Assembly: GCA_945864585.1 (NCBI GenBank)
Contig: CAMBCF010000007.1
Span: 1-64,000, forward strand
Direction: 5' to 3'
Source: Bordetella parapertussis
Lineage (GTDB): Bacteria; Pseudomonadota; Gammaproteobacteria; Burkholderiales; SG8-41
DNA: 64,000 nt
The notes below the pieces were generated by a model. It was not told where the DNA came from and did no database searches. It saw only the letters and a program-made list of their open reading frames with translations. Each line of letters begins with the position of its first letter. Within the stretch, counting starts at the first letter, position 1. This document shows positions 1-64,000 of the stretch, in pieces. A program made the translations under genes and the position numbers.

Positions 1-324
1 TACGGCGAAATACTCGAAAGCGATGAGTCGCATGCCACCCACGCCCTGTTACGTAACGGCGCCGGACGCCTGCAGGCGTTTTTCTACGGCCTGCTGCCAC
101 AGAGTTCCGCCGAACTGACCAGCTACACCGTGTATCGCTGGGAATGCGCGATCCGTTCCTCCGCGGTACTCGGATTCGTGGGTGCGGGCGGCCTGGGGCA
201 GCAGATGGACAATTCGATGAAAATGTTCCAGGGCTCCGAAGTCGCGACCATGCTCATCGTATTCATGCTGCTGGTGGGGCTGGCCGACTACGCCAGTTCG
301 CGCCTGCGGCGGGTGTTGGCATGA
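1..324 (+). CDS. phnE: Phosphonate ABC transporter permease PhnE (5'-truncated by window)
   Basis: Frame 1 open from base 1; SYTVYRWECAIRSSAVLGFVGAGGLGQQ matches the PhnE permease C-terminus. Confidence 0.85.
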   Translation, partial: YGEILESDESHATHALLRNGAGRLQAFFYGLLPQSSAELTSYTVYRWECAIRSSAVLGFVGAGGLGQQMDNSMKMFQGSEVATMLIVFMLLVGLADYASSRLRRVLA

Positions 325-1166
325 GTGATCCGCCCGTCAACACCTCGCTCGCTGCCGCCAACGAAATTTACCGGCTGCCGCCCAAGCTTTTCGATGCGCG
401 CTGCGCCGCGTGCTGGATCATGCTGGCGCTGGTTGCACTGACAGTGGCAAGTTTCTGGTCGCTCGACCTGCAGTGGGCAAAATTTCTGTCCGCGGATTCC
501 GCGCGCAGAATGGGCAAGTTTGTAGGCGAACTATTGTCGCCGTCCACCAACGCCGCGTTCCTGCAGAAACTTTTGACCGCGAGTCTGGAAACCATCGCCA
601 TGTCGGCGCTCGGCACGCTGCTGGCCGTCGTCGCGGGTCTCGCGCTGGCGCTGCCGGCAAGCCGCACGCATGCCGATGACCGGGCGCTGTGGCGGGGTCC
701 GACGCGGCTGATTCTGAACGGCTTGCGCTCGATCCCGGAACTGGTGTGGGCAGCGCTGCTCATCATCTCTGCCGGGCTCGGCCCCTTTGCCGGCACGCTG
801 GCGCTGGCGTTTCATACCACCGGCGTGCTCGGCCGTCTGTTTGCCGAAGCCATCGAAAACGCGCCGCCCGGCCCTGCCTACGCGCTGCGGGTTCAGGGTG
901 TGCCGGCGGGCCGCATATTCCTGTATGCGACACTGGTGCAGATCTTGCCGCAACTGTTGTCCTACACGCTGTATCGCTGGGAGAATAATATCCGTGCCGC
1001 GGCGGTTCTGGGCGTGGTCGGCGGCGGCGGTCTCGGACAAATGCTCGCATTTCACATGGGTCTGTTCCACATGAGTGAAACCAGCTCGATACTGATTGCG
1101 ATGATCCTGCTGGTTGCGCTGGTGGATATCCTCTCCTACCTGTCACGACGCGCTATGCAGCGCTGA
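321..1166 (+). CDS. phnE: Phosphonate ABC transporter permease PhnE (second copy)
   Basis: ATG at 321 overlaps previous stop; SYTLYRWENNIRAAAVLGVVGGGGLGQ motif. Confidence 0.88.
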   Translation: MSDPPVNTSLAAANEIYRLPPKLFDARCAACWIMLALVALTVASFWSLDLQWAKFLSADSARRMGKFVGELLSPSTNAAFLQKLLTASLETIAMSALGTLLAVVAGLALALPASRTHADDRALWRGPTRLILNGLRSIPELVWAALLIISAGLGPFAGTLALAFHTTGVLGRLFAEAIENAPPGPAYALRVQGVPAGRIFLYATLVQILPQLLSYTLYRWENNIRAAAVLGVVGGGGLGQMLAFHMGLFHMSETSSILIAMILLVALVDILSYLSRRAMQR

Positions 1167-1167
1167 T

Positions 1168-2706
1168 TTACCCGGCCTCGTGCCGCTTGAAATACGACCA
1201 GCGGAATCCCAGCAGCCACAGCACGGCGAAATAGGCGCCCGCGCCCAGCGCTACCACCCACCCCAAACGCAGCACGCGCTGCCCGGCGTCGAGCGCAAAC
1301 CACAGCCTGGCATCGCCCGCAACTGCCCACAGCAAGGCGCCCATGGCGCCGACTGCGAGCAGCAGCTTCAGCAGAAACAGGATCCAGCCCGGCTGCGGCA
1401 CATGAATCGCGCGCTTGTGCAAAAAATAATAAAGCAGGGCGGCATTGAGGCACGATCCCAATCCAGTGGCCAGCGCCAACCCCGCGTGCTTGAAAGGCCC
1501 GATAAATGCAAGATTGAGCAGTTGCGTGATCACCAGCGTAACCACCGCGATTTTCACCGGCGTGCGAATATCCTGCCGTGCGTAGAACGCGGGGGCCAGC
1601 ACCTTGACCAGTATCAGGCCCAGCAGGCCGATGCTGTAGGCCATCAGCGCCGCGCGCGTCGCCTCGGCATCCGCCACCGAAAACGCACCGTACACGAACA
1701 GCGTGCTGATCAACGGTATTGCCAGCAAGGCGAGGCCCACCGCTGCTGGTACTGCCAGCAGAAACGTCAGACGCATCCCCCAATCGAGCAGCGCTGAATA
1801 GGCCGCGGCGGACTGGCTCGCATAGTGCTTCGACAGACTCGGCAGCAAAATTGTGCCCAACGCAACGCCCAGCATGCCCGCCGGAAACTCCATCAAACGG
1901 TCGGCGTAATACAGCCACGACACGCTGCCGGTCACCAGGAACGAAGCAAAAATAACGTTCAGCAATAAACTAATCTGCGCCACCGATACGCCAAACAGCG
2001 CCGGCGCCATTTGCCGCAATACGCGGCGCATGCCCTCATGCCGGACGTTCAGGCGAAAGCGCGGCATCACGCGCAGGCGCAGCAGAAACGGCGCCTGAAA
2101 CGCCAGTTGCAGCACCCCGCCCGCGAACACCGCCCATGCCAGCGCCTTCACCGGCGGGTCAAAATACGGTGTCAGCCACAGCGTGAACACAATGAACGAC
2201 AGATTCAACAACGCCGGCGTCAACGCGGGCACCGCAAACCGGCTCAGGGTGTTGAGGATGCCACCCGCCAGCGCGGTGAGCGAGATGAACAGTATGTAGG
2301 GAAAGGTAATGCGCAACAAATCCACGGTAAGGTTGAATTTGACGGGATCACGCGCAAACCCCGGGGCGCTGACATAGATGATCCACGGCGCAGCCAGCAC
2401 ACCGAGCAAGGTGACCACAAACAGCGCCAGCGCCAGCAGGCCGGACACGTAATCGACAAGGTCGCGCGCTTCGTCGTCACCGCGACGGTTTTTATACTCG
2501 GAGAGTATCGGCACAAAGGCCTGCGCAAACGCGCCTTCGGCGAACAAACGGCGCAGGAAATTGGGTATTTTGAAGGCCACGAAAAATGCGTCGGTGGCCA
2601 ACCCTGCGCCAAAAACCCGCGCGATCACCGTGTCGCGCACAAAGCCCAGAATGCGCGACAGCAGCGTCATGCTGCTTACGGTGGCCAGTGCCTTCAGCAG
2701 GTTCAT
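1168..2706 (-). CDS. murJ: Lipid II flippase MurJ (MviN)
   Basis: [35 protein letters not shown]..., 512 aa, polytopic. Confidence 0.95.
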
Positions 2707-2853
2707 GGCAAATTCATGCGTTCAGGCCGCGTTCAGGACTAAAGCAGGCGTTTATCCCGTAGTTGGTATGCCACAGAACCCGGTAATTCTTGCAAATTCC
2801 CTGAAAAATTCGTATCATCGCGCTCTTTTTCTTCCCGGAAGGGAGTGTAACAG

Positions 2854-3117
2854 ATGGCCAATATTGCATCCGCCCGCAAAGCCGCACGGCAAAGTGAAAA
2901 ACGTCGCCAGCACAACGCGAGCCTGCGCTCGAAAATGCGCACGGCGATCAAAGACGTGGTGAAAGCGATCGAAGCCGGCGACAAAACCGCCGCCAAAGCG
3001 ATCTATCAACGCGCCACCAGCACCATTGATATCATCGCCGACAAGAACATCATCCACAAAAACAAGGCAGCGCGGCACAAGAGCCGTCTCTCCGCCGCGG
3101 TCAAGGCGATGGCGTAG
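2854..3117 (+). CDS. rpsT: 30S ribosomal protein S20
   Basis: [33 protein letters not shown]..., 87 aa. Confidence 0.97.
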
Positions 3118-3125
3118 ATTTACGC

Positions 3126-3407
3126 TTACACCACCGACGGTTCGGGCCGCACTGCCATGCGACCGGGCCGCATCACCAGTTCGTTGTCGCGCGCAAACGA
3201 CAGCAGGAATTTGTAGGCAGCCGTATCCAGGCCTTCAAGTTTTCGGTCCACCACCACGCAGCTTGTGCCCGCAATGACTACCGGTTTGAGAAACGGCGAA
3301 TAGCTCAACTGCCGGTCTTCGCCAAATACCGACATCATGCCGCACAGGCGCTCGGCCCAGTCGCTGGGGCGAAATTTCTCTCTGGCGGCGGTGATACCCT
3401 CAATCAC
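3126..3407 (-). CDS. DUF3579 family protein
   Basis: IEGITAAREKFRPSDWAERLCGMMSVFG, typical of the small betaproteobacterial family near arg genes; GTG start. Confidence 0.75.
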   Translation of the reverse strand: MIEGITAAREKFRPSDWAERLCGMMSVFGEDRQLSYSPFLKPVVIAGTSCVVVDRKLEGLDTAAYKFLLSFARDNELVMRPGRMAVRPEPSVV

Positions 3408-3668
3408 GATTTCGATGGCGCCTTCGAATATGGGATTAAGTGGGTTGAGGGATGAAACAGGCAGAGGAACCCGTCTGTGGCAAGTTTACCAGAGCCGCCC
3501 GAAAAACCCCGTTTGCAATCAAGATTTCACTTGCGCTGCAAGACCTGACAGGTAGAATTACTCTACACATGGCGGCTGCTAGCTTCTGCAACAGGTGCGG
3601 TGTGCTTTTCTGAAACTGGCCACAGTAACAATGATGCAGTGGCCATTTGCTTTTATGGGGGTGCTCGG

Positions 3669-4859
3669 ATGTCACACTTGATGAACACATACGCTCGGCT
3701 TCCCGTAGCTTTTACGCGCGGTGAAGGAGTATGGCTGTGGGACGCTCAGGGCAAACGCTACCTCGATGCGCTCGCGGGCATCGCAGTCACTGCGGTCGGG
3801 CACAGCCACCCAAAACTGGTAGCTGCGCTGCGCGATCAGGTAGGCAAACTCATCCACACCTCGAACATTTATCATATCGAGGCACAGGAAAAACTCGCGG
3901 ACAAGATCACGCACTTGTGTGGCATGGATTCGGTTTTTTTCTGCAACTCCGGCGCCGAGGCCAACGAAGCCGCCATCAAGATCGCACGCTACTACGGCCA
4001 CAAGAAGGCTATCGAAAATCCGGCTGTAGTGGTGCTTGAAAATTCCTTTCACGGGCGCACGCTCGCCACACTTTCGGCCACCGGCAGCCGCAAAGTACAG
4101 GCCGGATTCGAGCCGCTGGTATCCGGCTTTGTGCGGGTGCCGTTTGATGATCTTGAAGCGGTGCGGCGCGTGGCCGCATCCAACAAGAATGTAGTGGCTA
4201 TCCTTGCCGAACTGGTGCAGGGTGAAGGCGGCGTCTGCGTGTGCAGCAGCGGTTATTTGCAGGGCCTGCGCGATATTTGCGACAAACACGGCTGGCTGTT
4301 AATGCTCGACGAAGTGCAAACCGGCATCGGCCGCACCGGCACTCTGTTCGGCTTCCAGCACTATGGTGTCACGCCGGATGTGATGACGCTGGCCAAGGGT
4401 CTGGGCGGCGGCGTGCCCATCGGCGCGTGCGTGGCCAAGGGCACCGCGGCAACCTTGTTTCAGCCGGGCAGTCACGGCTCAACGTTCGGGGGCAACCTGC
4501 TGGCTTGCACGGCAGCGCTCGCCACGCTGGACATCGTCGAATCCGAGAACCTCTGCCGCAACGCCACTGAAATCGGTGAACACATCCGCGCCAGTCTCAA
4601 GCGCGCACTGAGTGAGACGCCGGGCGTCAAGGAAATCCGCGGGCAAGGCTTGCTGATTGGCATAGAACTCGACCGCCCTTGCGGTGAGTTGGTAAAAACA
4701 GGGCTTGCAGCAGGACTGCTGATCAATGTCACCGCCGATACCGTGGTGCGCCTGGTGCCGCCGCTCATCATCTCGCGTAGCGAGGCCGATCAACTCGTGA
4801 ACGAACTCGCGCCGCTCATACGCTCGTTTTTGATGAAACTTGCGACAGCCGCGGCATAA
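3669..4859 (+). CDS. argD: Acetylornithine aminotransferase
   Basis: Class III aminotransferase motifs (FFCNSGAEANEAAIKIAR, LDEVQTGIGRTG); adjacent to argF. Confidence 0.93.
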   Translation: MSHLMNTYARLPVAFTRGEGVWLWDAQGKRYLDALAGIAVTAVGHSHPKLVAALRDQVGKLIHTSNIYHIEAQEKLADKITHLCGMDSVFFCNSGAEANEAAIKIARYYGHKKAIENPAVVVLENSFHGRTLATLSATGSRKVQAGFEPLVSGFVRVPFDDLEAVRRVAASNKNVVAILAELVQGEGGVCVCSSGYLQGLRDICDKHGWLLMLDEVQTGIGRTGTLFGFQHYGVTPDVMTLAKGLGGGVPIGACVAKGTAATLFQPGSHGSTFGGNLLACTAALATLDIVESENLCRNATEIGEHIRASLKRALSETPGVKEIRGQGLLIGIELDRPCGELVKTGLAAGLLINVTADTVVRLVPPLIISRSEADQLVNELAPLIRSFLMKLATAAA

Positions 4860-4905
4860 GCGGAGCCTAACGGCGCCGTGAACACTTCGGCGCCAGCGAT
4901 TTGCG

Positions 4906-5850
4906 ATGACGATTCGCCATTTTCTTCAATTCCATGATTTTTCGCGTGCCGAGTACGAGTACGTGTTCGGCCGCGCGCGCTGGATCAAGGAACAATTCAA
5001 ACGCTACCAGCCGCACATGCCGCTGCACGATCGCACGCTGGCGATGATTTTCGAGAAGCACTCGACCCGCACCCGCGTCTCGTTCGAGGCCGGCATGCTG
5101 CAAATGGGGGGCACCGTGATCAATCTGTCGTCGCGCGATACGCAACTGTCGCGCGGCGAACCGATCGAAGACGTCGCGCGCGTGATCACGCGCATGGTCG
5201 ATATCGTGATGATCCGCACTTTTGAACAGACGATAATCGAAAAGTTTGCGCAGCACTCGCGCGTGCCGGTGATCAACGGACTCACCAACGAGTATCACCC
5301 GTGCCAGATACTGGCCGACATTTTTACCTTTATCGAGCATCGCGGCAGCATCCAGGGCAAAACTGTGGCGTGGATCGGGGACTCCAACAATGTCTGCAAC
5401 ACCTGGTTGCAGGCGGCGGAAGTGCTCGACTTCAACGTGCATGTATCCACGCCGCCGGGTTACGAAGTTGAAGCCGAGCGCGCCGGTTTATACGGCGACG
5501 CGCACTATGAAGAATTCGCCGATCCGATGGACGCCGCGAAGGACGCCGACCTCATCACCACCGACGTGTGGACCAGCATGGGCATGGAAGCCGAGAACGA
5601 AGAACGCAAGCGCGACTTCGCCGACTGGTGCGTGGATGCCGAGATGATGCGCGCGGCCAAAAAAGACGCGCTGTTCATGCACTGCCTGCCCGCGCATCGC
5701 GGCGAAGAAGTCACCGCCGAAGTGATAGACGGCGCGCACAGCGTGGTGTGGGACGAAGCGGAAAACCGTTTGCACGCGCAAAAAGCGCTGCTCGAATTTT
5801 TGCTGATGCCGCGCGTGCTGGATGCCGATCCTACGCGCAAGTTGTTTTGA
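4906..5850 (+). CDS. argF: Ornithine carbamoyltransferase
   Basis: FEKHSTRTRVSFEAGM and FMHCLPAHRGEEV motifs. Confidence 0.95.
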   Translation: MTIRHFLQFHDFSRAEYEYVFGRARWIKEQFKRYQPHMPLHDRTLAMIFEKHSTRTRVSFEAGMLQMGGTVINLSSRDTQLSRGEPIEDVARVITRMVDIVMIRTFEQTIIEKFAQHSRVPVINGLTNEYHPCQILADIFTFIEHRGSIQGKTVAWIGDSNNVCNTWLQAAEVLDFNVHVSTPPGYEVEAERAGLYGDAHYEEFADPMDAAKDADLITTDVWTSMGMEAENEERKRDFADWCVDAEMMRAAKKDALFMHCLPAHRGEEVTAEVIDGAHSVVWDEAENRLHAQKALLEFLLMPRVLDADPTRKLF

Positions 5851-5948
5851 ATACCGCCGCACCGCCCACCCATCCCAAGCCGCTCCCGCTTCGTGTACAG
5901 GGATCGATATAATTAACGTAACCAATTGTTTTTATTGAGTATTTTTAA

Positions 5949-7175
5949 ATGAGCGATAGCGTAAAAAAAGTCGTGCTCGCGTATTCCGGCGGTCTCGATA
6001 CCTCGGTCATCCTCAAGTGGTTGCAGGATGTTTACCACTGCGAGGTGGTCACCTTCACCGCCGATATCGGGCAGGGAGAAGAAGTCGCGCCGGCCCGCGC
6101 CAAGGCCAAATTGATGGGCGTGAAGCAAATCTTTATCGAGGATCTGCGCGAAGAATTCGTGCGCGACTTTGTGTTTCCGATGTTCCGTGCCAACGCAGTC
6201 TACGAGGGCGAATACCTGCTCGGCACCTCGATTGCGCGCCCGCTGATCGCCAAGCGGCTGGTGGAAATCGCGCGCCTCACCCATGCCGATGCAATTTCCC
6301 ACGGCGCCACCGGCAAAGGCAACGATCAAGTGCGTTTTGAGCTGGGCGCTTATGCGTTGATGCCGGACGTGAAAGTGATCGCGCCGTGGCGCGAGTGGGA
6401 TTTGCTGTCACGCGAAAAATTGCTGGCTTACGCCGACAAGCACGGCATTCCCGTTGACTACAAGAAGCGCAAGGGTGATGGCGCGCCCTACTCGATGGAC
6501 GCCAACCTGCTGCACATTTCCTATGAAGGCGGCGTGCTGGAAGACCCCGCCTTTGAGCCCGAAGATTCGATGTGGCGCATCACCGTGTCGCCGGAAAAAG
6601 CGCCGAACAAACCCGAGTTGGTTGAGCTCAGCTACCGCCACGGCGATATCGTGGCGCTCAACGGCAAAAAACTTTCACCTGCGCGCGTGCTTGAAAAACT
6701 CAACCAGCTCGGCGGCAAGCACGGCATCGGCCGCCTCGATCTGGTGGAAAACCGCTACGTCGGCATGAAGTCACGCGGCTGTTACGAAACACCCGGCGGC
6801 GCCATTATGCTGAAAGCGCATCGCGCGATGGAATCAATCACGCTCGACCGCGAGGTGCTGGCGCTAAAGGACGACCTGATGCCGCGCTATGCACGCCTGG
6901 TCTACAACGGTTACTGGTTCAGCCCGGAGCGGCAACTGCTGCAATCGCTGATCGATCAATCACAGGCTGCAGTCAACGGCATGGTGCGCGTCAAACTCTA
7001 TAAGGGAACGGTGATGACGGTGAGCCGCACCTCGCCCAATTCGCTGTTCGACCCGGCCATATCCACATTTGAAGACGACGGCGGCGCCTACAACCAGGCC
7101 GACGCCGCCGGCTTCATACGCCTGAATGCGCTGCGTCTGCGTATTGCCGCCAGGCTGAATAAGCACCGCAAGTAG
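5949..7175 (+). CDS. argG: Argininosuccinate synthase
   Basis: [18 protein letters not shown] and [16 protein letters not shown] motifs. Confidence 0.97.
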
Positions 7176-7183
7176 CGAGTCCC

Positions 7184-7762
7184 ATGACCACCATCGCTGT
7201 CGTACGCAAAAACGGGTATGTCGCCATCGCCGCCGACACCATGACCAAATGGGGTACCGGCAAGGAAACCGCGGACTACATCGTCAACAATCACAAGACC
7301 TTCAAGGTCGGCGACACGGTGCTGGCGATCACCGGCAACACCACTTTCAAGGCGATACTCACGGATTATTTCGCGCGGCCCAAGGTCACAGCGCGCTTTG
7401 ACAGCGTGCACAACATTTTCAAAACCTGGCAGGCGATGCACGCGGTGTTGAAGGAGGAATATTTTCTCAACGCCGTCGCCGGCAGTGATGATCCGGTGGA
7501 ATCCACGCGCGTGGACGTGTTGCTCGCCAACAAGCACGGCATATTCGGTGTGGCCGCGCACCGCACGGTGCAGGAATTTTCAAAGTTTTATGCCTTCGGC
7601 AGCGGCGCCGATTACGCCATGGGCAGTCTGTTTGCGACCTACAAAGACAGCCACCGCGACGCGCAAGACCTCGCGAAACTCGCGGTCGAAGCCGCCGCCG
7701 AATTCAACGACGGCACCGCGCTGCCGCTGACCTCATACCGTATCAAACTGTTGCGGCCCTGA
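7184..7762 (+). CDS. Proteasome-type (Ntn) protease, likely betaproteobacterial proteasome homologue (BPH)
   Basis: MTTIAVVRKNGYVAIAADTMTKWG...; Thr2 after Met, proteasome beta-like fold pattern, 192 aa; not HslV or the longer Anbu. Confidence 0.75.
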   Translation: MTTIAVVRKNGYVAIAADTMTKWGTGKETADYIVNNHKTFKVGDTVLAITGNTTFKAILTDYFARPKVTARFDSVHNIFKTWQAMHAVLKEEYFLNAVAGSDDPVESTRVDVLLANKHGIFGVAAHRTVQEFSKFYAFGSGADYAMGSLFATYKDSHRDAQDLAKLAVEAAAEFNDGTALPLTSYRIKLLRP

Positions 7763-7784
7763 TCGTTACTGAACTGGAAATCCC

Positions 7785-8276
7785 ATGCCTACCTTCGATA
7801 TCGCCTCCGAAGTCAATCAAATGGAAGTGCGCAACGCGGTCGAGCAATGCAACAAAGAGGTCACCAACCGCTTTGACTTCAAGGGCTCGGACGCGCGTGT
7901 GGAAATCAACGACAAAGAAAAAACCCTGACGGCGTTCGGCGACGACGAATTCAAACTCAGCCAGGTGCGCGACGTGCTGACCGGCCGCCTCGCCAAGCGC
8001 GGCATTGACGTGCGCTGCCTCGAACTGGAAAAAATTGAAACCATCGGCGGCGGCAAGGTAAAACAAATCGTCAAAGTCCGCGAAGGCGTCGATCAGGAAC
8101 TGGGCAAAAAAATCGTCAGGCTGCTCAAAGACAGCAAGCTGAAAGTTCAGGGCAGCATACAGGGTGATGTGGTGCGCATCACCGGCGCCAAAAAAGACTT
8201 GCTGCAGGATGCGATCGCGCTGGTGCGCAAGTCCATTACCGATTTTCCCCTGCAATTCAAGAATTTCCGCGACTAA
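7785..8276 (+). CDS. YajQ family cyclic-di-GMP-binding protein
   Basis: [37 protein letters not shown], 163 aa. Confidence 0.93.
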
Positions 8277-8334
8277 GCCGACTAGCCCGCACCTTCCGTA
8301 ACCGAGTACCTGAAAATAGCGACGGGTTTCATCG

Positions 8335-8982
8335 ATGCGCTCTTATCTGTCTGGTTTGTGGATTATTTTATCGCTGACCGCGCCGGCGCGCGCGGCGGAG
8401 ATTAATCTCATCGGCATCTTCGGCGCCAAGGCCACGCTGATGGTCGATGGCGGCAAGCCGCGCACGCTCGCGGTTGGCGAAACCACACCCGAGAAAATCC
8501 GCTTGCTGAGCATCGGCGCCGACAGCGCGGTGATCGAGATCGACGGCCGGCGGCAGACCCTGCGCATGGGCAATCAACGCATTGCCGCTCCGCACTCCGA
8601 CAGCGCCGCAGCGCGTGTGACGCTCACCGGAGATTCGCGCGGGCATTTCATGACCACTGCCGTGGTGAACGGCGCCTCGATGCAGTTTCTCGTCGACACC
8701 GGCGCTACCTCCGTCACCATCAGCGGCGACGACGCACGCCGCGCCAACGTCAAATACTCGTCCGCCGACCGCAGAATGATCCAAACCGCGAACGGCGTGG
8801 TCGTCGGCTACAGCGTGAAATTTGATACCGTGCGGGTGGGCGAGATCACGCTGAACAACGTTGATGGCATGGTGATGGAAGGCGCCTCACTGGGGCGCCA
8901 CGGACTGCTCGGCATGAGCTTTTTGAGCCGCACCGATATGAAGCGCGAGGGTGATCAGATGCTGCTCGTCAAACGCTTCTAA
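8335..8982 (+). CDS. Retropepsin-like aspartic protease (clan AA, TIGR02281 type)
   Basis: FLVDTGATSVTISGDDARR active-site motif; signal peptide. Confidence 0.85.
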   Translation: MRSYLSGLWIILSLTAPARAAEINLIGIFGAKATLMVDGGKPRTLAVGETTPEKIRLLSIGADSAVIEIDGRRQTLRMGNQRIAAPHSDSAAARVTLTGDSRGHFMTTAVVNGASMQFLVDTGATSVTISGDDARRANVKYSSADRRMIQTANGVVVGYSVKFDTVRVGEITLNNVDGMVMEGASLGRHGLLGMSFLSRTDMKREGDQMLLVKRF

Positions 8983-9006
8983 AACATCCATAAACGCTCG
9001 AATAAT

Positions 9007-10260
9007 TCATCGCGCTGATTTATCCTCCGCCTCCGTCAGCGACAGCAAGTGCCCGAACTTGGTGCGCTTAGTCTGCAGGTAGTTGCGGTTGGCATCGCGC
9101 GGCGGCACTTCCACCGCGACGCGCTCCACCACCTTCAGACCATAACGCTCCAGCGCCGCCACCTTGTCGGGATTGTTAGTCATCAGCCGCACCTGGCGCA
9201 CACCGAGGTCAAACAAAATGTGCGCACCGGCCTTGTAATCGCGCATGTCCGCCGCGAAGCCCAGCGCGTGATTGGCCTCCACGGTGTCGTGGCCCTGATC
9301 CTGCAGTGCGTAAGCACGTATCTTGTTAAGCAGGCCGATGCCGCGGCCTTCGTCGAACATATACACAATCACGCCCGCGCCTTCGTGCTCGATGCGATGC
9401 ATCGCCGCTTCGAGCTGCTCGCCGCAATCGCAGCGCTCGCTGCCGAACACATCGCCGGTGAGGCATTGCGAATGCAAGCGCACCAGCGCCGGCGTCTCGC
9501 CATCGACTGTGCCTTTGACCAGCGCCACAAACAGCGTCGCCTCAAGGTTGTCGCTGTAAACCAGCAACTCAAAATCGCCCGCCTTGCGGGTCGGCATTAC
9601 GGTTGTCGCGCGGCGGCGGATCACGCGTTCGTTTTCGCGATACGCCGCGAGATCGGCAATGCGCATAATGGGGATGCCGTGGCGCGCCGCGAAAGCGTCC
9701 AGTTCCGGCAGCCGCGCCATGCTGCCATCGTCATTCATGATTTCGCAAATCACCCCGGCAGGCTTCAGTCCCGCCATGCGCGCGAGGTCCACCGCCGCCT
9801 CGGTGTGCCCGCGCCGCGCCAGCACGCCGCCGTCCACCGCGCGCAAGGTCTGCAGCCGGCCCGGACGTATCAGATCCGCGGGCTGGGCATTGTCGGCTAT
9901 CGCCACCGCGATGGTGCGCGCGCGATCCTGCGCCGACATGCCCGACCCCACGCCCACGCGTGCGTCGATGGGCGTGGCAAAGGCGGTGCCGAATTTGGTC
10001 TGGTTGCCGGTGTCGCCGGTAATCAGCGACAGCCCCAGTTGCCGCAAGCGGTCTTCGGTCAACGCCAGCGAAATCAAACCCCGCGCATGCGCCGCCATGA
10101 AATTAATCACTTCGGGAGTGGCTCTTTCAGCGGCGACAAACAAATCCCCTTCATTCTCGCGGCGTTCGTCATCGACCAGTATTGCCATCTCGCCACGGCG
10201 CACCCCGGGCAGAATCTGCTCGACGCGGTACTCGCTGGTTTTTTGGGTTTCGCCGCTCAC
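9007..10260 (-). CDS. ribBA: Bifunctional DHBP synthase / GTP cyclohydrolase II type protein RibBA
   Basis: [16 protein letters not shown] (RibB) and [14 protein letters not shown] (RibA-like) motifs. Confidence 0.9.
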
Positions 10261-10880
10261 TGGATCAGGCGCAAAAATTCGGAGCGCGTTTTATCCACGT
10301 TGAATTCGCCGGTAAACGCTGAGGTGGTGGTGGTCGAATTCTGTTTCTGTATGCCGCGCATCACCATGCACAGATGCTTGGCCTCGATCACCACCGCCAC
10401 ACCCAGCGGCCGCAGCGTGTCTTCGATGCAGTTGCGCACTTCCATTGTCAGCCGCTCCTGCACCTGCAGGCGGCGTGCGAACGCATCCACTACCCGCGGA
10501 ATTTTCGACAGGCCGACGATGCGTCCATCGGGAATATAGGCGACATGCGCGGTGCCGAAAAACGGCAGCAGGTGGTGCTCGCACAGCGAATAAATTTCGA
10601 TGTCCTTGACGATCACCATCTGCGAATAATCTTCGGCGAACATCGCCGAACGCAGAATCTGCGCCGGGTCAAGGTCGTAACCGTGGGTGAGGTAGTGCAG
10701 GGCCTTGGCCACGCGCTCGGGTGTTTTCAGCAAGCCTTCGCGCTCGGGGTTCTCGCCGAGGTCTTTGAGGATGGTGCGGTATTTATCCGCGACCCGGCTC
10801 ACCGTCACCGGGTGATAACGATCGATATTGGTATAACCTTCGATATCGTCGTCGTCCATCATTTTGCGTTTTATTCGCAT
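10257..10880 (-). CDS. folE: GTP cyclohydrolase I
   Basis: [32 protein letters not shown]. Confidence 0.95.
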
Positions 10881-10910
10881 ACGCTCTTCCGGTTACCTGT
10901 TGCAAACGTT

Positions 10911-12752
10911 TTAGTGCTCGATACGCGCCTGAATCGACCGCAACACGCCAGCTTTATCGAGGCCGCATGCGGCCAGTTGTAGTGCAGGGTCGCCTTGATC
11001 AATGAAGCGATCGGGCAACCCCAACTGCAGCACCGCCACGTTGCGCCGGTTTTGCTGCAACCATTCAAGCACTGCGCTGCCCGCGCCGCCCATCACCACG
11101 TTTTCTTCCACCGTCACCAGCAACTCATGCGTGTCGGCCAGCGACAATACCAGTTCGCCGTCGAGCGGTTTGACGAAACGCATATTGGCCACGCTGGCGT
11201 TTAATTCCTCGGCCGCCGCCAGCGCCGGCGCGAGCATCGAGCCGAAAGCAAGGATTGCAATCTTCGTGCCACGGCGCCGCAGTTCGCCCTTGCCCACTGC
11301 CAGGGTCTTGAAATCACGTTCTATTTTGACCCCCGGCCCCGCCCCGCGCGGGTAGCGCACCGCCACCGGCGAATTCATGCTGAACGCAGTGGAGAGCATT
11401 TGCCAGCATTCGTTTTCGTCCGCCGGCGTCATCACCGTCATATTGGGCAGGCAACGCAAATACGTCAAATCAAAGCTGCCGTGATGGGTGGCGCCATCGG
11501 CGCCGACCAGGCCTGCGCGATCAAGCGCGAACACCACCGGCAGATTTTGTATCTGCACATCGTGTATCAATTGATCAAAGCCGCGCTGCAAAAATGTCGA
11601 ATAAATCGCCAGCACCGGTTTCGCGCCATCGCACGCGAGGCCTGCCGCAAATGTCACCGCGTGTTGCTCGGCGATGCCCGCATCGAAATAACGCCCGGGA
11701 AACTGCTCTGCGAACTGCACCATGCCGGAACCTTCGCGCATCGCCGGCGTGATGCCCACCAGCCGCGGGTCGTGCGCCGCCATCGCGCACAGCCACTCGC
11801 CGAACACCTGCATGTAAGCAGGCTTGCCAGCGGATTTGCTGCCGGCGATACCATCGGCCGAATCAAACTTCGACACCCCGTGATACAGCACCGGATCGGC
11901 TTCGGCGAGTTTGTAGCCCTGCCCTTTGCGCGTGACCACGTGTAAAAATTGCGGCCCCTTCAGCTGTTTGATGTTGTTGAGCGTGGGCAGCAGCGCATCC
12001 AGATCATGCCCGTCTATGGGGCCGATATAGTTAAAGCCGAATTCCTCGAACATCGTACTCGGCGTCACCATGCCCTTGACGTGTTCCTCGGCGCGACGCG
12101 CAATGGGGCCTAACACTCTTTGCCCCAGGCCTTTTGCCCGGGCATAGAAGCGGCCCGACATGAGCCTGGCCAGATATTTGTTCAACGCTCCCACCGGCGG
12201 TGAAATCGACATATCGTTGTCGTTCAGAATCACCAGCAGATTGACATCCATGTCACCCGCATTATTGAGCGCCTCGAACGCCATGCCCGCAGTCATCGCG
12301 CCATCGCCGATGATCGCCACTGCCTGACGCGGTACGCCGGCGAGTTTGGCGGCGACTGCCATGCCCAGCGCCGCGCTGATCGAGGTGCTGGAATGCGCCG
12401 TGCCAAAGGTGTCGTATTCCGATTCGCTGCGCTGTGGAAAGCCCGACAGCCCTTGCCACATGCGCAAGGTGTTCATGCGCTCGCGGCGGCCGGTGAGTAT
12501 TTTGTGGCCGTAGGTTTGATGTCCCACGTCCCACACCAGCCGGTCGTGCGGTGTATTGAACACGTAATGTAATGCGATTGTAAGCTCTACCGTGCCGAGG
12601 TTTGACGACAGGTGGCCGCCGGTCTGGCTCACCGAATCAATCAGATACTGACGCAATTCACCGGCCAGCCGGTGCAACTGGCTGCGCTCCAGTTGACGCA
12701 ACAGGTGCGGCGTTTCTATGGATTTAAGTAATTCGTACATCGGCAGCGTCAA
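10911..12752 (-). CDS. dxs: 1-deoxy-D-xylulose-5-phosphate synthase
   Basis: [32 protein letters not shown], 613 aa. Confidence 0.97.
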
Positions 12753-13648
12753 AATTTCCGCAGCACGATAAAGTCCGCCAGTTGCCGCAGACGAAACGCA
12801 CGCACCCCAAACCCTTGCAGCGCCGTCATCGCCTGCACACGAAGTTCCTCGGCAAAAACTCGTGCCCGCACCAAACCCATGTTACTGACATAGGTGGGCT
12901 TGCCCTGCTGCGCATCCTTGCCGGCGGTTTTACCCAGTGTCGCGGTGGTGGCATCGGCGTCGAGCACATCATCGACCACTTGAAACGCCAGGCCAATCAG
13001 CTTGGCGAACGTATCCACCTGGGCATGTTCCTGCGCGCTCAGCGGCGCGCCACAGCGCAGTCCCAGCAAAGCCGCAGCGCGGATGATCGCGCCGGTCTTG
13101 TGTATGTGCATGAATTCCAGTTCCGTCACTGTCAGTTCTTTGCCCACGGATGCAAGATCAATCGCCTGCCCGCCCGCCATGCCGCGGGAGCCCGAAGCCA
13201 CTGCCAGCAAGCGGGTCATTTCAAGCTGCACTGAAGCGTCGTCACTGAGCTTGTTGTCCGTCATCACCTGAAAGGCCAGACTTTGCAGCGCATCACCCAC
13301 CAGCAACGCGGTGGCTTCGTCGTACTCGACGTGGCAGGTGGGTTTGCCCCGGCGCAATACATCGTCGTCCATGCACGGCAGATCGTCGTGCACCAGCGAA
13401 TAGGCGTGAATGATTTCCACCGCGGCGCCTGCCAGCGCTACGCGCTGCAGATCGGCGCCCGACAACTCACCGGCGGCGAATGCCAGCAGCGGCCGCACAC
13501 GCTTGCCCCCGCCTAGCACCGCGTAGCGCATGGCATGATGCAGGCGTTGCGGCGCGAGCTCCGGCGCCGGCAGCAATTGTTGCAGGACGCTTTCAACGCG
13601 GCTTTGGCCGGCCGCAGCCCAGGCCTGAAAATCAGCGGGATTTTTCAC
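12749..13648 (-). CDS. ispA: Polyprenyl (farnesyl) diphosphate synthase
   Basis: [19 protein letters not shown] (FARM), [10 protein letters not shown] (SARM). Confidence 0.94.
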
Positions 13649-13652
13649 GAAC

Positions 13653-13880
13653 TCACTGTCCGGGTGCGCCGAAATTTTTCAGCACTCCGTCTTCGAGAAT
13701 CTTGACCTGCTGTTGCGCATCCTGCAAAGCATTTTGGCAAAATTTCATCAGCTCCGCGCCGCGCTTATACGCGGCGAGGGATTTTTCCAGCGGCAACTGC
13801 CCAGCCTCCATCTCCGCTACGATCTCTTCCAATTCAGCGAGCGCGGATTCAAAGGTTTGCGGTTTGGCGGGTTTGGACAT
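13653..13880 (-). CDS. xseB: Exodeoxyribonuclease VII small subunit
   Basis: TFESALAELEEIVAEMEAGQLPLEKSLAAYKRGAELMKFCQ. Confidence 0.93.
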   Translation of the reverse strand: MSKPAKPQTFESALAELEEIVAEMEAGQLPLEKSLAAYKRGAELMKFCQNALQDAQQQVKILEDGVLKNFGAPGQ

Positions 13881-14178
13881 AAGCGGGCTATTGCGGAAAT
13901 TGCCGGACTATTCGCTGCGACGTGTCAGCTTGAAGCGGCAAACCGCGGGACACACCATGTAGAGAGGGAAAGCGAAAGGGTAGCGCAATCAGTGGTTTGC
14001 GGTCAATGAATAGCCGCATGCTGTCAAAAACAGGGCGAACTCTGACGCCTTGCTGGATGCAAGCGAGTATAAAGCACCCGTGTGCAAGGTACCGCGCGCT
14101 GCCGCGACCAAGTAAAATGCAGCGGTAAACAGCCTGCCAGCCGCAAGCCAACCCTGGGAAGATACTGGAGATACAAGG

Positions 14179-15144
14179 ATGCACGCCACGCTGCCGCTGA
14201 TGGAAGTCAGCGATTTTCCGTCCCTGCGCCGCAACCGCGTAGACACGCTGCAGGTTAATCTGGGCTACAAATGCAACCAGAGTTGCTTGCACTGCCATGT
14301 GAATGCAGGACCGACACGCACCGAGGCGATGAGCCGCGAAACGATTTTTGAAGTCGTCGCGTTTCTCAAATCAGCGGGAATCGCCACGCTGGACATCACC
14401 GGCGGCGCGCCGGAATTGCATCCGCATTTTCGCCTGCTGGTGAAAGCCGCGCGTGACATCGGCGTGCGCGTGATGGATCGCTGCAACCTTACTATACTGC
14501 ACCAGCCGGGGCAGCAGGATCTGGCGGATTTCCTGCGGGACTATGGCGTGGAAATCGTGGCGTCACTGCCCTGTTATCTCGAAGAGAATGTCGACCGGCA
14601 ACGCGGCAAGGGCGTGTTCGACGCCAGCATTCGAGCGCTGCAACTGCTCAACAGCAAAGGTTATGGTCAGCGCGGATCAGCGCTCAAACTCAGTCTCGTT
14701 TATAACCCGCAGGGCGCCGTGCTGCCACCGGCGCAAGGCCCGCTGGAAGCGGATTACCACCAACACCTCGGCAGTCACTTTGGCATCGAGTTCAACGAAC
14801 TCTATGTCATCACCAACATGCCGATACAGCGTTTTGGCAGCACGCTGATTTCCCAAGGACAGTTCGGTCACTACATGGATCTGCTGAAAAACGCCTATCA
14901 GCCGGCGAATCTGGCATCGGTGATGTGCCGCACGCTGCTGTCGGTGGATTGGCGCGGCTATGTCTACGATTGCGACTTTAATCAAATGCTCGGCCTGCCG
15001 CTGGCATGGAACAACAAGCCGCGCACGCATTTACGCGAGTTGATGGGCGCGGACCTCACGCATAATCCGATCGTCGTCAAAGACCATTGCTATGGCTGCA
15101 CCGCCGGGCAAGGCTCGAGTTGCAGCGGCGCGCTCGCGGCTTAG
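14179..15144 (+). CDS. arsS: Arsenosugar biosynthesis radical SAM protein ArsS
   Basis: Radical SAM motif CNQSCLHC; C-terminal Cys cluster DHCYGCTAGQGSSCSGAL. Confidence 0.88.
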   Translation: MHATLPLMEVSDFPSLRRNRVDTLQVNLGYKCNQSCLHCHVNAGPTRTEAMSRETIFEVVAFLKSAGIATLDITGGAPELHPHFRLLVKAARDIGVRVMDRCNLTILHQPGQQDLADFLRDYGVEIVASLPCYLEENVDRQRGKGVFDASIRALQLLNSKGYGQRGSALKLSLVYNPQGAVLPPAQGPLEADYHQHLGSHFGIEFNELYVITNMPIQRFGSTLISQGQFGHYMDLLKNAYQPANLASVMCRTLLSVDWRGYVYDCDFNQMLGLPLAWNNKPRTHLRELMGADLTHNPIVVKDHCYGCTAGQGSSCSGALAA

Positions 15145-15180
15145 CCGGCACGGGGCTAACCGTCAGCATGGATACGGGCC

Positions 15181-16167
15181 ATGGTGCTCGCGCAACCCGG
15201 CCGTAACTGTCCGCTGCACTATCGTTACGCGCCCGCCGCGTTCGCGCGCGCGCCCGAGGTGCACGCTACGACCCTGTACGTGATCGGCGGGCTCTACGGC
15301 AATATGCCCGCACTGGACGCTGTGCTTGAGCTCGCCGCACACGAGGCAGGCGCGGTGACGCTGGTGTTCAACGGTGATTTCAACTGGTTCAATATCGACG
15401 ACGCCGGGTTTCGCGCAATCAATAGTGTCGTGCTGCGTCATCACGCACTGCGCGGTAATGTCGAGACCGAGATCGCGGGTGATGATAGCGACGCGGGCTG
15501 CGGCTGCGCTTACCCGGATTACGTCGCTGCCGATGAAGTCGCGCGCTCCAACGACATTAGCGTGAAGCTGCGCGAAACCGCCCGCCGCTATCCCGCGTTG
15601 CGCGCGCAACTGGCGGCGCTGCCCATGCATTTGGTTGCCGAGGTTGGCGGTGTGCGTGTGGCTATCGTCCATGGCGACCTCGAATCACTCGCCGGGTGGA
15701 CGCTGTCGCAGGAAGCTATCACGCTGGATGCCACTAAAAATACGTTTCAAAAACAAATAGTTACATCTAATTGTCCGATCATAGCCAGCAGCCACACCTG
15801 CCTGCCGGTGGCGCTCACGCTCGACACCGCGCTGGGACGCTGTGCGGTTTTCAACAACGGTGCGGCAGGCATGCCGAATTTTCGCGACACGCAGTTTGGC
15901 GTTATCACGCGCGTTGCGGCTACACCCGCCCCACAGGTCACAGCGCTTTATGGCACGCGCATCGGCGACATTCATGTCGAGGCGCTTCCTGCGCATTACG
16001 ATCATGCGCGCTGGCAGCGCGAATTTCTCGGCAACTGGCCGGCCGGCAGCGCGGGCCATTTGTCGTACTATTCGCGAATGACACGCGGCCCGGCTTACGC
16101 CATCACCAACGCCAACCGTCTGACTGTAAGCCACTGCGGGTCTGTGCGACCAACGGCTAGCGCCTGA
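15181..16167 (+). CDS. Metallophosphoesterase-like protein
   Basis: VIGGLYGNMPALDAV, FNGDFNWFNID, GNVETEI, HGDLESLAGW motifs. Confidence 0.75.
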   Translation: MVLAQPGRNCPLHYRYAPAAFARAPEVHATTLYVIGGLYGNMPALDAVLELAAHEAGAVTLVFNGDFNWFNIDDAGFRAINSVVLRHHALRGNVETEIAGDDSDAGCGCAYPDYVAADEVARSNDISVKLRETARRYPALRAQLAALPMHLVAEVGGVRVAIVHGDLESLAGWTLSQEAITLDATKNTFQKQIVTSNCPIIASSHTCLPVALTLDTALGRCAVFNNGAAGMPNFRDTQFGVITRVAATPAPQVTALYGTRIGDIHVEALPAHYDHARWQREFLGNWPAGSAGHLSYYSRMTRGPAYAITNANRLTVSHCGSVRPTASA

Positions 16168-16187
16168 AACAAAGCCCGGGGAATTCC

Positions 16188-18398
16188 ATGAAAAAAAGCA
16201 AAATTCTGCTGCTCGTAATTCTCGCCGCCGCCGTCGCAGCATTTTTTGTTTTTGATCTGAAGCAGTATTTCAGCCTCGATTACTTTAAATCACAGCGCGC
16301 GGTGATTGATGCGTACGTCGCCAGCAACCCGCTGCAGGCCGGGCTGATTTTCTTCGCTATTTACGTGGTGGTGACCGGGCTGTCGCTGCCGGGCGCGGCG
16401 ATCATGACTCTGATCGGTGGCGCGGTGTTCGGCCTGTTGTGGGGCACCGTGCTGGTGTCTTTTGCCTCGTCGGCGGGAGCGACACTGGCGTTTCTGGCGT
16501 CGCGCTTTTTGCTGCGCGACTGGGTGCAGGCCAGGTTCGGCGACAAGCTGAAACCCATCAACGACGGGGTGGCGAAAGAAGGCGCGTTTTATTTGTTCGC
16601 GCTGCGGCTGGTGCCGGCGTTTCCGTTTTTCGTGATCAACCTGGTGATGGGGCTCACGTCGATCAAGACCATGACTTTTTATTGGGTAAGCCAGCTCGGC
16701 ATGCTGGCGGGCACCATCGTTTATGTGTATGCCGGCACGCAGTTGGGCGAATTCAAAATCGGCGCGGGTTTGATATTTGCGTTCGTGCTGCTGGGCATTT
16801 TCCCGCTGATTGCAAAGAAATTTCTGGATGCATTGAAAGCGCGCAAGGTCTACGCCCGGTGGACACGCCCCGCAAGCTACCAGCGCAACGTGGTGGTGAT
16901 CGGCGCAGGCGCGGCGGGCCTGGTCACCTCGTACATCGCGGCCGCGGTAAAAGCCAAAGTAACGCTGATCGAAAAGCATCATATGGGCGGCGATTGTTTG
17001 AACACCGGCTGTGTGCCGTCGAAAGCACTGATCCGCTCGGCCAAACTGCTGTCGCACATCAAACGCTCGCAGGAATTCGGCATCCGGCAGGCGAGTGCGG
17101 AGTTTGATTTCGCCGACGTGATGGCGCGGGTGCAGAGTGTGATCAAGGCGGTCGAGCCGCATGACTCCGTCGAGCGCTATGCCAGCCTGGGCGTCGAATG
17201 CGTGCACGGCGAAGCACGCATCGTGTCGCCGTGGGAAGTCAAAGTTCAAACCGCTGACGGCGAGAAAACCTTTACCACCAAAAATATCGTGATCGCCGCC
17301 GGCGCGCGTCCTTTCATACCGCCGATAGCGGGGTTGGCGGAAGCGAATCCGCTCACCTCTGACACGGTGTGGAATCTGCGCGCGCTGCCAAAGCGCCTGG
17401 TGGTGCTGGGCGGCGGGCCTATCGGCTCGGAACTCACGCAATGCTTCGCGCGCTTCGGTTCGCAGGTGACACAGGTGGAAATGCTGCCGCGCATCCTGAT
17501 TCGCGAAGACCCGGAAGTGTCGGGGCTGGTGATGAAGCGCTTTCAGGCGGAAGGCATCGATGTGTTGATCAATCACAAGGCCAAGCAAGTGGTCACTGAG
17601 AACGGCGAAAAATTCCTGGTCGTTGAAAACAACGGCACCGACACACGCATCGCCTTCGATGAAATTCTGTGCGCGGTGGGCCGCGTCGCCAATCTCAAGG
17701 GCTATGGGCTGGAAGAACTCGGCATTCCTGCTGCGCGGGTGGTGGAAGTCAACGAGTATCTGGAAACCATCTACCCCAATATTTTCGCCTGCGGCGACGT
17801 GGCCGGCCCTTATCAGTTCACGCACACCGCCGCACACATGGCGTGGTACTGCGCGGTGAATGCGCTGTTCGGCAATCTCAAAAAATTCAAGGTCGATTAC
17901 TCGGTGGTGCCGTGGTGCACATTTACCGACCCCGAGGTGGCGCGCGTCGGGATCAATGAAACCGAAGCCCTTGAAAGAAAAATCCCGCACGAGGTTTACA
18001 CCTACGGCATCGACGATCTCGACCGCGCGATTGCCGACGGCGAGGCGCATGGCCTGGTCAAAGTAATCACAACGCCGGGCAGCGACAAAATACTTGGCGT
18101 CACCATCGCCGGGGAACACGCAGGTGATCTGCTGGTCGAATACGTCGCGGCAATGAAACACGGCTTCGGCCTCAACAAAATACTCGGCACCATTCACATC
18201 TACCCGACGCTGGGCGAAGCCAATAAGTATGCGGCGGGGGTGTGGAAGAAAGCGCAGACCACCGAGCAGCAGTTGCGTTTTGCCACCGCGTTCAATGATT
18301 GGCGACGCGGCGCCAGTGGTTTTGGCGCAGTGTTTAGCGCCGCGTTTGGATTACTGGGCCAAGGCGCCAAGGCCACGCCGCAAGCCGGGCACCACTAA
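16188..18398 (+). CDS. TVP38/TMEM64 (DedA-like) membrane domain fused to a MerA/dihydrolipoamide-dehydrogenase-like FAD oxidoreductase
   Basis: N-terminal ~220 aa TVP38-type membrane region, then VVVIGAGAAGLVTSYIAAAVKAKVTLIEKHHMGGDCLNTGCVPSKAL, one 736-aa frame. Confidence 0.9.
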   Translation: MKKSKILLLVILAAAVAAFFVFDLKQYFSLDYFKSQRAVIDAYVASNPLQAGLIFFAIYVVVTGLSLPGAAIMTLIGGAVFGLLWGTVLVSFASSAGATLAFLASRFLLRDWVQARFGDKLKPINDGVAKEGAFYLFALRLVPAFPFFVINLVMGLTSIKTMTFYWVSQLGMLAGTIVYVYAGTQLGEFKIGAGLIFAFVLLGIFPLIAKKFLDALKARKVYARWTRPASYQRNVVVIGAGAAGLVTSYIAAAVKAKVTLIEKHHMGGDCLNTGCVPSKALIRSAKLLSHIKRSQEFGIRQASAEFDFADVMARVQSVIKAVEPHDSVERYASLGVECVHGEARIVSPWEVKVQTADGEKTFTTKNIVIAAGARPFIPPIAGLAEANPLTSDTVWNLRALPKRLVVLGGGPIGSELTQCFARFGSQVTQVEMLPRILIREDPEVSGLVMKRFQAEGIDVLINHKAKQVVTENGEKFLVVENNGTDTRIAFDEILCAVGRVANLKGYGLEELGIPAARVVEVNEYLETIYPNIFACGDVAGPYQFTHTAAHMAWYCAVNALFGNLKKFKVDYSVVPWCTFTDPEVARVGINETEALERKIPHEVYTYGIDDLDRAIADGEAHGLVKVITTPGSDKILGVTIAGEHAGDLLVEYVAAMKHGFGLNKILGTIHIYPTLGEANKYAAGVWKKAQTTEQQLRFATAFNDWRRGASGFGAVFSAAFGLLGQGAKATPQAGHH

Positions 18399-18426
18399 CA
18401 GCGCACCACTAGGATCATGAAATAAT

Positions 18427-19248
18427 ATGCATATAAAACAAATAGTTACAATGTTTTCACTGTGCTTACTGACGGCAACTGCCGCGTGGAGCCAGTTCGA
18501 TCACAGCCACGCGCAATGGTCGGTGTTGCTGAAAAAGCACGTGGTCGTCATCGACGGCGGCAAAGCCTCGCAGGTGCGCTACGCAGGCATGGCAGCGGAT
18601 CGCGCGCAACTGAAAAGCTACCTTGAAGCACTCGCCAAAGTAAGCGAAGCCGACTTCAAAGGCTGGAATAAAAACCAGCAACTTGCTTTTCTGATCAACG
18701 CCTACAACGCCAACATGGTCGAGAAAATTCTGCTGCGTTACCCCCACATCAAATCGGTGTGGGACTATGGCAAGCTGTTTGGTCATCCGTTCAAGGATAA
18801 TTTCATCAATCTGTTTGGCCGCAAAATGACGCTCGACAATATCGAGCATGACACCATACGCGCACCCGGCGCCTACGATGATCCGCGCATCCACTTCGCA
18901 GTGAATTGCGCGGCCATCAGTTGTCCCATGCTGCGTGAAGAAGCCTACGCAGGCGACCGCGTAGAGGCACAGCTTGAAGAGCAAACCGTGCGCTTTCTCT
19001 CCGACCGTTCACGCAACCGCGCCAGCGCCGACGGCAAGTTGGAAGTCTCGAAACTTTTCGATTTCTCACCTTGGTACGGCAATGATTTCCGCAAAGGGCA
19101 CAAGGGCTTCAAGACGCTGGAGAGTCTTTTTGCCAAATACGCGACCCTGCTCAGCGACAACGCAGAGCACCAAAAAATCATTCGCGACGGTAAGGCTGAA
19201 ATTAAGCATCTGGATTACGATTGGGGCTTGAATTCGGTGAACAAGTGA
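18427..19248 (+). CDS. DUF547 domain protein, secreted
   Basis: LAFLINAYNANMVEKILLRYP... FAVNCAAISCPMLREEAY; signal peptide. Confidence 0.88.
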   Translation: MHIKQIVTMFSLCLLTATAAWSQFDHSHAQWSVLLKKHVVVIDGGKASQVRYAGMAADRAQLKSYLEALAKVSEADFKGWNKNQQLAFLINAYNANMVEKILLRYPHIKSVWDYGKLFGHPFKDNFINLFGRKMTLDNIEHDTIRAPGAYDDPRIHFAVNCAAISCPMLREEAYAGDRVEAQLEEQTVRFLSDRSRNRASADGKLEVSKLFDFSPWYGNDFRKGHKGFKTLESLFAKYATLLSDNAEHQKIIRDGKAEIKHLDYDWGLNSVNK

Positions 19249-19372
19249 ACGGGTGAACGAGTCAACGGGCAAACTGCGGCGCCCCATCCTTGCCACGGAG
19301 CGTCCCCTGCGGGGTTACCCGTTCACTCGCTCACTCGTTCACCCGTTCACGCCCTAGCCCCTTCACGCCCTT

Positions 19373-20065
19373 ATGCCCCTCTCCATCATCATCCCCTGCC
19401 TGAACGAAGCCGAAGGCATTGTTGATGCGCTCGCAGTACTGGCGCCGTTGCGCGCGCGCGGCGTGGAAATCGTGGTGGTGGATGGCGGCAGCGAGGATGC
19501 CAGCGCCACGCTGGCGCGTGCGTTCGCCGATCAGGTGATCACCGCTACCCGCGGCCGCGCCATGCAAATGAACGCGGGTGCAGCGCAGGCGCGAGGCGAT
19601 ATTCTGTTGTTTTTGCACGCGGATTGCCGTCTGCCTGCCAGTGCGGACCGGCTGCTTACCGATGGCCTGAATCGCGCGCAAAAGACCTGGGGGCGATTTG
19701 ACGTTGAGCTGCGCGGGAAAAATCCGTTGCTGCGCGTGGTCGGCGCGCTGATGAATTTGCGCTCGCGCTTGACCGGTGTTTCAACCGGCGATCAGGGCCT
19801 TTTCGTGACGCGCTCGCTGTTTGAAGCGGTGGGCGGATTTCCGCAAATCGCACTGATGGAAGATGTCGCTCTGAGCAAGCGCTTGACGCGTTATGGCGGT
19901 CCACTCAATCTGCGCCATCGCATGGTGGTGTCCGGCCGCCGCTGGGAAAAACACGGTGTGTTGCGCACGGTGTTGTTGATGTGGTGGTTGCGCTTGCAGT
20001 ACTGGCTGGGGGCAGACCCCGGCAAACTGGCGCGCGCCTACCTGCCCCATGCCCCCAAGCTGTGA
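19373..20065 (+). CDS. TIGR04283 family arsenosugar-type glycosyltransferase
   Basis: MPLSIIIPCLNEAEGIVDALAVL... VVDGGSEDAS; next to arsS cluster. Confidence 0.85.
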   Translation: MPLSIIIPCLNEAEGIVDALAVLAPLRARGVEIVVVDGGSEDASATLARAFADQVITATRGRAMQMNAGAAQARGDILLFLHADCRLPASADRLLTDGLNRAQKTWGRFDVELRGKNPLLRVVGALMNLRSRLTGVSTGDQGLFVTRSLFEAVGGFPQIALMEDVALSKRLTRYGGPLNLRHRMVVSGRRWEKHGVLRTVLLMWWLRLQYWLGADPGKLARAYLPHAPKL

Positions 20066-20693
20066 CGCGCTGACCATAGTCTTCGCCAAAGCGCCGCGCG
20101 CGGGGGAGGTGAAAACACGGCTGATTCCGCTGTTGGGTGCGGAAGGCGCCGCAGCATTGCACCGCCAGCTCGTGCATCGCACGCTGGTCACCGCTACAGA
20201 GGCCGGCCTGGGGCCGGTGGAGCTGCACGCAACACACAGCCTCGATGATGCTTTTTTGCAGGACAGCGCGCGCCGCTTTGGCGTGGTGCTCACGCCGCAG
20301 CGCGGAGACGATTTGGGTAAGCGCCTGTGCAACGCTTTCGATGACGGCCTGGTGCGCCATTCGCGCGTGATTATCATCGGCACCGATTGCCCGGTGCTCA
20401 CGGTGCTGCATTTGCACGCGGCACAAGCCGCACTGTCGTGCGGCAACGACGCCGTGCTGATCCCCGCCGAAGACGGCGGTTATGCGTTGATCGGTCTCAC
20501 ACGTTGCGACGATCGGCTGTTTGAAAATATCGCGTGGGGCTGCGACAGCGTGATCAAAGCCACGCGCGAGCGGCTCAAGTCACTGCACTGGCAGTGGCAG
20601 GAACTGGAAACACTGTGGGATATTGATCGCCCGGAAGATTACCGCCGTTGGTCCGAATTGCTAGTGCTCAATAAAAACAATGCACTGGCGTAA
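20049..20693 (+). CDS. TIGR04282 family (DUF2064) arsenosugar-type glycosyltransferase
   Basis: LTIVFAKAPRAGEVKTRLIPLLGAEGAAALHRQL; IIIGTDCPVL; overlaps previous gene. Confidence 0.87.
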   Translation: MPPSCDALTIVFAKAPRAGEVKTRLIPLLGAEGAAALHRQLVHRTLVTATEAGLGPVELHATHSLDDAFLQDSARRFGVVLTPQRGDDLGKRLCNAFDDGLVRHSRVIIIGTDCPVLTVLHLHAAQAALSCGNDAVLIPAEDGGYALIGLTRCDDRLFENIAWGCDSVIKATRERLKSLHWQWQELETLWDIDRPEDYRRWSELLVLNKNNALA

Positions 20694-21426
20694 TCGTTTT
20701 TACGCTGTGCTGGCGGCGTGCTGCGTGAGCGCGTTGGCGTGGGCACAGGCCGACACCTTGGTCGCTGGCGCGTTCTCGGCGCTCAAACCCGGCGCAACAC
20801 TGCCGCAAAACTGGAAGCCGCTGGGCGTCGGCAGCACCATACCGCGCACGCGCTACTCGCTGGTGGACGACGGCGGCGGCACTACCGTTATCAAGGCCGA
20901 AGCGAACGCTTCGGCTGCGGGACTTATCCGCAGTATCAAGGTGAATCTCGCGGAATTCCCCACACTCACATGGCGCTGGAAAATTTCCAACCTCTACAAG
21001 AACAGCGACATACGCAGCAAACAGGGCGACGACTACCCGGCGCGCGTTTACGTAATGTTCGACTACCCGCTGGAAAAACTGTCGTTCATTGATCGCATCA
21101 AGCTGCGCATCGCACGCGCGCTGCATCCGAACCTGCCTTCAGCCACGATTTGCTATGTGTGGGATAACACCGCGCCCGCTGGCACCATCGTCGCGAGCAG
21201 TTACACCAGCCTGGTGCGCATGATCGTGGTTGAAAGTGGCGCGTCCCGTGTAAACCAGTGGCTCGCCCCTGAGCGCGATGTGGCGGCTGATTTCAAGGCG
21301 GCTTTTGGTGACGCTGCGCCGCCGGTAATAGCGGTCGCCATTGCCACCGATAGCGATAACACCGGCGAATCGGCGGTTGCTTTCTACGGCGATATTTCTT
21401 TTTATAAACAGAAAGTTACCCAGTGA
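20680..21426 (+). CDS. DUF3047 family protein
   Basis: LTWRWKISNLYKNSDIRSKQGDDYPARVYVMFDYP; signal peptide. Confidence 0.8.
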   Translation: MHWRNRFYAVLAACCVSALAWAQADTLVAGAFSALKPGATLPQNWKPLGVGSTIPRTRYSLVDDGGGTTVIKAEANASAAGLIRSIKVNLAEFPTLTWRWKISNLYKNSDIRSKQGDDYPARVYVMFDYPLEKLSFIDRIKLRIARALHPNLPSATICYVWDNTAPAGTIVASSYTSLVRMIVVESGASRVNQWLAPERDVAADFKAAFGDAAPPVIAVAIATDSDNTGESAVAFYGDISFYKQKVTQ

Positions 21427-21563
21427 TACGGAATTTGTCGTTGCAATTTGCCGGGACATGAGGAAAAATAGCGTCCTCCCTGCTCATAAAATCCTTGAAA
21501 ATCAGTCCCTTAGATCATACTTACCCCTAATCCGGTAAGTGACTTTTATGTCGCACCTACTGC

Positions 21564-22691
21564 ATGTCTGACCTCTCCCACGTCGCAACCCTGATTAAGC
21601 CCGGCAGCGCAGCCGCATCGCAGCTGCCCGTAGCCTGGTATTTCGATCCGCGGATTTATGCGCTCGAAAAACGCCTGCTGTTTGACGCAGGCCCGAATTA
21701 CGCCGGCCATGAATTACTGACACCCGAAAGCGGCGATTATCACGCGCTGCCGTGGGCAGGCGACGCCAAGGCGCTGGTGCGCACCGCCAACGGCGTGTCG
21801 CTCCTGAGCAACATCTGCCGCCACCGCCAGGCCGTGATGTTGCGCGGGCGTGGTCACGCAAAAAACATCGTGTGCCCGCTGCATCGCTGGACCTACGGCC
21901 TTGACGGTAAGCTGCTGGGCGCACCGCATTTCCCGCACAACCCGTGCCTTGATCTCGCGCAAACGCCGCTGACGAATTGGAACGGCTTGTTGTTCGAAGG
22001 CCCGCGCGACGTGGCGCGCGACCTCGGCGCGCTCGGCGTGACGCGCGATCTCGATTTCAGCGGCTTTATGTTTGACCGCGTGGAAATTGAAGAATACGCC
22101 TGCAACTGGAAAACCTTCATCGAGGTTTACCTTGAGGATTATCATGTCGAGCCGTTTCATCCCGGCCTCGCCGGGTTCGTGAACGTCGCCGATCTGAAGT
22201 GGGAATTCGGCGCGTGGCACAGCGTGCAAACCTGCGGCGTGAAGCACGGCCTCGCCAGGCCCGGCAGCGCGGTTTACCGGCGCTGGCATGATCAGGTCAA
22301 GCGCCACAGCGAAGGCAAGACACCCGCGCACGGCGCGATCTGGCTCACCTATTTTCCGGGGCTGATGGTGGAGTGTTATCCGCACGTGCTGGTGGTGAGC
22401 AACATCATTGCGCGCGGGCCCGAAGCCTGCACCAACGTGGTGGAGTTTTATTATCCCGAAGAGATGGTGTTATTCGAACGCGAATTCATCGAAGCCGAAC
22501 AGGCCGCCTATCGTGAAACCGCCATCGAAGACCGCGAAATCTGCGAACGCATGACAGCCGGCCGTCGCGCCCTGTATCAGCGGGGGGTAAGCGATGCGGG
22601 GCCGTATCAATCACCGCTGGAAGACGGCATGCGGCACTTTCATGAATTTCTGCGGCGTGAGATTGATCCGCATTTGGCTGCACATCGATAA
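21564..22691 (+). CDS. Rieske aromatic ring-hydroxylating dioxygenase alpha-type protein
   Basis: Rieske CRHRQAVML...CPLHRWTYGLDG; EDYHVEPFH iron site. Confidence 0.9.
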   Translation: MSDLSHVATLIKPGSAAASQLPVAWYFDPRIYALEKRLLFDAGPNYAGHELLTPESGDYHALPWAGDAKALVRTANGVSLLSNICRHRQAVMLRGRGHAKNIVCPLHRWTYGLDGKLLGAPHFPHNPCLDLAQTPLTNWNGLLFEGPRDVARDLGALGVTRDLDFSGFMFDRVEIEEYACNWKTFIEVYLEDYHVEPFHPGLAGFVNVADLKWEFGAWHSVQTCGVKHGLARPGSAVYRRWHDQVKRHSEGKTPAHGAIWLTYFPGLMVECYPHVLVVSNIIARGPEACTNVVEFYYPEEMVLFEREFIEAEQAAYRETAIEDREICERMTAGRRALYQRGVSDAGPYQSPLEDGMRHFHEFLRREIDPHLAAHR

Positions 22692-22711
22692 AACTCTTTA
22701 GCCATAAAACC

Positions 22712-23563
22712 ATGAGTTTCACCACGCTAATTTCGGTTTCCGCACTCGCCGCGCATCGGGATGACCCCAACTGGATTATCTGCGACTGCCGTCACGATCT
22801 GGCGGACTACGAAGCGGGACGCCGTGCCTACGCGCAGGCGCACCTGCCCGGCGCGCGCTTCCTGCATCTGGATGAAGACTTGTCCGGCCCCAAGACCGGC
22901 GTTAATGGCCGTCACCCGTTGCCGCATCCGATTACGTTTACGCTGCGGCTGGCGGCGCTGGGCATCGACAACAGCAAACAAGTCGTTGCCTACGATGCAT
23001 CGGGCGGCGTGTATGCCTCGCGCCTGTGGTGGATGCTGCGCTGGGTGGGGCACAGCAGCGTCGCCGTGCTCGACGGCGGCATCGACGCCTGGAACAGAGC
23101 CAGGCTGCCGCTCAACGCTGTGCTGCCCGCCATCAAACCGCTGCGCTACAACCCCAATCCGAATCCGCAGCTGGCGGTGAGCGCAAACGACATCGTAACG
23201 CAGGCCGTCAATCCCGGCGCCAGGGCGCTGCACATAATCGACGCACGCAGCGCCGACCGCTTTCGCGGAGAAAATGAAACACTGGATCCGGTGGCCGGGC
23301 ATATTCCGGGCGCGGCGAACCGCTTCTTCAAAAATAATCTGGCCGACGACGGCTGCTTCAAGTCAGCGCAGGTACTGCAGCAGGAATTTGCGTCGGTTCT
23401 CAACGCGCACGCACCGGCAAAAGTAGTGCATCAATGCGGCTCCGGCGTTACCGCCTGCCACAATCTGCTGGCAATGGAAGTGGCGGGCCTGACCGGTTCA
23501 CGGCTCTATCCCGGCTCCTGGAGCGAATGGGTCAGCGACCGCACGCGGCCCGTAGAAAGATAA
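22712..23563 (+). CDS. Thiosulfate/3-mercaptopyruvate sulfurtransferase
   Basis: Two rhodanese domains; active loop HQCGSGVTACHN. Confidence 0.92.
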   Translation: MSFTTLISVSALAAHRDDPNWIICDCRHDLADYEAGRRAYAQAHLPGARFLHLDEDLSGPKTGVNGRHPLPHPITFTLRLAALGIDNSKQVVAYDASGGVYASRLWWMLRWVGHSSVAVLDGGIDAWNRARLPLNAVLPAIKPLRYNPNPNPQLAVSANDIVTQAVNPGARALHIIDARSADRFRGENETLDPVAGHIPGAANRFFKNNLADDGCFKSAQVLQQEFASVLNAHAPAKVVHQCGSGVTACHNLLAMEVAGLTGSRLYPGSWSEWVSDRTRPVER

Positions 23564-23652
23564 GCGTTTAGTGTTTAGTGTTTAGTTGAAGAGTGGCGCG
23601 CCCTGCGCGGGAAATTTCTAACTCAACACTAAACACTTAACACTCATCACTG

Positions 23653-23814
23653 ATGAATTCCCTGCTCGCCGACGCGATTCTGCTGATCCATTTTGCGTTC
23701 GCGCTGTTTGTGGTCGGCGGCTTGTTGCTGACGTGGCTCGGAGCATGGCGCGGCTGGCGCTGGGAGGAGCGGCGGTACAAGACTTGTTACCTACTGGCCT
23801 TCCACGCAGGATGA
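23653..23814 (+). pseudogene. Truncated duplicate 5' end of DUF2784 gene
   Basis: MNSLLADAILLIHFAFALFVVGGLLLTWLGAWRGWRW matches the start of the gene at 24521, then diverges and stops. Confidence 0.85.
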
Positions 23815-23822
23815 GCCATTTG

Positions 23823-23854
23823 CCACAATGCTATCGCCGGTGATAGCATTGTGG
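23823..23854. promoter_or_regulatory. Perfect inverted repeat, likely TA operator
   Basis: ccacaatgctatc-gccggt-gatagcattgtgg, 13-bp arms at the toxin start. Confidence 0.65.
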
Positions 23855-23855
23855 C

Positions 23856-24281
23856 GTGATGAAACTGGTAATCGATACAAATGTATTTATTTCCGCCTTG
23901 CGCAGCGCCGATGGCGCCGCGCGGGTGGTGATCCGGCGTTGTCTGCAACGGCAGTACGAACCCTGCATGTCGCTGGCGCTGTTCGCCGAATACCGCGACG
24001 TCATGGGGCGTGGGCAACTCTACACAGACTGTCCGTTGAACGCTGACGAGCGGCAAGAATTGTTTCACGCCTTTGTCGCCGTTTGCCATCTCACGGAAAT
24101 CTACTATCTGTGGCGTCCGAATCTGCGCGACGAGGGCGATAATCATGTGCTTGAACTTGCGGTCGCGGCGAATGCCTACGCAATAGTCACGCACAATCGG
24201 GCCGATTTCGTTCGCGCGGCAGAGTTGCATTTTCCCGGACTGCGCGTCTTGGCACCGGCTGACTTACTGAAGGAGACTTGA
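23856..24281 (+). CDS. PIN-domain toxin (COG1569-like)
   Basis: MKLVIDTNVFISALRSADGAARVVIRRCL... ELAVAANAYAIVTHNRADF. Confidence 0.88.
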   Translation: MMKLVIDTNVFISALRSADGAARVVIRRCLQRQYEPCMSLALFAEYRDVMGRGQLYTDCPLNADERQELFHAFVAVCHLTEIYYLWRPNLRDEGDNHVLELAVAANAYAIVTHNRADFVRAAELHFPGLRVLAPADLLKET

Positions 24282-24282
24282 C

Positions 24283-24504
24283 ATGTCCGTGGTAACCCTG
24301 CGTATTGCCGAAGAGAAACATGCACGGCTCAAGCAATTAGCCGCCAGCCGCAACACCAGCGTCAATCGGTTGCTGGACGAACTGGCGACCATCGCGCTCG
24401 TCCAGCACGATCTGACGGTGCAGTTGCGCGCGACTGCACAGACAGGCAACCCGGCACGCGGGCTCGCGCTGCTTGACAAACTTGACGCGCATTTCGGCAC
24501 CTGA
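24283..24504 (+). CDS. Ribbon-helix-helix antitoxin-like protein
   Basis: MSVVTLRIAEEKHARLKQLAASRNTSVNRLLDELATIAL; 1-nt spacing from toxin. Confidence 0.8.
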   Translation: MSVVTLRIAEEKHARLKQLAASRNTSVNRLLDELATIALVQHDLTVQLRATAQTGNPARGLALLDKLDAHFGT

Positions 24505-24520
24505 ACGCGCAACGCAGCAC

Positions 24521-24895
24521 ATGCGCGTCTTACTCGCCGACGCGATTCTGCTGATCCATTTTGTGTTCGTGCTGTTTGTGGTCGGCGGCTTGTTGCTGAC
24601 GTGGCTCGGCGCATGGCGCGGCTGGCGCTGGATACGCAGCCTCAAATTTCGCATCGCACACCTGATCGCCATTGTGTTTGTCGCCGGCGAATCATCGCTT
24701 GGCATCGTATGCCCGCTCACCGAATGGGAAGATGCCTTGCGTGGCGCCGCCAGCAACAAGAGCTTCATCGCGCGCTGGGTGCATCAACTGATGTTCTTCG
24801 CGGCGCCCGAATGGGTGTTCACGCTGCTGTATGTCGCGTTTGCACTGACAGTGGCGGCAACGTTCTGGTGGCTGCCGCCCCGGCGCAATCCATAG
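24521..24895 (+). CDS. DUF2784 family membrane protein
   Basis: LLADAILLIHFVFVLFVVGGLLLTWLGAWRGWRWIRSLKFRIAHL... CPLTEWEDALR. Confidence 0.85.
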   Translation: MRVLLADAILLIHFVFVLFVVGGLLLTWLGAWRGWRWIRSLKFRIAHLIAIVFVAGESSLGIVCPLTEWEDALRGAASNKSFIARWVHQLMFFAAPEWVFTLLYVAFALTVAATFWWLPPRRNP

Positions 24896-24911
24896 CCGGT
24901 CAGTTACATCC

Positions 24912-26180
24912 CTACGCCAGAGAATCTGCCCAGATATTCCTTGCCCAGCCCCACGCGTATTGACCTTCAAGTTCGCTGGGAGCAGTGGACAAGCCGCCGG
25001 AACCCTTGACCACCAACATGGTTTTTTCCGCCGTGCTGTAGGCGTGGACCGACGCCACATGAATCACGTTCTTGGCGTCGACGAAGCTGTAGCAGGTGTT
25101 CATCATCATCGGCGCGGGATTGAGCGGCTGGCCCTTGATCAGGGCGATGACCGCCGCCGCGCATACTTTCGCATGCTGATTCGCCATGCTGGCCGATTTG
25201 GGCATGGCTGCTGCCGATAACGTGGCGTCCCCCAGCACATGCACGCCTTTGACTGCCGTGGATTCGCAGCTCAGCCAGTCCACGCCGCACCAGCGGTTGT
25301 TGGCGGTGATTAAGCCCGCCTGCTGCGCAATGTCGCCCGCGCGCTGCGGCGGCACCACGTTAAGCACATCGCCTTTGACATCGCCGAAAAACAGCTTGAT
25401 GGTCATGCCTTTCACATCGACATCGGCAATTTCGCTGTTGGGGCGGTAGTCGATCATGCCCTTGTAGAGATTGTTCCACGCCGCTTTGAACAGGCCCGCC
25501 TTCGACACCACATCCGGATTGCTGTCGAGCACGATGATTTTGGATTTCGGTTTGGCGCGCGTGAAATAATCCGCCACCTGACAGATACGCTCATACGGCC
25601 CCGGCGGGCAGCGATACGGCGCCAGCGGAATATGAAACACAAACACACCGCCGTCGCGCATCGCTTCCAGTTGTTTGCGCAACGCCAGCGTTTGCGGCCC
25701 GGCCTTCCACGCGTGCAGCACCTGCGCTTGCGCAGCGGCGTTGTTCAGACCCGGTATCGTGTCGTAATTAAAATCCACGCCGGGCGACACAATCAATCGG
25801 TCATAGTTAAGCGTATTGCCGCCCGCCAGCCGCACGCTTTTCGCAACAGGATCGATCGCTACCGCGTTGTCGCGCACCACGTTAACGCCGCGATCGGCAA
25901 GCCCGCGATAATTGCGCGAAATTTCGTTGAGGGTGGTGTTGCCCGCCAGTACCAGATTACTCATCGGGCACGAGATGAATCCAGCTTCCCGTTCGACCAC
26001 GGTGACCTCGATATCCGGCGACCACATCTTCACGTATTTCGCCGCCGTGCCGCCGCCGATGCCGGCGCCGATCACCACCACGCGCCCGGCGCTGGCGCCG
26101 CCGGTGGTGGCGCACCCTGCCAGCGCCGTTACGCCCGCCGCTGCCGTCCATTGCATGAATTCACGTCTGGATAGAGTCAT
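24912..26180 (-). CDS. fccB: Sulfide dehydrogenase (flavocytochrome c) flavoprotein subunit
   Basis: Tat-like N-terminus SRREFMQWTAAAGVTALAGC; RVVVIGAGIGGGTAAKYVK; next to a cytochrome gene. Confidence 0.88.
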   Translation of the reverse strand: MTLSRREFMQWTAAAGVTALAGCATTGGASAGRVVVIGAGIGGGTAAKYVKMWSPDIEVTVVEREAGFISCPMSNLVLAGNTTLNEISRNYRGLADRGVNVVRDNAVAIDPVAKSVRLAGGNTLNYDRLIVSPGVDFNYDTIPGLNNAAAQAQVLHAWKAGPQTLALRKQLEAMRDGGVFVFHIPLAPYRCPPGPYERICQVADYFTRAKPKSKIIVLDSNPDVVSKAGLFKAAWNNLYKGMIDYRPNSEIADVDVKGMTIKLFFGDVKGDVLNVVPPQRAGDIAQQAGLITANNRWCGVDWLSCESTAVKGVHVLGDATLSAAAMPKSASMANQHAKVCAAAVIALIKGQPLNPAPMMMNTCYSFVDAKNVIHVASVHAYSTAEKTMLVVKGSGGLSTAPSELEGQYAWGWARNIWADSLA

Positions 26181-26189
26181 GGCGTTCTA

Positions 26190-26528
26190 CTAATAGCCGC
26201 TGCGCGCTGGCGCAGCCGCTGGCTTGAGGTTGGCGAAATAACCGGCTATCAACTCAAACTGCGCGTCGGTGTAGCCCTTGGCGTGCTGATGCATGATGGT
26301 CGCGGGCCGTTTGCCGTCACGAAAATCCCGCAGTTGCTGCACCATCACGTCCTTGTTTTGCCCGGCGATGCTCGGCGGCACACCACCCGCGCTGCGACCA
26401 TCGGTGCCGTGGCAGGTAAAACACGTTGCCGCCAGCGCACGCGCGGCATGGGGGTCCTGCGCAAGCGCGGGCACGGCGCCCGCCACCAACATGGCTGCGA
26501 ATCCCGCAGCGAACCATCGAGTGTTCAT
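26190..26528 (-). CDS. c-type cytochrome, likely partner of the FCSD flavoprotein
   Basis: CFTCHGTDGRSAGGVPPSIAGQ haem motif; signal peptide. Confidence 0.88.
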   Translation of the reverse strand: MNTRWFAAGFAAMLVAGAVPALAQDPHAARALAATCFTCHGTDGRSAGGVPPSIAGQNKDVMVQQLRDFRDGKRPATIMHQHAKGYTDAQFELIAGYFANLKPAAAPARSGY

Positions 26529-26659
26529 GAGTAACTCCTTAGGGAATTTGTCGCAGCCTAGTATAACAATGCTGGGATGTATGCACAGCGGCAAATTGAT
26601 CAACCCTTGAAGCAAAAACCCCGGACAAACTGGAGTTTTTGCCCGCGCCAGTAACGCCG

Positions 26660-28927
26660 TTACACCACCGTCGCCTCCGGCTTTTTTTCCTCAACAAACA
26701 GCAGCTTGACCTTCTCGCCCGCATCGATATCCACCGTCACCTTGCCGCCGTTGGCGAGCTTGCCGAACAGCAGCTCATCGGCCAGCGCGCTGCGAATGGT
26801 GTCCTGGATCAGCCGCGCCATCGGGCGCGCGCCCATCGCCGGGTCGAAACCTTTCTTCGCCAGATAGTCTTTCAGCGCCTGGGTGAAGGTAATATCGACT
26901 TTTTTCTCGTGCAGCTGGTCTTCCAGCTGCATCAGGAATTTATCGACCACGCGCAGGATCACCGCTCGATCCAGCGCGGCAAACGAAATCATCGCATCCA
27001 GCCGGTTGCGGAACTCCGGCGTAAACATGCGCTTGATCTCGCCCATTTCGTCGCCCGCCTGTTTGCTCGGTGCGAACCCGATGCTGGTTTTTGACAATTC
27101 AGCGGCGCCCGCATTGGTGGTCATGATAATCACCACGTTGCGAAAATCCGCCTTGCGTCCGTTGTTGTCGGTGAGCGTGCCGTGATCCATCACTTGCAGC
27201 AGGATATTGAAAATGTCGGGATGCGCTTTTTCGATTTCATCCAGCAGCAGCACCGAATAAGGTTGCTTGGTGATTTGCTCGGTAAGCAGTCCTCCCTGAT
27301 CGAACCCGACGTAGCCCGGCGGCGCGCCGATCAGGCGTGACACCGCGTGGCGCTCCATGTACTCCGACATGTCAAAGCGTATGAGTTCCACACCCATCAC
27401 GTACGCCAGCTGGCGCGCGACCTCGGTCTTGCCCACGCCAGTGGGGCCGGAAAACAGAAAACTGCCGATGGGCTTTAACGGATTACCCAGGCCGCTGCGC
27501 GCCATCTTGATCGCGGTGGTGAGCGCATCAATGGCCTTGTCCTGGCCAAATACCACCGACTTGAGATCACGCCCCAAGGTCTTGAGCGAATTGCGGTCGT
27601 CATTCGACACCGTTTGCGGCGGAATGCGCGTGATCTTCGCCACCACCTCTTCGATTTCGTGTTTGGTAATGATTTTTTTCTGCTTCGATTTCGGCAGGAT
27701 GCGTTGTGCGGCGCCGGCCTCGTCGATGACGTCTATCGCCTTGTCGGGCAAATGCCGGTCGTTGATAAAACGCGCCGCCAGCTCGGCGGCGGCCGTTAAC
27801 GCAGCCGCCATGTATTTGACGCCGTGATGCTCCTCGAAGCGCGACTTCAGCCCCTTCAGGATTTGCACGGTTTCTTCCACCGAGGGCTCCAGCACATCGA
27901 TCTTCTGGAAGCGCCGCGACAGCGCGTGATCTTTCTCGAACACCCCGCGAAACTCGGTGTAGGTGGTGGCGCCTATGCATTTCAGTTGGCCGTTGGCTAA
28001 CCCCGGCTTCAACAAATTGGAGGCATCCAGCGTGCCGCCCGACGCCGCACCCGCGCCGATCAGCGTGTGTATTTCGTCGATGAACAAAATCGCCCGCGGA
28101 TTTTCCTGCAACTGCTTCAACACCGCTTTCAGACGCTGCTCAAAGTCACCGCGATACTTGGTGCCCGCCAGCAATGCGCCCATATCGAGCGCGTAGACCG
28201 TGCTTTTTAGCAGGATGTCGGGCACCGTTTCCTCGACTATGCGCCGCGCCAGGCCCTCGGCAATCGCCGTTTTGCCCACGCCCGCTTCGCCCACCAACAG
28301 CGGATTATTTTTGCGGCGGCGGCACAAAATCTGTATCGCGCGCTCCAACTCCTTGTCGCGGCCGATCAGGGGATCAATCTTGCCCTGCTGCGCCAGGCTA
28401 TTCAGATTCATCGTGTAGTTTTCCAGCGCGCCGCCGGCGGCTGGCGTTTCCTGCTCGGTGTCGGATTCAGCTTCGGACTTGGCAGGCGCCGCCTGCGGTG
28501 TTTTGCTGATGCCGTGCGAAATAAAGTTCACCACGTCGAGCCGCGTAATGCCCTTTTGATTCAAAAAATAAACCGCGTGAGAATCTTTTTCCCCGAAAAT
28601 TGCCACCAGCACATTGGCCCCGGTAACCTCTTTTTTACCCGACGACTGCACGTGCAGAATGGCGCGCTGGATCACGCGCTGGAACCCGAGCGTGGGCTGG
28701 GTATCGACGTCCACACCCGCCAGTATCGGCGTATGTTCCGTCACAAAATCCGCCAGCAGCTTGCGCAGATCATCGACTTCGGCGGCACACGCCTTTAACA
28801 CCGCCGAGGCCGACGGGTTATCCACCAGCGCCAGCAGCAAATGCTCCACGGTGATGAACTCGTGGCGCTTTTGGCGGGCCTCCATGAAGGCCATGTGCAG
28901 ACTGACTTCCAGTTCCTGAGCGATCAT
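26660..28927 (-). CDS. clpA: ATP-dependent Clp protease ATP-binding subunit ClpA
   Basis: Two AAA+ domains ([30 protein letters not shown]), 755 aa. Confidence 0.96.
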
Positions 28928-28971
28928 CGGCGTCCTTTATCGGCTTCTGTAATCACGGTTGCAAGGGTAAA

Positions 28972-29280
28972 TCAATTTTCTTCCATCATGCACTGTAACG
29001 GATGTTGGTGCTGTTTGGCGTACGAGCGCACCTGATCCACCTTGGTCGAGGCAACATCCTTGGAATAGACGCCACACACGCCCATACCGTCGCGATGCAC
29101 CTTCAGCATCACCGCCGTCGCCTTTTCGCGGTCCAGCGAGAAAAACTTTTGCAGCACAATCACCACAAAATCCATCGGCGTGTAGTCGTCGTTGAGGATC
29201 ATCACCTTGAACATCGGCGGCGGCTTGGTTTTGGCCCGCTGCGCCTCCAGTACTGTGTCATCGCGTTGTTTGCCTGCCAT
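28972..29280 (-). CDS. clpS: Clp protease adaptor ClpS
   Basis: [28 protein letters not shown]. Confidence 0.96.
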
Positions 29281-29837
29281 GGTTCGACATTACTCAATAT
29301 ATACACCGGGCTAGCGGAATACTAAATCCGCGCATAAGGGTGTATTTTGGACGTAATCCCGAAAAATTCAAGTGTCTCCGCGATAAAAGATTAGGCGTGT
29401 TGTTTTCATGTTATCGGCGAATTTGGTGTATGCTTTAATTCTGTCTGCGAAGGTGACACGCTTTTTAAGCGTTAGTGATGATGATCACGCAGGTGGAAAT
29501 GTACGAAAGTGAAAGCGGGCCGCGGTCTGCTTTATCCATGGTTTGTTTCAGCGCGGGACGGCTGCGCCGATTAGCCACCCGCCAACGCGTGGCATCGCAA
29601 TTCTGTAAACCCCTGCTGCGTTTGGGGAGATGCGTGCTTTTTGCGTTTTTCGCGCTCTCGTGGTTGTCACCCGATCCAGTCGCCCACAATACGAACACCG
29701 TTAAATCGGCGCACGCCGCCGCTGCGTTTTCGCGCATTTATACGAACTACAATAAATGCGATAATCGTCCCGCTTAAACCCACGCTACGCGCATAGGTAA
29801 TACGCACCAACACCAACGAAGACGGAAACGGAGAATC

Positions 29838-31214
29838 ATGACTGGCAAAATCGACCTTTTTAAAATCGCCAAAGAAGAACAAGACGGCGATTTATTCAAG
29901 CTGCTCGACAGCATCTACCCGCGATCCAAAATTCAGCCGCGCGGCATTTCCGACGCCGTGATCTGGGAAGGCGGCAGCAACCACGGCGGCGTGCAGCCGG
30001 TGGCACATGCGTTTACCGACATGTTCGCGTTGAACGGCACCTTGATGGCGCTCGATGTGCTCGGGCTGCCGTTCCTCGGCGTGCCGATGATGGCGCAGTT
30101 TCGCCACGACACCAAACTGAAGTCGCTGGAGTGGTTCGGCAAGATGGATTACACCTGCCTGAAGTGGTCCACCGCGGGCGACTTCATGGTCAACGAAAAC
30201 GGCAAAAAAGTGGTGGTGGCGGGAAAATCCGCCAACGCGCCGCTGCGCACCGCCGCCGGCGTGTATTGCAATGTGCGCCCGTACGGCGCGATCACCAGTG
30301 TGCGCTTCATGCCTGGCCTGCCGTATTCGCAGGACAGCAAGAAATTCACGGTCAGCCGCGACACCGGCAACATCCACTCCGAGATGAATACGCCGGGTGT
30401 ACGCATGGCGTATGCAGTGCGACTGTTCCTGAAAATGGTGCATGAAACCAAGCACATCGGACGCGTCGCCACCAAGCCCACGCAGGCGCAGGAAGACGCC
30501 ATCAACGCCGGTATCGTGCGCTGGCTGTTGCAGGGCACCCAGTTCGAGTTAAAGCGCCGTTACACCGTGGACGCCTACGAGGAACAAAGGGCGAATGTCG
30601 ATGCGATCGTCGCCCTGCTGCCCAAGGATTTCAAAGCCGGCATGGAAAACTGGAGCGGCGAAATCAATGAACACATTTCCGACACCAACTTTGGCCTGTT
30701 GCTGCATGACATGATCCGGCAACGCAAATCCATCGTCTACGCTACCGACCTCGACGGCGACCGCTTGACCGACCTCATGGCGGATGCGCCCGAAGTATTG
30801 CGCAACTGGGGGCAAATGGTTCTCGATCACGCCAAGACCGGCGCGGACATGAAAAAAGTCTGGGCCGATATGGGCTTTACCATGAAGAGCGGTCACGACA
30901 TGACCAGCGTGATGTACCGCGTGGAAGGCGCGCCGATTTACGAACAGACACTCGGTTCAGCCGACGCCATGCTGCTGCGCCTGCTGGCGGGTGACGAAAC
31001 CGTCGGCGGCGAAAAGCAACCGTACGATCCGCGCATCCACTTCGTACTGATTAACGAAGCGTACAAGGCAGCAAATCCGGGCAACAGTGAACTGGCCCAC
31101 TGGCTGGATGCACAACTGGCGACGTTTGATAAAATATTTTCTGGCAAGCGGCCGCGTTATATCGACGGCTACAAGCATTTGAAAGCAGCGATCAAACCGT
31201 GGGGCAGCCGGTAA
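29838..31214 (+). CDS. Uncharacterized 458-aa protein
   Basis: Long intact ORF, no antisense competitor; family not recognised. Confidence 0.7.
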
Positions 31215-31287
31215 TTCTGGTGCGTCATCGGCCTTGCAATCAACGCCCGCAACCGCGGGCGTTGTTGTTTGCGCAGCCGCTTCGTCG

Positions 31288-31821
31288 ATGACGCAACACC
31301 TGCTGTTCAACAAACCCTACGGCGTGCTGTGCCAGTTTCGCGCGGTCAAAGGCAAATTGACGCTCAAGGATTTTATCCCGCAGCCGGACGTCCATGCCGC
31401 CGGCCGCCTGGATGCCGACAGCGAGGGGCTATTGGTATTGACGGATGACGGGCGCGAGCAACACCGCATCACCGATCCGCGCCACAAGCTCCCCAAGACT
31501 TACTACGTGCAAGTGGAGGGCGAACCGGACGAAGCGGCGCTCGCCCAACTGCGCAAAGGTGTCCTGCTCGGCGACGGTCTCACGCGACCCGCCGAAGCCA
31601 GCCTTGTGGACGCGCCCGCATGGCTGTGGCCGCGCAATCCGCCCGTGCGCTTTCGCAAGAACATTCCCACCATGTGGATAAAACTCAGCATCCGCGAGGG
31701 CAAAAACCGGCAAGTGCGGCGCATGACCGCCGCTATCGGCCACCCCACACTACGGCTCATACGCTACAACATCGGCGATTGGAACCTCGACGGGCTTACC
31801 TCGGGCGCATGGCGAATATAA
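31288..31821 (+). CDS. 23S rRNA pseudouridine synthase, RluE type
   Basis: [56 protein letters not shown]. Confidence 0.9.
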
Positions 31822-31991
31822 TCATAAGTGTTTGTTTTTATTGATATTTATTTTACCGCTTCCGATGACTGCCGCGCTGCATATTGCGACATGTCAACCG
31901 CGCACAAACTCGCTCGTTACTGGCTTTGACCGAAAAAAATACGGTCGGTTGCGCAAGCAACCATTTACCAACCACCAAAGAGGAAGAACAA

Positions 31992-32252
31992 ATGAATAAG
32001 CTGTTTGCAACCCTGATCGCCGCTCTGTTTGCCGCCGCGACCGTTACCCCTGTCATCGCGCAGGACAAGAAAGACGCCCCGAAAGCCGAAGCCAAAAAAG
32101 CCGACGAGAAAAAAACCGACGGCAAAGCCAAAGCCGAAGAAAAGAAAGCCGATACTCCGAAAGCCGATGCCAAGAAAGCCGATGCTCCGAAAGCCGATGC
32201 CAAGAAAGCCGACGCTCCGAAAGCCGACGCGCCGAAAAGCGACAAGAAGTAA
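31992..32252 (+). CDS. Small secreted Lys/Ala/Asp-rich repeat protein
   Basis: Signal peptide then (KADAPKADAKKADAP) repeats; followed by a terminator. Confidence 0.75.
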   Translation: MNKLFATLIAALFAAATVTPVIAQDKKDAPKAEAKKADEKKTDGKAKAEEKKADTPKADAKKADAPKADAKKADAPKADAPKSDKK

Positions 32253-32270
32253 TAGCGGATTTTCGCTGCA

Positions 32271-32300
32271 AAGGCAGGGTCTCACGACCCTGCCTTTTTT
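32271..32300 (+). terminator. Rho-independent terminator
   Basis: aaggcagggtctcacgaccctgcctttttt. Confidence 0.85.
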
Positions 32301-32430
32301 ATTGGGAAACCCCGCAGGGCGGAATACGCATAGCGTATCCCGCCTTCCGTGTCAGTCGGGATCAAGCGCGCATCGCATCCTTAACGCCGGTCGCAATCCC
32401 CCGCTCCGCCGCGCGGAGTAAAATAGTGAC

Positions 32431-33597
32431 GTGAATACCCTATCCAACCGCAACCGCAACCGCAAGCGCGTCGTCGTCGGCATGTCCGGCGGCGTGGATT
32501 CGTCGGTAGCCGCGCTGCTGCTCAAACAGCAGGGCTACGACGTCGCCGGCCTGTTCATGAAAAACTGGGAAGACGACGACACCGATGATTACTGCTCGTC
32601 GCGCCAGGATCTGATTGATGCGGTGTCTGTCGCCGACAAAATCGGCATCGATATCGAGTCGGTGAATTTTTCCGCCGAATACAAGGCGCGCGTATTCAGC
32701 GAATTCCTCGCGGAATACAAGGCCGGGCGCACGCCGAATCCCGATGTGATGTGCAACGCCGAGATCAAGTTCAAGGCGTTTCTCGATCACGCCGTGGCGA
32801 TGGGCGCCGACTGTATTGCCACCGGGCACTACGCGCAGGTGCGCGAACGCGACGGACTGTTTCAACTGCTGCGCGCTGATGACGGCGCCAAAGATCAAAG
32901 TTATTTTTTATATCGGCTCAATCAGCAGCAATTGTCGAAGACGCTGTTCCCGCTGGGCAATCTCACCAAAATCGAGGTGCGCGACATCGCGCGCCGTGAA
33001 GGGCTGGCGACACACGATAAAAAGGATTCGACGGGTATCTGCTTCGTCGGCGAGCGCCCGTTTCGTGAGTTTCTGAATCGTTACATTCCGGCGAATCCCG
33101 GCGATATCTGCACGCCCGATGGCGCGCGCGTGGGACGTCACAGCGGTTTGATGTTTTATACGCTGGGGCAGCGCCAGGGGCTGGGCATTGGCGGGCGGCG
33201 TGAAAGCAACGGCGACGGCGACGCCTGGTATGTCGCCGAAAAAGACATGGCAAACAATCGCCTGGTGGTGGTGCAGGGGCACGATCATGCGCTGCTGTTC
33301 GCGGATCGCCTCACCGCAGTTAATCTGAATTGGATCAGCGGCGCCACCCCGCACTGCGGCTGGGTGTATGGCGCAAAAACGCGCTACCGCCAGAAAGACG
33401 CGCCCTGCGTCATCGCCTCGGCCACCCAACAAAGCTGTGCCATCGAATTCGCGGAACCGCAATGGGCAGTCACCCCCGGCCAGTCGGTGGTGGTGTACGA
33501 AAGCAATGTGTGTCTGGGCGGCGGCATCATCGAATCCACCGCCCAATCCGCCGCCGCCGCAGAGGCGATACGTCTGCGACAGGAATCCTGCCCATAA
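32431..33597 (+). CDS. mnmA: tRNA 2-thiouridine(34) synthase MnmA
   Basis: [49 protein letters not shown]. Confidence 0.96.
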
Positions 33598-33679
33598 CGT
33601 GGGCATTACGCCGCATCGTGCTTGACGCTATTTCCCTCGCGGGAGTAGTCTCCAAGGATTGTTCAACCGGAGAAATGCC

Positions 33680-34453
33680 ATGAACGCACCTGTCGAAAAA
33701 TTCATCCTCTTTCTGCAACCGGGGTGAAGTTCCTGCCTCAGAGCGAAAGAGTTTCTTTCGAAAAAGAAGATTGACCACATTGTCATTGATATTCTGAACG
33801 ATGCGGGTGGACGTGAAAAGCTGCTCGAACTTGGACTTCGTAGCGTACCGGTAGTAGCGAAGGGCAAAAAATACGTATTCGGCCAAAAGCTCGAAGATGT
33901 GGCGGAATTCGTCGGCCTCGAAGGCACCGGCCACACGCCGCTGCCGCCGGAGCAGTTGGTGAAAAAGTGGGTGATCGCGCTACGCGCGGCGCAACGCTAT
34001 GTGCGCCAGTTGCCCGATGACAAACTGCTGCAGGACGTGATTCCCAATCGTCCGCGGGCGATTCGCATCATGAGCCATCATATCTTCCGCATTTGCGAGG
34101 CGTTTCTCGACAGCACCATCAACGGCACTGATTACGCCGTAGGCCATGCCAACGTGCTGCCTGCGGAGGGCACCTGCATGACGGGCAACGACCTCGCGCA
34201 ATATGGTGAAGGTGTGATCCAGCGCCTTGAGCAGTGGTGGGCGGGCCTTGCGGATAAAACCCTGAGCGCCGAAATCGGCACGTACTACGGCAAGCAGCCG
34301 CTGCACGTGGTGTTTGAACGCTCAACCTGGCATTCGGCACAACACGCGCGCCAGTTGATACATGTGCTGGAACGCAACGGCATCGAGCCCAATCAGCGCC
34401 TCACCGCTGATGACCTCGCCGGATTGCCGATACCGGAGCGGCTGTTCGAGTAG
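33680..34453 (+). CDS. Selenoprotein: glutaredoxin-like domain (U-S-S-C) fused to DinB-like domain; in-frame UGA at 33725-33727 read as Sec
   Basis: ATG 33680 and stop 34453 in one frame (258 codons) except codon 16 TGA: MNAPVEKFILFLQPG[U]SSCLRAKEFLSKKKIDHIVIDILNDAGGREKLLELGLRSVPVVAKGKKYVFG...; ggag RBS; selA/selB/tRNA-Sec follow. ORF track reports only 33899-34453. Confidence 0.88.
33744..33760 (+). promoter_or_regulatory. Candidate bacterial SECIS hairpin
   Basis: cgaaaga-gtt-tctttcg, perfect 7-bp stem with GU-containing loop about 24 nt downstream of the UGA. Confidence 0.6.
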
Positions 34454-34468
34454 GCTAGTCGTCACCCA

Positions 34469-34498
34469 CAAAAAAGCCGCGCTGTGCGCGGCTTTTTT
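34469..34498. terminator. Rho-independent terminator
   Basis: caaaaaagccgcgctgtgcgcggcttttttg. Confidence 0.85.
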
Positions 34499-34635
34499 GC
34501 GAATAACACGCACACTTTGGATTGCGCTAAAATTGCCTCACTTCCCTAGTACACCTTGCGCATTGCCAACCGCCACTCATTGATGCTTGCGCCACGTATC
34601 AAAGCCGTTTGCACCGGTCAGGAGACTTTGCCATC

Positions 34636-36048
34636 ATGGTGAATCCGGACCCAGCCGCGCGTCGCGCGCTACCTTCGGTTAACCGGCTGCTGAGCAGCAG
34701 CGCCGTTGGCGCGCTCGTTTCTCGTTACGGCCGCGCGCTCACCACCGACACCATCCGCGAGTTGTTGCAGGCACAGCGCGAAAAACTCGCGCACAACGCC
34801 GGCGCGTTTGAATTCGACGAGCCGCGTTTCATTGCGCTCTGCAACAGCGAACTCGCACACCAGACGCAGCCGTCGCTGCGCCCGGTATTCAATCTCACCG
34901 GCACCGTGCTGCATACCAATCTCGGCCGCGCGCTGATGCCGCAGTCGGTAGCCGACGCAGTAATGACCGCGATGACGCGCCCGGTTAATCTCGAGTTTGA
35001 TCTCGGCGGCGGTGTGCGCGGCGAACGCGACACGCATGTCGAAAAATGGATCACCAAACTCGCCGGCGGCGACGGCGCGGTGGTGGTCAACAACAATGCC
35101 GCGGCGGTGTACCTGGTATTGAACACCCTGGGCGCAAAAAGGGAAGTCATCGTGTCGCGCGGCGAGTTGATCGAAATCGGAGGCGCGTTCCGCATCCCCG
35201 ACATCATGAAACGCGCAGGCGTGAAACTGGTGGAGGTGGGCACCACCAACCGCACGCACCTGAAAGATTTCGCCGAAGCCATCACCCCGCGCACCGCCGC
35301 CATCATGAAGGTGCATACCAGCAATTACGCGGTGCAGGGTTTCACCGCCAGCGCGCCCGAACCTGAACTCGCAGCACTGGCGCACCAACACGGCATCCCC
35401 TACATCGTCGATCTCGGCAGCGGCATGCTGGTGAATCTCGAAGACTACGGCCTGCCGCACGAGCCCACGCCGCGCGAGGCGCTGGCGAACGGCGCGGATC
35501 TGGTCACGTTCAGCGGCGACAAATTGCTGGGCGGCCCGCAAGCCGGATTAATTGTCGGTAAAAAAGAACTGATCGCGCGCATCCGCAAAAATCCGATGAA
35601 GCGCGCATTGCGCGTGGACAAGATGACGCTCGCCGCGCTCGATGCACTGCTGCGCCTTTACACCAACCCGGACAAGCTACGTGAGGAAGTGACCACCCTC
35701 CGCCTGCTCACACGCACGCGCGCAGATATCCGCGTGCAGGCTGAGCGCGTGCTGCCTCACCTACACAGTGCGCTCACAGGCAAAGCCGAAGCATCGATCA
35801 TCGATACCGGCAGCCAGATCGGTAGCGGCTCATTGCCGGTGGATTCGTTGCCGAGCGCCGGCATCGCGATCACTCCAGTCGGCAAAAGCAAAAGCTCCTT
35901 CGCCGACAAACTATCGCTCGCGTTTCGCGCACTGCCGGTGCCGGTAATCGGCCACATCAAGGACGGCGCGTTCGTGCTTGATCTGCGTTGCCTTGATCAC
36001 GAGGATGAATTTGTGGCGCAGCTGGGTGGACTAAAGATCAACAACTGA
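34636..36048 (+). CDS. selA: L-seryl-tRNA(Sec) selenium transferase
   Basis: FNLTGTVLHTNLGRALMP; DLVTFSGDKLLGGPQAGLIVGKK. Confidence 0.96.
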   Translation: MVNPDPAARRALPSVNRLLSSSAVGALVSRYGRALTTDTIRELLQAQREKLAHNAGAFEFDEPRFIALCNSELAHQTQPSLRPVFNLTGTVLHTNLGRALMPQSVADAVMTAMTRPVNLEFDLGGGVRGERDTHVEKWITKLAGGDGAVVVNNNAAAVYLVLNTLGAKREVIVSRGELIEIGGAFRIPDIMKRAGVKLVEVGTTNRTHLKDFAEAITPRTAAIMKVHTSNYAVQGFTASAPEPELAALAHQHGIPYIVDLGSGMLVNLEDYGLPHEPTPREALANGADLVTFSGDKLLGGPQAGLIVGKKELIARIRKNPMKRALRVDKMTLAALDALLRLYTNPDKLREEVTTLRLLTRTRADIRVQAERVLPHLHSALTGKAEASIIDTGSQIGSGSLPVDSLPSAGIAITPVGKSKSSFADKLSLAFRALPVPVIGHIKDGAFVLDLRCLDHEDEFVAQLGGLKINN

Positions 36049-36182
36049 ACCGCAGAGGCGCAGAAACGCAGAGATCACGCAGAGAACAACAAACCAATAA
36101 TGCATATAACTTCTGTTATTAATGAATATTTCTCTTTTTGAATTTCTCTGCGTTTCCTCTGCGCCTCTGCGCCTCTGCGGTT
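36048..36182. repeat. Intergenic inverted repeat of degenerate cgcagag units
   Basis: Arms 36048-36085 and 36145-36182 (38 nt each) are near-complementary. Confidence 0.85.
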
Positions 36183-36192
36183 GGGGGTACCA

Positions 36193-38217
36193 GTGATAGT
36201 AGCCACCGCCGGCCACATCGATCACGGCAAGACGCTGCTGGTGAAAACCCTCACCGGCGTGGACACCGATCGCCTGCCCGAAGAAAAGGCGCGCGGCATT
36301 TCGATAGACCTTGGCTTTGCCTACCTGCCGCTGCCCAACGGCGAGTTGATCGGTTTTGTCGATGTGCCCGGCCACGAACGCTTTGTGCGCAATATGCTTG
36401 CCGGCGTGTGTGGCATAGACTATGCGCTGCTGGTGGTCGCGGCGGACGACGGCGTGATGCCACAGACGCTGGAACATCTGAACATTCTGAACCTGCTGCA
36501 CATCCGGCGCGGCGCGGTAGTCGTCACCAAGATCGATCGCGTGGATGAGGCGCGTGTCAAACAAGTGGGCGAAAACGTTACCGCACTGTTGTCGGCGACA
36601 CAGCTTTCCGGCGCAAAAGTAATGCCGGTCTCCGCGGTCAGCGGCGCGGGTATGATCGAACTGCGCGAGATGCTCAAACGCGAGGCCACGGCATCAGCGT
36701 CGCGCACCAGCGCCGATCAGCATTTTCGTTATGCCGCCGACCGCGCGTTCACAGTGGCGGGCAGTGGCACAGTGGTCACCGGAACGGTGTTTAATGGCAA
36801 AGTCGTGCCCGGTGACAAGCTGGTGATTTCCCCTGCCGGCAATGAGGTGCGCGTGCGCGGCATCCAGATTCAGGGCAAGGCCGCGCCGCAGGCGCTCGCC
36901 GGTCAGCGCTGCGCATTGAACCTTACCGGCACCGACCTCGATGCGGTGAGCCGCGGCGATTGGGTGCTGGCGCCGGCGATACACCACCCCACGCAGCGTA
37001 TTGCCGGGCGTGTCAGCGTGCTGGCGAGCGAAACGCAGGCACTTAAGCACTGGACGCCTGTGCATTTGCACCTCGCCACGGCCGATGTCACGGCGCGTGT
37101 GGCGATACGCCGCGGCGCAAGCATCGCGCCCGGCGCATCGGCGATGGTGCAGTTGCAACTCGACAAGCCGGTGGGCGCGCTGCACGGCGACCGCTTTATC
37201 CTGCGCGATCAGTCCGCCACGCGCACCCTCGGCGGCGGCGTGGTGCTTGACCCGTTTGTGACTACGCAGCGACGCAGCAAAGAAGCGCGCGAGGCCGAGT
37301 TGGCGGCACTGGAGCAGGCCACGCCGCAAGCCACGCTCGAGGCGTTGATTAAACTCGGCAAGCCGGTTGATCTGCAGCGCTTTGAAACGCTGTTTAACAT
37401 GCCGTCGGCGCAAGCCGCCGTGCTCTACGAAAAATTAGGCCTCGCGCAGTTGGGTAAAGACACCCGCGTCGCCATCCCGCGCGCGCGCAGCGCGCAGATC
37501 ACGGATGCCATAGTGCCGCACTTGCAGGCGTTTCACCAGGCGCAACCGCAGGCTGCCGGCGAAGAAACCGAAACGCTGCGCAAGCAACTCGCACCCGAGT
37601 TATCGGCAGACGCTTTCGGCGCCATCCTGCGCACGCTGGCCGACGCGCGCAAAATCGAAACCAGCGGCTCCATAGCGCGCCTGCCCGCGCACAGCACTAC
37701 CGCCAACAGCGCTGACGAAACGATGTGGCAAATGGTCAAACCCGCGCTTGACGCCGCGGGATTCAACGCACCGCAGATCAAGGACCTGGCGCTGCAACTG
37801 AAACTGAAGGAAGCCCTGGTCAAAGATTTCCTTTATCGTAAAGCCAAGAGCAATGAAATTTATCGCGTGACGCCGGATCGCTTCTACACCAAAGGCACGC
37901 TGGCGAAACTCGCCGCCACCGCGCAAGCCACCGCGCAGGCGCAGCCCACCGGCATCTTCACTGCCGCGCAGTACCGCGACTGGACTGGTGTCGGCCGCGG
38001 CCTTGCCATCGAAATACTTGAATTCATGGATACGCTGGGTGTTACGCAACGCATCGGCGACACGCGCAAGATGCGCAAGGATTTTGTGCCCATCCTCGGC
38101 GCGGCGGAAATTCCCGCCAAGCCGCTGCTCGCAGCGCCACGGCCTGCGCAACTCGCGCCCTCGTCCACCAAGCCGACCCATCAACAACGCCGCCCCAACA
38201 ACTCTTACCGCAGATAA
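36193..38217 (+). CDS. selB: Selenocysteine-specific elongation factor SelB
   Basis: VIVATAGHIDHGKTLLVKTLTGVDTDRLPEEKARGISIDLGFAY; GTG start; C-terminal winged helices. Confidence 0.96.
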   Translation: MIVATAGHIDHGKTLLVKTLTGVDTDRLPEEKARGISIDLGFAYLPLPNGELIGFVDVPGHERFVRNMLAGVCGIDYALLVVAADDGVMPQTLEHLNILNLLHIRRGAVVVTKIDRVDEARVKQVGENVTALLSATQLSGAKVMPVSAVSGAGMIELREMLKREATASASRTSADQHFRYAADRAFTVAGSGTVVTGTVFNGKVVPGDKLVISPAGNEVRVRGIQIQGKAAPQALAGQRCALNLTGTDLDAVSRGDWVLAPAIHHPTQRIAGRVSVLASETQALKHWTPVHLHLATADVTARVAIRRGASIAPGASAMVQLQLDKPVGALHGDRFILRDQSATRTLGGGVVLDPFVTTQRRSKEAREAELAALEQATPQATLEALIKLGKPVDLQRFETLFNMPSAQAAVLYEKLGLAQLGKDTRVAIPRARSAQITDAIVPHLQAFHQAQPQAAGEETETLRKQLAPELSADAFGAILRTLADARKIETSGSIARLPAHSTTANSADETMWQMVKPALDAAGFNAPQIKDLALQLKLKEALVKDFLYRKAKSNEIYRVTPDRFYTKGTLAKLAATAQATAQAQPTGIFTAAQYRDWTGVGRGLAIEILEFMDTLGVTQRIGDTRKMRKDFVPILGAAEIPAKPLLAAPRPAQLAPSSTKPTHQQRRPNNSYRR

Positions 38218-38240
38218 TTTACAGACAACAAGGAACAGCA

Positions 38241-39161
38241 ATGGCAGCAACCTATGATGTTATCGTGATCGGCGAAGGTGTAGCCGGATTGACTGCAGCG
38301 GGCGAGCTTGCCCGTGCAGGCCTCAAAGTTGCGACGCTCGAAGCGCAACTCTTTGGCGGGCTGGTGCTCAACATCAATGAACTCGATCCACCGCCCGAGG
38401 GTAGCGAAGGCGGCAGCGGCAACAGCGGCGCGGAATACGCCTCCACACTGATGCAGGCCAATGCCGACGCGGGCGTGACCAGCATCTCTGAACCCGTTAG
38501 CCGTATTGAAATCACAGGCGACATCATAAAAGTCGTTACCGAAAGCGGCGCCTACACGGCAACGCAGGTCGTGGTCGCCTCCGGCGCGCGCCTGAAAAAA
38601 CTCGGCGCGCCCGGTGAAGCCGCGTTCGAGGGCAAAGGCGTTTCGCAGTGCGCGGATTGCGATGGCCCGATGTACCAGAACGAATCCGTGGTGGTGGTCG
38701 GCGGTGGCGATTCGGCGCTGCAGGAGGCCCTCGTGCTGTCGCACTACTGCAAAGAAGTGCGCATTGTGCATCGTGGCAGCGCGTTCGGCGCGCACGACTT
38801 CTTCAAGCATGCCGTGAATGACCAACCCAAAATCGTCAAAATCTTTAACGCGCAAGTCACCGCTGTCAGCGGCGGACAAATGGTTGAAAAAGTCTCAATC
38901 AGGCACGCCGATGGGCGCAGCGAAGACCTCGCGTGCGCCGGCGTGTTTGCCTACGTCGGACTGGAACCCAACTCGGAATATCTGCCGCATGCGGTGCAGC
39001 GTGACGCCAAAGGCTTTGTCGTCACTAACGAGCATTTTGAAACCGCAATGGCGGGCGTGTGGGCGGTAGGGGCGGTGCGCAGCGGCTGTGGCGGCGAACT
39101 GGATGATGCGATCGAGGATGCCCGAAAAGCGGCAGCCGGTATTCGCGCGCGGCTCGCATGA
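38241..39161 (+). CDS. Thioredoxin-reductase-like FAD/NAD(P) oxidoreductase
   Basis: YDVIVIGEGVAGLTAAGELARAGLKVATLE; redox motif QCADCDGPMY. Confidence 0.88.
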   Translation: MAATYDVIVIGEGVAGLTAAGELARAGLKVATLEAQLFGGLVLNINELDPPPEGSEGGSGNSGAEYASTLMQANADAGVTSISEPVSRIEITGDIIKVVTESGAYTATQVVVASGARLKKLGAPGEAAFEGKGVSQCADCDGPMYQNESVVVVGGGDSALQEALVLSHYCKEVRIVHRGSAFGAHDFFKHAVNDQPKIVKIFNAQVTAVSGGQMVEKVSIRHADGRSEDLACAGVFAYVGLEPNSEYLPHAVQRDAKGFVVTNEHFETAMAGVWAVGAVRSGCGGELDDAIEDARKAAAGIRARLA

Positions 39162-39230
39162 TGAAAGGCTGCACAGTTGCGATGGCTTACCCATTACAAT
39201 TGCCATGCAGCAGGAAGTGACACGTACCAG

Positions 39231-39325
39231 GGAAGGGAATCGCTCCCGGTGGGGCGGCCGGACTTCAAACCCGGTAGGGGCTGTTAACAGTTCTACGTGG
39301 GTTCGACTCCCACTCTCTTCCGCCA
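39231..39325 (+). tRNA. selC: tRNA-Sec (anticodon UCA), CCA encoded
   Basis: ggaagggaatcgctcccggtggggcggccggactTCAaacccgg...ggttcgactcccactctcttccgcca; 8-bp acceptor, long variable arm, closely resembles E. coli selC. Confidence 0.96.
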
Positions 39326-39385
39326 GAGATTCGTGAAGTACCCGCGGCGGGTGTTGCGGCCGGCACATCCCCGACGTGCAATCCC

Positions 39386-40171
39386 TTATCGCGTGGTGGT
39401 GGTCGCGCCGGACGTCCCATCCTTTTGTGCAGCCGCGGCGGCTATACCGGCGGCGATTGCCCCCGCTATGCCCAACGCCGCCGGCAACGTGAGTGCGCCC
39501 TCGGCGCCGGCGGCGGCTAGCGCCGCACCTACGGTCGCACCGTCAACAAGAATGACCAGCCCCGCCAATTCGCTGAAGGTGGCCGCGATGGATACCGGTA
39601 ACGCAGAAAACGGTATGGTAATCCCCAGCGCAGTTTTACTCGCCACTATTCCCGCTGCACCAGTGCTGAACATCGCTGCGCCCGCGGTATTCACAACCTC
39701 AACCGCACCATCCAGCATACGCAAATATACCGGGTTAACCACGGCAACCATGAAGTCCGCTCCCCGGATGCCCATCGTCGCGGTCGCAGTACGCAATGTA
39801 TACGCGCGCGGCGTACGCCGTGTCAGCGCCCCGGTGACCGAGCGTAACGCGCCTTTGATCAACTCAAAACCAAATTTGTCTCTGGCCGGCTGGTCCTTCA
39901 CGAAGGAATATTCCGCCACCCGGAATTCACTGTTTTCATGCAATACAATCGCCTGTCCGTCATCGAAACGAACCACCGCGCGGCTCTTGGGACCCGTGGT
40001 CAGTGTGGTGCTTGCAGCAATGCGCTGCTTGACGGCAACGGCTTTAGCCGACGCTGCAGAAGCGCCCGCCCTGACCTGCCCTTGCGCCGACTCGATCACC
40101 CCTGCGGCAAACCCGGCCGGTGATGCCATCATTGCAAAAATAATCGCTATCAAACGAACTGCGTCTTTCAT
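39386..40171 (-). CDS. FecR domain-containing protein
   Basis: ALVQ-like FecR pattern: SRAVVRFDDGQAIVLHENSEFRVAEYSF; signal peptide. Confidence 0.8.
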   Translation of the reverse strand: MKDAVRLIAIIFAMMASPAGFAAGVIESAQGQVRAGASAASAKAVAVKQRIAASTTLTTGPKSRAVVRFDDGQAIVLHENSEFRVAEYSFVKDQPARDKFGFELIKGALRSVTGALTRRTPRAYTLRTATATMGIRGADFMVAVVNPVYLRMLDGAVEVVNTAGAAMFSTGAAGIVASKTALGITIPFSALPVSIAATFSELAGLVILVDGATVGAALAAAGAEGALTLPAALGIAGAIAAGIAAAAAQKDGTSGATTTTR

Positions 40172-40410
40172 CTTGCGGCCTTAAACGATGACGCATATGT
40201 TACTACATCGGCTTGCGCGCGCTGTATCCAGCGCATGCCTGCGACAAACCAGACGGGGCCGACGCTACCGGGGGTGCTAAGATTTGGCTCGCAGAGTTCC
40301 AAAACGCCATTAATCGCCGATTAACACAGATAAACACAGATGAGAGCAAGCGCTAAAGCATTTACCATGGAGTACACAACGCTTCATGGCAGAAAATCGC
40401 GGGGCGTTCT

Positions 40411-41021
40411 GTGAAGCGTTGTAACGGCCGTAGCCCTCATACTTTTGCGGTTATCTGTCTGGGTTCATGCGTGGTTTCAATGGCGCTGCTTTCTTCGGCA
40501 TCGGCGCTCGCACAATCCACTGCCACAGGGCCGGGACAGGCCTATCCGGGCAAATCGATACGCCTGATTGTTCCGTTTCCCGCCGGTGGCGGGGTAGATA
40601 GCGTCGCGCGCATCACGTTTCAGCGCCTGTCTGAATTACTGGGGCAGCAGGTGGTGATCGACAATCGCGGCGGTTCCGGCGGCGTGATTGCTGCGGAAAT
40701 CGCCGCGCGCGCTGCGCCCGACGGCTACACCCTGTTTTTTGGCACCACAGCAACGCAGGCGATAACGCCGCACTACAGGGTTATGAATCGAGCGGCTGGT
40801 ATGGCGTGCTGGCGCCGGCGAATACGCCGCAGGCGATCATCAGCAGACTCAACCGCGAACTCAACCATGTCCTTGCCGACAAGGACGTGAAAGAGCGCTA
40901 CAGCGCGACCGGTGTCGAGGCCATCGGCACTACACCTGAGCAGTTCGCTGGGTTCATACGCAACGAATACGCCAAGTGGGGCAAGGTGGTGCGCGCGACA
41001 GGCGTAAAAATGGACGGATAA
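40411..41021 (+). pseudogene. Bug/TctC substrate-binding protein with internal deletion
   Basis: N-terminal half (YPGKSIRLIVPFPAGGGVDSVAR...) and C-terminal part (GYESSGWYGVLAPANTPQAIISRLN...) are in different frames joined near 40775. Confidence 0.88.
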
Positions 41022-41072
41022 GTCCATGCTGTGTATTTGGTTTTGAGCGAAACTCAACCGGAGGGAGAACCT

Positions 41073-42059
41073 ATGCTGGCTCGATGTATTGGTGTCGTAA
41101 TGTTGCTGATTGTGATTACCGCAAGTTCTTTCGCGCAAACTGCTTCGACAGGCTCAGGACAGGCTTTCCCCTCCAGGACGCTGCGCATCATCGTCGGCTT
41201 TCCACCGGGCGGCGCGACGGACATCACCGCGCGCGCGATTGCGCAAAAGCTCAGCGAGAGCATCGGTCAGCAGGTGATCGTCGAGAACCGTCCCGGGGCG
41301 GCGAGCAACATCGGCGCGGAATTGGCCGCGCGCGCTACGCCCGACGGACACACAATGTTCATGGGCAGCGTGTCGCTGTCGATCAACGCCTCGCTGTATT
41401 CGAAGCTCCCTTACAATGCGTTGCGCGATTTCGCGGCAGTGGCGCACACCGCGGATACGCCATTTTTGCTGGTGGTGCATCCGTCGATGCCGGTGACCAA
41501 CGTAAAGGAATTTATCGCCTTCGTCAAAGCGCGGCCCGGTCAGGTCAACTATGCAACGGCGGGTGCGGGTTCCGGCGCGCATTTGTTCATCGAGTTATTC
41601 CGTTCGATAGTCGGTGTACAGATGACCAGCGTGCATTACAAGGGTGCTGCGCCCGCAACGATTGACGTGCTCTCGGGACAGGTGCCGGTACAGTTCGACA
41701 ACGTGCTCACAATGTATCCGCTGACGAAAATAGGCAAACTGCGTGGCCTGGCGGTGAGCACGTTGCGGCGTTCCGCGCTGGCGCCGGAAATTCCAACTCT
41801 TGCCGAGTCGGGCGTGCCCGGCTACGACGCGAATGCGTGGTTTGGCCTGTTCGTGCCCGCGGCGACACCCAAAGACGTGATTGCGCGGCTCAACGCCGAG
41901 GTCAACAAAAGCTTGCAGACACCCGACATGCGCGAGCGCCTGCGTCTGCTGGGCGCGACACCCGGTAGCGGCACGCCCGATCAGTTTGCAGCGCTGTTTC
42001 GCGATGAAGTCGCGAAGTGGGCAAAAGTGATCAAGAGCGCAGGCGTGCGCGTCGATTAG
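41073..42059 (+). CDS. Bug/TctC tripartite tricarboxylate transporter substrate-binding protein
   Basis: FPSRTLRIIVGFPPGGATDITARAIAQKLSE; full length. Confidence 0.93.
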   Translation: MLARCIGVVMLLIVITASSFAQTASTGSGQAFPSRTLRIIVGFPPGGATDITARAIAQKLSESIGQQVIVENRPGAASNIGAELAARATPDGHTMFMGSVSLSINASLYSKLPYNALRDFAAVAHTADTPFLLVVHPSMPVTNVKEFIAFVKARPGQVNYATAGAGSGAHLFIELFRSIVGVQMTSVHYKGAAPATIDVLSGQVPVQFDNVLTMYPLTKIGKLRGLAVSTLRRSALAPEIPTLAESGVPGYDANAWFGLFVPAATPKDVIARLNAEVNKSLQTPDMRERLRLLGATPGSGTPDQFAALFRDEVAKWAKVIKSAGVRVD

Positions 42060-42062
42060 CCG

Positions 42063-42464
42063 TTACTTGGTCACCGTCTTGCCGACAGTGCGTCCCTGTG
42101 TATCCTTATGAACTGTGGTATTGCCCTGCGTGGTTGATTTGCCCACGGTCTTGCCGGATGCGTCCACGTGCTTGGTGGTATTGCCCTGGGTAACGGATTT
42201 GCCGGTGGCCTTGCCGGATTTGTCGAAATGTTTGGTGGTGTTGCCCTGGGTGACTGATTTGCCCGCGCTGCTGCCCGTTTTGCTGGTGTGCTTGGTGGTG
42301 TTGCCTTGAGTGACTGACCTGCCGGCGCTGCTGCCACTGCTGGTGGTGTGCTTGCTGGTGGTCGATTTGGAAGTGCTGGATGCGGCCAGTGCATATCCGG
42401 GCGCGGCTATCAGCGTTACTGCCGCCACGGTGATTGCGGCTTTGACAAAGGATTCAATTTTCAT
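42063..42464 (-). CDS. Secreted protein with 20-aa tandem repeats
   Basis: Signal peptide then SSAGKSVTQGNTTKHFDKSG-type unit, about 4.5 copies. Confidence 0.7.
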   Translation of the reverse strand: MKIESFVKAAITVAAVTLIAAPGYALAASSTSKSTTSKHTTSSGSSAGRSVTQGNTTKHTSKTGSSAGKSVTQGNTTKHFDKSGKATGKSVTQGNTTKHVDASGKTVGKSTTQGNTTVHKDTQGRTVGKTVTK

Positions 42465-42617
42465 GATTTTTCCTCTTGAGTTTTGACTACAACGCATTAT
42501 TGGTGATGTTTCCGGCGTGGTCAACCACATCCATGTCGCATGAAACAAAGGTTGCCCCGCCGAGCCGAAATCGAACAGCATCTCCCTGCCGTCGGCGCGC
42601 CCTACGCACACGCCCTA

Positions 42618-43196
42618 TTAGCGCCGGGTGACGACAACAATACCACTGGCCCACGACAGCTTGGTCACGCGAAACGCGTTTAATTGCTCCAAAGTGGCGA
42701 TAAGGGCCACGACTTTTTCGGCATGCCCTTGTGGCCAGTTTGCCTGGGGAAGCATGTCGTCGATCACGTACAGACCCGCCGGAGCCAGCAGAGCAAGCGC
42801 TTCTTCCAGCAAGCGATATTTACCCGGCTCGGTGTCGGCAAAGATGAAGTCAAAGTGCTGCCCGCGAAGCGACGGCAGGAATTCATCGCCATCGGCGCAG
42901 ACGGCCGACAACCGCGGATCCGCGCCCAGGTGCTTTTTCAGGATGGCCGACAGGGCTGCGTCTTTCTCAACGGTGGTTAGATGCGACCCGGAATCCATGC
43001 CATCGAGCAACCATGCGGTGGACAAGCCGGTGCCTGAACCCAGTTCAAGAAAGCGAGCCGATGGTTTGGATGCGGCCAAGGTACGCAACAAGGAGCCGGT
43101 AAGCGGCTCAGACGGCATGGTGAATCCGCAGGCGCGCGTGTCGGCCCACAGAGCGGCAAGCGTCTTTGGCTGATTGAGATTTGCAAGATCGTTCAT
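42618..43196 (-). CDS. O-methyltransferase-like SAM-dependent methyltransferase
   Basis: ARFLELGSGTGLSTAWLLDGM; DFIFADTEPGKY. Confidence 0.85.
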   Translation of the reverse strand: MNDLANLNQPKTLAALWADTRACGFTMPSEPLTGSLLRTLAASKPSARFLELGSGTGLSTAWLLDGMDSGSHLTTVEKDAALSAILKKHLGADPRLSAVCADGDEFLPSLRGQHFDFIFADTEPGKYRLLEEALALLAPAGLYVIDDMLPQANWPQGHAEKVVALIATLEQLNAFRVTKLSWASGIVVVTRR

Positions 43197-43213
43197 AGGG
43201 TTAAGCGCATCCT

Positions 43214-44668
43214 TCAGGCTGGCGTACGCGTCGCATCCAGTCCCGCGAGCCGGCCAAACACCGCGCCCTTTAATACCGAGGTGGCGCCGGTGTAGGTCTT
43301 GTAATACAGGCCGACGACTTCTCCAGCGGCGTAAAGTCCCAGGATCGGAACGCCATCCTGATTGAGCACTTGTGCGCGTGTATTCACTTTGAGTCCGCCG
43401 AAGGTAAGCACGTTGGATGAGATCACCGGGTACGCCTGATACGGCGGTTTGTTGAGCGGGCGCGCCCAGTTGGATTTTGCGGGTGCGAGGCCGCGCGTGG
43501 CGAGATGATCGAGTTCCAGTGGTTTGAACTCACCCGCCACGCAAGCCGCGTTGTAGGCGCTGATCGTGTGTTCCAGTGTCGCAGCAGGGATTTCCAGTTT
43601 TCCGGCGAGTTCGGCGATAGTGGCGCCGGTGATCGGCGGCTGGTCGCTGCGCAGGCCCAGCTTGTAGTTGGGCACATCGTTGATCTGGTTGTCGAGTACC
43701 GTATAAGCGATGCCGTCGGTCTGACTGAAAATCCTGCGCGTGATCGATTCGTACACCGCGTCCACGGTGCCCGGCGCTTCATCGGTGAAGCGCACGCCCT
43801 CCTGATTAACCAGCACGCCGTAGGGAAAAATAAACACCGACGGCTCAGGCCGGCCCGAGCGTGGATCGATGGGCTCCGCATGATAACTGCCGAAATCGCC
43901 ACACGGCGCAGCACCGATGTCGAGCGCCATGCGGATGCCCTCGCCCTTGTTGTAATAACCGCCGCGCGCCACCGGCCGCAGATAGATGGCGCGCGGGCCG
44001 ATGTAGCGCGTCTGCATTTCCGCATTGCCTTCGAAGCCGCCGCAGCCGAGGACGACCTTACCCATGAGGTGCAGCGGCTCGCCTCTGCTGCCGCTGGCGC
44101 GCAAGCCAATCACAGCACCTTGTGCGCTTTGCAGCAGCCCGGTGGCGGTGGTTTCATAAAAAAAGCGCACGCCGCGTTTTTCGGCGGCGGCGGCGAGCGC
44201 TTCAATCAGCGCCAGCCCGCCACCGATGGGCAACAAGCGCGGTTGCGATTTAGTCAAAAACTGCGTCGGCAGGAAATCGAATTTCACGCCGAAGGTTTTC
44301 AGCCATTGCACAGTGGGACCGCAGGCATTGGCGAAGGCGGCAATCAGTTCCGGATCGGCAAAGCTCAGCGTTTTCACGATGGCGGGCCAGGTGTCGTATG
44401 CCTGCATGGTATGTTTAATCAGCTCCGGATCGAGATAGCCGCCGCCGTTCTGCGCCAGATGCGTTTCAAAATCGTCGGTGACTTCGGTGTCGCTTTTCAT
44501 GCGCAGATAGGCGTCGGTATAACGCGTGTTGCCGCCGCGTTCTTCGATGGGCGCGCGTTCGAGCACGGCGACGCGCGCGCCATTTTCCGCTGCTGCAACC
44601 GCTGCGCACAGGCCGGCGATGCCACAGCCGGCGACAACCACATCGAATGATTGCGAGGACAGGCTCAC
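43214..44668 (-). CDS. FAD-dependent fumarate reductase/tricarballylate dehydrogenase-like protein
   Basis: FDVVVAGCGIAGLCAAVAAAENGARVAVLERAP; GTG start at 44668 (ORF-track start lies in a repeat element). Confidence 0.85.
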   Translation of the reverse strand: MSLSSQSFDVVVAGCGIAGLCAAVAAAENGARVAVLERAPIEERGGNTRYTDAYLRMKSDTEVTDDFETHLAQNGGGYLDPELIKHTMQAYDTWPAIVKTLSFADPELIAAFANACGPTVQWLKTFGVKFDFLPTQFLTKSQPRLLPIGGGLALIEALAAAAEKRGVRFFYETTATGLLQSAQGAVIGLRASGSRGEPLHLMGKVVLGCGGFEGNAEMQTRYIGPRAIYLRPVARGGYYNKGEGIRMALDIGAAPCGDFGSYHAEPIDPRSGRPEPSVFIFPYGVLVNQEGVRFTDEAPGTVDAVYESITRRIFSQTDGIAYTVLDNQINDVPNYKLGLRSDQPPITGATIAELAGKLEIPAATLEHTISAYNAACVAGEFKPLELDHLATRGLAPAKSNWARPLNKPPYQAYPVISSNVLTFGGLKVNTRAQVLNQDGVPILGLYAAGEVVGLYYKTYTGATSVLKGAVFGRLAGLDATRTPA

Positions 44669-44672
44669 GGTG

Positions 44673-44822
44673 CAGGGTAAATTTGTTCTATGAAATTTAT
44701 GATGAAAATCAATGACGGTAGGGTGGGCACGCTTTTGTGCCCACGCGGATACCAAACCGCGTGGGCAGACGATAAACCTGTCTGCCCACCCTACGCTATT
44801 CTCTGAGAACAAATTTACCCTG
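44673..44822. mobile_element. MITE-like 150-bp element
   Basis: 17-bp perfect terminal inverted repeats cagggtaaatttgttct / agaacaaatttaccctg, flanked by 10-bp direct repeat gctcacggtg (44663-44672, 44823-44832). Confidence 0.75.
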
Positions 44823-44903
44823 GCTCACGGTGCGTTCTCCCTGAGGTTAGTACGCGACTAAGCTACAATCCATCAGTTTACAACGATACGGATTGATCGA
44901 ATC

Positions 44904-45719
44904 ATGGCCATGCGCATCTGGCACCAGAGTTTTACCGTGTTACAGGATTTGCCTGCCTATGACGAGGCACTCACAGCACATTTCAAAAAAGTCGCGCGGC
45001 CCGACACTGAAATCGTGATGCATGGCATGGCGGCGGGCACTTATCCAACAAGTTATCCCGGCACTGATATCTGCTTTGACGTGATTCAACGCCTGCACGG
45101 GCCGCAATTCCTGATGGCGGGCATTGCCGCCGAAGAAGCGGGGTTTGATGCCTACGCCATCAGCAGCATACCCGACATCATGCTGCGTGAGACACGCGCT
45201 TCACTCAATATCCCGGTGGTGGGCTATGGCGAGTCGGCGATGCTGTTTGCGTGTACGCTGGGCGAAAAATTCGGCATCCTCAATTTCATCGAAGGCATGG
45301 CCGGCCAATTGGCCGACAACGCACATCGTTATGGTTTGAGCAGCCGCTTTACCGCGGCGCGCCAGGTGGGGTTTACCTTTGCCGATGTGCTGAAGGGATT
45401 CAGCAACCCGACGGAGCTAATCGAGCACTTCAAGCTAGCGGCACGCAAAATGATAGCCGATGGCGCCGATGTGATTATTCCCGGCGAAGCGCCGCTGTGC
45501 GTGTTGCTCGCGCGCAATGGCGTGAACCGCGTGGACGACGCGCCGGTGATGGATTCGCTGGCGGCATGGGTCAAGATGGCCGAGTCGCTGGTGGATTTGC
45601 GGCGCAGCAGCGGTTTGTCGCCCAGCCGTCGCGGCTATTTTCAGGCGCTGGCGCCGCGTGAGCGGCTCAAGGCGTTACTGGCGTTTTATGGTCAGGATCG
45701 GCTTGCACCGAAGGCGTAG
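44904..45719 (+). CDS. Asp/Glu/hydantoin racemase family protein
   Basis: RIWHQSFTVL...; GYGESAMLFACTLGEKFGIL; ADVIIPGEAPLCVLL. Confidence 0.82.
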   Translation: MAMRIWHQSFTVLQDLPAYDEALTAHFKKVARPDTEIVMHGMAAGTYPTSYPGTDICFDVIQRLHGPQFLMAGIAAEEAGFDAYAISSIPDIMLRETRASLNIPVVGYGESAMLFACTLGEKFGILNFIEGMAGQLADNAHRYGLSSRFTAARQVGFTFADVLKGFSNPTELIEHFKLAARKMIADGADVIIPGEAPLCVLLARNGVNRVDDAPVMDSLAAWVKMAESLVDLRRSSGLSPSRRGYFQALAPRERLKALLAFYGQDRLAPKA

Positions 45720-45736
45720 ATGATGAGATGCGTTCT

Positions 45737-45836
45737 TGTCGCATTGTTTACGCCACCGCAATACGAAGCGCACTTGCGTGCGGAGCTGGCGAAATACGCG
45801 TGCATCGTTAAGGCCGCCGGCATCAAGGCCGAGTAG
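45737..45836 (+). pseudogene. C-terminal remnant of Bug/TctC gene
   Basis: Frame reads ALFTPPQYEAHLRAELAKYACIVKAAGIKAE*. Confidence 0.75.
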
Positions 45837-45954
45837 GCCGATATCTCGCTGGAGCGCATTCTGGTGACAGGCAGGCGCAACTTTACGAAGCTTTAAACTA
45901 GCGAAAGAAGGGCGTTCATCCAACTACTGCTACCTTCAGTGTGCTAGACCAACG

Positions 45955-46473
45955 CTATTGACGAGATTTCTTTGCACGCCGTGGCGCAATTGGTTTTTGT
46001 TCCGCAGTCTGAATAGATGGTGTGGAATGTATAGCGCCGTTTCTTGTCACGGCATCTTCGAAATTCATTCCTGGCAGGGTAAGCACACCACTGGCAAATC
46101 GTGACGTCAACGAGAGCACTATCTCCCTGATGGCGCCGTACAAAATGGAAGCGCCGTTGACTGTTACCAAACTCTCTCGTTTCTCCTTGGGCAGCCCCGG
46201 CAAGACGTTGAACACGCCAATTACTCCAATGTCAACATTGTAGGGAGCTGTTTTTCCTTCTGCGTTGTCGATCGTTATTTCGAGATCTATGAGGAAATCC
46301 CGCGGGTCATCCTCTTGTCCAGGCTTACCGGCTACTCCCACTTTCGCACGAATATTTACTCCATTGAAATCAAATCCAATGGTTTTGCCAACAGAGTTTT
46401 TTTCGGAGACGCTGGGCGCTACAGCGACTTTCGTATAGATTACGTGTCGCAATTGAATGGGGCTAGGGCGCAT
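45955..46473 (-). CDS. SecB-like chaperone (putative TAC chaperone)
   Basis: LRHVIYTKVAVAPS..., ASILYGAIREIVLSLTSRFASGVLTLPGMNFED, SecB-like C-terminal pattern. Confidence 0.7.
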   Translation of the reverse strand: MRPSPIQLRHVIYTKVAVAPSVSEKNSVGKTIGFDFNGVNIRAKVGVAGKPGQEDDPRDFLIDLEITIDNAEGKTAPYNVDIGVIGVFNVLPGLPKEKRESLVTVNGASILYGAIREIVLSLTSRFASGVLTLPGMNFEDAVTRNGAIHSTPSIQTAEQKPIAPRRAKKSRQ

Positions 46474-46491
46474 GGAACCTCTGTGGTTTGA

Positions 46492-47103
46492 TTAAGCAAC
46501 TTTCCAATTTGTGGGACGCGATGCCGGACCCGGATGATAAATTTGATCGTTGCTGGCGGTCGATATCTCAAGAAAACCCTTCAAGGCATTAGACGTAGCC
46601 TCATTACGTGTATTCGCGAGCAAGAAATATTCGTCACGAAACTTGATCCGAAATGTCTCTATTACAACTCTTGATGTCTCGGTAAGCGCGATATTCAGAC
46701 GCTCGGCAAGCGGGATCATGAGCCAGGGGTAAGCACCGACTAGCCAAATCAACCGATCCATGGCCTCGCTTTGAGTAATCTCGTCGTTTTCGTACTTGGA
46801 GAATGCAACAGGACCGCCGCCAAAGAGCTTTGCGGCCTGGTTCTGATTCAGTCCCAGGAGCTTTCGAACTTGCCGAACCTGCTCGCCGGTCAGCAGCCCA
46901 TAGTGTTTCTTCCTTACTTGACGCATGGCGCGAGCGTTGAAACGAAGGTCCTCGTTGAGGGCCATTTCGCCTCCGCAGGACTCGCACCAATGCATGTGGA
47001 AAGGTACTTCGGCGGCGATGCCATCAATCTCTACCGTTTTTGCGGATGCATCAAGACGAAGAGAATCGCTCCCGCACATCACGCACGAGGTTTTCTTTTC
47101 CAT
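46492..47103 (-). CDS. MqsA-family antitoxin (YgiT zinc finger plus HTH) with C-terminal extension
   Basis: CVMCGSD...CESCGGE; LTGEQVRQVRKLLGLNQNQAAKLFGGGPVAFSKYENDE. Confidence 0.85.
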   Translation of the reverse strand: MEKKTSCVMCGSDSLRLDASAKTVEIDGIAAEVPFHMHWCESCGGEMALNEDLRFNARAMRQVRKKHYGLLTGEQVRQVRKLLGLNQNQAAKLFGGGPVAFSKYENDEITQSEAMDRLIWLVGAYPWLMIPLAERLNIALTETSRVVIETFRIKFRDEYFLLANTRNEATSNALKGFLEISTASNDQIYHPGPASRPTNWKVA

Positions 47104-47129
47104 TTTTGGCTTTCCGATTTGCAACGCTA

Positions 47130-47603
47130 TCAGAGGTGGACGGATACCAACATTACAACTATCTTCATTGGTGATATGCATAGCTTGAAATAATATTCCA
47201 CGTCGCCTTCCCAACCGCTAATGGCAACACGCTCCCTAGTCTTGATCTGATAAGCATCACAGGGCAGCCATAACATTTCCTCTCGCACCTTGACACCTTC
47301 CTTCCTACTGCTCTTGCACCACATGGATTTGTCGTAGTGGTGTTCATTCAGATCGAGCATTCGCGTGGCCAAGCCAGCGGCTGATAACTCCAATTTTTGA
47401 ATATCTGCTGCGCAGTCGCTGGTAACTGGGATTATCAGATTCAAACCTTCATCGGCCAACTGCGCTTTTGCGATTTCATGAACATCGGCAAGTTTCCACA
47501 CCCTTTTGGGGATGGTTCGGCTGCGATCATTGTCCTCAGTCGGTGGAGGCCACGGCAGGTCTGGTCTCTGCCTGACAAAAGGATTAGGGTGGCCAGAAAT
47601 CAT
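47130..47603 (-). CDS. MqsR-like toxin (putative)
   Basis: Upstream of MqsA-like gene; HHYDKSMWCKSSRK...LPCDAYQIKTRE...VEYYFKLCISPMKIVVMLVSVH resembles the MqsR/RelE-fold C-terminus. Confidence 0.6.
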   Translation of the reverse strand: MISGHPNPFVRQRPDLPWPPPTEDNDRSRTIPKRVWKLADVHEIAKAQLADEGLNLIIPVTSDCAADIQKLELSAAGLATRMLDLNEHHYDKSMWCKSSRKEGVKVREEMLWLPCDAYQIKTRERVAISGWEGDVEYYFKLCISPMKIVVMLVSVHL

Positions 47604-47610
47604 TTGTAAT

Positions 47611-47625
47611 TTACCATATTGGTAA
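47611..47625. promoter_or_regulatory. Putative operator of toxin-antitoxin module
   Basis: Perfect palindrome ttacca-tat-tggtaa immediately upstream of the toxin. Confidence 0.55.
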
Positions 47626-47891
47626 GTTTAGGCAAGTGCAATTTTAGGCTCAAATCCATGAAGTTATCCACACCGATTGTAGCAAGACTTTATATCATTA
47701 GATCTCACTACAATATATTCATCTAATTTCAATAGCGTTTAATGTTGAAAGAGAATAAATTTAATCTAGAGAAATAAAATAAATTAGTTATTTAAAACAA
47801 ATAGTTATAATATAAATTAGCATTTGAACAGTTTGGTAACTTATGGGTTATCTAAAAAATAAACTCCTGGATACTAGCAACATACAAAAGT

Positions 47892-47903
47892 ATGATATAT
47901 CAT
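47892..47903. promoter_or_regulatory. Putative operator upstream of XRE-helicase operon
   Basis: Perfect 12-bp palindrome atgatatatcat ~37 bp before ATG in an AT-rich leader. Confidence 0.4.
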
Positions 47904-47939
47904 TTGATATATTGCAACAATAATATCACGCCATAACAA

Positions 47940-50900
47940 ATGGATTCAGAAGAAGTCAAGTCGTTACGCAAATCCCTGGGCCTGACACAACAGAAGTTGG
48001 CCGAGCTGCTGGGGGTTTCCTTCGTCACATTGAACCGCTGGGAGAACGGGCAGGTGAGCCCGTCGAAACTTGCGCTCAATAAGCTACATGGGCTGCGAAA
48101 CAAAGGGATAGCGGTAGCTGAGGAGTCAGTCCAGCCGTCGGCAGCCAAATCATTGGCAGATACCAGGCTCGACTTCCTCGGCAATGCCAACGAGGTGCGC
48201 GTCCTGGTGGAAGGCGAGCGCCTGAGTTACGGCCATCTTTTCAATCCGGCTTTTGCCGCCGAGATCAGCCAGATCGACCCGCTTCCACATCAGCGTATTG
48301 CAGTTTACGAACGCATGCTAAATCAACCGCGTCTGAGGTTCCTGCTCGCGGATGATGCCGGTGCCGGCAAGACCATCATGACCGGGCTGTATGTCCGCGA
48401 GAGTCTTACCCGCCGCACTATACGTCGCGTGTTGATCGTTTCCCCGGCCGGGCTAATCGGAAACTGGGCGCGGGAACTGCGCAATCTGTTTCAGTTAACG
48501 TTCCGCATCGTTTCCAGCGCCGACGCGCGTAAGGACAACCCATTCGTTGGTCCTGAGAGCGACTTGGTTATCGTTAGCATCGATTCGCTGCGCGGTTCGA
48601 CACTGTTCAAGGCACTGGGCGATCCCGCTACTCTGCCCTACGACCTCGTGGTATTCGACGAGGCACACAAGCTCTCGGCCAATCGCGACCCCGACGGCAC
48701 GTTCAGGCCAACCGATCGCTATCGTCTCGCCGAGGCGCTGGCCGGCGTGCGCGATATTCCGGACGACTGGCGCCTGCCGTGGAGCACGCATCACCTGTTA
48801 CTGCTGACGGCGACGCCGCACATGGGCAAGGACATTCCGTATTACTACCTGTGGCGTTTGCTGGAGCCAGAAGTCTTCAGCACGGAAACGGCGTTCAAGC
48901 TATTCCCTAACGATGCCCGCCGCCGCTACTTCATCCGCCGCGTCAAGGAGGAGATGGTTGATCTGCGCGGACGCCCGCTATACGCGCTGCGCACCTGCGA
49001 CACCCACAGCTACGATCTCACCCAGGGCAACGTTAGCGAGCAAACGCTCTACGACGAGACCACCAAATACATTCGCCACTACTATAACCAGGCGGGATTG
49101 CTCAACCGATCGGCAGCGCGCTTTGCGATGACAGTGTTTCAGCGCCGGCTCGCCAGCAGCACGTGGGCGCTGTTGTGTTCATTCCGCAGGCGTTTTGAAC
49201 GGCTCGAAACGCTGATCGACGATCTCCAGTCCGGTCGCATTCCCGAAGAGCAATTGCGCGAACAGCAGAAAAAGCTCGATCGCCAGGTTCACGATACGCT
49301 GGACGAGAAATCCGCCGACGAGGAATCGACCGACAACGGCATAGAAGAGCACGAAAAAGACGAAGCGGAAGCGCTGGGCGCTTTCGTAGCTACGTCAGTT
49401 GCCGAGCTCATCGCCGAGCGCGAAAAAGTCCGCGAACTGATCCGCCTTGCCGAGCGGGTTTATGAGCAGGGTCGTGAATCCAAGTTTGAAAAGATGCGGG
49501 AGCTGCTACGCAATCCGCAGTTTGAGAACCAAAAGATCATTATTTACACCGAGCACAGGGACACGCTCGAATTCCTCATGCGTCGTCTGGATGCCATGGG
49601 GTACGCGGGCCAAGTAGCGTTTATTCACGGCGGCCTCGACTTCGAAAAGCGTGACGCTCAGGTAGAACGATTCCGCCGTCCACATGGGCAGGCTGCAGGT
49701 GAGGAGAGCGGCGCCCGTTTTTTTGTGGGCACGGATGCCGCGGCCGAAGGCATTAACCTCCAGTTCTGCTGGGTGCTGATCAATTACGACGTGCCATGGA
49801 ACCCGGCGCGGCTTGAGCAGCGCATGGGCCGCATTCACCGATACGGCCAGAAAAAAGACCAGGTTGTTATTCTCAACCTCGTTGCCGGCAAAACCCGCGA
49901 AGGCCGTGTCGTCAAGGTCTTGCTCGACAAACTGGAAGAGATTCGCGTCGCGCTCGGCTCGGACAAGGTGTTCGATGTCATCGGCCGGATATTCGAAGGT
50001 GTGTCGCTGACGGATTACCTGCACAAGGCGATACTCTCCGACGACGCAGCGGACCACGAAGCCATGGATCTGGCGGGGCAGCTCACCGTGGAACAGGTCC
50101 GCGCCATCGCAGCGCGCGAGGAAAGCATTTATGGCAAAGGCGGCGAAGTCATACGGGACCTGCCCAAGCTGCAGGAAGCCCTGCATATCGAAGAGATGCG
50201 ACGGCTGCTGCCGGGCTATGTGCGACGCTATCTAGAACATGCGGCGCCCGTCATCGGTGTGGACCTTGTGGGTAATATGGACGCGGCCTTCTTTCTGCGT
50301 GCGCGCACGCGCGGCGCGCTGGACAGCGTCATACCACTGCTCGAAAGTTACCCGGATTCAGCCCGCAACCGCTTGACGGTCTATCGGCCTGACGACAGGC
50401 GCGATGCGATTTTTTTGCATCCGGGCGAACCCGTGTTCGAGCGATTGTCTGCGCTTGCCATCGAGCATTGTCGCCCGGCTGGGCGGCAGGGTGCGGTATT
50501 CATCGATCCATCCGCAACCCGTCCCTATTTGTTTCACGTGGCTCGCGTCAGCGTAGTTCGCGGCGTAGATCAGGGATTTCCCTCGCTGCATCAGGAAGAA
50601 ATGCTTGAACAACGGCTGGTCGGCGTGCGGCAGTTTGCAGATAACCGGCTCGACGAAGCACCGGTTGAGCAACTGCTGTTGCTGAAACCCGGCGCTAAAG
50701 TTGATTCCTCCGCCGTGCCGTTTCTGGCGCAGGGAACAACCTACCGGGCCGCAGCCGAGCAGCACGTCAGGGTAGAGGTTCTTAAAAAGATTAGTGGAAT
50801 CAATCTATTATCCGCGCAGGGGCGTTTGCGCGATGCCGAAGCCTATCTTCGCCGCGCCTACGATTACCAGGAATCGGAACTGGCTTCTGCGCGGAAACGC

Positions 50901-51500
50901 TACACCGAGAAAGCACGCGACGGCGACAAGCGCGCCGGATTGGAACTGGAGCGTATCAAGAACCAGCAGCGCAGCTTGGCCGAGCGGCGAGAACTTGCGG
51001 TCGCACAGTTGCGACGTGAGGTCGAGCTGATTCAGCCGGGTGAGGTTGAACTCATCGCAACAGCGCTGGTGCAGCCGTCATTTGACGTCGAGGATATCAA
51101 GGCCCGCGATGCGGAAGTCGAACGCATCGCGATGGAAATTACGATTGCGCACGAGATTAGCCAGGGTGCCGATGTGCGGGACGTTTCGATCCCGGAGAAA
51201 GCGCGGGTTGCAGGACTGACGGATTATCCGGGTTTTGATGTGTTGTCGAAACGACACGCTGGCGACGAGCGGGCGATTGAGGTCAAGGGCCGAGTCGGCA
51301 CCAGTGACGTGGAGCTCACTGAAAACGAATGGGCAAAGGCGATAAATCTTCGCGACCGGTACTGGCTTTATGTGGTGTTCGACTGTGGTAGCGCTACTCC
51401 CAGATTAGCGCGAGTAAGAGATCCTTTTGGAGCACTGCTCGCGCGCGCAAAGGGTAGTTTTGTGGTGAGTGCCAGCGCAGTACTGGGAGCGTCGGAATAG
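47940..51500 (+). CDS. XRE HTH - SNF2-type helicase - DUF3883 fusion protein
   Basis: HTH VKSLRKSLGLTQQKLAELLGVSFVTLNRWENG; LLADDAGAGKTIMTGLYV; VFDEAHKL; C-terminal DUF3883-like AIEVKGRVGTSDVELTENEWAKA. Confidence 0.88.
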   Translation: MDSEEVKSLRKSLGLTQQKLAELLGVSFVTLNRWENGQVSPSKLALNKLHGLRNKGIAVAEESVQPSAAKSLADTRLDFLGNANEVRVLVEGERLSYGHLFNPAFAAEISQIDPLPHQRIAVYERMLNQPRLRFLLADDAGAGKTIMTGLYVRESLTRRTIRRVLIVSPAGLIGNWARELRNLFQLTFRIVSSADARKDNPFVGPESDLVIVSIDSLRGSTLFKALGDPATLPYDLVVFDEAHKLSANRDPDGTFRPTDRYRLAEALAGVRDIPDDWRLPWSTHHLLLLTATPHMGKDIPYYYLWRLLEPEVFSTETAFKLFPNDARRRYFIRRVKEEMVDLRGRPLYALRTCDTHSYDLTQGNVSEQTLYDETTKYIRHYYNQAGLLNRSAARFAMTVFQRRLASSTWALLCSFRRRFERLETLIDDLQSGRIPEEQLREQQKKLDRQVHDTLDEKSADEESTDNGIEEHEKDEAEALGAFVATSVAELIAEREKVRELIRLAERVYEQGRESKFEKMRELLRNPQFENQKIIIYTEHRDTLEFLMRRLDAMGYAGQVAFIHGGLDFEKRDAQVERFRRPHGQAAGEESGARFFVGTDAAAEGINLQFCWVLINYDVPWNPARLEQRMGRIHRYGQKKDQVVILNLVAGKTREGRVVKVLLDKLEEIRVALGSDKVFDVIGRIFEGVSLTDYLHKAILSDDAADHEAMDLAGQLTVEQVRAIAAREESIYGKGGEVIRDLPKLQEALHIEEMRRLLPGYVRRYLEHAAPVIGVDLVGNMDAAFFLRARTRGALDSVIPLLESYPDSARNRLTVYRPDDRRDAIFLHPGEPVFERLSALAIEHCRPAGRQGAVFIDPSATRPYLFHVARVSVVRGVDQGFPSLHQEEMLEQRLVGVRQFADNRLDEAPVEQLLLLKPGAKVDSSAVPFLAQGTTYRAAAEQHVRVEVLKKISGINLLSAQGRLRDAEAYLRRAYDYQESELASARKRYTEKARDGDKRAGLELERIKNQQRSLAERRELAVAQLRREVELIQPGEVELIATALVQPSFDVEDIKARDAEVERIAMEITIAHEISQGADVRDVSIPEKARVAGLTDYPGFDVLSKRHAGDERAIEVKGRVGTSDVELTENEWAKAINLRDRYWLYVVFDCGSATPRLARVRDPFGALLARAKGSFVVSASAVLGASE

Positions 51501-51519
51501 CGACTTAAAGAGGTCACAT

Positions 51520-52338
51520 ATGGAAATAGAAATATTTGATGTCGAGCACGGTGCATGCGCGTTAGTTACATCTGACAATGGAGCCAGAATGCTCTTCGAT
51601 TGTGGGCACAACGTCTCTACAGGCTGGCGCCCTTCCACAGCGCTGCCTGCTCGTGGGATTAACACAGTGGAGGCGCTTGTAGTCTCCAACTACGATGAGG
51701 ACCACGTCAGTGACTTCCCGAATCTGATGCGGAGTGTTTGTGTTCCAACCCTTATTCGCAATCCATCAGTCAAGCCGAGGGATCTGTTAGCACTTAAATC
51801 TGAAACAGGTGCGGGCGAAGGTATCGGAACGCTTGCGCATATGGCAGGGAACTACTACGTGAGGCCAGTGCAAGTGCCATTCAATGTCGGAGGAATCCAG
51901 CTTTCGTACTTCTGGAACGTCTATCCTAGCTTCGAAGATGAGAATAACCTGAGTCTTGTCACTATTCTTCGTTATCATGATTTCGGCATCATTTTTCCAG
52001 GTGACCTGGAGAAGGCTGGATGGCGACAACTGTTGACACGACCCGATTTCCAGATTGCGTTGCGTGGGATAAATGTGTTTGTCGCCTCGCATCATGGTCG
52101 GGAATCAGGCTATTTGCCGGAGGTCCTAGACTACTGCACACCTGAAATCGTCGTGTTTTCGGACCAGCAAATTGCTCACGAAACTCAGAAGACAGCCAGC
52201 CTGTATCGGCAGCACACAAAAGGCATACGCTTTTTTGACGGGGAAATCCGGCACGTGCTGACAACCAGAAACAACGGCTACATCCGATTTTCAAAGCAGG
52301 GCGCAGGAACCGGGTTTGTATGGATTAGCAGGAGGTAG
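51520..52338 (+). CDS. Metallo-beta-lactamase-fold (ComEC-like) protein
   Basis: VVSNYDEDHVSDFPNL, FPGDLEKAGW, VASHHGRESGY. Confidence 0.82.
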   Translation: MEIEIFDVEHGACALVTSDNGARMLFDCGHNVSTGWRPSTALPARGINTVEALVVSNYDEDHVSDFPNLMRSVCVPTLIRNPSVKPRDLLALKSETGAGEGIGTLAHMAGNYYVRPVQVPFNVGGIQLSYFWNVYPSFEDENNLSLVTILRYHDFGIIFPGDLEKAGWRQLLTRPDFQIALRGINVFVASHHGRESGYLPEVLDYCTPEIVVFSDQQIAHETQKTASLYRQHTKGIRFFDGEIRHVLTTRNNGYIRFSKQGAGTGFVWISRR

Positions 52339-52343
52339 TCGCG

Positions 52344-53024
52344 GTGAGGAAATTCGATTTCTATGAGTTCACGGGAATTCTTACTCCAGGCGTATTGCTG
52401 CTCGCGGGCTTGATGTACTTGTGGCCTGGGATCGTTGCCCATGAAAATCTAGGCAGTATTTCTGTTGGTGGCCTGGGAATATTTACTCTGCTCGCATATG
52501 TTGCCGGGCACCTTGTCCAAGCGGTAGGCAATTGGATCGAGACAGCTTGGTGGAAGGCTGCCGGGGGCATGCCAACCGATTGGATACGGTCCGGTAAAGG
52601 AAAGCTGCTGGCAGCCGCTCAGCTTGCATCGGTCAAATCTAACCTACAAGTGAGACTGGGGCTATCTCTGGCAAATGATCTATCTCAGATATCACCCGGT
52701 GAATGGATCGGGATCACGAGACAGATATATGCAGCAGTTGCGGGCGCGAAGCGATCCGCACGTGTCGATACGTTTAACGGCAATTACGGCCTCCATCGAG
52801 GTCTGCTCGCGGCGGCGACTGTACTACTGGGTGCATCATTTTTTTCCTCGACAGCAACGTTTGCCACTACTGTGTTGACTTTCGTCGTTGCCGTAGTAGC
52901 CGCGACAAGAATGCATCTGTTCGGGAAGCATTACGCTAGAGAACTTTTCGTTCAGTTCCTCCAGATACCAGCCGTCAAAGCCTCTAAGGTAAAAAGTAAT
53001 GGCCATACAAAAGCGCCTGATTGA
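52344..53024 (+). CDS. Membrane protein of unknown function
   Basis: Four hydrophobic segments; in operon, overlaps next gene. Confidence 0.7.
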   Translation: MRKFDFYEFTGILTPGVLLLAGLMYLWPGIVAHENLGSISVGGLGIFTLLAYVAGHLVQAVGNWIETAWWKAAGGMPTDWIRSGKGKLLAAAQLASVKSNLQVRLGLSLANDLSQISPGEWIGITRQIYAAVAGAKRSARVDTFNGNYGLHRGLLAAATVLLGASFFSSTATFATTVLTFVVAVVAATRMHLFGKHYARELFVQFLQIPAVKASKVKSNGHTKAPD

Positions 53025-56000
53025 AGTTGCATTTCCTCTGGAGCAGACCTCGCTCGACTCGGTGCACGAGAAGAACGTGCGGCATGGGCATATTTCGACG
53101 TTGCATATCTGGCCGGCGCGGCGGCCGTTGGCGGCGGCGCGCGCGGCGCTTATTGCGACGTTGCTTCCCGATCCGGGCGACAAGACAAAGCGTGATGAGA
53201 TTCTCAAGCGTTTGGCCGGCACGGTAGAGAAGTCCTTAAAGAAAAAGAAACTGCCTTCCGGCAAGATCGAGGAAATCGAAGCCAGGGAAACAGTCGGCGG
53301 CATCCTGCACTGGGGCCGCGAATCCGGTCCTGATCTGGAGTGGTTTAGGCAGGAAATACGTAAGGCGTACGGAGGGCGTGCGCCGAAGGTGCTCGATCCG
53401 TTTGCCGGGGGCGGCGCGATTCCGCTGGAGGCAATGCGGCTGGGGTGCGAAGTAACGGCAGTGGATATCAACCCGGTCGCGTGGTTCATTCTCAAGTGCA
53501 CGCTGGAATATCCGCAGAAGCTCGCTGGCCAGACGCGGGTACTTCCTGAATTTGCGCAGCAGGATGCGGAGTTCATGAGGAATTACACCCAGTCGCGATT
53601 GCCCCAGTACCTGCGTGAGAAAGGCGTAACGGAACCTGAGATAAAGAGGCGAGTGGCCAAGTTTGTGAGGAACAAGTCTGATGCGCTTCAAGCGGAATTC
53701 CTATCATCGATAACCAGCGAGCCCGGCTTCCTGGAGGCTGACTTGGCGTGGCACGTGCGCGCATGGGGTCATTGGGTGCTCAAGCAAGCGCGCCGAGAAC
53801 TGGCGCAGTACTACCCGACGTATGCCGAGTTCTGCACAGTGAAGCCGTATGCGCGCGTGCCGCTCGCCCGCTCGGACGAGGACCAATTGAAGCTCGTATC
53901 GTTAAACGAAGCTGGCGAGCCGCAGACCGAAGTTCTCAACGCCGGCTTTGACGCAGCGTACCTAGAGAACGCCAGGAACCCACGATGGCTCGCCAAACAA
54001 ACTGTTGCCTATCTGTGGGCGCGAACAGTTACATGCAAAGCCTGCCGTGCAACGGTGCCACTGCTTAAGACACGCTGGTTATGCAAAAAGGATAACAAAC
54101 GCGTTGTGCTCGCCATGCAGCCAAATCCAGACAGGAATGGTGTCGAGTTCAGTATTGACAATGACGTACCGCAACAGGGCGGCAACCCTGCGCAGCGGCG
54201 TGAGCACGATAAGCGAATCAGCGCGGGGACAATGAGCCGCTCCGGTGTGCAATGCCCTTGTTGCGAGACCATCATGACGATGACCGACCTCCAGCTTGAG
54301 GCTCGTTTTAAGAAAGTGCGTGAAGTACTTACGGCAGTTATAGTTGATAGCCCCGAAGGGAAGGAGTATCGGTCTCCGACCGCAGCCGAAATTGCTGCAG
54401 TTGCGAATGCCGAGCAGAAAATTTCTGAAGCGATGCAGGCCTTACCTTTCGGTGAACTCGTTGAGCCAATTTCACCGAATAGGCCGTCGCCGAATACTCG
54501 AGGGATTTCTGGCCTGGCACGATATGGTGTTACCACATGGCAAGAACTATTCGCGGCACGCCAAAGACTTGCTCTGGCCTTCATCGTCATGGCAACTCGG
54601 GCGTGCGCGCCGGCGTTGAAAGGGTGTGGTTATGAGGCACAACTACGCGAAGCCATAGTGGCCTACCTTGCCGCCAGCATCAGCCGATTTGCTGATCGTT
54701 GCAGTGTGATAACGACATGGCAAACGAATGCAGAGCAGATAAACCATACGTTCGCTCGCTATGTGCTGCAACTCCCATGGGACTACGCCGAGTCGAATCC
54801 CTTTGCAGATTCGTCCGGGGGGTACCTGCAAGCCGTTGATTGGGTAGCAAAGGTAGCGGAGCATCTCTTGGTCGCATCTAAGGGGGTTCCAGCACCCAGC
54901 ATTGTACGTGGTTCTGCCATCGTGGCTATCGACGGTCGCTTTGATCAGATCGTGACAGACCCCCCCTATTACGATGCGATTCCTTACTCCGACCTGATGG
55001 ATTTCTTTCACGTCTGGCTTAGAAGGGTGCTCTCTGGTCTAAGCGATGAGTTTGATGAAGCGTTCAAGGAGCCACTTGGGCCGAAATGGTCGGAGTCGCA
55101 GAATGATGGCGAACTCGTCGACCAACCCGGGAGGTTCGGGGACGATGGAGACAAGTCCAAGCGAGCATACGAAGACGGCATGCAGCGGGTTTTCCAGGAA
55201 TGTCATCTTGCGTTGGCCGATACAGGACGCCTTGTGGTTGTGTTCGCAAATAAAAACCCAACGGCTTGGGAGGCTCTGGTATCAGCTTTGGTTCGGGCTG
55301 GCTTCGCCGTGGATTCATCTTGGCCGATACAAACCGAGCGCGCTGCAAGGCAGAATGCACTGACGAGTGCATCACTTGCGTCGTCAATCTGGTTGGTATG
55401 CCGCAAACGCGAACTAAGCCAGCGTGCAGGTTGGGACACTGCGGTATTAAAGGAAATGGAGGAAATCATCCGCGAACGCCTGCGCGACTTCTGGGATGCC
55501 GGTATACGCGGCCCTGACTTTGTCTGGTCTGCGACTGGTCCCGCGCTTGAAGCCTATAGTCAGTATCCGGCAGTTAAGAAAGCTACTGAACCCGGCGCAC
55601 TGATGACGGTAGCGGAGTTTCTGCGTCACGTGCGCAGAATGGTAGTGGACTTCGTAGTGGGACGCGTACTGTCCGGTGGAGAGGGTGCAGCGGAGGCAAT
55701 GGACATTTCACTTGATGACATCACAACCTATTATCTTTTACACCGCAATGACTTCGGCTTGAAGGATGCGCCGGCGGGCGCATGCATTCTGTACGCTGTC
55801 TCATGCGGCCTGTCCGAGCGTTTGCTCGCCGATCAGTATGAGATTCTTTCGCGCGGCAAAGCCGCGGCGGCTGATGAAGAGACCGGCGGTGAGGCAGACG
55901 ACGTTGCGGATGAAGACGCTGACGAGGGCAGCGGCAGCGGGGGGCAGTTCAAGCTCAAAGCCTGGAACCAGCGCAAGCATCGGAACCTCGGCGTGGAGTC

Positions 56001-56265
56001 TGCCAATGGCAAACCGGTGCCGCTGATCGACCAGATTCACAAGCTCATGCAACTATGGAAAGCCGGCGACGAGAACAAGGTGAACGATTATCTGGAGCAG
56101 CGTGGTCTACGGCGTAGTGATATATTTCATCAATTAATTCAATCACTTATAGAAAAAAGTCGCTCTGAAGGGCAAGCCGAAGAATGCTCGATTCTGGAAA
56201 AGCTTTCCAATCATCTGCGGAAAATCGGCGCAACAGCGCAGGGCGCGCTGACGCTCGATGCGTAA
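52999..56265 (+). CDS. DUF1156 / COG1743-type DNA methyltransferase
   Basis: DSVHEKNVRHGHISTLHIWPARRPLAAARAAL; VLDPFAGGGAIPLEAMRLGCEVTAVDINP; TDPPYYDAIPYSDLMDFFHVWLRR; Cys pairs CKAC/CPCC. Confidence 0.92.
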   Translation: MAIQKRLIEVAFPLEQTSLDSVHEKNVRHGHISTLHIWPARRPLAAARAALIATLLPDPGDKTKRDEILKRLAGTVEKSLKKKKLPSGKIEEIEARETVGGILHWGRESGPDLEWFRQEIRKAYGGRAPKVLDPFAGGGAIPLEAMRLGCEVTAVDINPVAWFILKCTLEYPQKLAGQTRVLPEFAQQDAEFMRNYTQSRLPQYLREKGVTEPEIKRRVAKFVRNKSDALQAEFLSSITSEPGFLEADLAWHVRAWGHWVLKQARRELAQYYPTYAEFCTVKPYARVPLARSDEDQLKLVSLNEAGEPQTEVLNAGFDAAYLENARNPRWLAKQTVAYLWARTVTCKACRATVPLLKTRWLCKKDNKRVVLAMQPNPDRNGVEFSIDNDVPQQGGNPAQRREHDKRISAGTMSRSGVQCPCCETIMTMTDLQLEARFKKVREVLTAVIVDSPEGKEYRSPTAAEIAAVANAEQKISEAMQALPFGELVEPISPNRPSPNTRGISGLARYGVTTWQELFAARQRLALAFIVMATRACAPALKGCGYEAQLREAIVAYLAASISRFADRCSVITTWQTNAEQINHTFARYVLQLPWDYAESNPFADSSGGYLQAVDWVAKVAEHLLVASKGVPAPSIVRGSAIVAIDGRFDQIVTDPPYYDAIPYSDLMDFFHVWLRRVLSGLSDEFDEAFKEPLGPKWSESQNDGELVDQPGRFGDDGDKSKRAYEDGMQRVFQECHLALADTGRLVVVFANKNPTAWEALVSALVRAGFAVDSSWPIQTERAARQNALTSASLASSIWLVCRKRELSQRAGWDTAVLKEMEEIIRERLRDFWDAGIRGPDFVWSATGPALEAYSQYPAVKKATEPGALMTVAEFLRHVRRMVVDFVVGRVLSGGEGAAEAMDISLDDITTYYLLHRNDFGLKDAPAGACILYAVSCGLSERLLADQYEILSRGKAAAADEETGGEADDVADEDADEGSGSGGQFKLKAWNQRKHRNLGVESANGKPVPLIDQIHKLMQLWKAGDENKVNDYLEQRGLRRSDIFHQLIQSLIEKSRSEGQAEECSILEKLSNHLRKIGATAQGALTLDA

Positions 56266-56297
56266 TCGGCGTGTGAATAACAAGCAAGGATAACGAC

Positions 56298-59200
56298 ATG
56301 GCCAAGATCAAACCCTGGCATCAGGTCATCAAGCTGCGGCCTGATATTCTAAGCGGCGAACTGTCGCAGAAGGAATTCGCGGCAGACCTATACGACGTGA
56401 TGATGGACAAGAACCGCTCTGTCTATCACGACCCGAAAAAGTTCTTCGCGCTCACCTATCCGACCACGAAGCTGCGCGACCTCGCGCGCGACGTGGTGTT
56501 GCGCCTTGCCGGTAAATCCGAAAAAGCAGTGCGGCAATTGCAACTGACCTACGGCGGCGGTAAGACGCACGCGTTGATCACACTCGTACATCTGGTGTCA
56601 GATCCTGCCAAGCTGCCCAAGCTGCCCGCGATTGAGGAGTTCATCAACCATATCGGCATGACGCCGGTGCAGGCACGCGTGGGAGCGCTGGTATTTGACC
56701 GTCTCGACGTGGAGACGGGGATGGATGTCAAAGCGCCCGACGGAAAGCTCAGGCGATTCAAGATGCCGTGGAGTGCACTGGCATGGCAACTCGGCGGTGA
56801 AGCCGGACTGAAGCTGCTGGGCAACACTGACAAGGAGCGCGAGACCCCTCCTGCTACCAACGTCATGGAAGATGTACTTGCGCTGCCTGCCAAGGATCGG
56901 CTGGCGACACTAGTATTGCTCGACGAGGTATTGATGTGGGCGCATACGATAGCCAGCACCGATAAAGCCTGGATCAAGAAGCTAGAGACATTTTTCCAAT
57001 GTCTGACGCAGGCGGCCGGGCGGGTAAAGGGTTGCGCGCTGGTAGCATCCTTGCTCGCGGCGGACCCGAGCAAGAGTGACGACCTTGGGAAGCAAGTGGA
57101 AAAATCGCTTTACGATATGTTCCAGCGCGTGGCCGAAGCCGGGATTCAGCCGGTCGAACCGCAGGACGTGGCGGAAGTACTGCGCCGGCGTTTGTTTACG
57201 CCGGAGAGCTATACCGATCGCTCGGGATGGAAGGCGCAGGTAGTTAGTGCGCTCAAGGGTATTGCTGAACTCGACGACCAGACCAAGCGTCAGTTGGGCC
57301 AGGAGGACAGTCGCTACACCGAAGCATTTCCGTTCCATCCGGACATTCCCAAGGTGCTTTTCGAGAAATGGACGCAACTCGAAGGCTTCCAGCGCACGCG
57401 CGGGGTGTTGCGCACGTTTGCTTCGGCGTTGCGTGACGCGGAGAAATGGGGTGATCCGGCGCCGCTGGTCGGCCCTGCTGTATTTCTGTCTGCGCCCGGT
57501 GACGAGAACCTCAACGATGCCGCACGTGAGCTTGCGAGCATTGCCCGGGCGGAACAGTACGATGGTAAACGCCAGGACTGGCAGGCCATACTTCAGGGCG
57601 AACTGAAAAAAGCGCGCGACATCCAGCAGGATGCGTTGGGTCTTGCCAATCGCGAGATCGAACAGGCTGTGATTGCGACGTTCCTGCATTCGCAACCCAT
57701 CGGGCAGCGGGCGCAGACGCGCGAACTGATGGTCATGCTGGGGCAGGTAGCCCCGGACAGGATCGAGCTGGGAAAGGGACTAACGCGCTGGGCGGATGTG
57801 TCATGGTATCTCGACGACACGTTCACTACCGAGAAGGATGGTGGACTTCCCAAGGTATGGCGTCTCGGTTCCAAGCCCAACCTCAAGCAGATGCACCATG
57901 ATGCCCGCAGCTATATTGCCCCTACCATCGTGGAGCAGGTGCTGGAAAAGGAAATCGGCAACACCAAAAAACTGAGCGAAAACGCCCGTGGCATGGGCGC
58001 TGCGGTGCATATGCTGCCGGACCGTCCTAACGATATTGAGGACGACGGCGAGTTTCACTACGCCGTTCTAGGGCCTAAAGCCGCGTCGGAATCCGGCAAG
58101 CCCAGTGCGGAAGCACGTCGTTTTATCGACGAAACTACATCTGCGGACAGACCGCGCGCGAACAACCGCAATGCCGTGGTGCTGGCGGTGCCGTCGAAGG
58201 ATGGGATCGAACTTGCACGCGAACGCGTGCGTGACGCGCTGGCATGGGAACAGGTGCGCGAGATGCTGAAGAGCCGTGAGGACGTTGATACCGTGCGGCT
58301 CGCACAACTTGAAAACAATCTTAGGGCTGCACGCGGTGAACTTGCCTCGCACATCGTGATGGCCTACTGCATCGTGGTCACAGTCAACGATGCCAATGAG
58401 GTTGCGGCCTTCCGCATTAGCGTCGACAACGAGCCGCTGTTCATCAAAATCGTTAACGACAAGCGCGCGCGTATCGAGAGCACGGCGATCAACGCCGAAG
58501 CGCTGTTGCCGGGCGGGCCGTTCAATCTATGGCAAGCCAGTGAAAAATCGCGCTACGTCAAAGATTTGGTCGGGGCATTCGCATCAACGGCACGACTGCC
58601 CAAGATGCTGAACCGGCAGGCCATTCTCGACACGCTCCTGCGCGGGTGTGAGGCAGGCAACTTCGTGCTGCAGGTCACGCGAGGCGACAAGTCGGTGCGG
58701 ACGTTCTGGAAATCGCGACCGGATGAGCACGCTTTGGCCGATCCCAGCCTCGAAGTTGTGTTGTCTGAAGCTGCAACTTTAGCGGAGATCGAACCGGTAC
58801 TGCTTGCACCGGGCGCGTTGCCGGAGTTGTGGAAAGGAGAATCGCTCAAGCTTGCCGATATCAGCGCTTACTTTTCGGGCAAGCATTACATCCAGATCGA
58901 TAAGGGAAGCTACAAGGAACCGATGCCGATTCCGGGCGCTTCTGTGGAGGCAGTCAAGCAAGCAGTCAGTGCTGCGGTGAAATCAAGTCGCGTATGGCTC
59001 ATCACGCCTGCGATGAGTGTCATCGGTGAGGACGTTCCGACGAGCTTGCTGACGGATGATGCGCACCTTTATGCGCCGCCCGCTCCGATCGCGCCTACGG
59101 AATTGTTGCCCGAGGCGCTTCCTGCCGCGTGGGCGAAGGCACCGACGAATGCGCATCTGATACACGTCGCGCTTTCGACTAAGGCAGGCAGGACTTTGCC

Positions 59201-59573
59201 GTGGGCAGCGGTAAAAGCCGCACTGGACGATGCATTCAGGCTCGGACTGTTTGAACGTACCCTGCTTTCCAAAGATTGGCCCACCGATCTTGGTGGCGCT
59301 GCCGGCGTTGAGATCATCGTTAGCAAACAAGATCGTTCGAAGCAAGAAGGCGCTCAAGCTTACGGCGCTAAGGTAGCTACTGCCGAACTGGAGACTAACG
59401 AGATTCAGGATCTTGCAGATAGTGTCGCCGAAATCAAGAAGGCAGCAGCCGGCCAAAGCTTGCGATTCAAAGTTACCGTTGAGCTTGGCGAGAGCGTATC
59501 GGTGCCGCAGGGAGTCACTGATCAGGTAAATGGATTGCTTAGTAACATCAAGACAGGCTGGAAGCTTTCATAG
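56298..59573 (+). CDS. DUF499 / COG1483-type ATPase
   Basis: KPWHQVIKLRPDILSGELSQKEFAADLYDV; LQLTYGGGKTHALITL; 1091 aa. Confidence 0.92.
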   Translation: MAKIKPWHQVIKLRPDILSGELSQKEFAADLYDVMMDKNRSVYHDPKKFFALTYPTTKLRDLARDVVLRLAGKSEKAVRQLQLTYGGGKTHALITLVHLVSDPAKLPKLPAIEEFINHIGMTPVQARVGALVFDRLDVETGMDVKAPDGKLRRFKMPWSALAWQLGGEAGLKLLGNTDKERETPPATNVMEDVLALPAKDRLATLVLLDEVLMWAHTIASTDKAWIKKLETFFQCLTQAAGRVKGCALVASLLAADPSKSDDLGKQVEKSLYDMFQRVAEAGIQPVEPQDVAEVLRRRLFTPESYTDRSGWKAQVVSALKGIAELDDQTKRQLGQEDSRYTEAFPFHPDIPKVLFEKWTQLEGFQRTRGVLRTFASALRDAEKWGDPAPLVGPAVFLSAPGDENLNDAARELASIARAEQYDGKRQDWQAILQGELKKARDIQQDALGLANREIEQAVIATFLHSQPIGQRAQTRELMVMLGQVAPDRIELGKGLTRWADVSWYLDDTFTTEKDGGLPKVWRLGSKPNLKQMHHDARSYIAPTIVEQVLEKEIGNTKKLSENARGMGAAVHMLPDRPNDIEDDGEFHYAVLGPKAASESGKPSAEARRFIDETTSADRPRANNRNAVVLAVPSKDGIELARERVRDALAWEQVREMLKSREDVDTVRLAQLENNLRAARGELASHIVMAYCIVVTVNDANEVAAFRISVDNEPLFIKIVNDKRARIESTAINAEALLPGGPFNLWQASEKSRYVKDLVGAFASTARLPKMLNRQAILDTLLRGCEAGNFVLQVTRGDKSVRTFWKSRPDEHALADPSLEVVLSEAATLAEIEPVLLAPGALPELWKGESLKLADISAYFSGKHYIQIDKGSYKEPMPIPGASVEAVKQAVSAAVKSSRVWLITPAMSVIGEDVPTSLLTDDAHLYAPPAPIAPTELLPEALPAAWAKAPTNAHLIHVALSTKAGRTLPWAAVKAALDDAFRLGLFERTLLSKDWPTDLGGAAGVEIIVSKQDRSKQEGAQAYGAKVATAELETNEIQDLADSVAEIKKAAAGQSLRFKVTVELGESVSVPQGVTDQVNGLLSNIKTGWKLS

Positions 59574-59685
59574 TTTTCTGAGGAATTGGGTTGACTGATT
59601 GTCTGAATTTGATCTGTGCCCTCGTTTATTTTCGAATCAATTTACAATCGTGAGTACGATAACCGCGTCGGTGCAGGCGGACTCT

Positions 59686-59750
59686 TTGATACCGATTTCG
59701 TCGCCAAGTTTTCCCGTATCGTTAAGTCCGCCGGCATCAAGGCCGAATAG
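59686..59750 (+). pseudogene. C-terminal remnant of Bug/TctC-type gene
   Basis: Frame reads LFDTDFVAKFSRIVKSAGIKAE*. Confidence 0.65.
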
Positions 59751-59760
59751 ATTTTTTACC

Positions 59761-60750
59761 TTGCTCAAGCGTTGCGCACTTCGGCTGATCTTCCTGTGGC
59801 TGGGCGGCACAGCAAGCGGCACAGTCAGCGCCGCCGAATACGACTATGACGGTCCCAACCCGCCGCGCTACGTTGCGCCGCGCGCAACCGATGTCCGCCC
59901 GCAAGTCGCGTTGGTGCTGGGCAGTGGCGGGCGCCGCGGATTCGCCCATGCGGGTGTGCTGCGGGTGCTGGATGCCGAAGGCCTCAAGCCCGATTTAATC
60001 GTGGGTGTGAGTATCGGCTCGGTAATCGGCGCGCTCTACGCCGGCGGCATGACTGCGGCCGACGTCGAACAGCTCGCGATGAATCTTGACCTGACGGACC
60101 TGCGTGATTTGTCGTGGTGGTATTGGGGCCAGGTGCGCGGCCAAAAATTGCAGGATTTTGTCAACACGCACGTGCATCAGCGCCCGCTGGAATCGCTGGG
60201 CATACGCTTTGCGGTGGTGGCGACACGCCAACGCGATGGCGCACCGCAAATCTTCAACCGCGGCGACACCGGCCTGGCGGTACGCACCTCAAGCGCTGTG
60301 CCGGGGCGCTTCTACGCGGTGCGTATCGAAGGCGTGACCTACGTCGACGGCGATGTGGTGAGCCCGGTGCCGGTACGCGCAGCCCGCGCCCTGGGCGCGA
60401 ACGTGGTGATCGCGGTTGATATCTCGGCGCGTGTCGATAACGTTCCGCACACTGCGCCCGACGAATGGTTGCGCATAGATCGTGAACGGCGCGCGCGCAT
60501 TGATGCGGAAACAAAGTTTGCGGATGTACTGATACACCCCGACATCGGCTATTTCGCGGGCACCTCCGGCAGCTACCGCGCGCGCGTGATTGCGGCTGCG
60601 GCAGAAGCCACACGCGCGGCGTTGCCGCGAATCAGAAGCGCAATGGCATTGAAGCGTCCGCCCCCCGGCCCTTCCACTTCGCCGCCTGCCGTAACACCAC
60701 CCACGGCAGCATCACCAACGCCATCGCCAGTGCCGCCAGCGGCACGATAA
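59761..60750 (+). CDS. Patatin-like phospholipase (start uncertain)
   Basis: VALVLGSGGRRGFAHAGVLRVL; GVSIGS; DGDVVSPVPV. Confidence 0.85.
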   Translation: MLKRCALRLIFLWLGGTASGTVSAAEYDYDGPNPPRYVAPRATDVRPQVALVLGSGGRRGFAHAGVLRVLDAEGLKPDLIVGVSIGSVIGALYAGGMTAADVEQLAMNLDLTDLRDLSWWYWGQVRGQKLQDFVNTHVHQRPLESLGIRFAVVATRQRDGAPQIFNRGDTGLAVRTSSAVPGRFYAVRIEGVTYVDGDVVSPVPVRAARALGANVVIAVDISARVDNVPHTAPDEWLRIDRERRARIDAETKFADVLIHPDIGYFAGTSGSYRARVIAAAAEATRAALPRIRSAMALKRPPPGPSTSPPAVTPPTAASPTPSPVPPAAR

Positions 60751-61369
60751 TCAGCAGCCTCTCCGGCCACGCGCCCAGCACATCGATGACGCTGGGATTC
60801 AGGGGTTTGGATTTTCCGACAAAGCCGTAGTTCGCACCCAGCATTAGGTTGATGGGCAGCACCACGGTCAGGTACGCTGCACTCGCGGCGCAGGCGATAG
60901 CGTAATGGCGCCACGTCGGGCGAAACCGGTTCACGGCGAGATCGTAGACGGCGGTCAACATCACGAATCCGTGTAAAAACCAGAACGTCCAGAATATCGG
61001 CGACGAGGGCGGTTCTATCAGACTCGGTGTGATCAGCGCCTGCGTACACAGGGCGAATACCCAGAAGTAGAGGATCGCGCGCAGCGTGTCGCTTCTCGTG
61101 AGCAACACTGCGGAGGCGATCAGCGACGCGATATGGCACATTTGCAGCGGCAGCGTGATCGCCGGATCGAAGCGCGCCGGCAGTTGCCACCAGCCGTGCG
61201 CAACGATCCACACGGCAATATTGATATACGCGCAGGTACGTTCAATTGAGGTCGGTGCGTGCGGATGGTGACGCCTGCGTCCGCAATTCACCGCAAGCAC
61301 GATCACCACGCCGATGCACAGCAGCGCGTAGCCGTGTGTCAGAGTGAACGGACGAAATCCTTCCGCCAT
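60632..61369 (-). CDS. TIGR02206 (YwaF-like) membrane protein
   Basis: FTLTHGYALLCIGVVIVL... LPLQMCHIASL... LGANYGFVGKSKPLNPSVIDVLGAWP. Confidence 0.85.
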   Translation of the reverse strand: MAEGFRPFTLTHGYALLCIGVVIVLAVNCGRRRHHPHAPTSIERTCAYINIAVWIVAHGWWQLPARFDPAITLPLQMCHIASLIASAVLLTRSDTLRAILYFWVFALCTQALITPSLIEPPSSPIFWTFWFLHGFVMLTAVYDLAVNRFRPTWRHYAIACAASAAYLTVVLPINLMLGANYGFVGKSKPLNPSVIDVLGAWPERLLIIVPLAALAMALVMLPWVVLRQAAKWKGRGADASMPLRF

Positions 61370-61458
61370 CGGGTTCGGACTCAGGGTTCTATTTTACGCG
61401 CATGGTGAAAGCGAGCGCGGAAAAAAATTATTGTAAGTATTTGTTTTTAAACAATAAT

Positions 61459-61944
61459 TTATAACTTAATGGAACGAACTGCAGTGACGCTTAGCGCTTT
61501 ACGCATTCTGAATGCAGTCTCCTCGCCGCGATAGTAGCGGGGAACCACGCTCACAAATTCGAAGCCCAGCGCCTGATAGAAAAATTTTGCACTGGTGTTA
61601 TTCGCACGCAGCTCCAGTTCGATTTCCGTGATGCCGGCGGTCAGTGCCGACTTCTCCAGCCACGCGACGAGCGCGCGCCCGATGCCATTGCGCTGATGCG
61701 TGGACACCACCGCCAGCAGACTCAGATGCAAACGTGTGTCGCCGAATTCGGCGATGGCGAATCCGCTGATTCGATAATCGATTTGTGCGACTGCCACACA
61801 GGTATTGCGATGATCGATGGCGCGCATCACACGCCCCGGATCCCAACTCCAGCCGCGCAAACCCAGTTCAATCAGGCAGCGCGACATCACCGCGATGGTG
61901 TGAGCATCGCTGTCACGGGCGAGACGTATCGTGGTTGCGGTCAC
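61459..61944 (-). CDS. GNAT acetyltransferase, RimI-like
   Basis: LLAVVSTHQRNGIGRALVAWLEKSA; ELELRANNTSAKFFYQALGFEFV. Confidence 0.83.
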   Translation of the reverse strand: MTATTIRLARDSDAHTIAVMSRCLIELGLRGWSWDPGRVMRAIDHRNTCVAVAQIDYRISGFAIAEFGDTRLHLSLLAVVSTHQRNGIGRALVAWLEKSALTAGITEIELELRANNTSAKFFYQALGFEFVSVVPRYYRGEETAFRMRKALSVTAVRSIKL

Positions 61945-62181
61945 GGTGCGCCTATCTTACCAATAAAAACGGCGATTCGGCCACAGCTAACCCCAAGAAC
62001 AATTCGACAGGATTAATCAGGGAACACTGAAAGCGGAGCACAGGATGCACAGGATAAACCCTCCACCCAGGTCTATCCTGTTCATCCTGTTCATCCTGTT
62101 CATCCTGTCTTATCTTTTGAATTTCCTTCGTGAACACTGCGACTAATAGCTTTTTCCAGGACTGTCTGTCGCGTTTGAAAA

Positions 62182-62742
62182 TCAGGCTTTGTTCTTGGCA
62201 ATGAATCTTAGCGCGACGCCATTGTTGCACCAACGCTCGCGCGTGGGTTGCGGGCCGTCCTCGAACACATGGCCGTGATGCCCGCCGCACTTGGCGCAGT
62301 GATACTCGGTGCGCGGCAATATCAGCTTGTAATCGGTTTTTTTCACGAACGCGCCGGGGATGGTGGTGAAAAAACTCGGCCAGCCGGTGCCCGATTCGTA
62401 TTTCATCGCCGACGTAAACACCGGCAATGCGCAGCCCGAACACACGAACACGCCAGGGCGCTTTTCCGCATTGTGCGAACTGCTGCCCGCGCGTTCCGTG
62501 CCTTCGTCGCGCAGCACGTCGTAGGCCGCCGGCGACAGTTGCTTGCGCCACTCGTCTTTGCTCAGCTTCAGTGGTGGTGTTGCAGTGACCTCGGGCGTGC
62601 CATCGGCCAGCAGCGCCTTCCAGTTTTTGCGCATGTCGTCGAGGGTTTTCTTGTCCATAGACTGCGCAAACGACTCGTGCGCCGGCAATATTCCCAAAGC
62701 GGCCCATGCCGCAATGCTTTGTATGAATCCACGTCTTTCCAT
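62182..62742 (-). CDS. msrB: Peptide-methionine (R)-S-oxide reductase MsrB, exported
   Basis: SGTGWPSFF, YHCAKCGGHHGHVFEDGP, RWCNNGVALRF; N-terminal signal. Confidence 0.93.
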   Translation of the reverse strand: MERRGFIQSIAAWAALGILPAHESFAQSMDKKTLDDMRKNWKALLADGTPEVTATPPLKLSKDEWRKQLSPAAYDVLRDEGTERAGSSSHNAEKRPGVFVCSGCALPVFTSAMKYESGTGWPSFFTTIPGAFVKKTDYKLILPRTEYHCAKCGGHHGHVFEDGPQPTRERWCNNGVALRFIAKNKA

Positions 62743-62858
62743 TGATAATCTCCTCTGGTTCCAGCATCAGGCCCTGTGACCGCAGGCGCCGGGAGAGATT
62801 CCCGGCGCCACGCAAATGCGCTCATTTGCGTGCATTGGTCGGAGACAGGGTGGCAACC

Positions 62859-64000
62859 TTACAGCGTGGCCTCGGAACCGAAAATCACCGTGCATTCGCT
62901 GGAAAACACGCCACCATTGCCCTGCGCCAGAGCGACATCGCAGTTTTTGACCTGCCGCTGCCCGCATTCACCCCGCACCTGCCGGATCGCCTCGATCATC
63001 ACCAGCAGGCCATACATGCCGGGGTGGCAATACGACAGCCCGCCGCCACTGGTATTCACCGCGAGTTTGCCGCCCGGCGCAATGGTCCCGCCCGCGACAA
63101 AGCGTCCGCCCTCGCCTTTCGGACAAAAGCCCAGATCTTCCAGGAACAGTATCGGCGTGATGGTAAACGCATCGTACAGCGACAGCATTTGCATATCCGC
63201 AGGCTTCATGCCGGCCATCGCGTACGCCTGCGCGCCGGATTCCTTGGCGGCTGTGACGGTGAAGTCCGGCATGCTGGAAATATTGGCGTGCGACAGCGAT
63301 TCGCCGGTGCCGAGCACATACACCGGTTTCTTTTTCAGCGACTTGGCGCGATCCGCGCGCACCATCACAATCGCCCCGCCGCCGTCGAGCACCAGGCAGC
63401 AATCGCGCACCGTGAACGGATAACTCACCATGCGCGCTTTGAGCACCTGCTCAATGGTGAGCGGCTCTTTCTCCCACGCCTTTGGGTTGAGCAGCGCCCA
63501 TTTGCGCGCGGATACGGCCACTTCCGCCAGCTGTTCGCGGGTGGTGCCGTACTGATGCATATGCCGCATGGCCGCCATCGCGTACGCGGTGCTCGGCATG
63601 AACGGGCGATACGGCGATTCGTAGGGATTGAAATCGCGTGGGCTGGCCGCGGCGCGCGACACCGACCGCTGCGTGCTGCCGTAGGCGATGACCGCCACAT
63701 TGCACAGCCCCAACTGCAGCGCCGCATGCGCGTGCGCCACATGTGTCATGAACGATGAACCGCCGATCACGGTGCCGTCGAAATACTTGGGCTTGATGCG
63801 CAGGTACTCGGCAAACGCCATCGGTCCCATACGCACCTGGGTGGCCCCCACGAACAACCCGTCCACATCCTTCAGCGTCAGGCCGCAATCCTCCAGCGCG
63901 CGCATTGTCGCTTGCGCCATCAGGTCCATCGGATGCGTGCCCTGCGCCACCTGGCCCAGATCGGATTCCTCGGCACCCACCACGGCAACGCTGCCGCGCT
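62859..64000 (-). CDS. Thiolase / lipid-transfer-like protein (5' end outside window)
   Basis: ALEDCGLTLKDVDGLFVG, GGSSFMTHVAHAHAAL, NTSGGGLSYCHPG; frame open to window edge. Confidence 0.88.
   Translation of the reverse strand, partial: RGSVAVVGAEESDLGQVAQGTHPMDLMAQATMRALEDCGLTLKDVDGLFVGATQVRMGPMAFAEYLRIKPKYFDGTVIGGSSFMTHVAHAHAALQLGLCNVAVIAYGSTQRSVSRAAASPRDFNPYESPYRPFMPSTAYAMAAMRHMHQYGTTREQLAEVAVSARKWALLNPKAWEKEPLTIEQVLKARMVSYPFTVRDCCLVLDGGGAIVMVRADRAKSLKKKPVYVLGTGESLSHANISSMPDFTVTAAKESGAQAYAMAGMKPADMQMLSLYDAFTITPILFLEDLGFCPKGEGGRFVAGGTIAPGGKLAVNTSGGGLSYCHPGMYGLLVMIEAIRQVRGECGQRQVKNCDVALAQGNGGVFSSECTVIFGSEATL

Follow-up and report, generated by a model that had tools for sequence, protein, structure and literature searches.

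A gene in which a glutaredoxin-like domain is fused to a DinB-type domain very likely encodes a selenoprotein, with selenocysteine (Sec) at codon 16; this is inferred from its sequence and its homologues, without expression, protein or activity data. The gene (grx-dinB) lies in the window, by which we mean the whole 64,000-nucleotide stretch of DNA that was analysed. Its features and neighbours are as follows.

32431–33597, + strand: mnmA (tRNA 2-thiouridine synthase), the conserved upstream neighbour
33669–33672, + strand: GGAG, Shine-Dalgarno-like, 7 nt 5′ of the ATG, read directly
33680–34453, + strand: putative Sec-containing glutaredoxin-DinB fusion gene, 257 amino acids with TGA read as Sec
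33707–33877, + strand: glutaredoxin/NrdH-like domain, residues 10–66 (profile and model)
33725–33727, + strand: in-frame UGA, very likely the Sec codon, at codon 16 (U-S-S-C)
33744–33760, + strand: SECIS-like hairpin CGAAAGA-GUU-UCUUUCG, with a 7-bp stem and a GUU loop
33947–34375, + strand: DinB-type four-helix domain, about residues 90–232, with invariant His134, His218 and His222
34636–36048, + strand: selA (ATG start inferred; the ORF list starts at TTG 34609)
36181–38217, + strand: selB
38241–39161, + strand: thioredoxin-reductase-like (TrxR-like) flavoprotein with a CADC active site, a possible reductant
39231–39325, + strand: tRNA-Sec, UCA anticodon (Rfam, 74.5 bits)

The TGA of codon 16 is the sole stop inside the 257-codon frame 33680–34450, which ends with a TAG extending to 34453. 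When it is read as Sec the active-site motif is FILFLQPG-U-SSC, with the UGA at the glutaredoxin active-site position. Homologues were sought in 60 relatives and in GTDB genome contigs, and most close relatives carry one, nearly all with exactly one TGA. The UGA column of a first set of 79 homologues contained TGA in 70 and Cys in 9; after the addition of further loci (13 Cys in all) and of six Cys copies on plasmids, the same column held TGA in 85 of 104 sequences. The other 19 all have Cys. This distribution excludes chance, and the criterion for a selenoprotein, an in-frame UGA aligned with Cys of homologues, is met. Close relatives differ mostly at third codon positions, before the UGA as well as after it, so the 5′ part cannot be untranslated. 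The preliminary description had reported a TGA at codon 16, placing U-S-S-C where a CxxC belongs, as the only interruption of a selenoprotein gene missed by ORF calling. These claims held when the frame was read and the homologues, with Sec or Cys at exactly this column, were aligned.

Three changes between Sec and Cys suffice on a tree of 73 representatives, a quick tree whose deep branches are uncertain. Many genomes have a second paralogue elsewhere, about 48–57% identical to that of the window, without a constant neighbour and usually away from sel genes. The family is carried by dozens of betaproteobacteria, nearly always alongside other selenium machinery. The plasmid Cys homologues are annotated as 'glutaredoxin domain-containing protein' or 'DinB family protein', and automatic annotation is apt to cut the gene to a DinB fragment or to overlook the redox domain. 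Several public MAGs titled 'Bordetella parapertussis' (L031, L032, L049, L055, L061, L070, L079) have loci that fall near uncultured betaproteobacteria close to the window's genus, and their species label is probably wrong.

Shortly after the UGA, each of the 70 Sec genes in the first set has the same codons, AAA GAG TTT CTT TCG (Lys-Glu-Phe-Leu-Ser). Normalised codon entropy was 0 in these five hairpin columns, whereas 46 other conserved degenerate columns averaged 0.74 and none had a value below 0.42, which marks an extreme synonymous constraint. The loop G is the 24th nucleotide after the UGA. Bacterial SECIS elements are generally understood to place this G about 16–37 nt past the UGA, and the hairpin meets that criterion. 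Some loci added later have AAG in place of AAA, a change that would preserve a G-U pair, as judged from sequence alone, and the hairpin codons diverge more in a distant copy (L114). Cys genes mostly have other codons there (AAG, TTC, CTG), and most lack the hairpin. One Cys gene, on plasmid pNK82 of Caballeronia sp. NK8 (L139), retains AAA GAG TTT CTT, possibly a relic of a SECIS lost after a Sec-to-Cys change; Variovorax sp. SRS16 is another strain with a Cys form. The signal from minimum-free-energy shuffling was no more than modest (mean z −1.8 for Sec genes and −0.7 for Cys genes); the strong test is codon invariance. By inference from sequence, then, the hairpin is very likely a bacterial SECIS.

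Residues 10–66 passed the Pfam Glutaredoxin profile PF00462 (E 1.3e-10; 41.7 bits, cut-off 22.9), and the hallmarks of that family, UxxC/CxxC (U/C16, C19) and the conserved P57, are present and invariant. The best glutaredoxin profile matches include NrdH-type redoxins, and the domain is closer to NrdH/YruB types. Residues 101–226 scored 22.8 bits with DinB_2 (E 1.4e-4), about 2 bits below the cut-off of 24.8; 53 of 58 family members matched this profile. An AlphaFold model built with 58 alignment rows (pLDDT 95.1, pTM 0.91) shows a four-helix bundle C-terminal to a thioredoxin-type fold. Matches to PDB folds were domain-wise only: the glutaredoxin half resembled the small redoxin 3zit (TM 0.9), and the DinB half resembled DinB/YfiT DR0053 (6iz2; TM 0.85 by target), YfiT/BstA and mycothiol-dependent maleylpyruvate isomerase. 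The architecture that had been proposed earlier is thus confirmed by the profiles and, as a prediction, by the confident structure model. GST membership was rejected, as whole-protein fold matches were weak (TM about 0.3–0.4, rmsd 9–18), though the layout is reminiscent.

Fifteen positions are invariant over the 58 rows: G15, U/C16, S18, C19, P57, R124, H134, W186, E213, R214, W217, H218, Q221, H222 and R224. The criterion for the DinB/S-transferase-like (STL) superfamily, a four-helix bundle with three conserved His, is met. H134, H218 and H222 are likely to form the DinB metal site, an inference from conservation and the model.

The preliminary description had placed selA, selB and tRNA-Sec immediately downstream, which proved correct; the TrxR-like gene between selB and tRNA-Sec had gone unmentioned. 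With selA, selB, selC and selD the Sec machinery is complete, so that this criterion too is met. Relatives share the order mnmA–grx-dinB–selA–selB–TrxR-like–tRNA-Sec, at times with further genes interposed, and in some an opposite-strand GST lies between mnmA and grx-dinB. The TrxR-like gene is kept in the sel cluster of relatives and is separate from the ordinary TrxB gene of the genome, which is on another contig. Its product retains the motif CADCDG in about 24 loci and lacks HRRxxxR. The latter is generally taken as the NADPH motif of TrxR, and because it is missing the electron donor of the flavoenzyme is uncertain.

Two side observations concern neighbouring genes. In one family (L103, L128, L129, L131) the start of Grx-DinB shares 4 nt with a 132-amino-acid ORF that looks RidA-like by eye, which suggests translational coupling. 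Elsewhere in the window (24912–26180, − strand) an FAD oxidoreductase resembling type III sulfide:quinone reductase adjoins a small cytochrome-like ORF; it scored 106 bits with NF049943, far below the cut-off of 525.

The source organism is a selenoprotein-rich betaproteobacterium. Its SelD and FdhA have in-frame UGA codons (GGG-U-GCK and RI-U-HAP), and a GrdB/PrdB-like protein (L166, G000:C5 near 45471) has an in-frame TGA in V-U-PNYTC. The UGSC family (NF041046) matched at nine places in the source genome with E 1e-20 or better and at 18 in total with E <1e-7, with one TGA each; 11 clear U-G-S/T-C sites emerged when 16 fetched UGSC regions were scanned strictly for the motif. This expansion is spread over G000 contigs C62, C10, C86, C89, C176, C104, C70, C184, C39, C80 and others (loci L150–L165). 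Nearly all of the UGSC genes adjoin, or are fused to, a gene for a 340-amino-acid 'GWTDGLPVVP' (GWT) protein, which could be assigned to none of the families in Pfam and NCBIfam, not even UGSC. AlphaFold, given the single sequence of a fused UGSC protein, returned an uninformative model (pLDDT 35). Homology of UGSC to GrdB/PrdB, considered on account of a similar layout around the Sec, was not supported (hhalign probability <1%).

Sec-form Grx-DinB was found in 22 of 300 Burkholderiales genomes. tRNA-Sec was present in 21 of these 22 and in 67 of the 278 others (Fisher p 1.7e-11), and UGSC in all 22 and in 12 of the 278 (p 4e-25; p 5e-13 within Sec decoders); none of these values is corrected for relatedness. 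Nine of the 34 UGSC genomes have no Grx-DinB, and the genomes with only Cys forms are split, three having tRNA-Sec and UGSC and three neither. At two loci (L047, L048) a UGSC-GWT pair lies directly downstream of grx-dinB, and at another (L100) UGSC, two GWT genes and grx-dinB are co-directional, with 42 nt preceding grx-dinB. This tight link offers a starting point for working out what UGSC, an abundant and unexplained selenoprotein family, does.

We propose the following mechanism. SelB and tRNA-Sec, guided by the hairpin after UGA-16, would insert Sec into the N-terminal glutaredoxin/NrdH-like domain. Sec16 of U-S-S-C would attack a disulfide, a selenenylsulfide or another oxidised group, and Cys19 would resolve the product. 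The Sec domain would be re-reduced, most likely by the TrxR-like flavoenzyme of the sel cluster, and would support a reaction at the DinB metal site by giving electrons or by resolving a mixed selenenyl-sulfide; at that site the three intact His would hold a metal binding a thiol or electrophile. Grx-DinB may also serve the co-occurring UGSC selenoenzymes, a tandem use of selenocysteine. Sequence and model firmly support the UGA conserved as Sec or Cys, the SECIS, the machinery, the (modelled) folds and the His triad; the rest of the mechanism is inferred.

Confidence differs between the parts. A thiol-redox function of the glutaredoxin domain is likely, again by inference, and any dependence of it on glutathione is hypothetical. 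The TrxR-like flavoenzyme is as likely as not to be its redox partner, and service to UGSC enzymes is a tentative idea against which the balance tips. On the whole we lean, by a small margin, towards a Sec thiol-redox domain that is reduced by the flavoenzyme and serves a metal- or thiol-binding DinB domain and perhaps UGSC, a function that is inferred. In its favour are the Sec/Cys pairs, the SECIS codons, synteny, the co-occurrence with tRNA-Sec and UGSC, the in-frame UGA of SelD, FdhA and the PrdB-like protein, the structure model with its fold matches, the NrdH-type matches and the retention of CADCDG. Against it stand the flavoenzyme without HRRxxxR, the usual distance of the second paralogue from sel genes, the unidentified substrate, the varied catabolic neighbourhoods of plasmid Cys forms, and the UGSC genomes without Grx-DinB. 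A bolder reading makes Grx-DinB and the sel-cluster flavoenzyme a relay that carries electrons from selenium to selenium and is dedicated to UGSC enzymes; we offer it with doubt, as it falls clearly short of an even chance. If it is true, the UGSC/GWT proteins multiplied in these Burkholderiales would represent an undescribed selenium-dependent catabolic system.

The alternative that survives best, and remains possible, is a thiol S-transferase or isomerase modelled on the DinB/STL bacillithiol transferases, in which the DinB metal site would activate glutathione against an electrophile, Sec-glutaredoxin would free or recycle the thiol, and the link to UGSC would reflect merely shared selenium use. 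It is supported by the three invariant His, whose H...HxxxH arrangement follows the description of BstA-H, by the similarity in fold to YfiT/BstA and to mycothiol-dependent maleylpyruvate isomerase, by a GST gene adjoining grx-dinB in eight loci, and by the location of Cys forms among catabolic genes. However, no glutathione site has been shown, TrxR is the usual reductant of NrdH-type relatives, and this alternative does not predict that the Sec form tracks UGSC genomes. A GshA-like neighbour near three second copies was seen by eye and, for want of profile confirmation, is given no weight.

It is very unlikely that the UGA is a true stop, with only a short DinB protein made from GTG 33899 and the upstream frame a relic. 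The DinB portion by itself does form an open 184-codon ORF, but dozens of genomes conserve a coding frame that runs across the UGA, the others having Cys there, synonymous change prevails on both sides, and the hairpin is kept at the synonymous level. A pseudogene or single-base assembly error, which the fragmentation of the source assembly (234 contigs) might suggest, is all but excluded by 85 distinct sequences that carry the identical UGA and stem from numerous separate assemblies. Sequencing error and an internal start alone, which the preliminary description had named as possible refutations, can therefore be ruled out on account of the Sec/Cys column, the conserved upstream region, the constrained hairpin and the independent assemblies.

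The family is apparently undescribed. An inventory published in 2026 (PMC13188914), which covers 119 prokaryotic selenoprotein families, lists glutaredoxin and several glutaredoxin-like types and no DinB fusion, deep-Sep (PMC12013277) does not name Grx-DinB, and a full-text literature search for selenoprotein with DinB returned only unrelated papers. The earlier suggestion that the architecture may be undescribed is thus supported within the literature and family libraries examined. The remaining caveat is that the loosely defined 'Grx-like' Sec families of older GOS/Sargasso metagenomic catalogues (PMC2398784, PMC1088965) might include fragments of it. A 2006 survey recorded formate dehydrogenase as the only selenoprotein in this bacterial group (PMC1794560). 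Grx-DinB would add a widespread, apparently uncatalogued family, with a domain pairing absent from lists of known selenoproteins.

Among known systems, the Sec-containing glutaredoxins (PF00462, UxxC, for example that of Clostridium) likewise use Sec as the attacking residue in a glutaredoxin fold. According to Kim et al. (2011, as cited by PMC9312934), the Clostridium protein reduces an MsrA that is itself a selenoprotein, a precedent for a Sec-glutaredoxin acting on a selenoprotein. Unlike the window fusion, the Sec glutaredoxin in Table 1 of PMC13188914 is catalogued without mention of a DinB domain. The UXX-star glutaredoxin-like selenoproteins (NF041114, NF041211, NF041212, NF045501) also have a distant glutaredoxin-like domain with Sec, whereas the window protein is fused to DinB and keeps UxxC. 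Identity with UXX-star was rejected, as scores of 28.4 (the best), 18.2 and 18.3 bits fell far below NCBIfam cut-offs of 66, 100 and 72, and identity with the hypothetical protein GOS_C (NF045500) was rejected as well, since its profile gave no match to the protein even when E values as high as 10 were allowed. No NCBIfam model reached its cut-off for this protein.

The DinB/YfiT/STL thiol transferases (BstA-H, mycothiol-dependent maleylpyruvate isomerase) have the same four-helix bundle and three-His site, and metal-dependent thiol transfer by DinB/STL enzymes has been described (PMC5815605, PMC10950700). In the eight STL bacillithiol transferases of B. subtilis nothing but three His is invariant (PMC5815605), and H134, H218 and H222 match these in layout, without superposition. 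Described members of this group are not known to contain Sec or a fused glutaredoxin domain. The UGSC family selenoproteins (PF24696, NF041046) share genomes with Grx-DinB and are sometimes adjacent to it; they are unrelated in sequence, and UGSC is presumed to be a partner of Grx-DinB rather than a relative.
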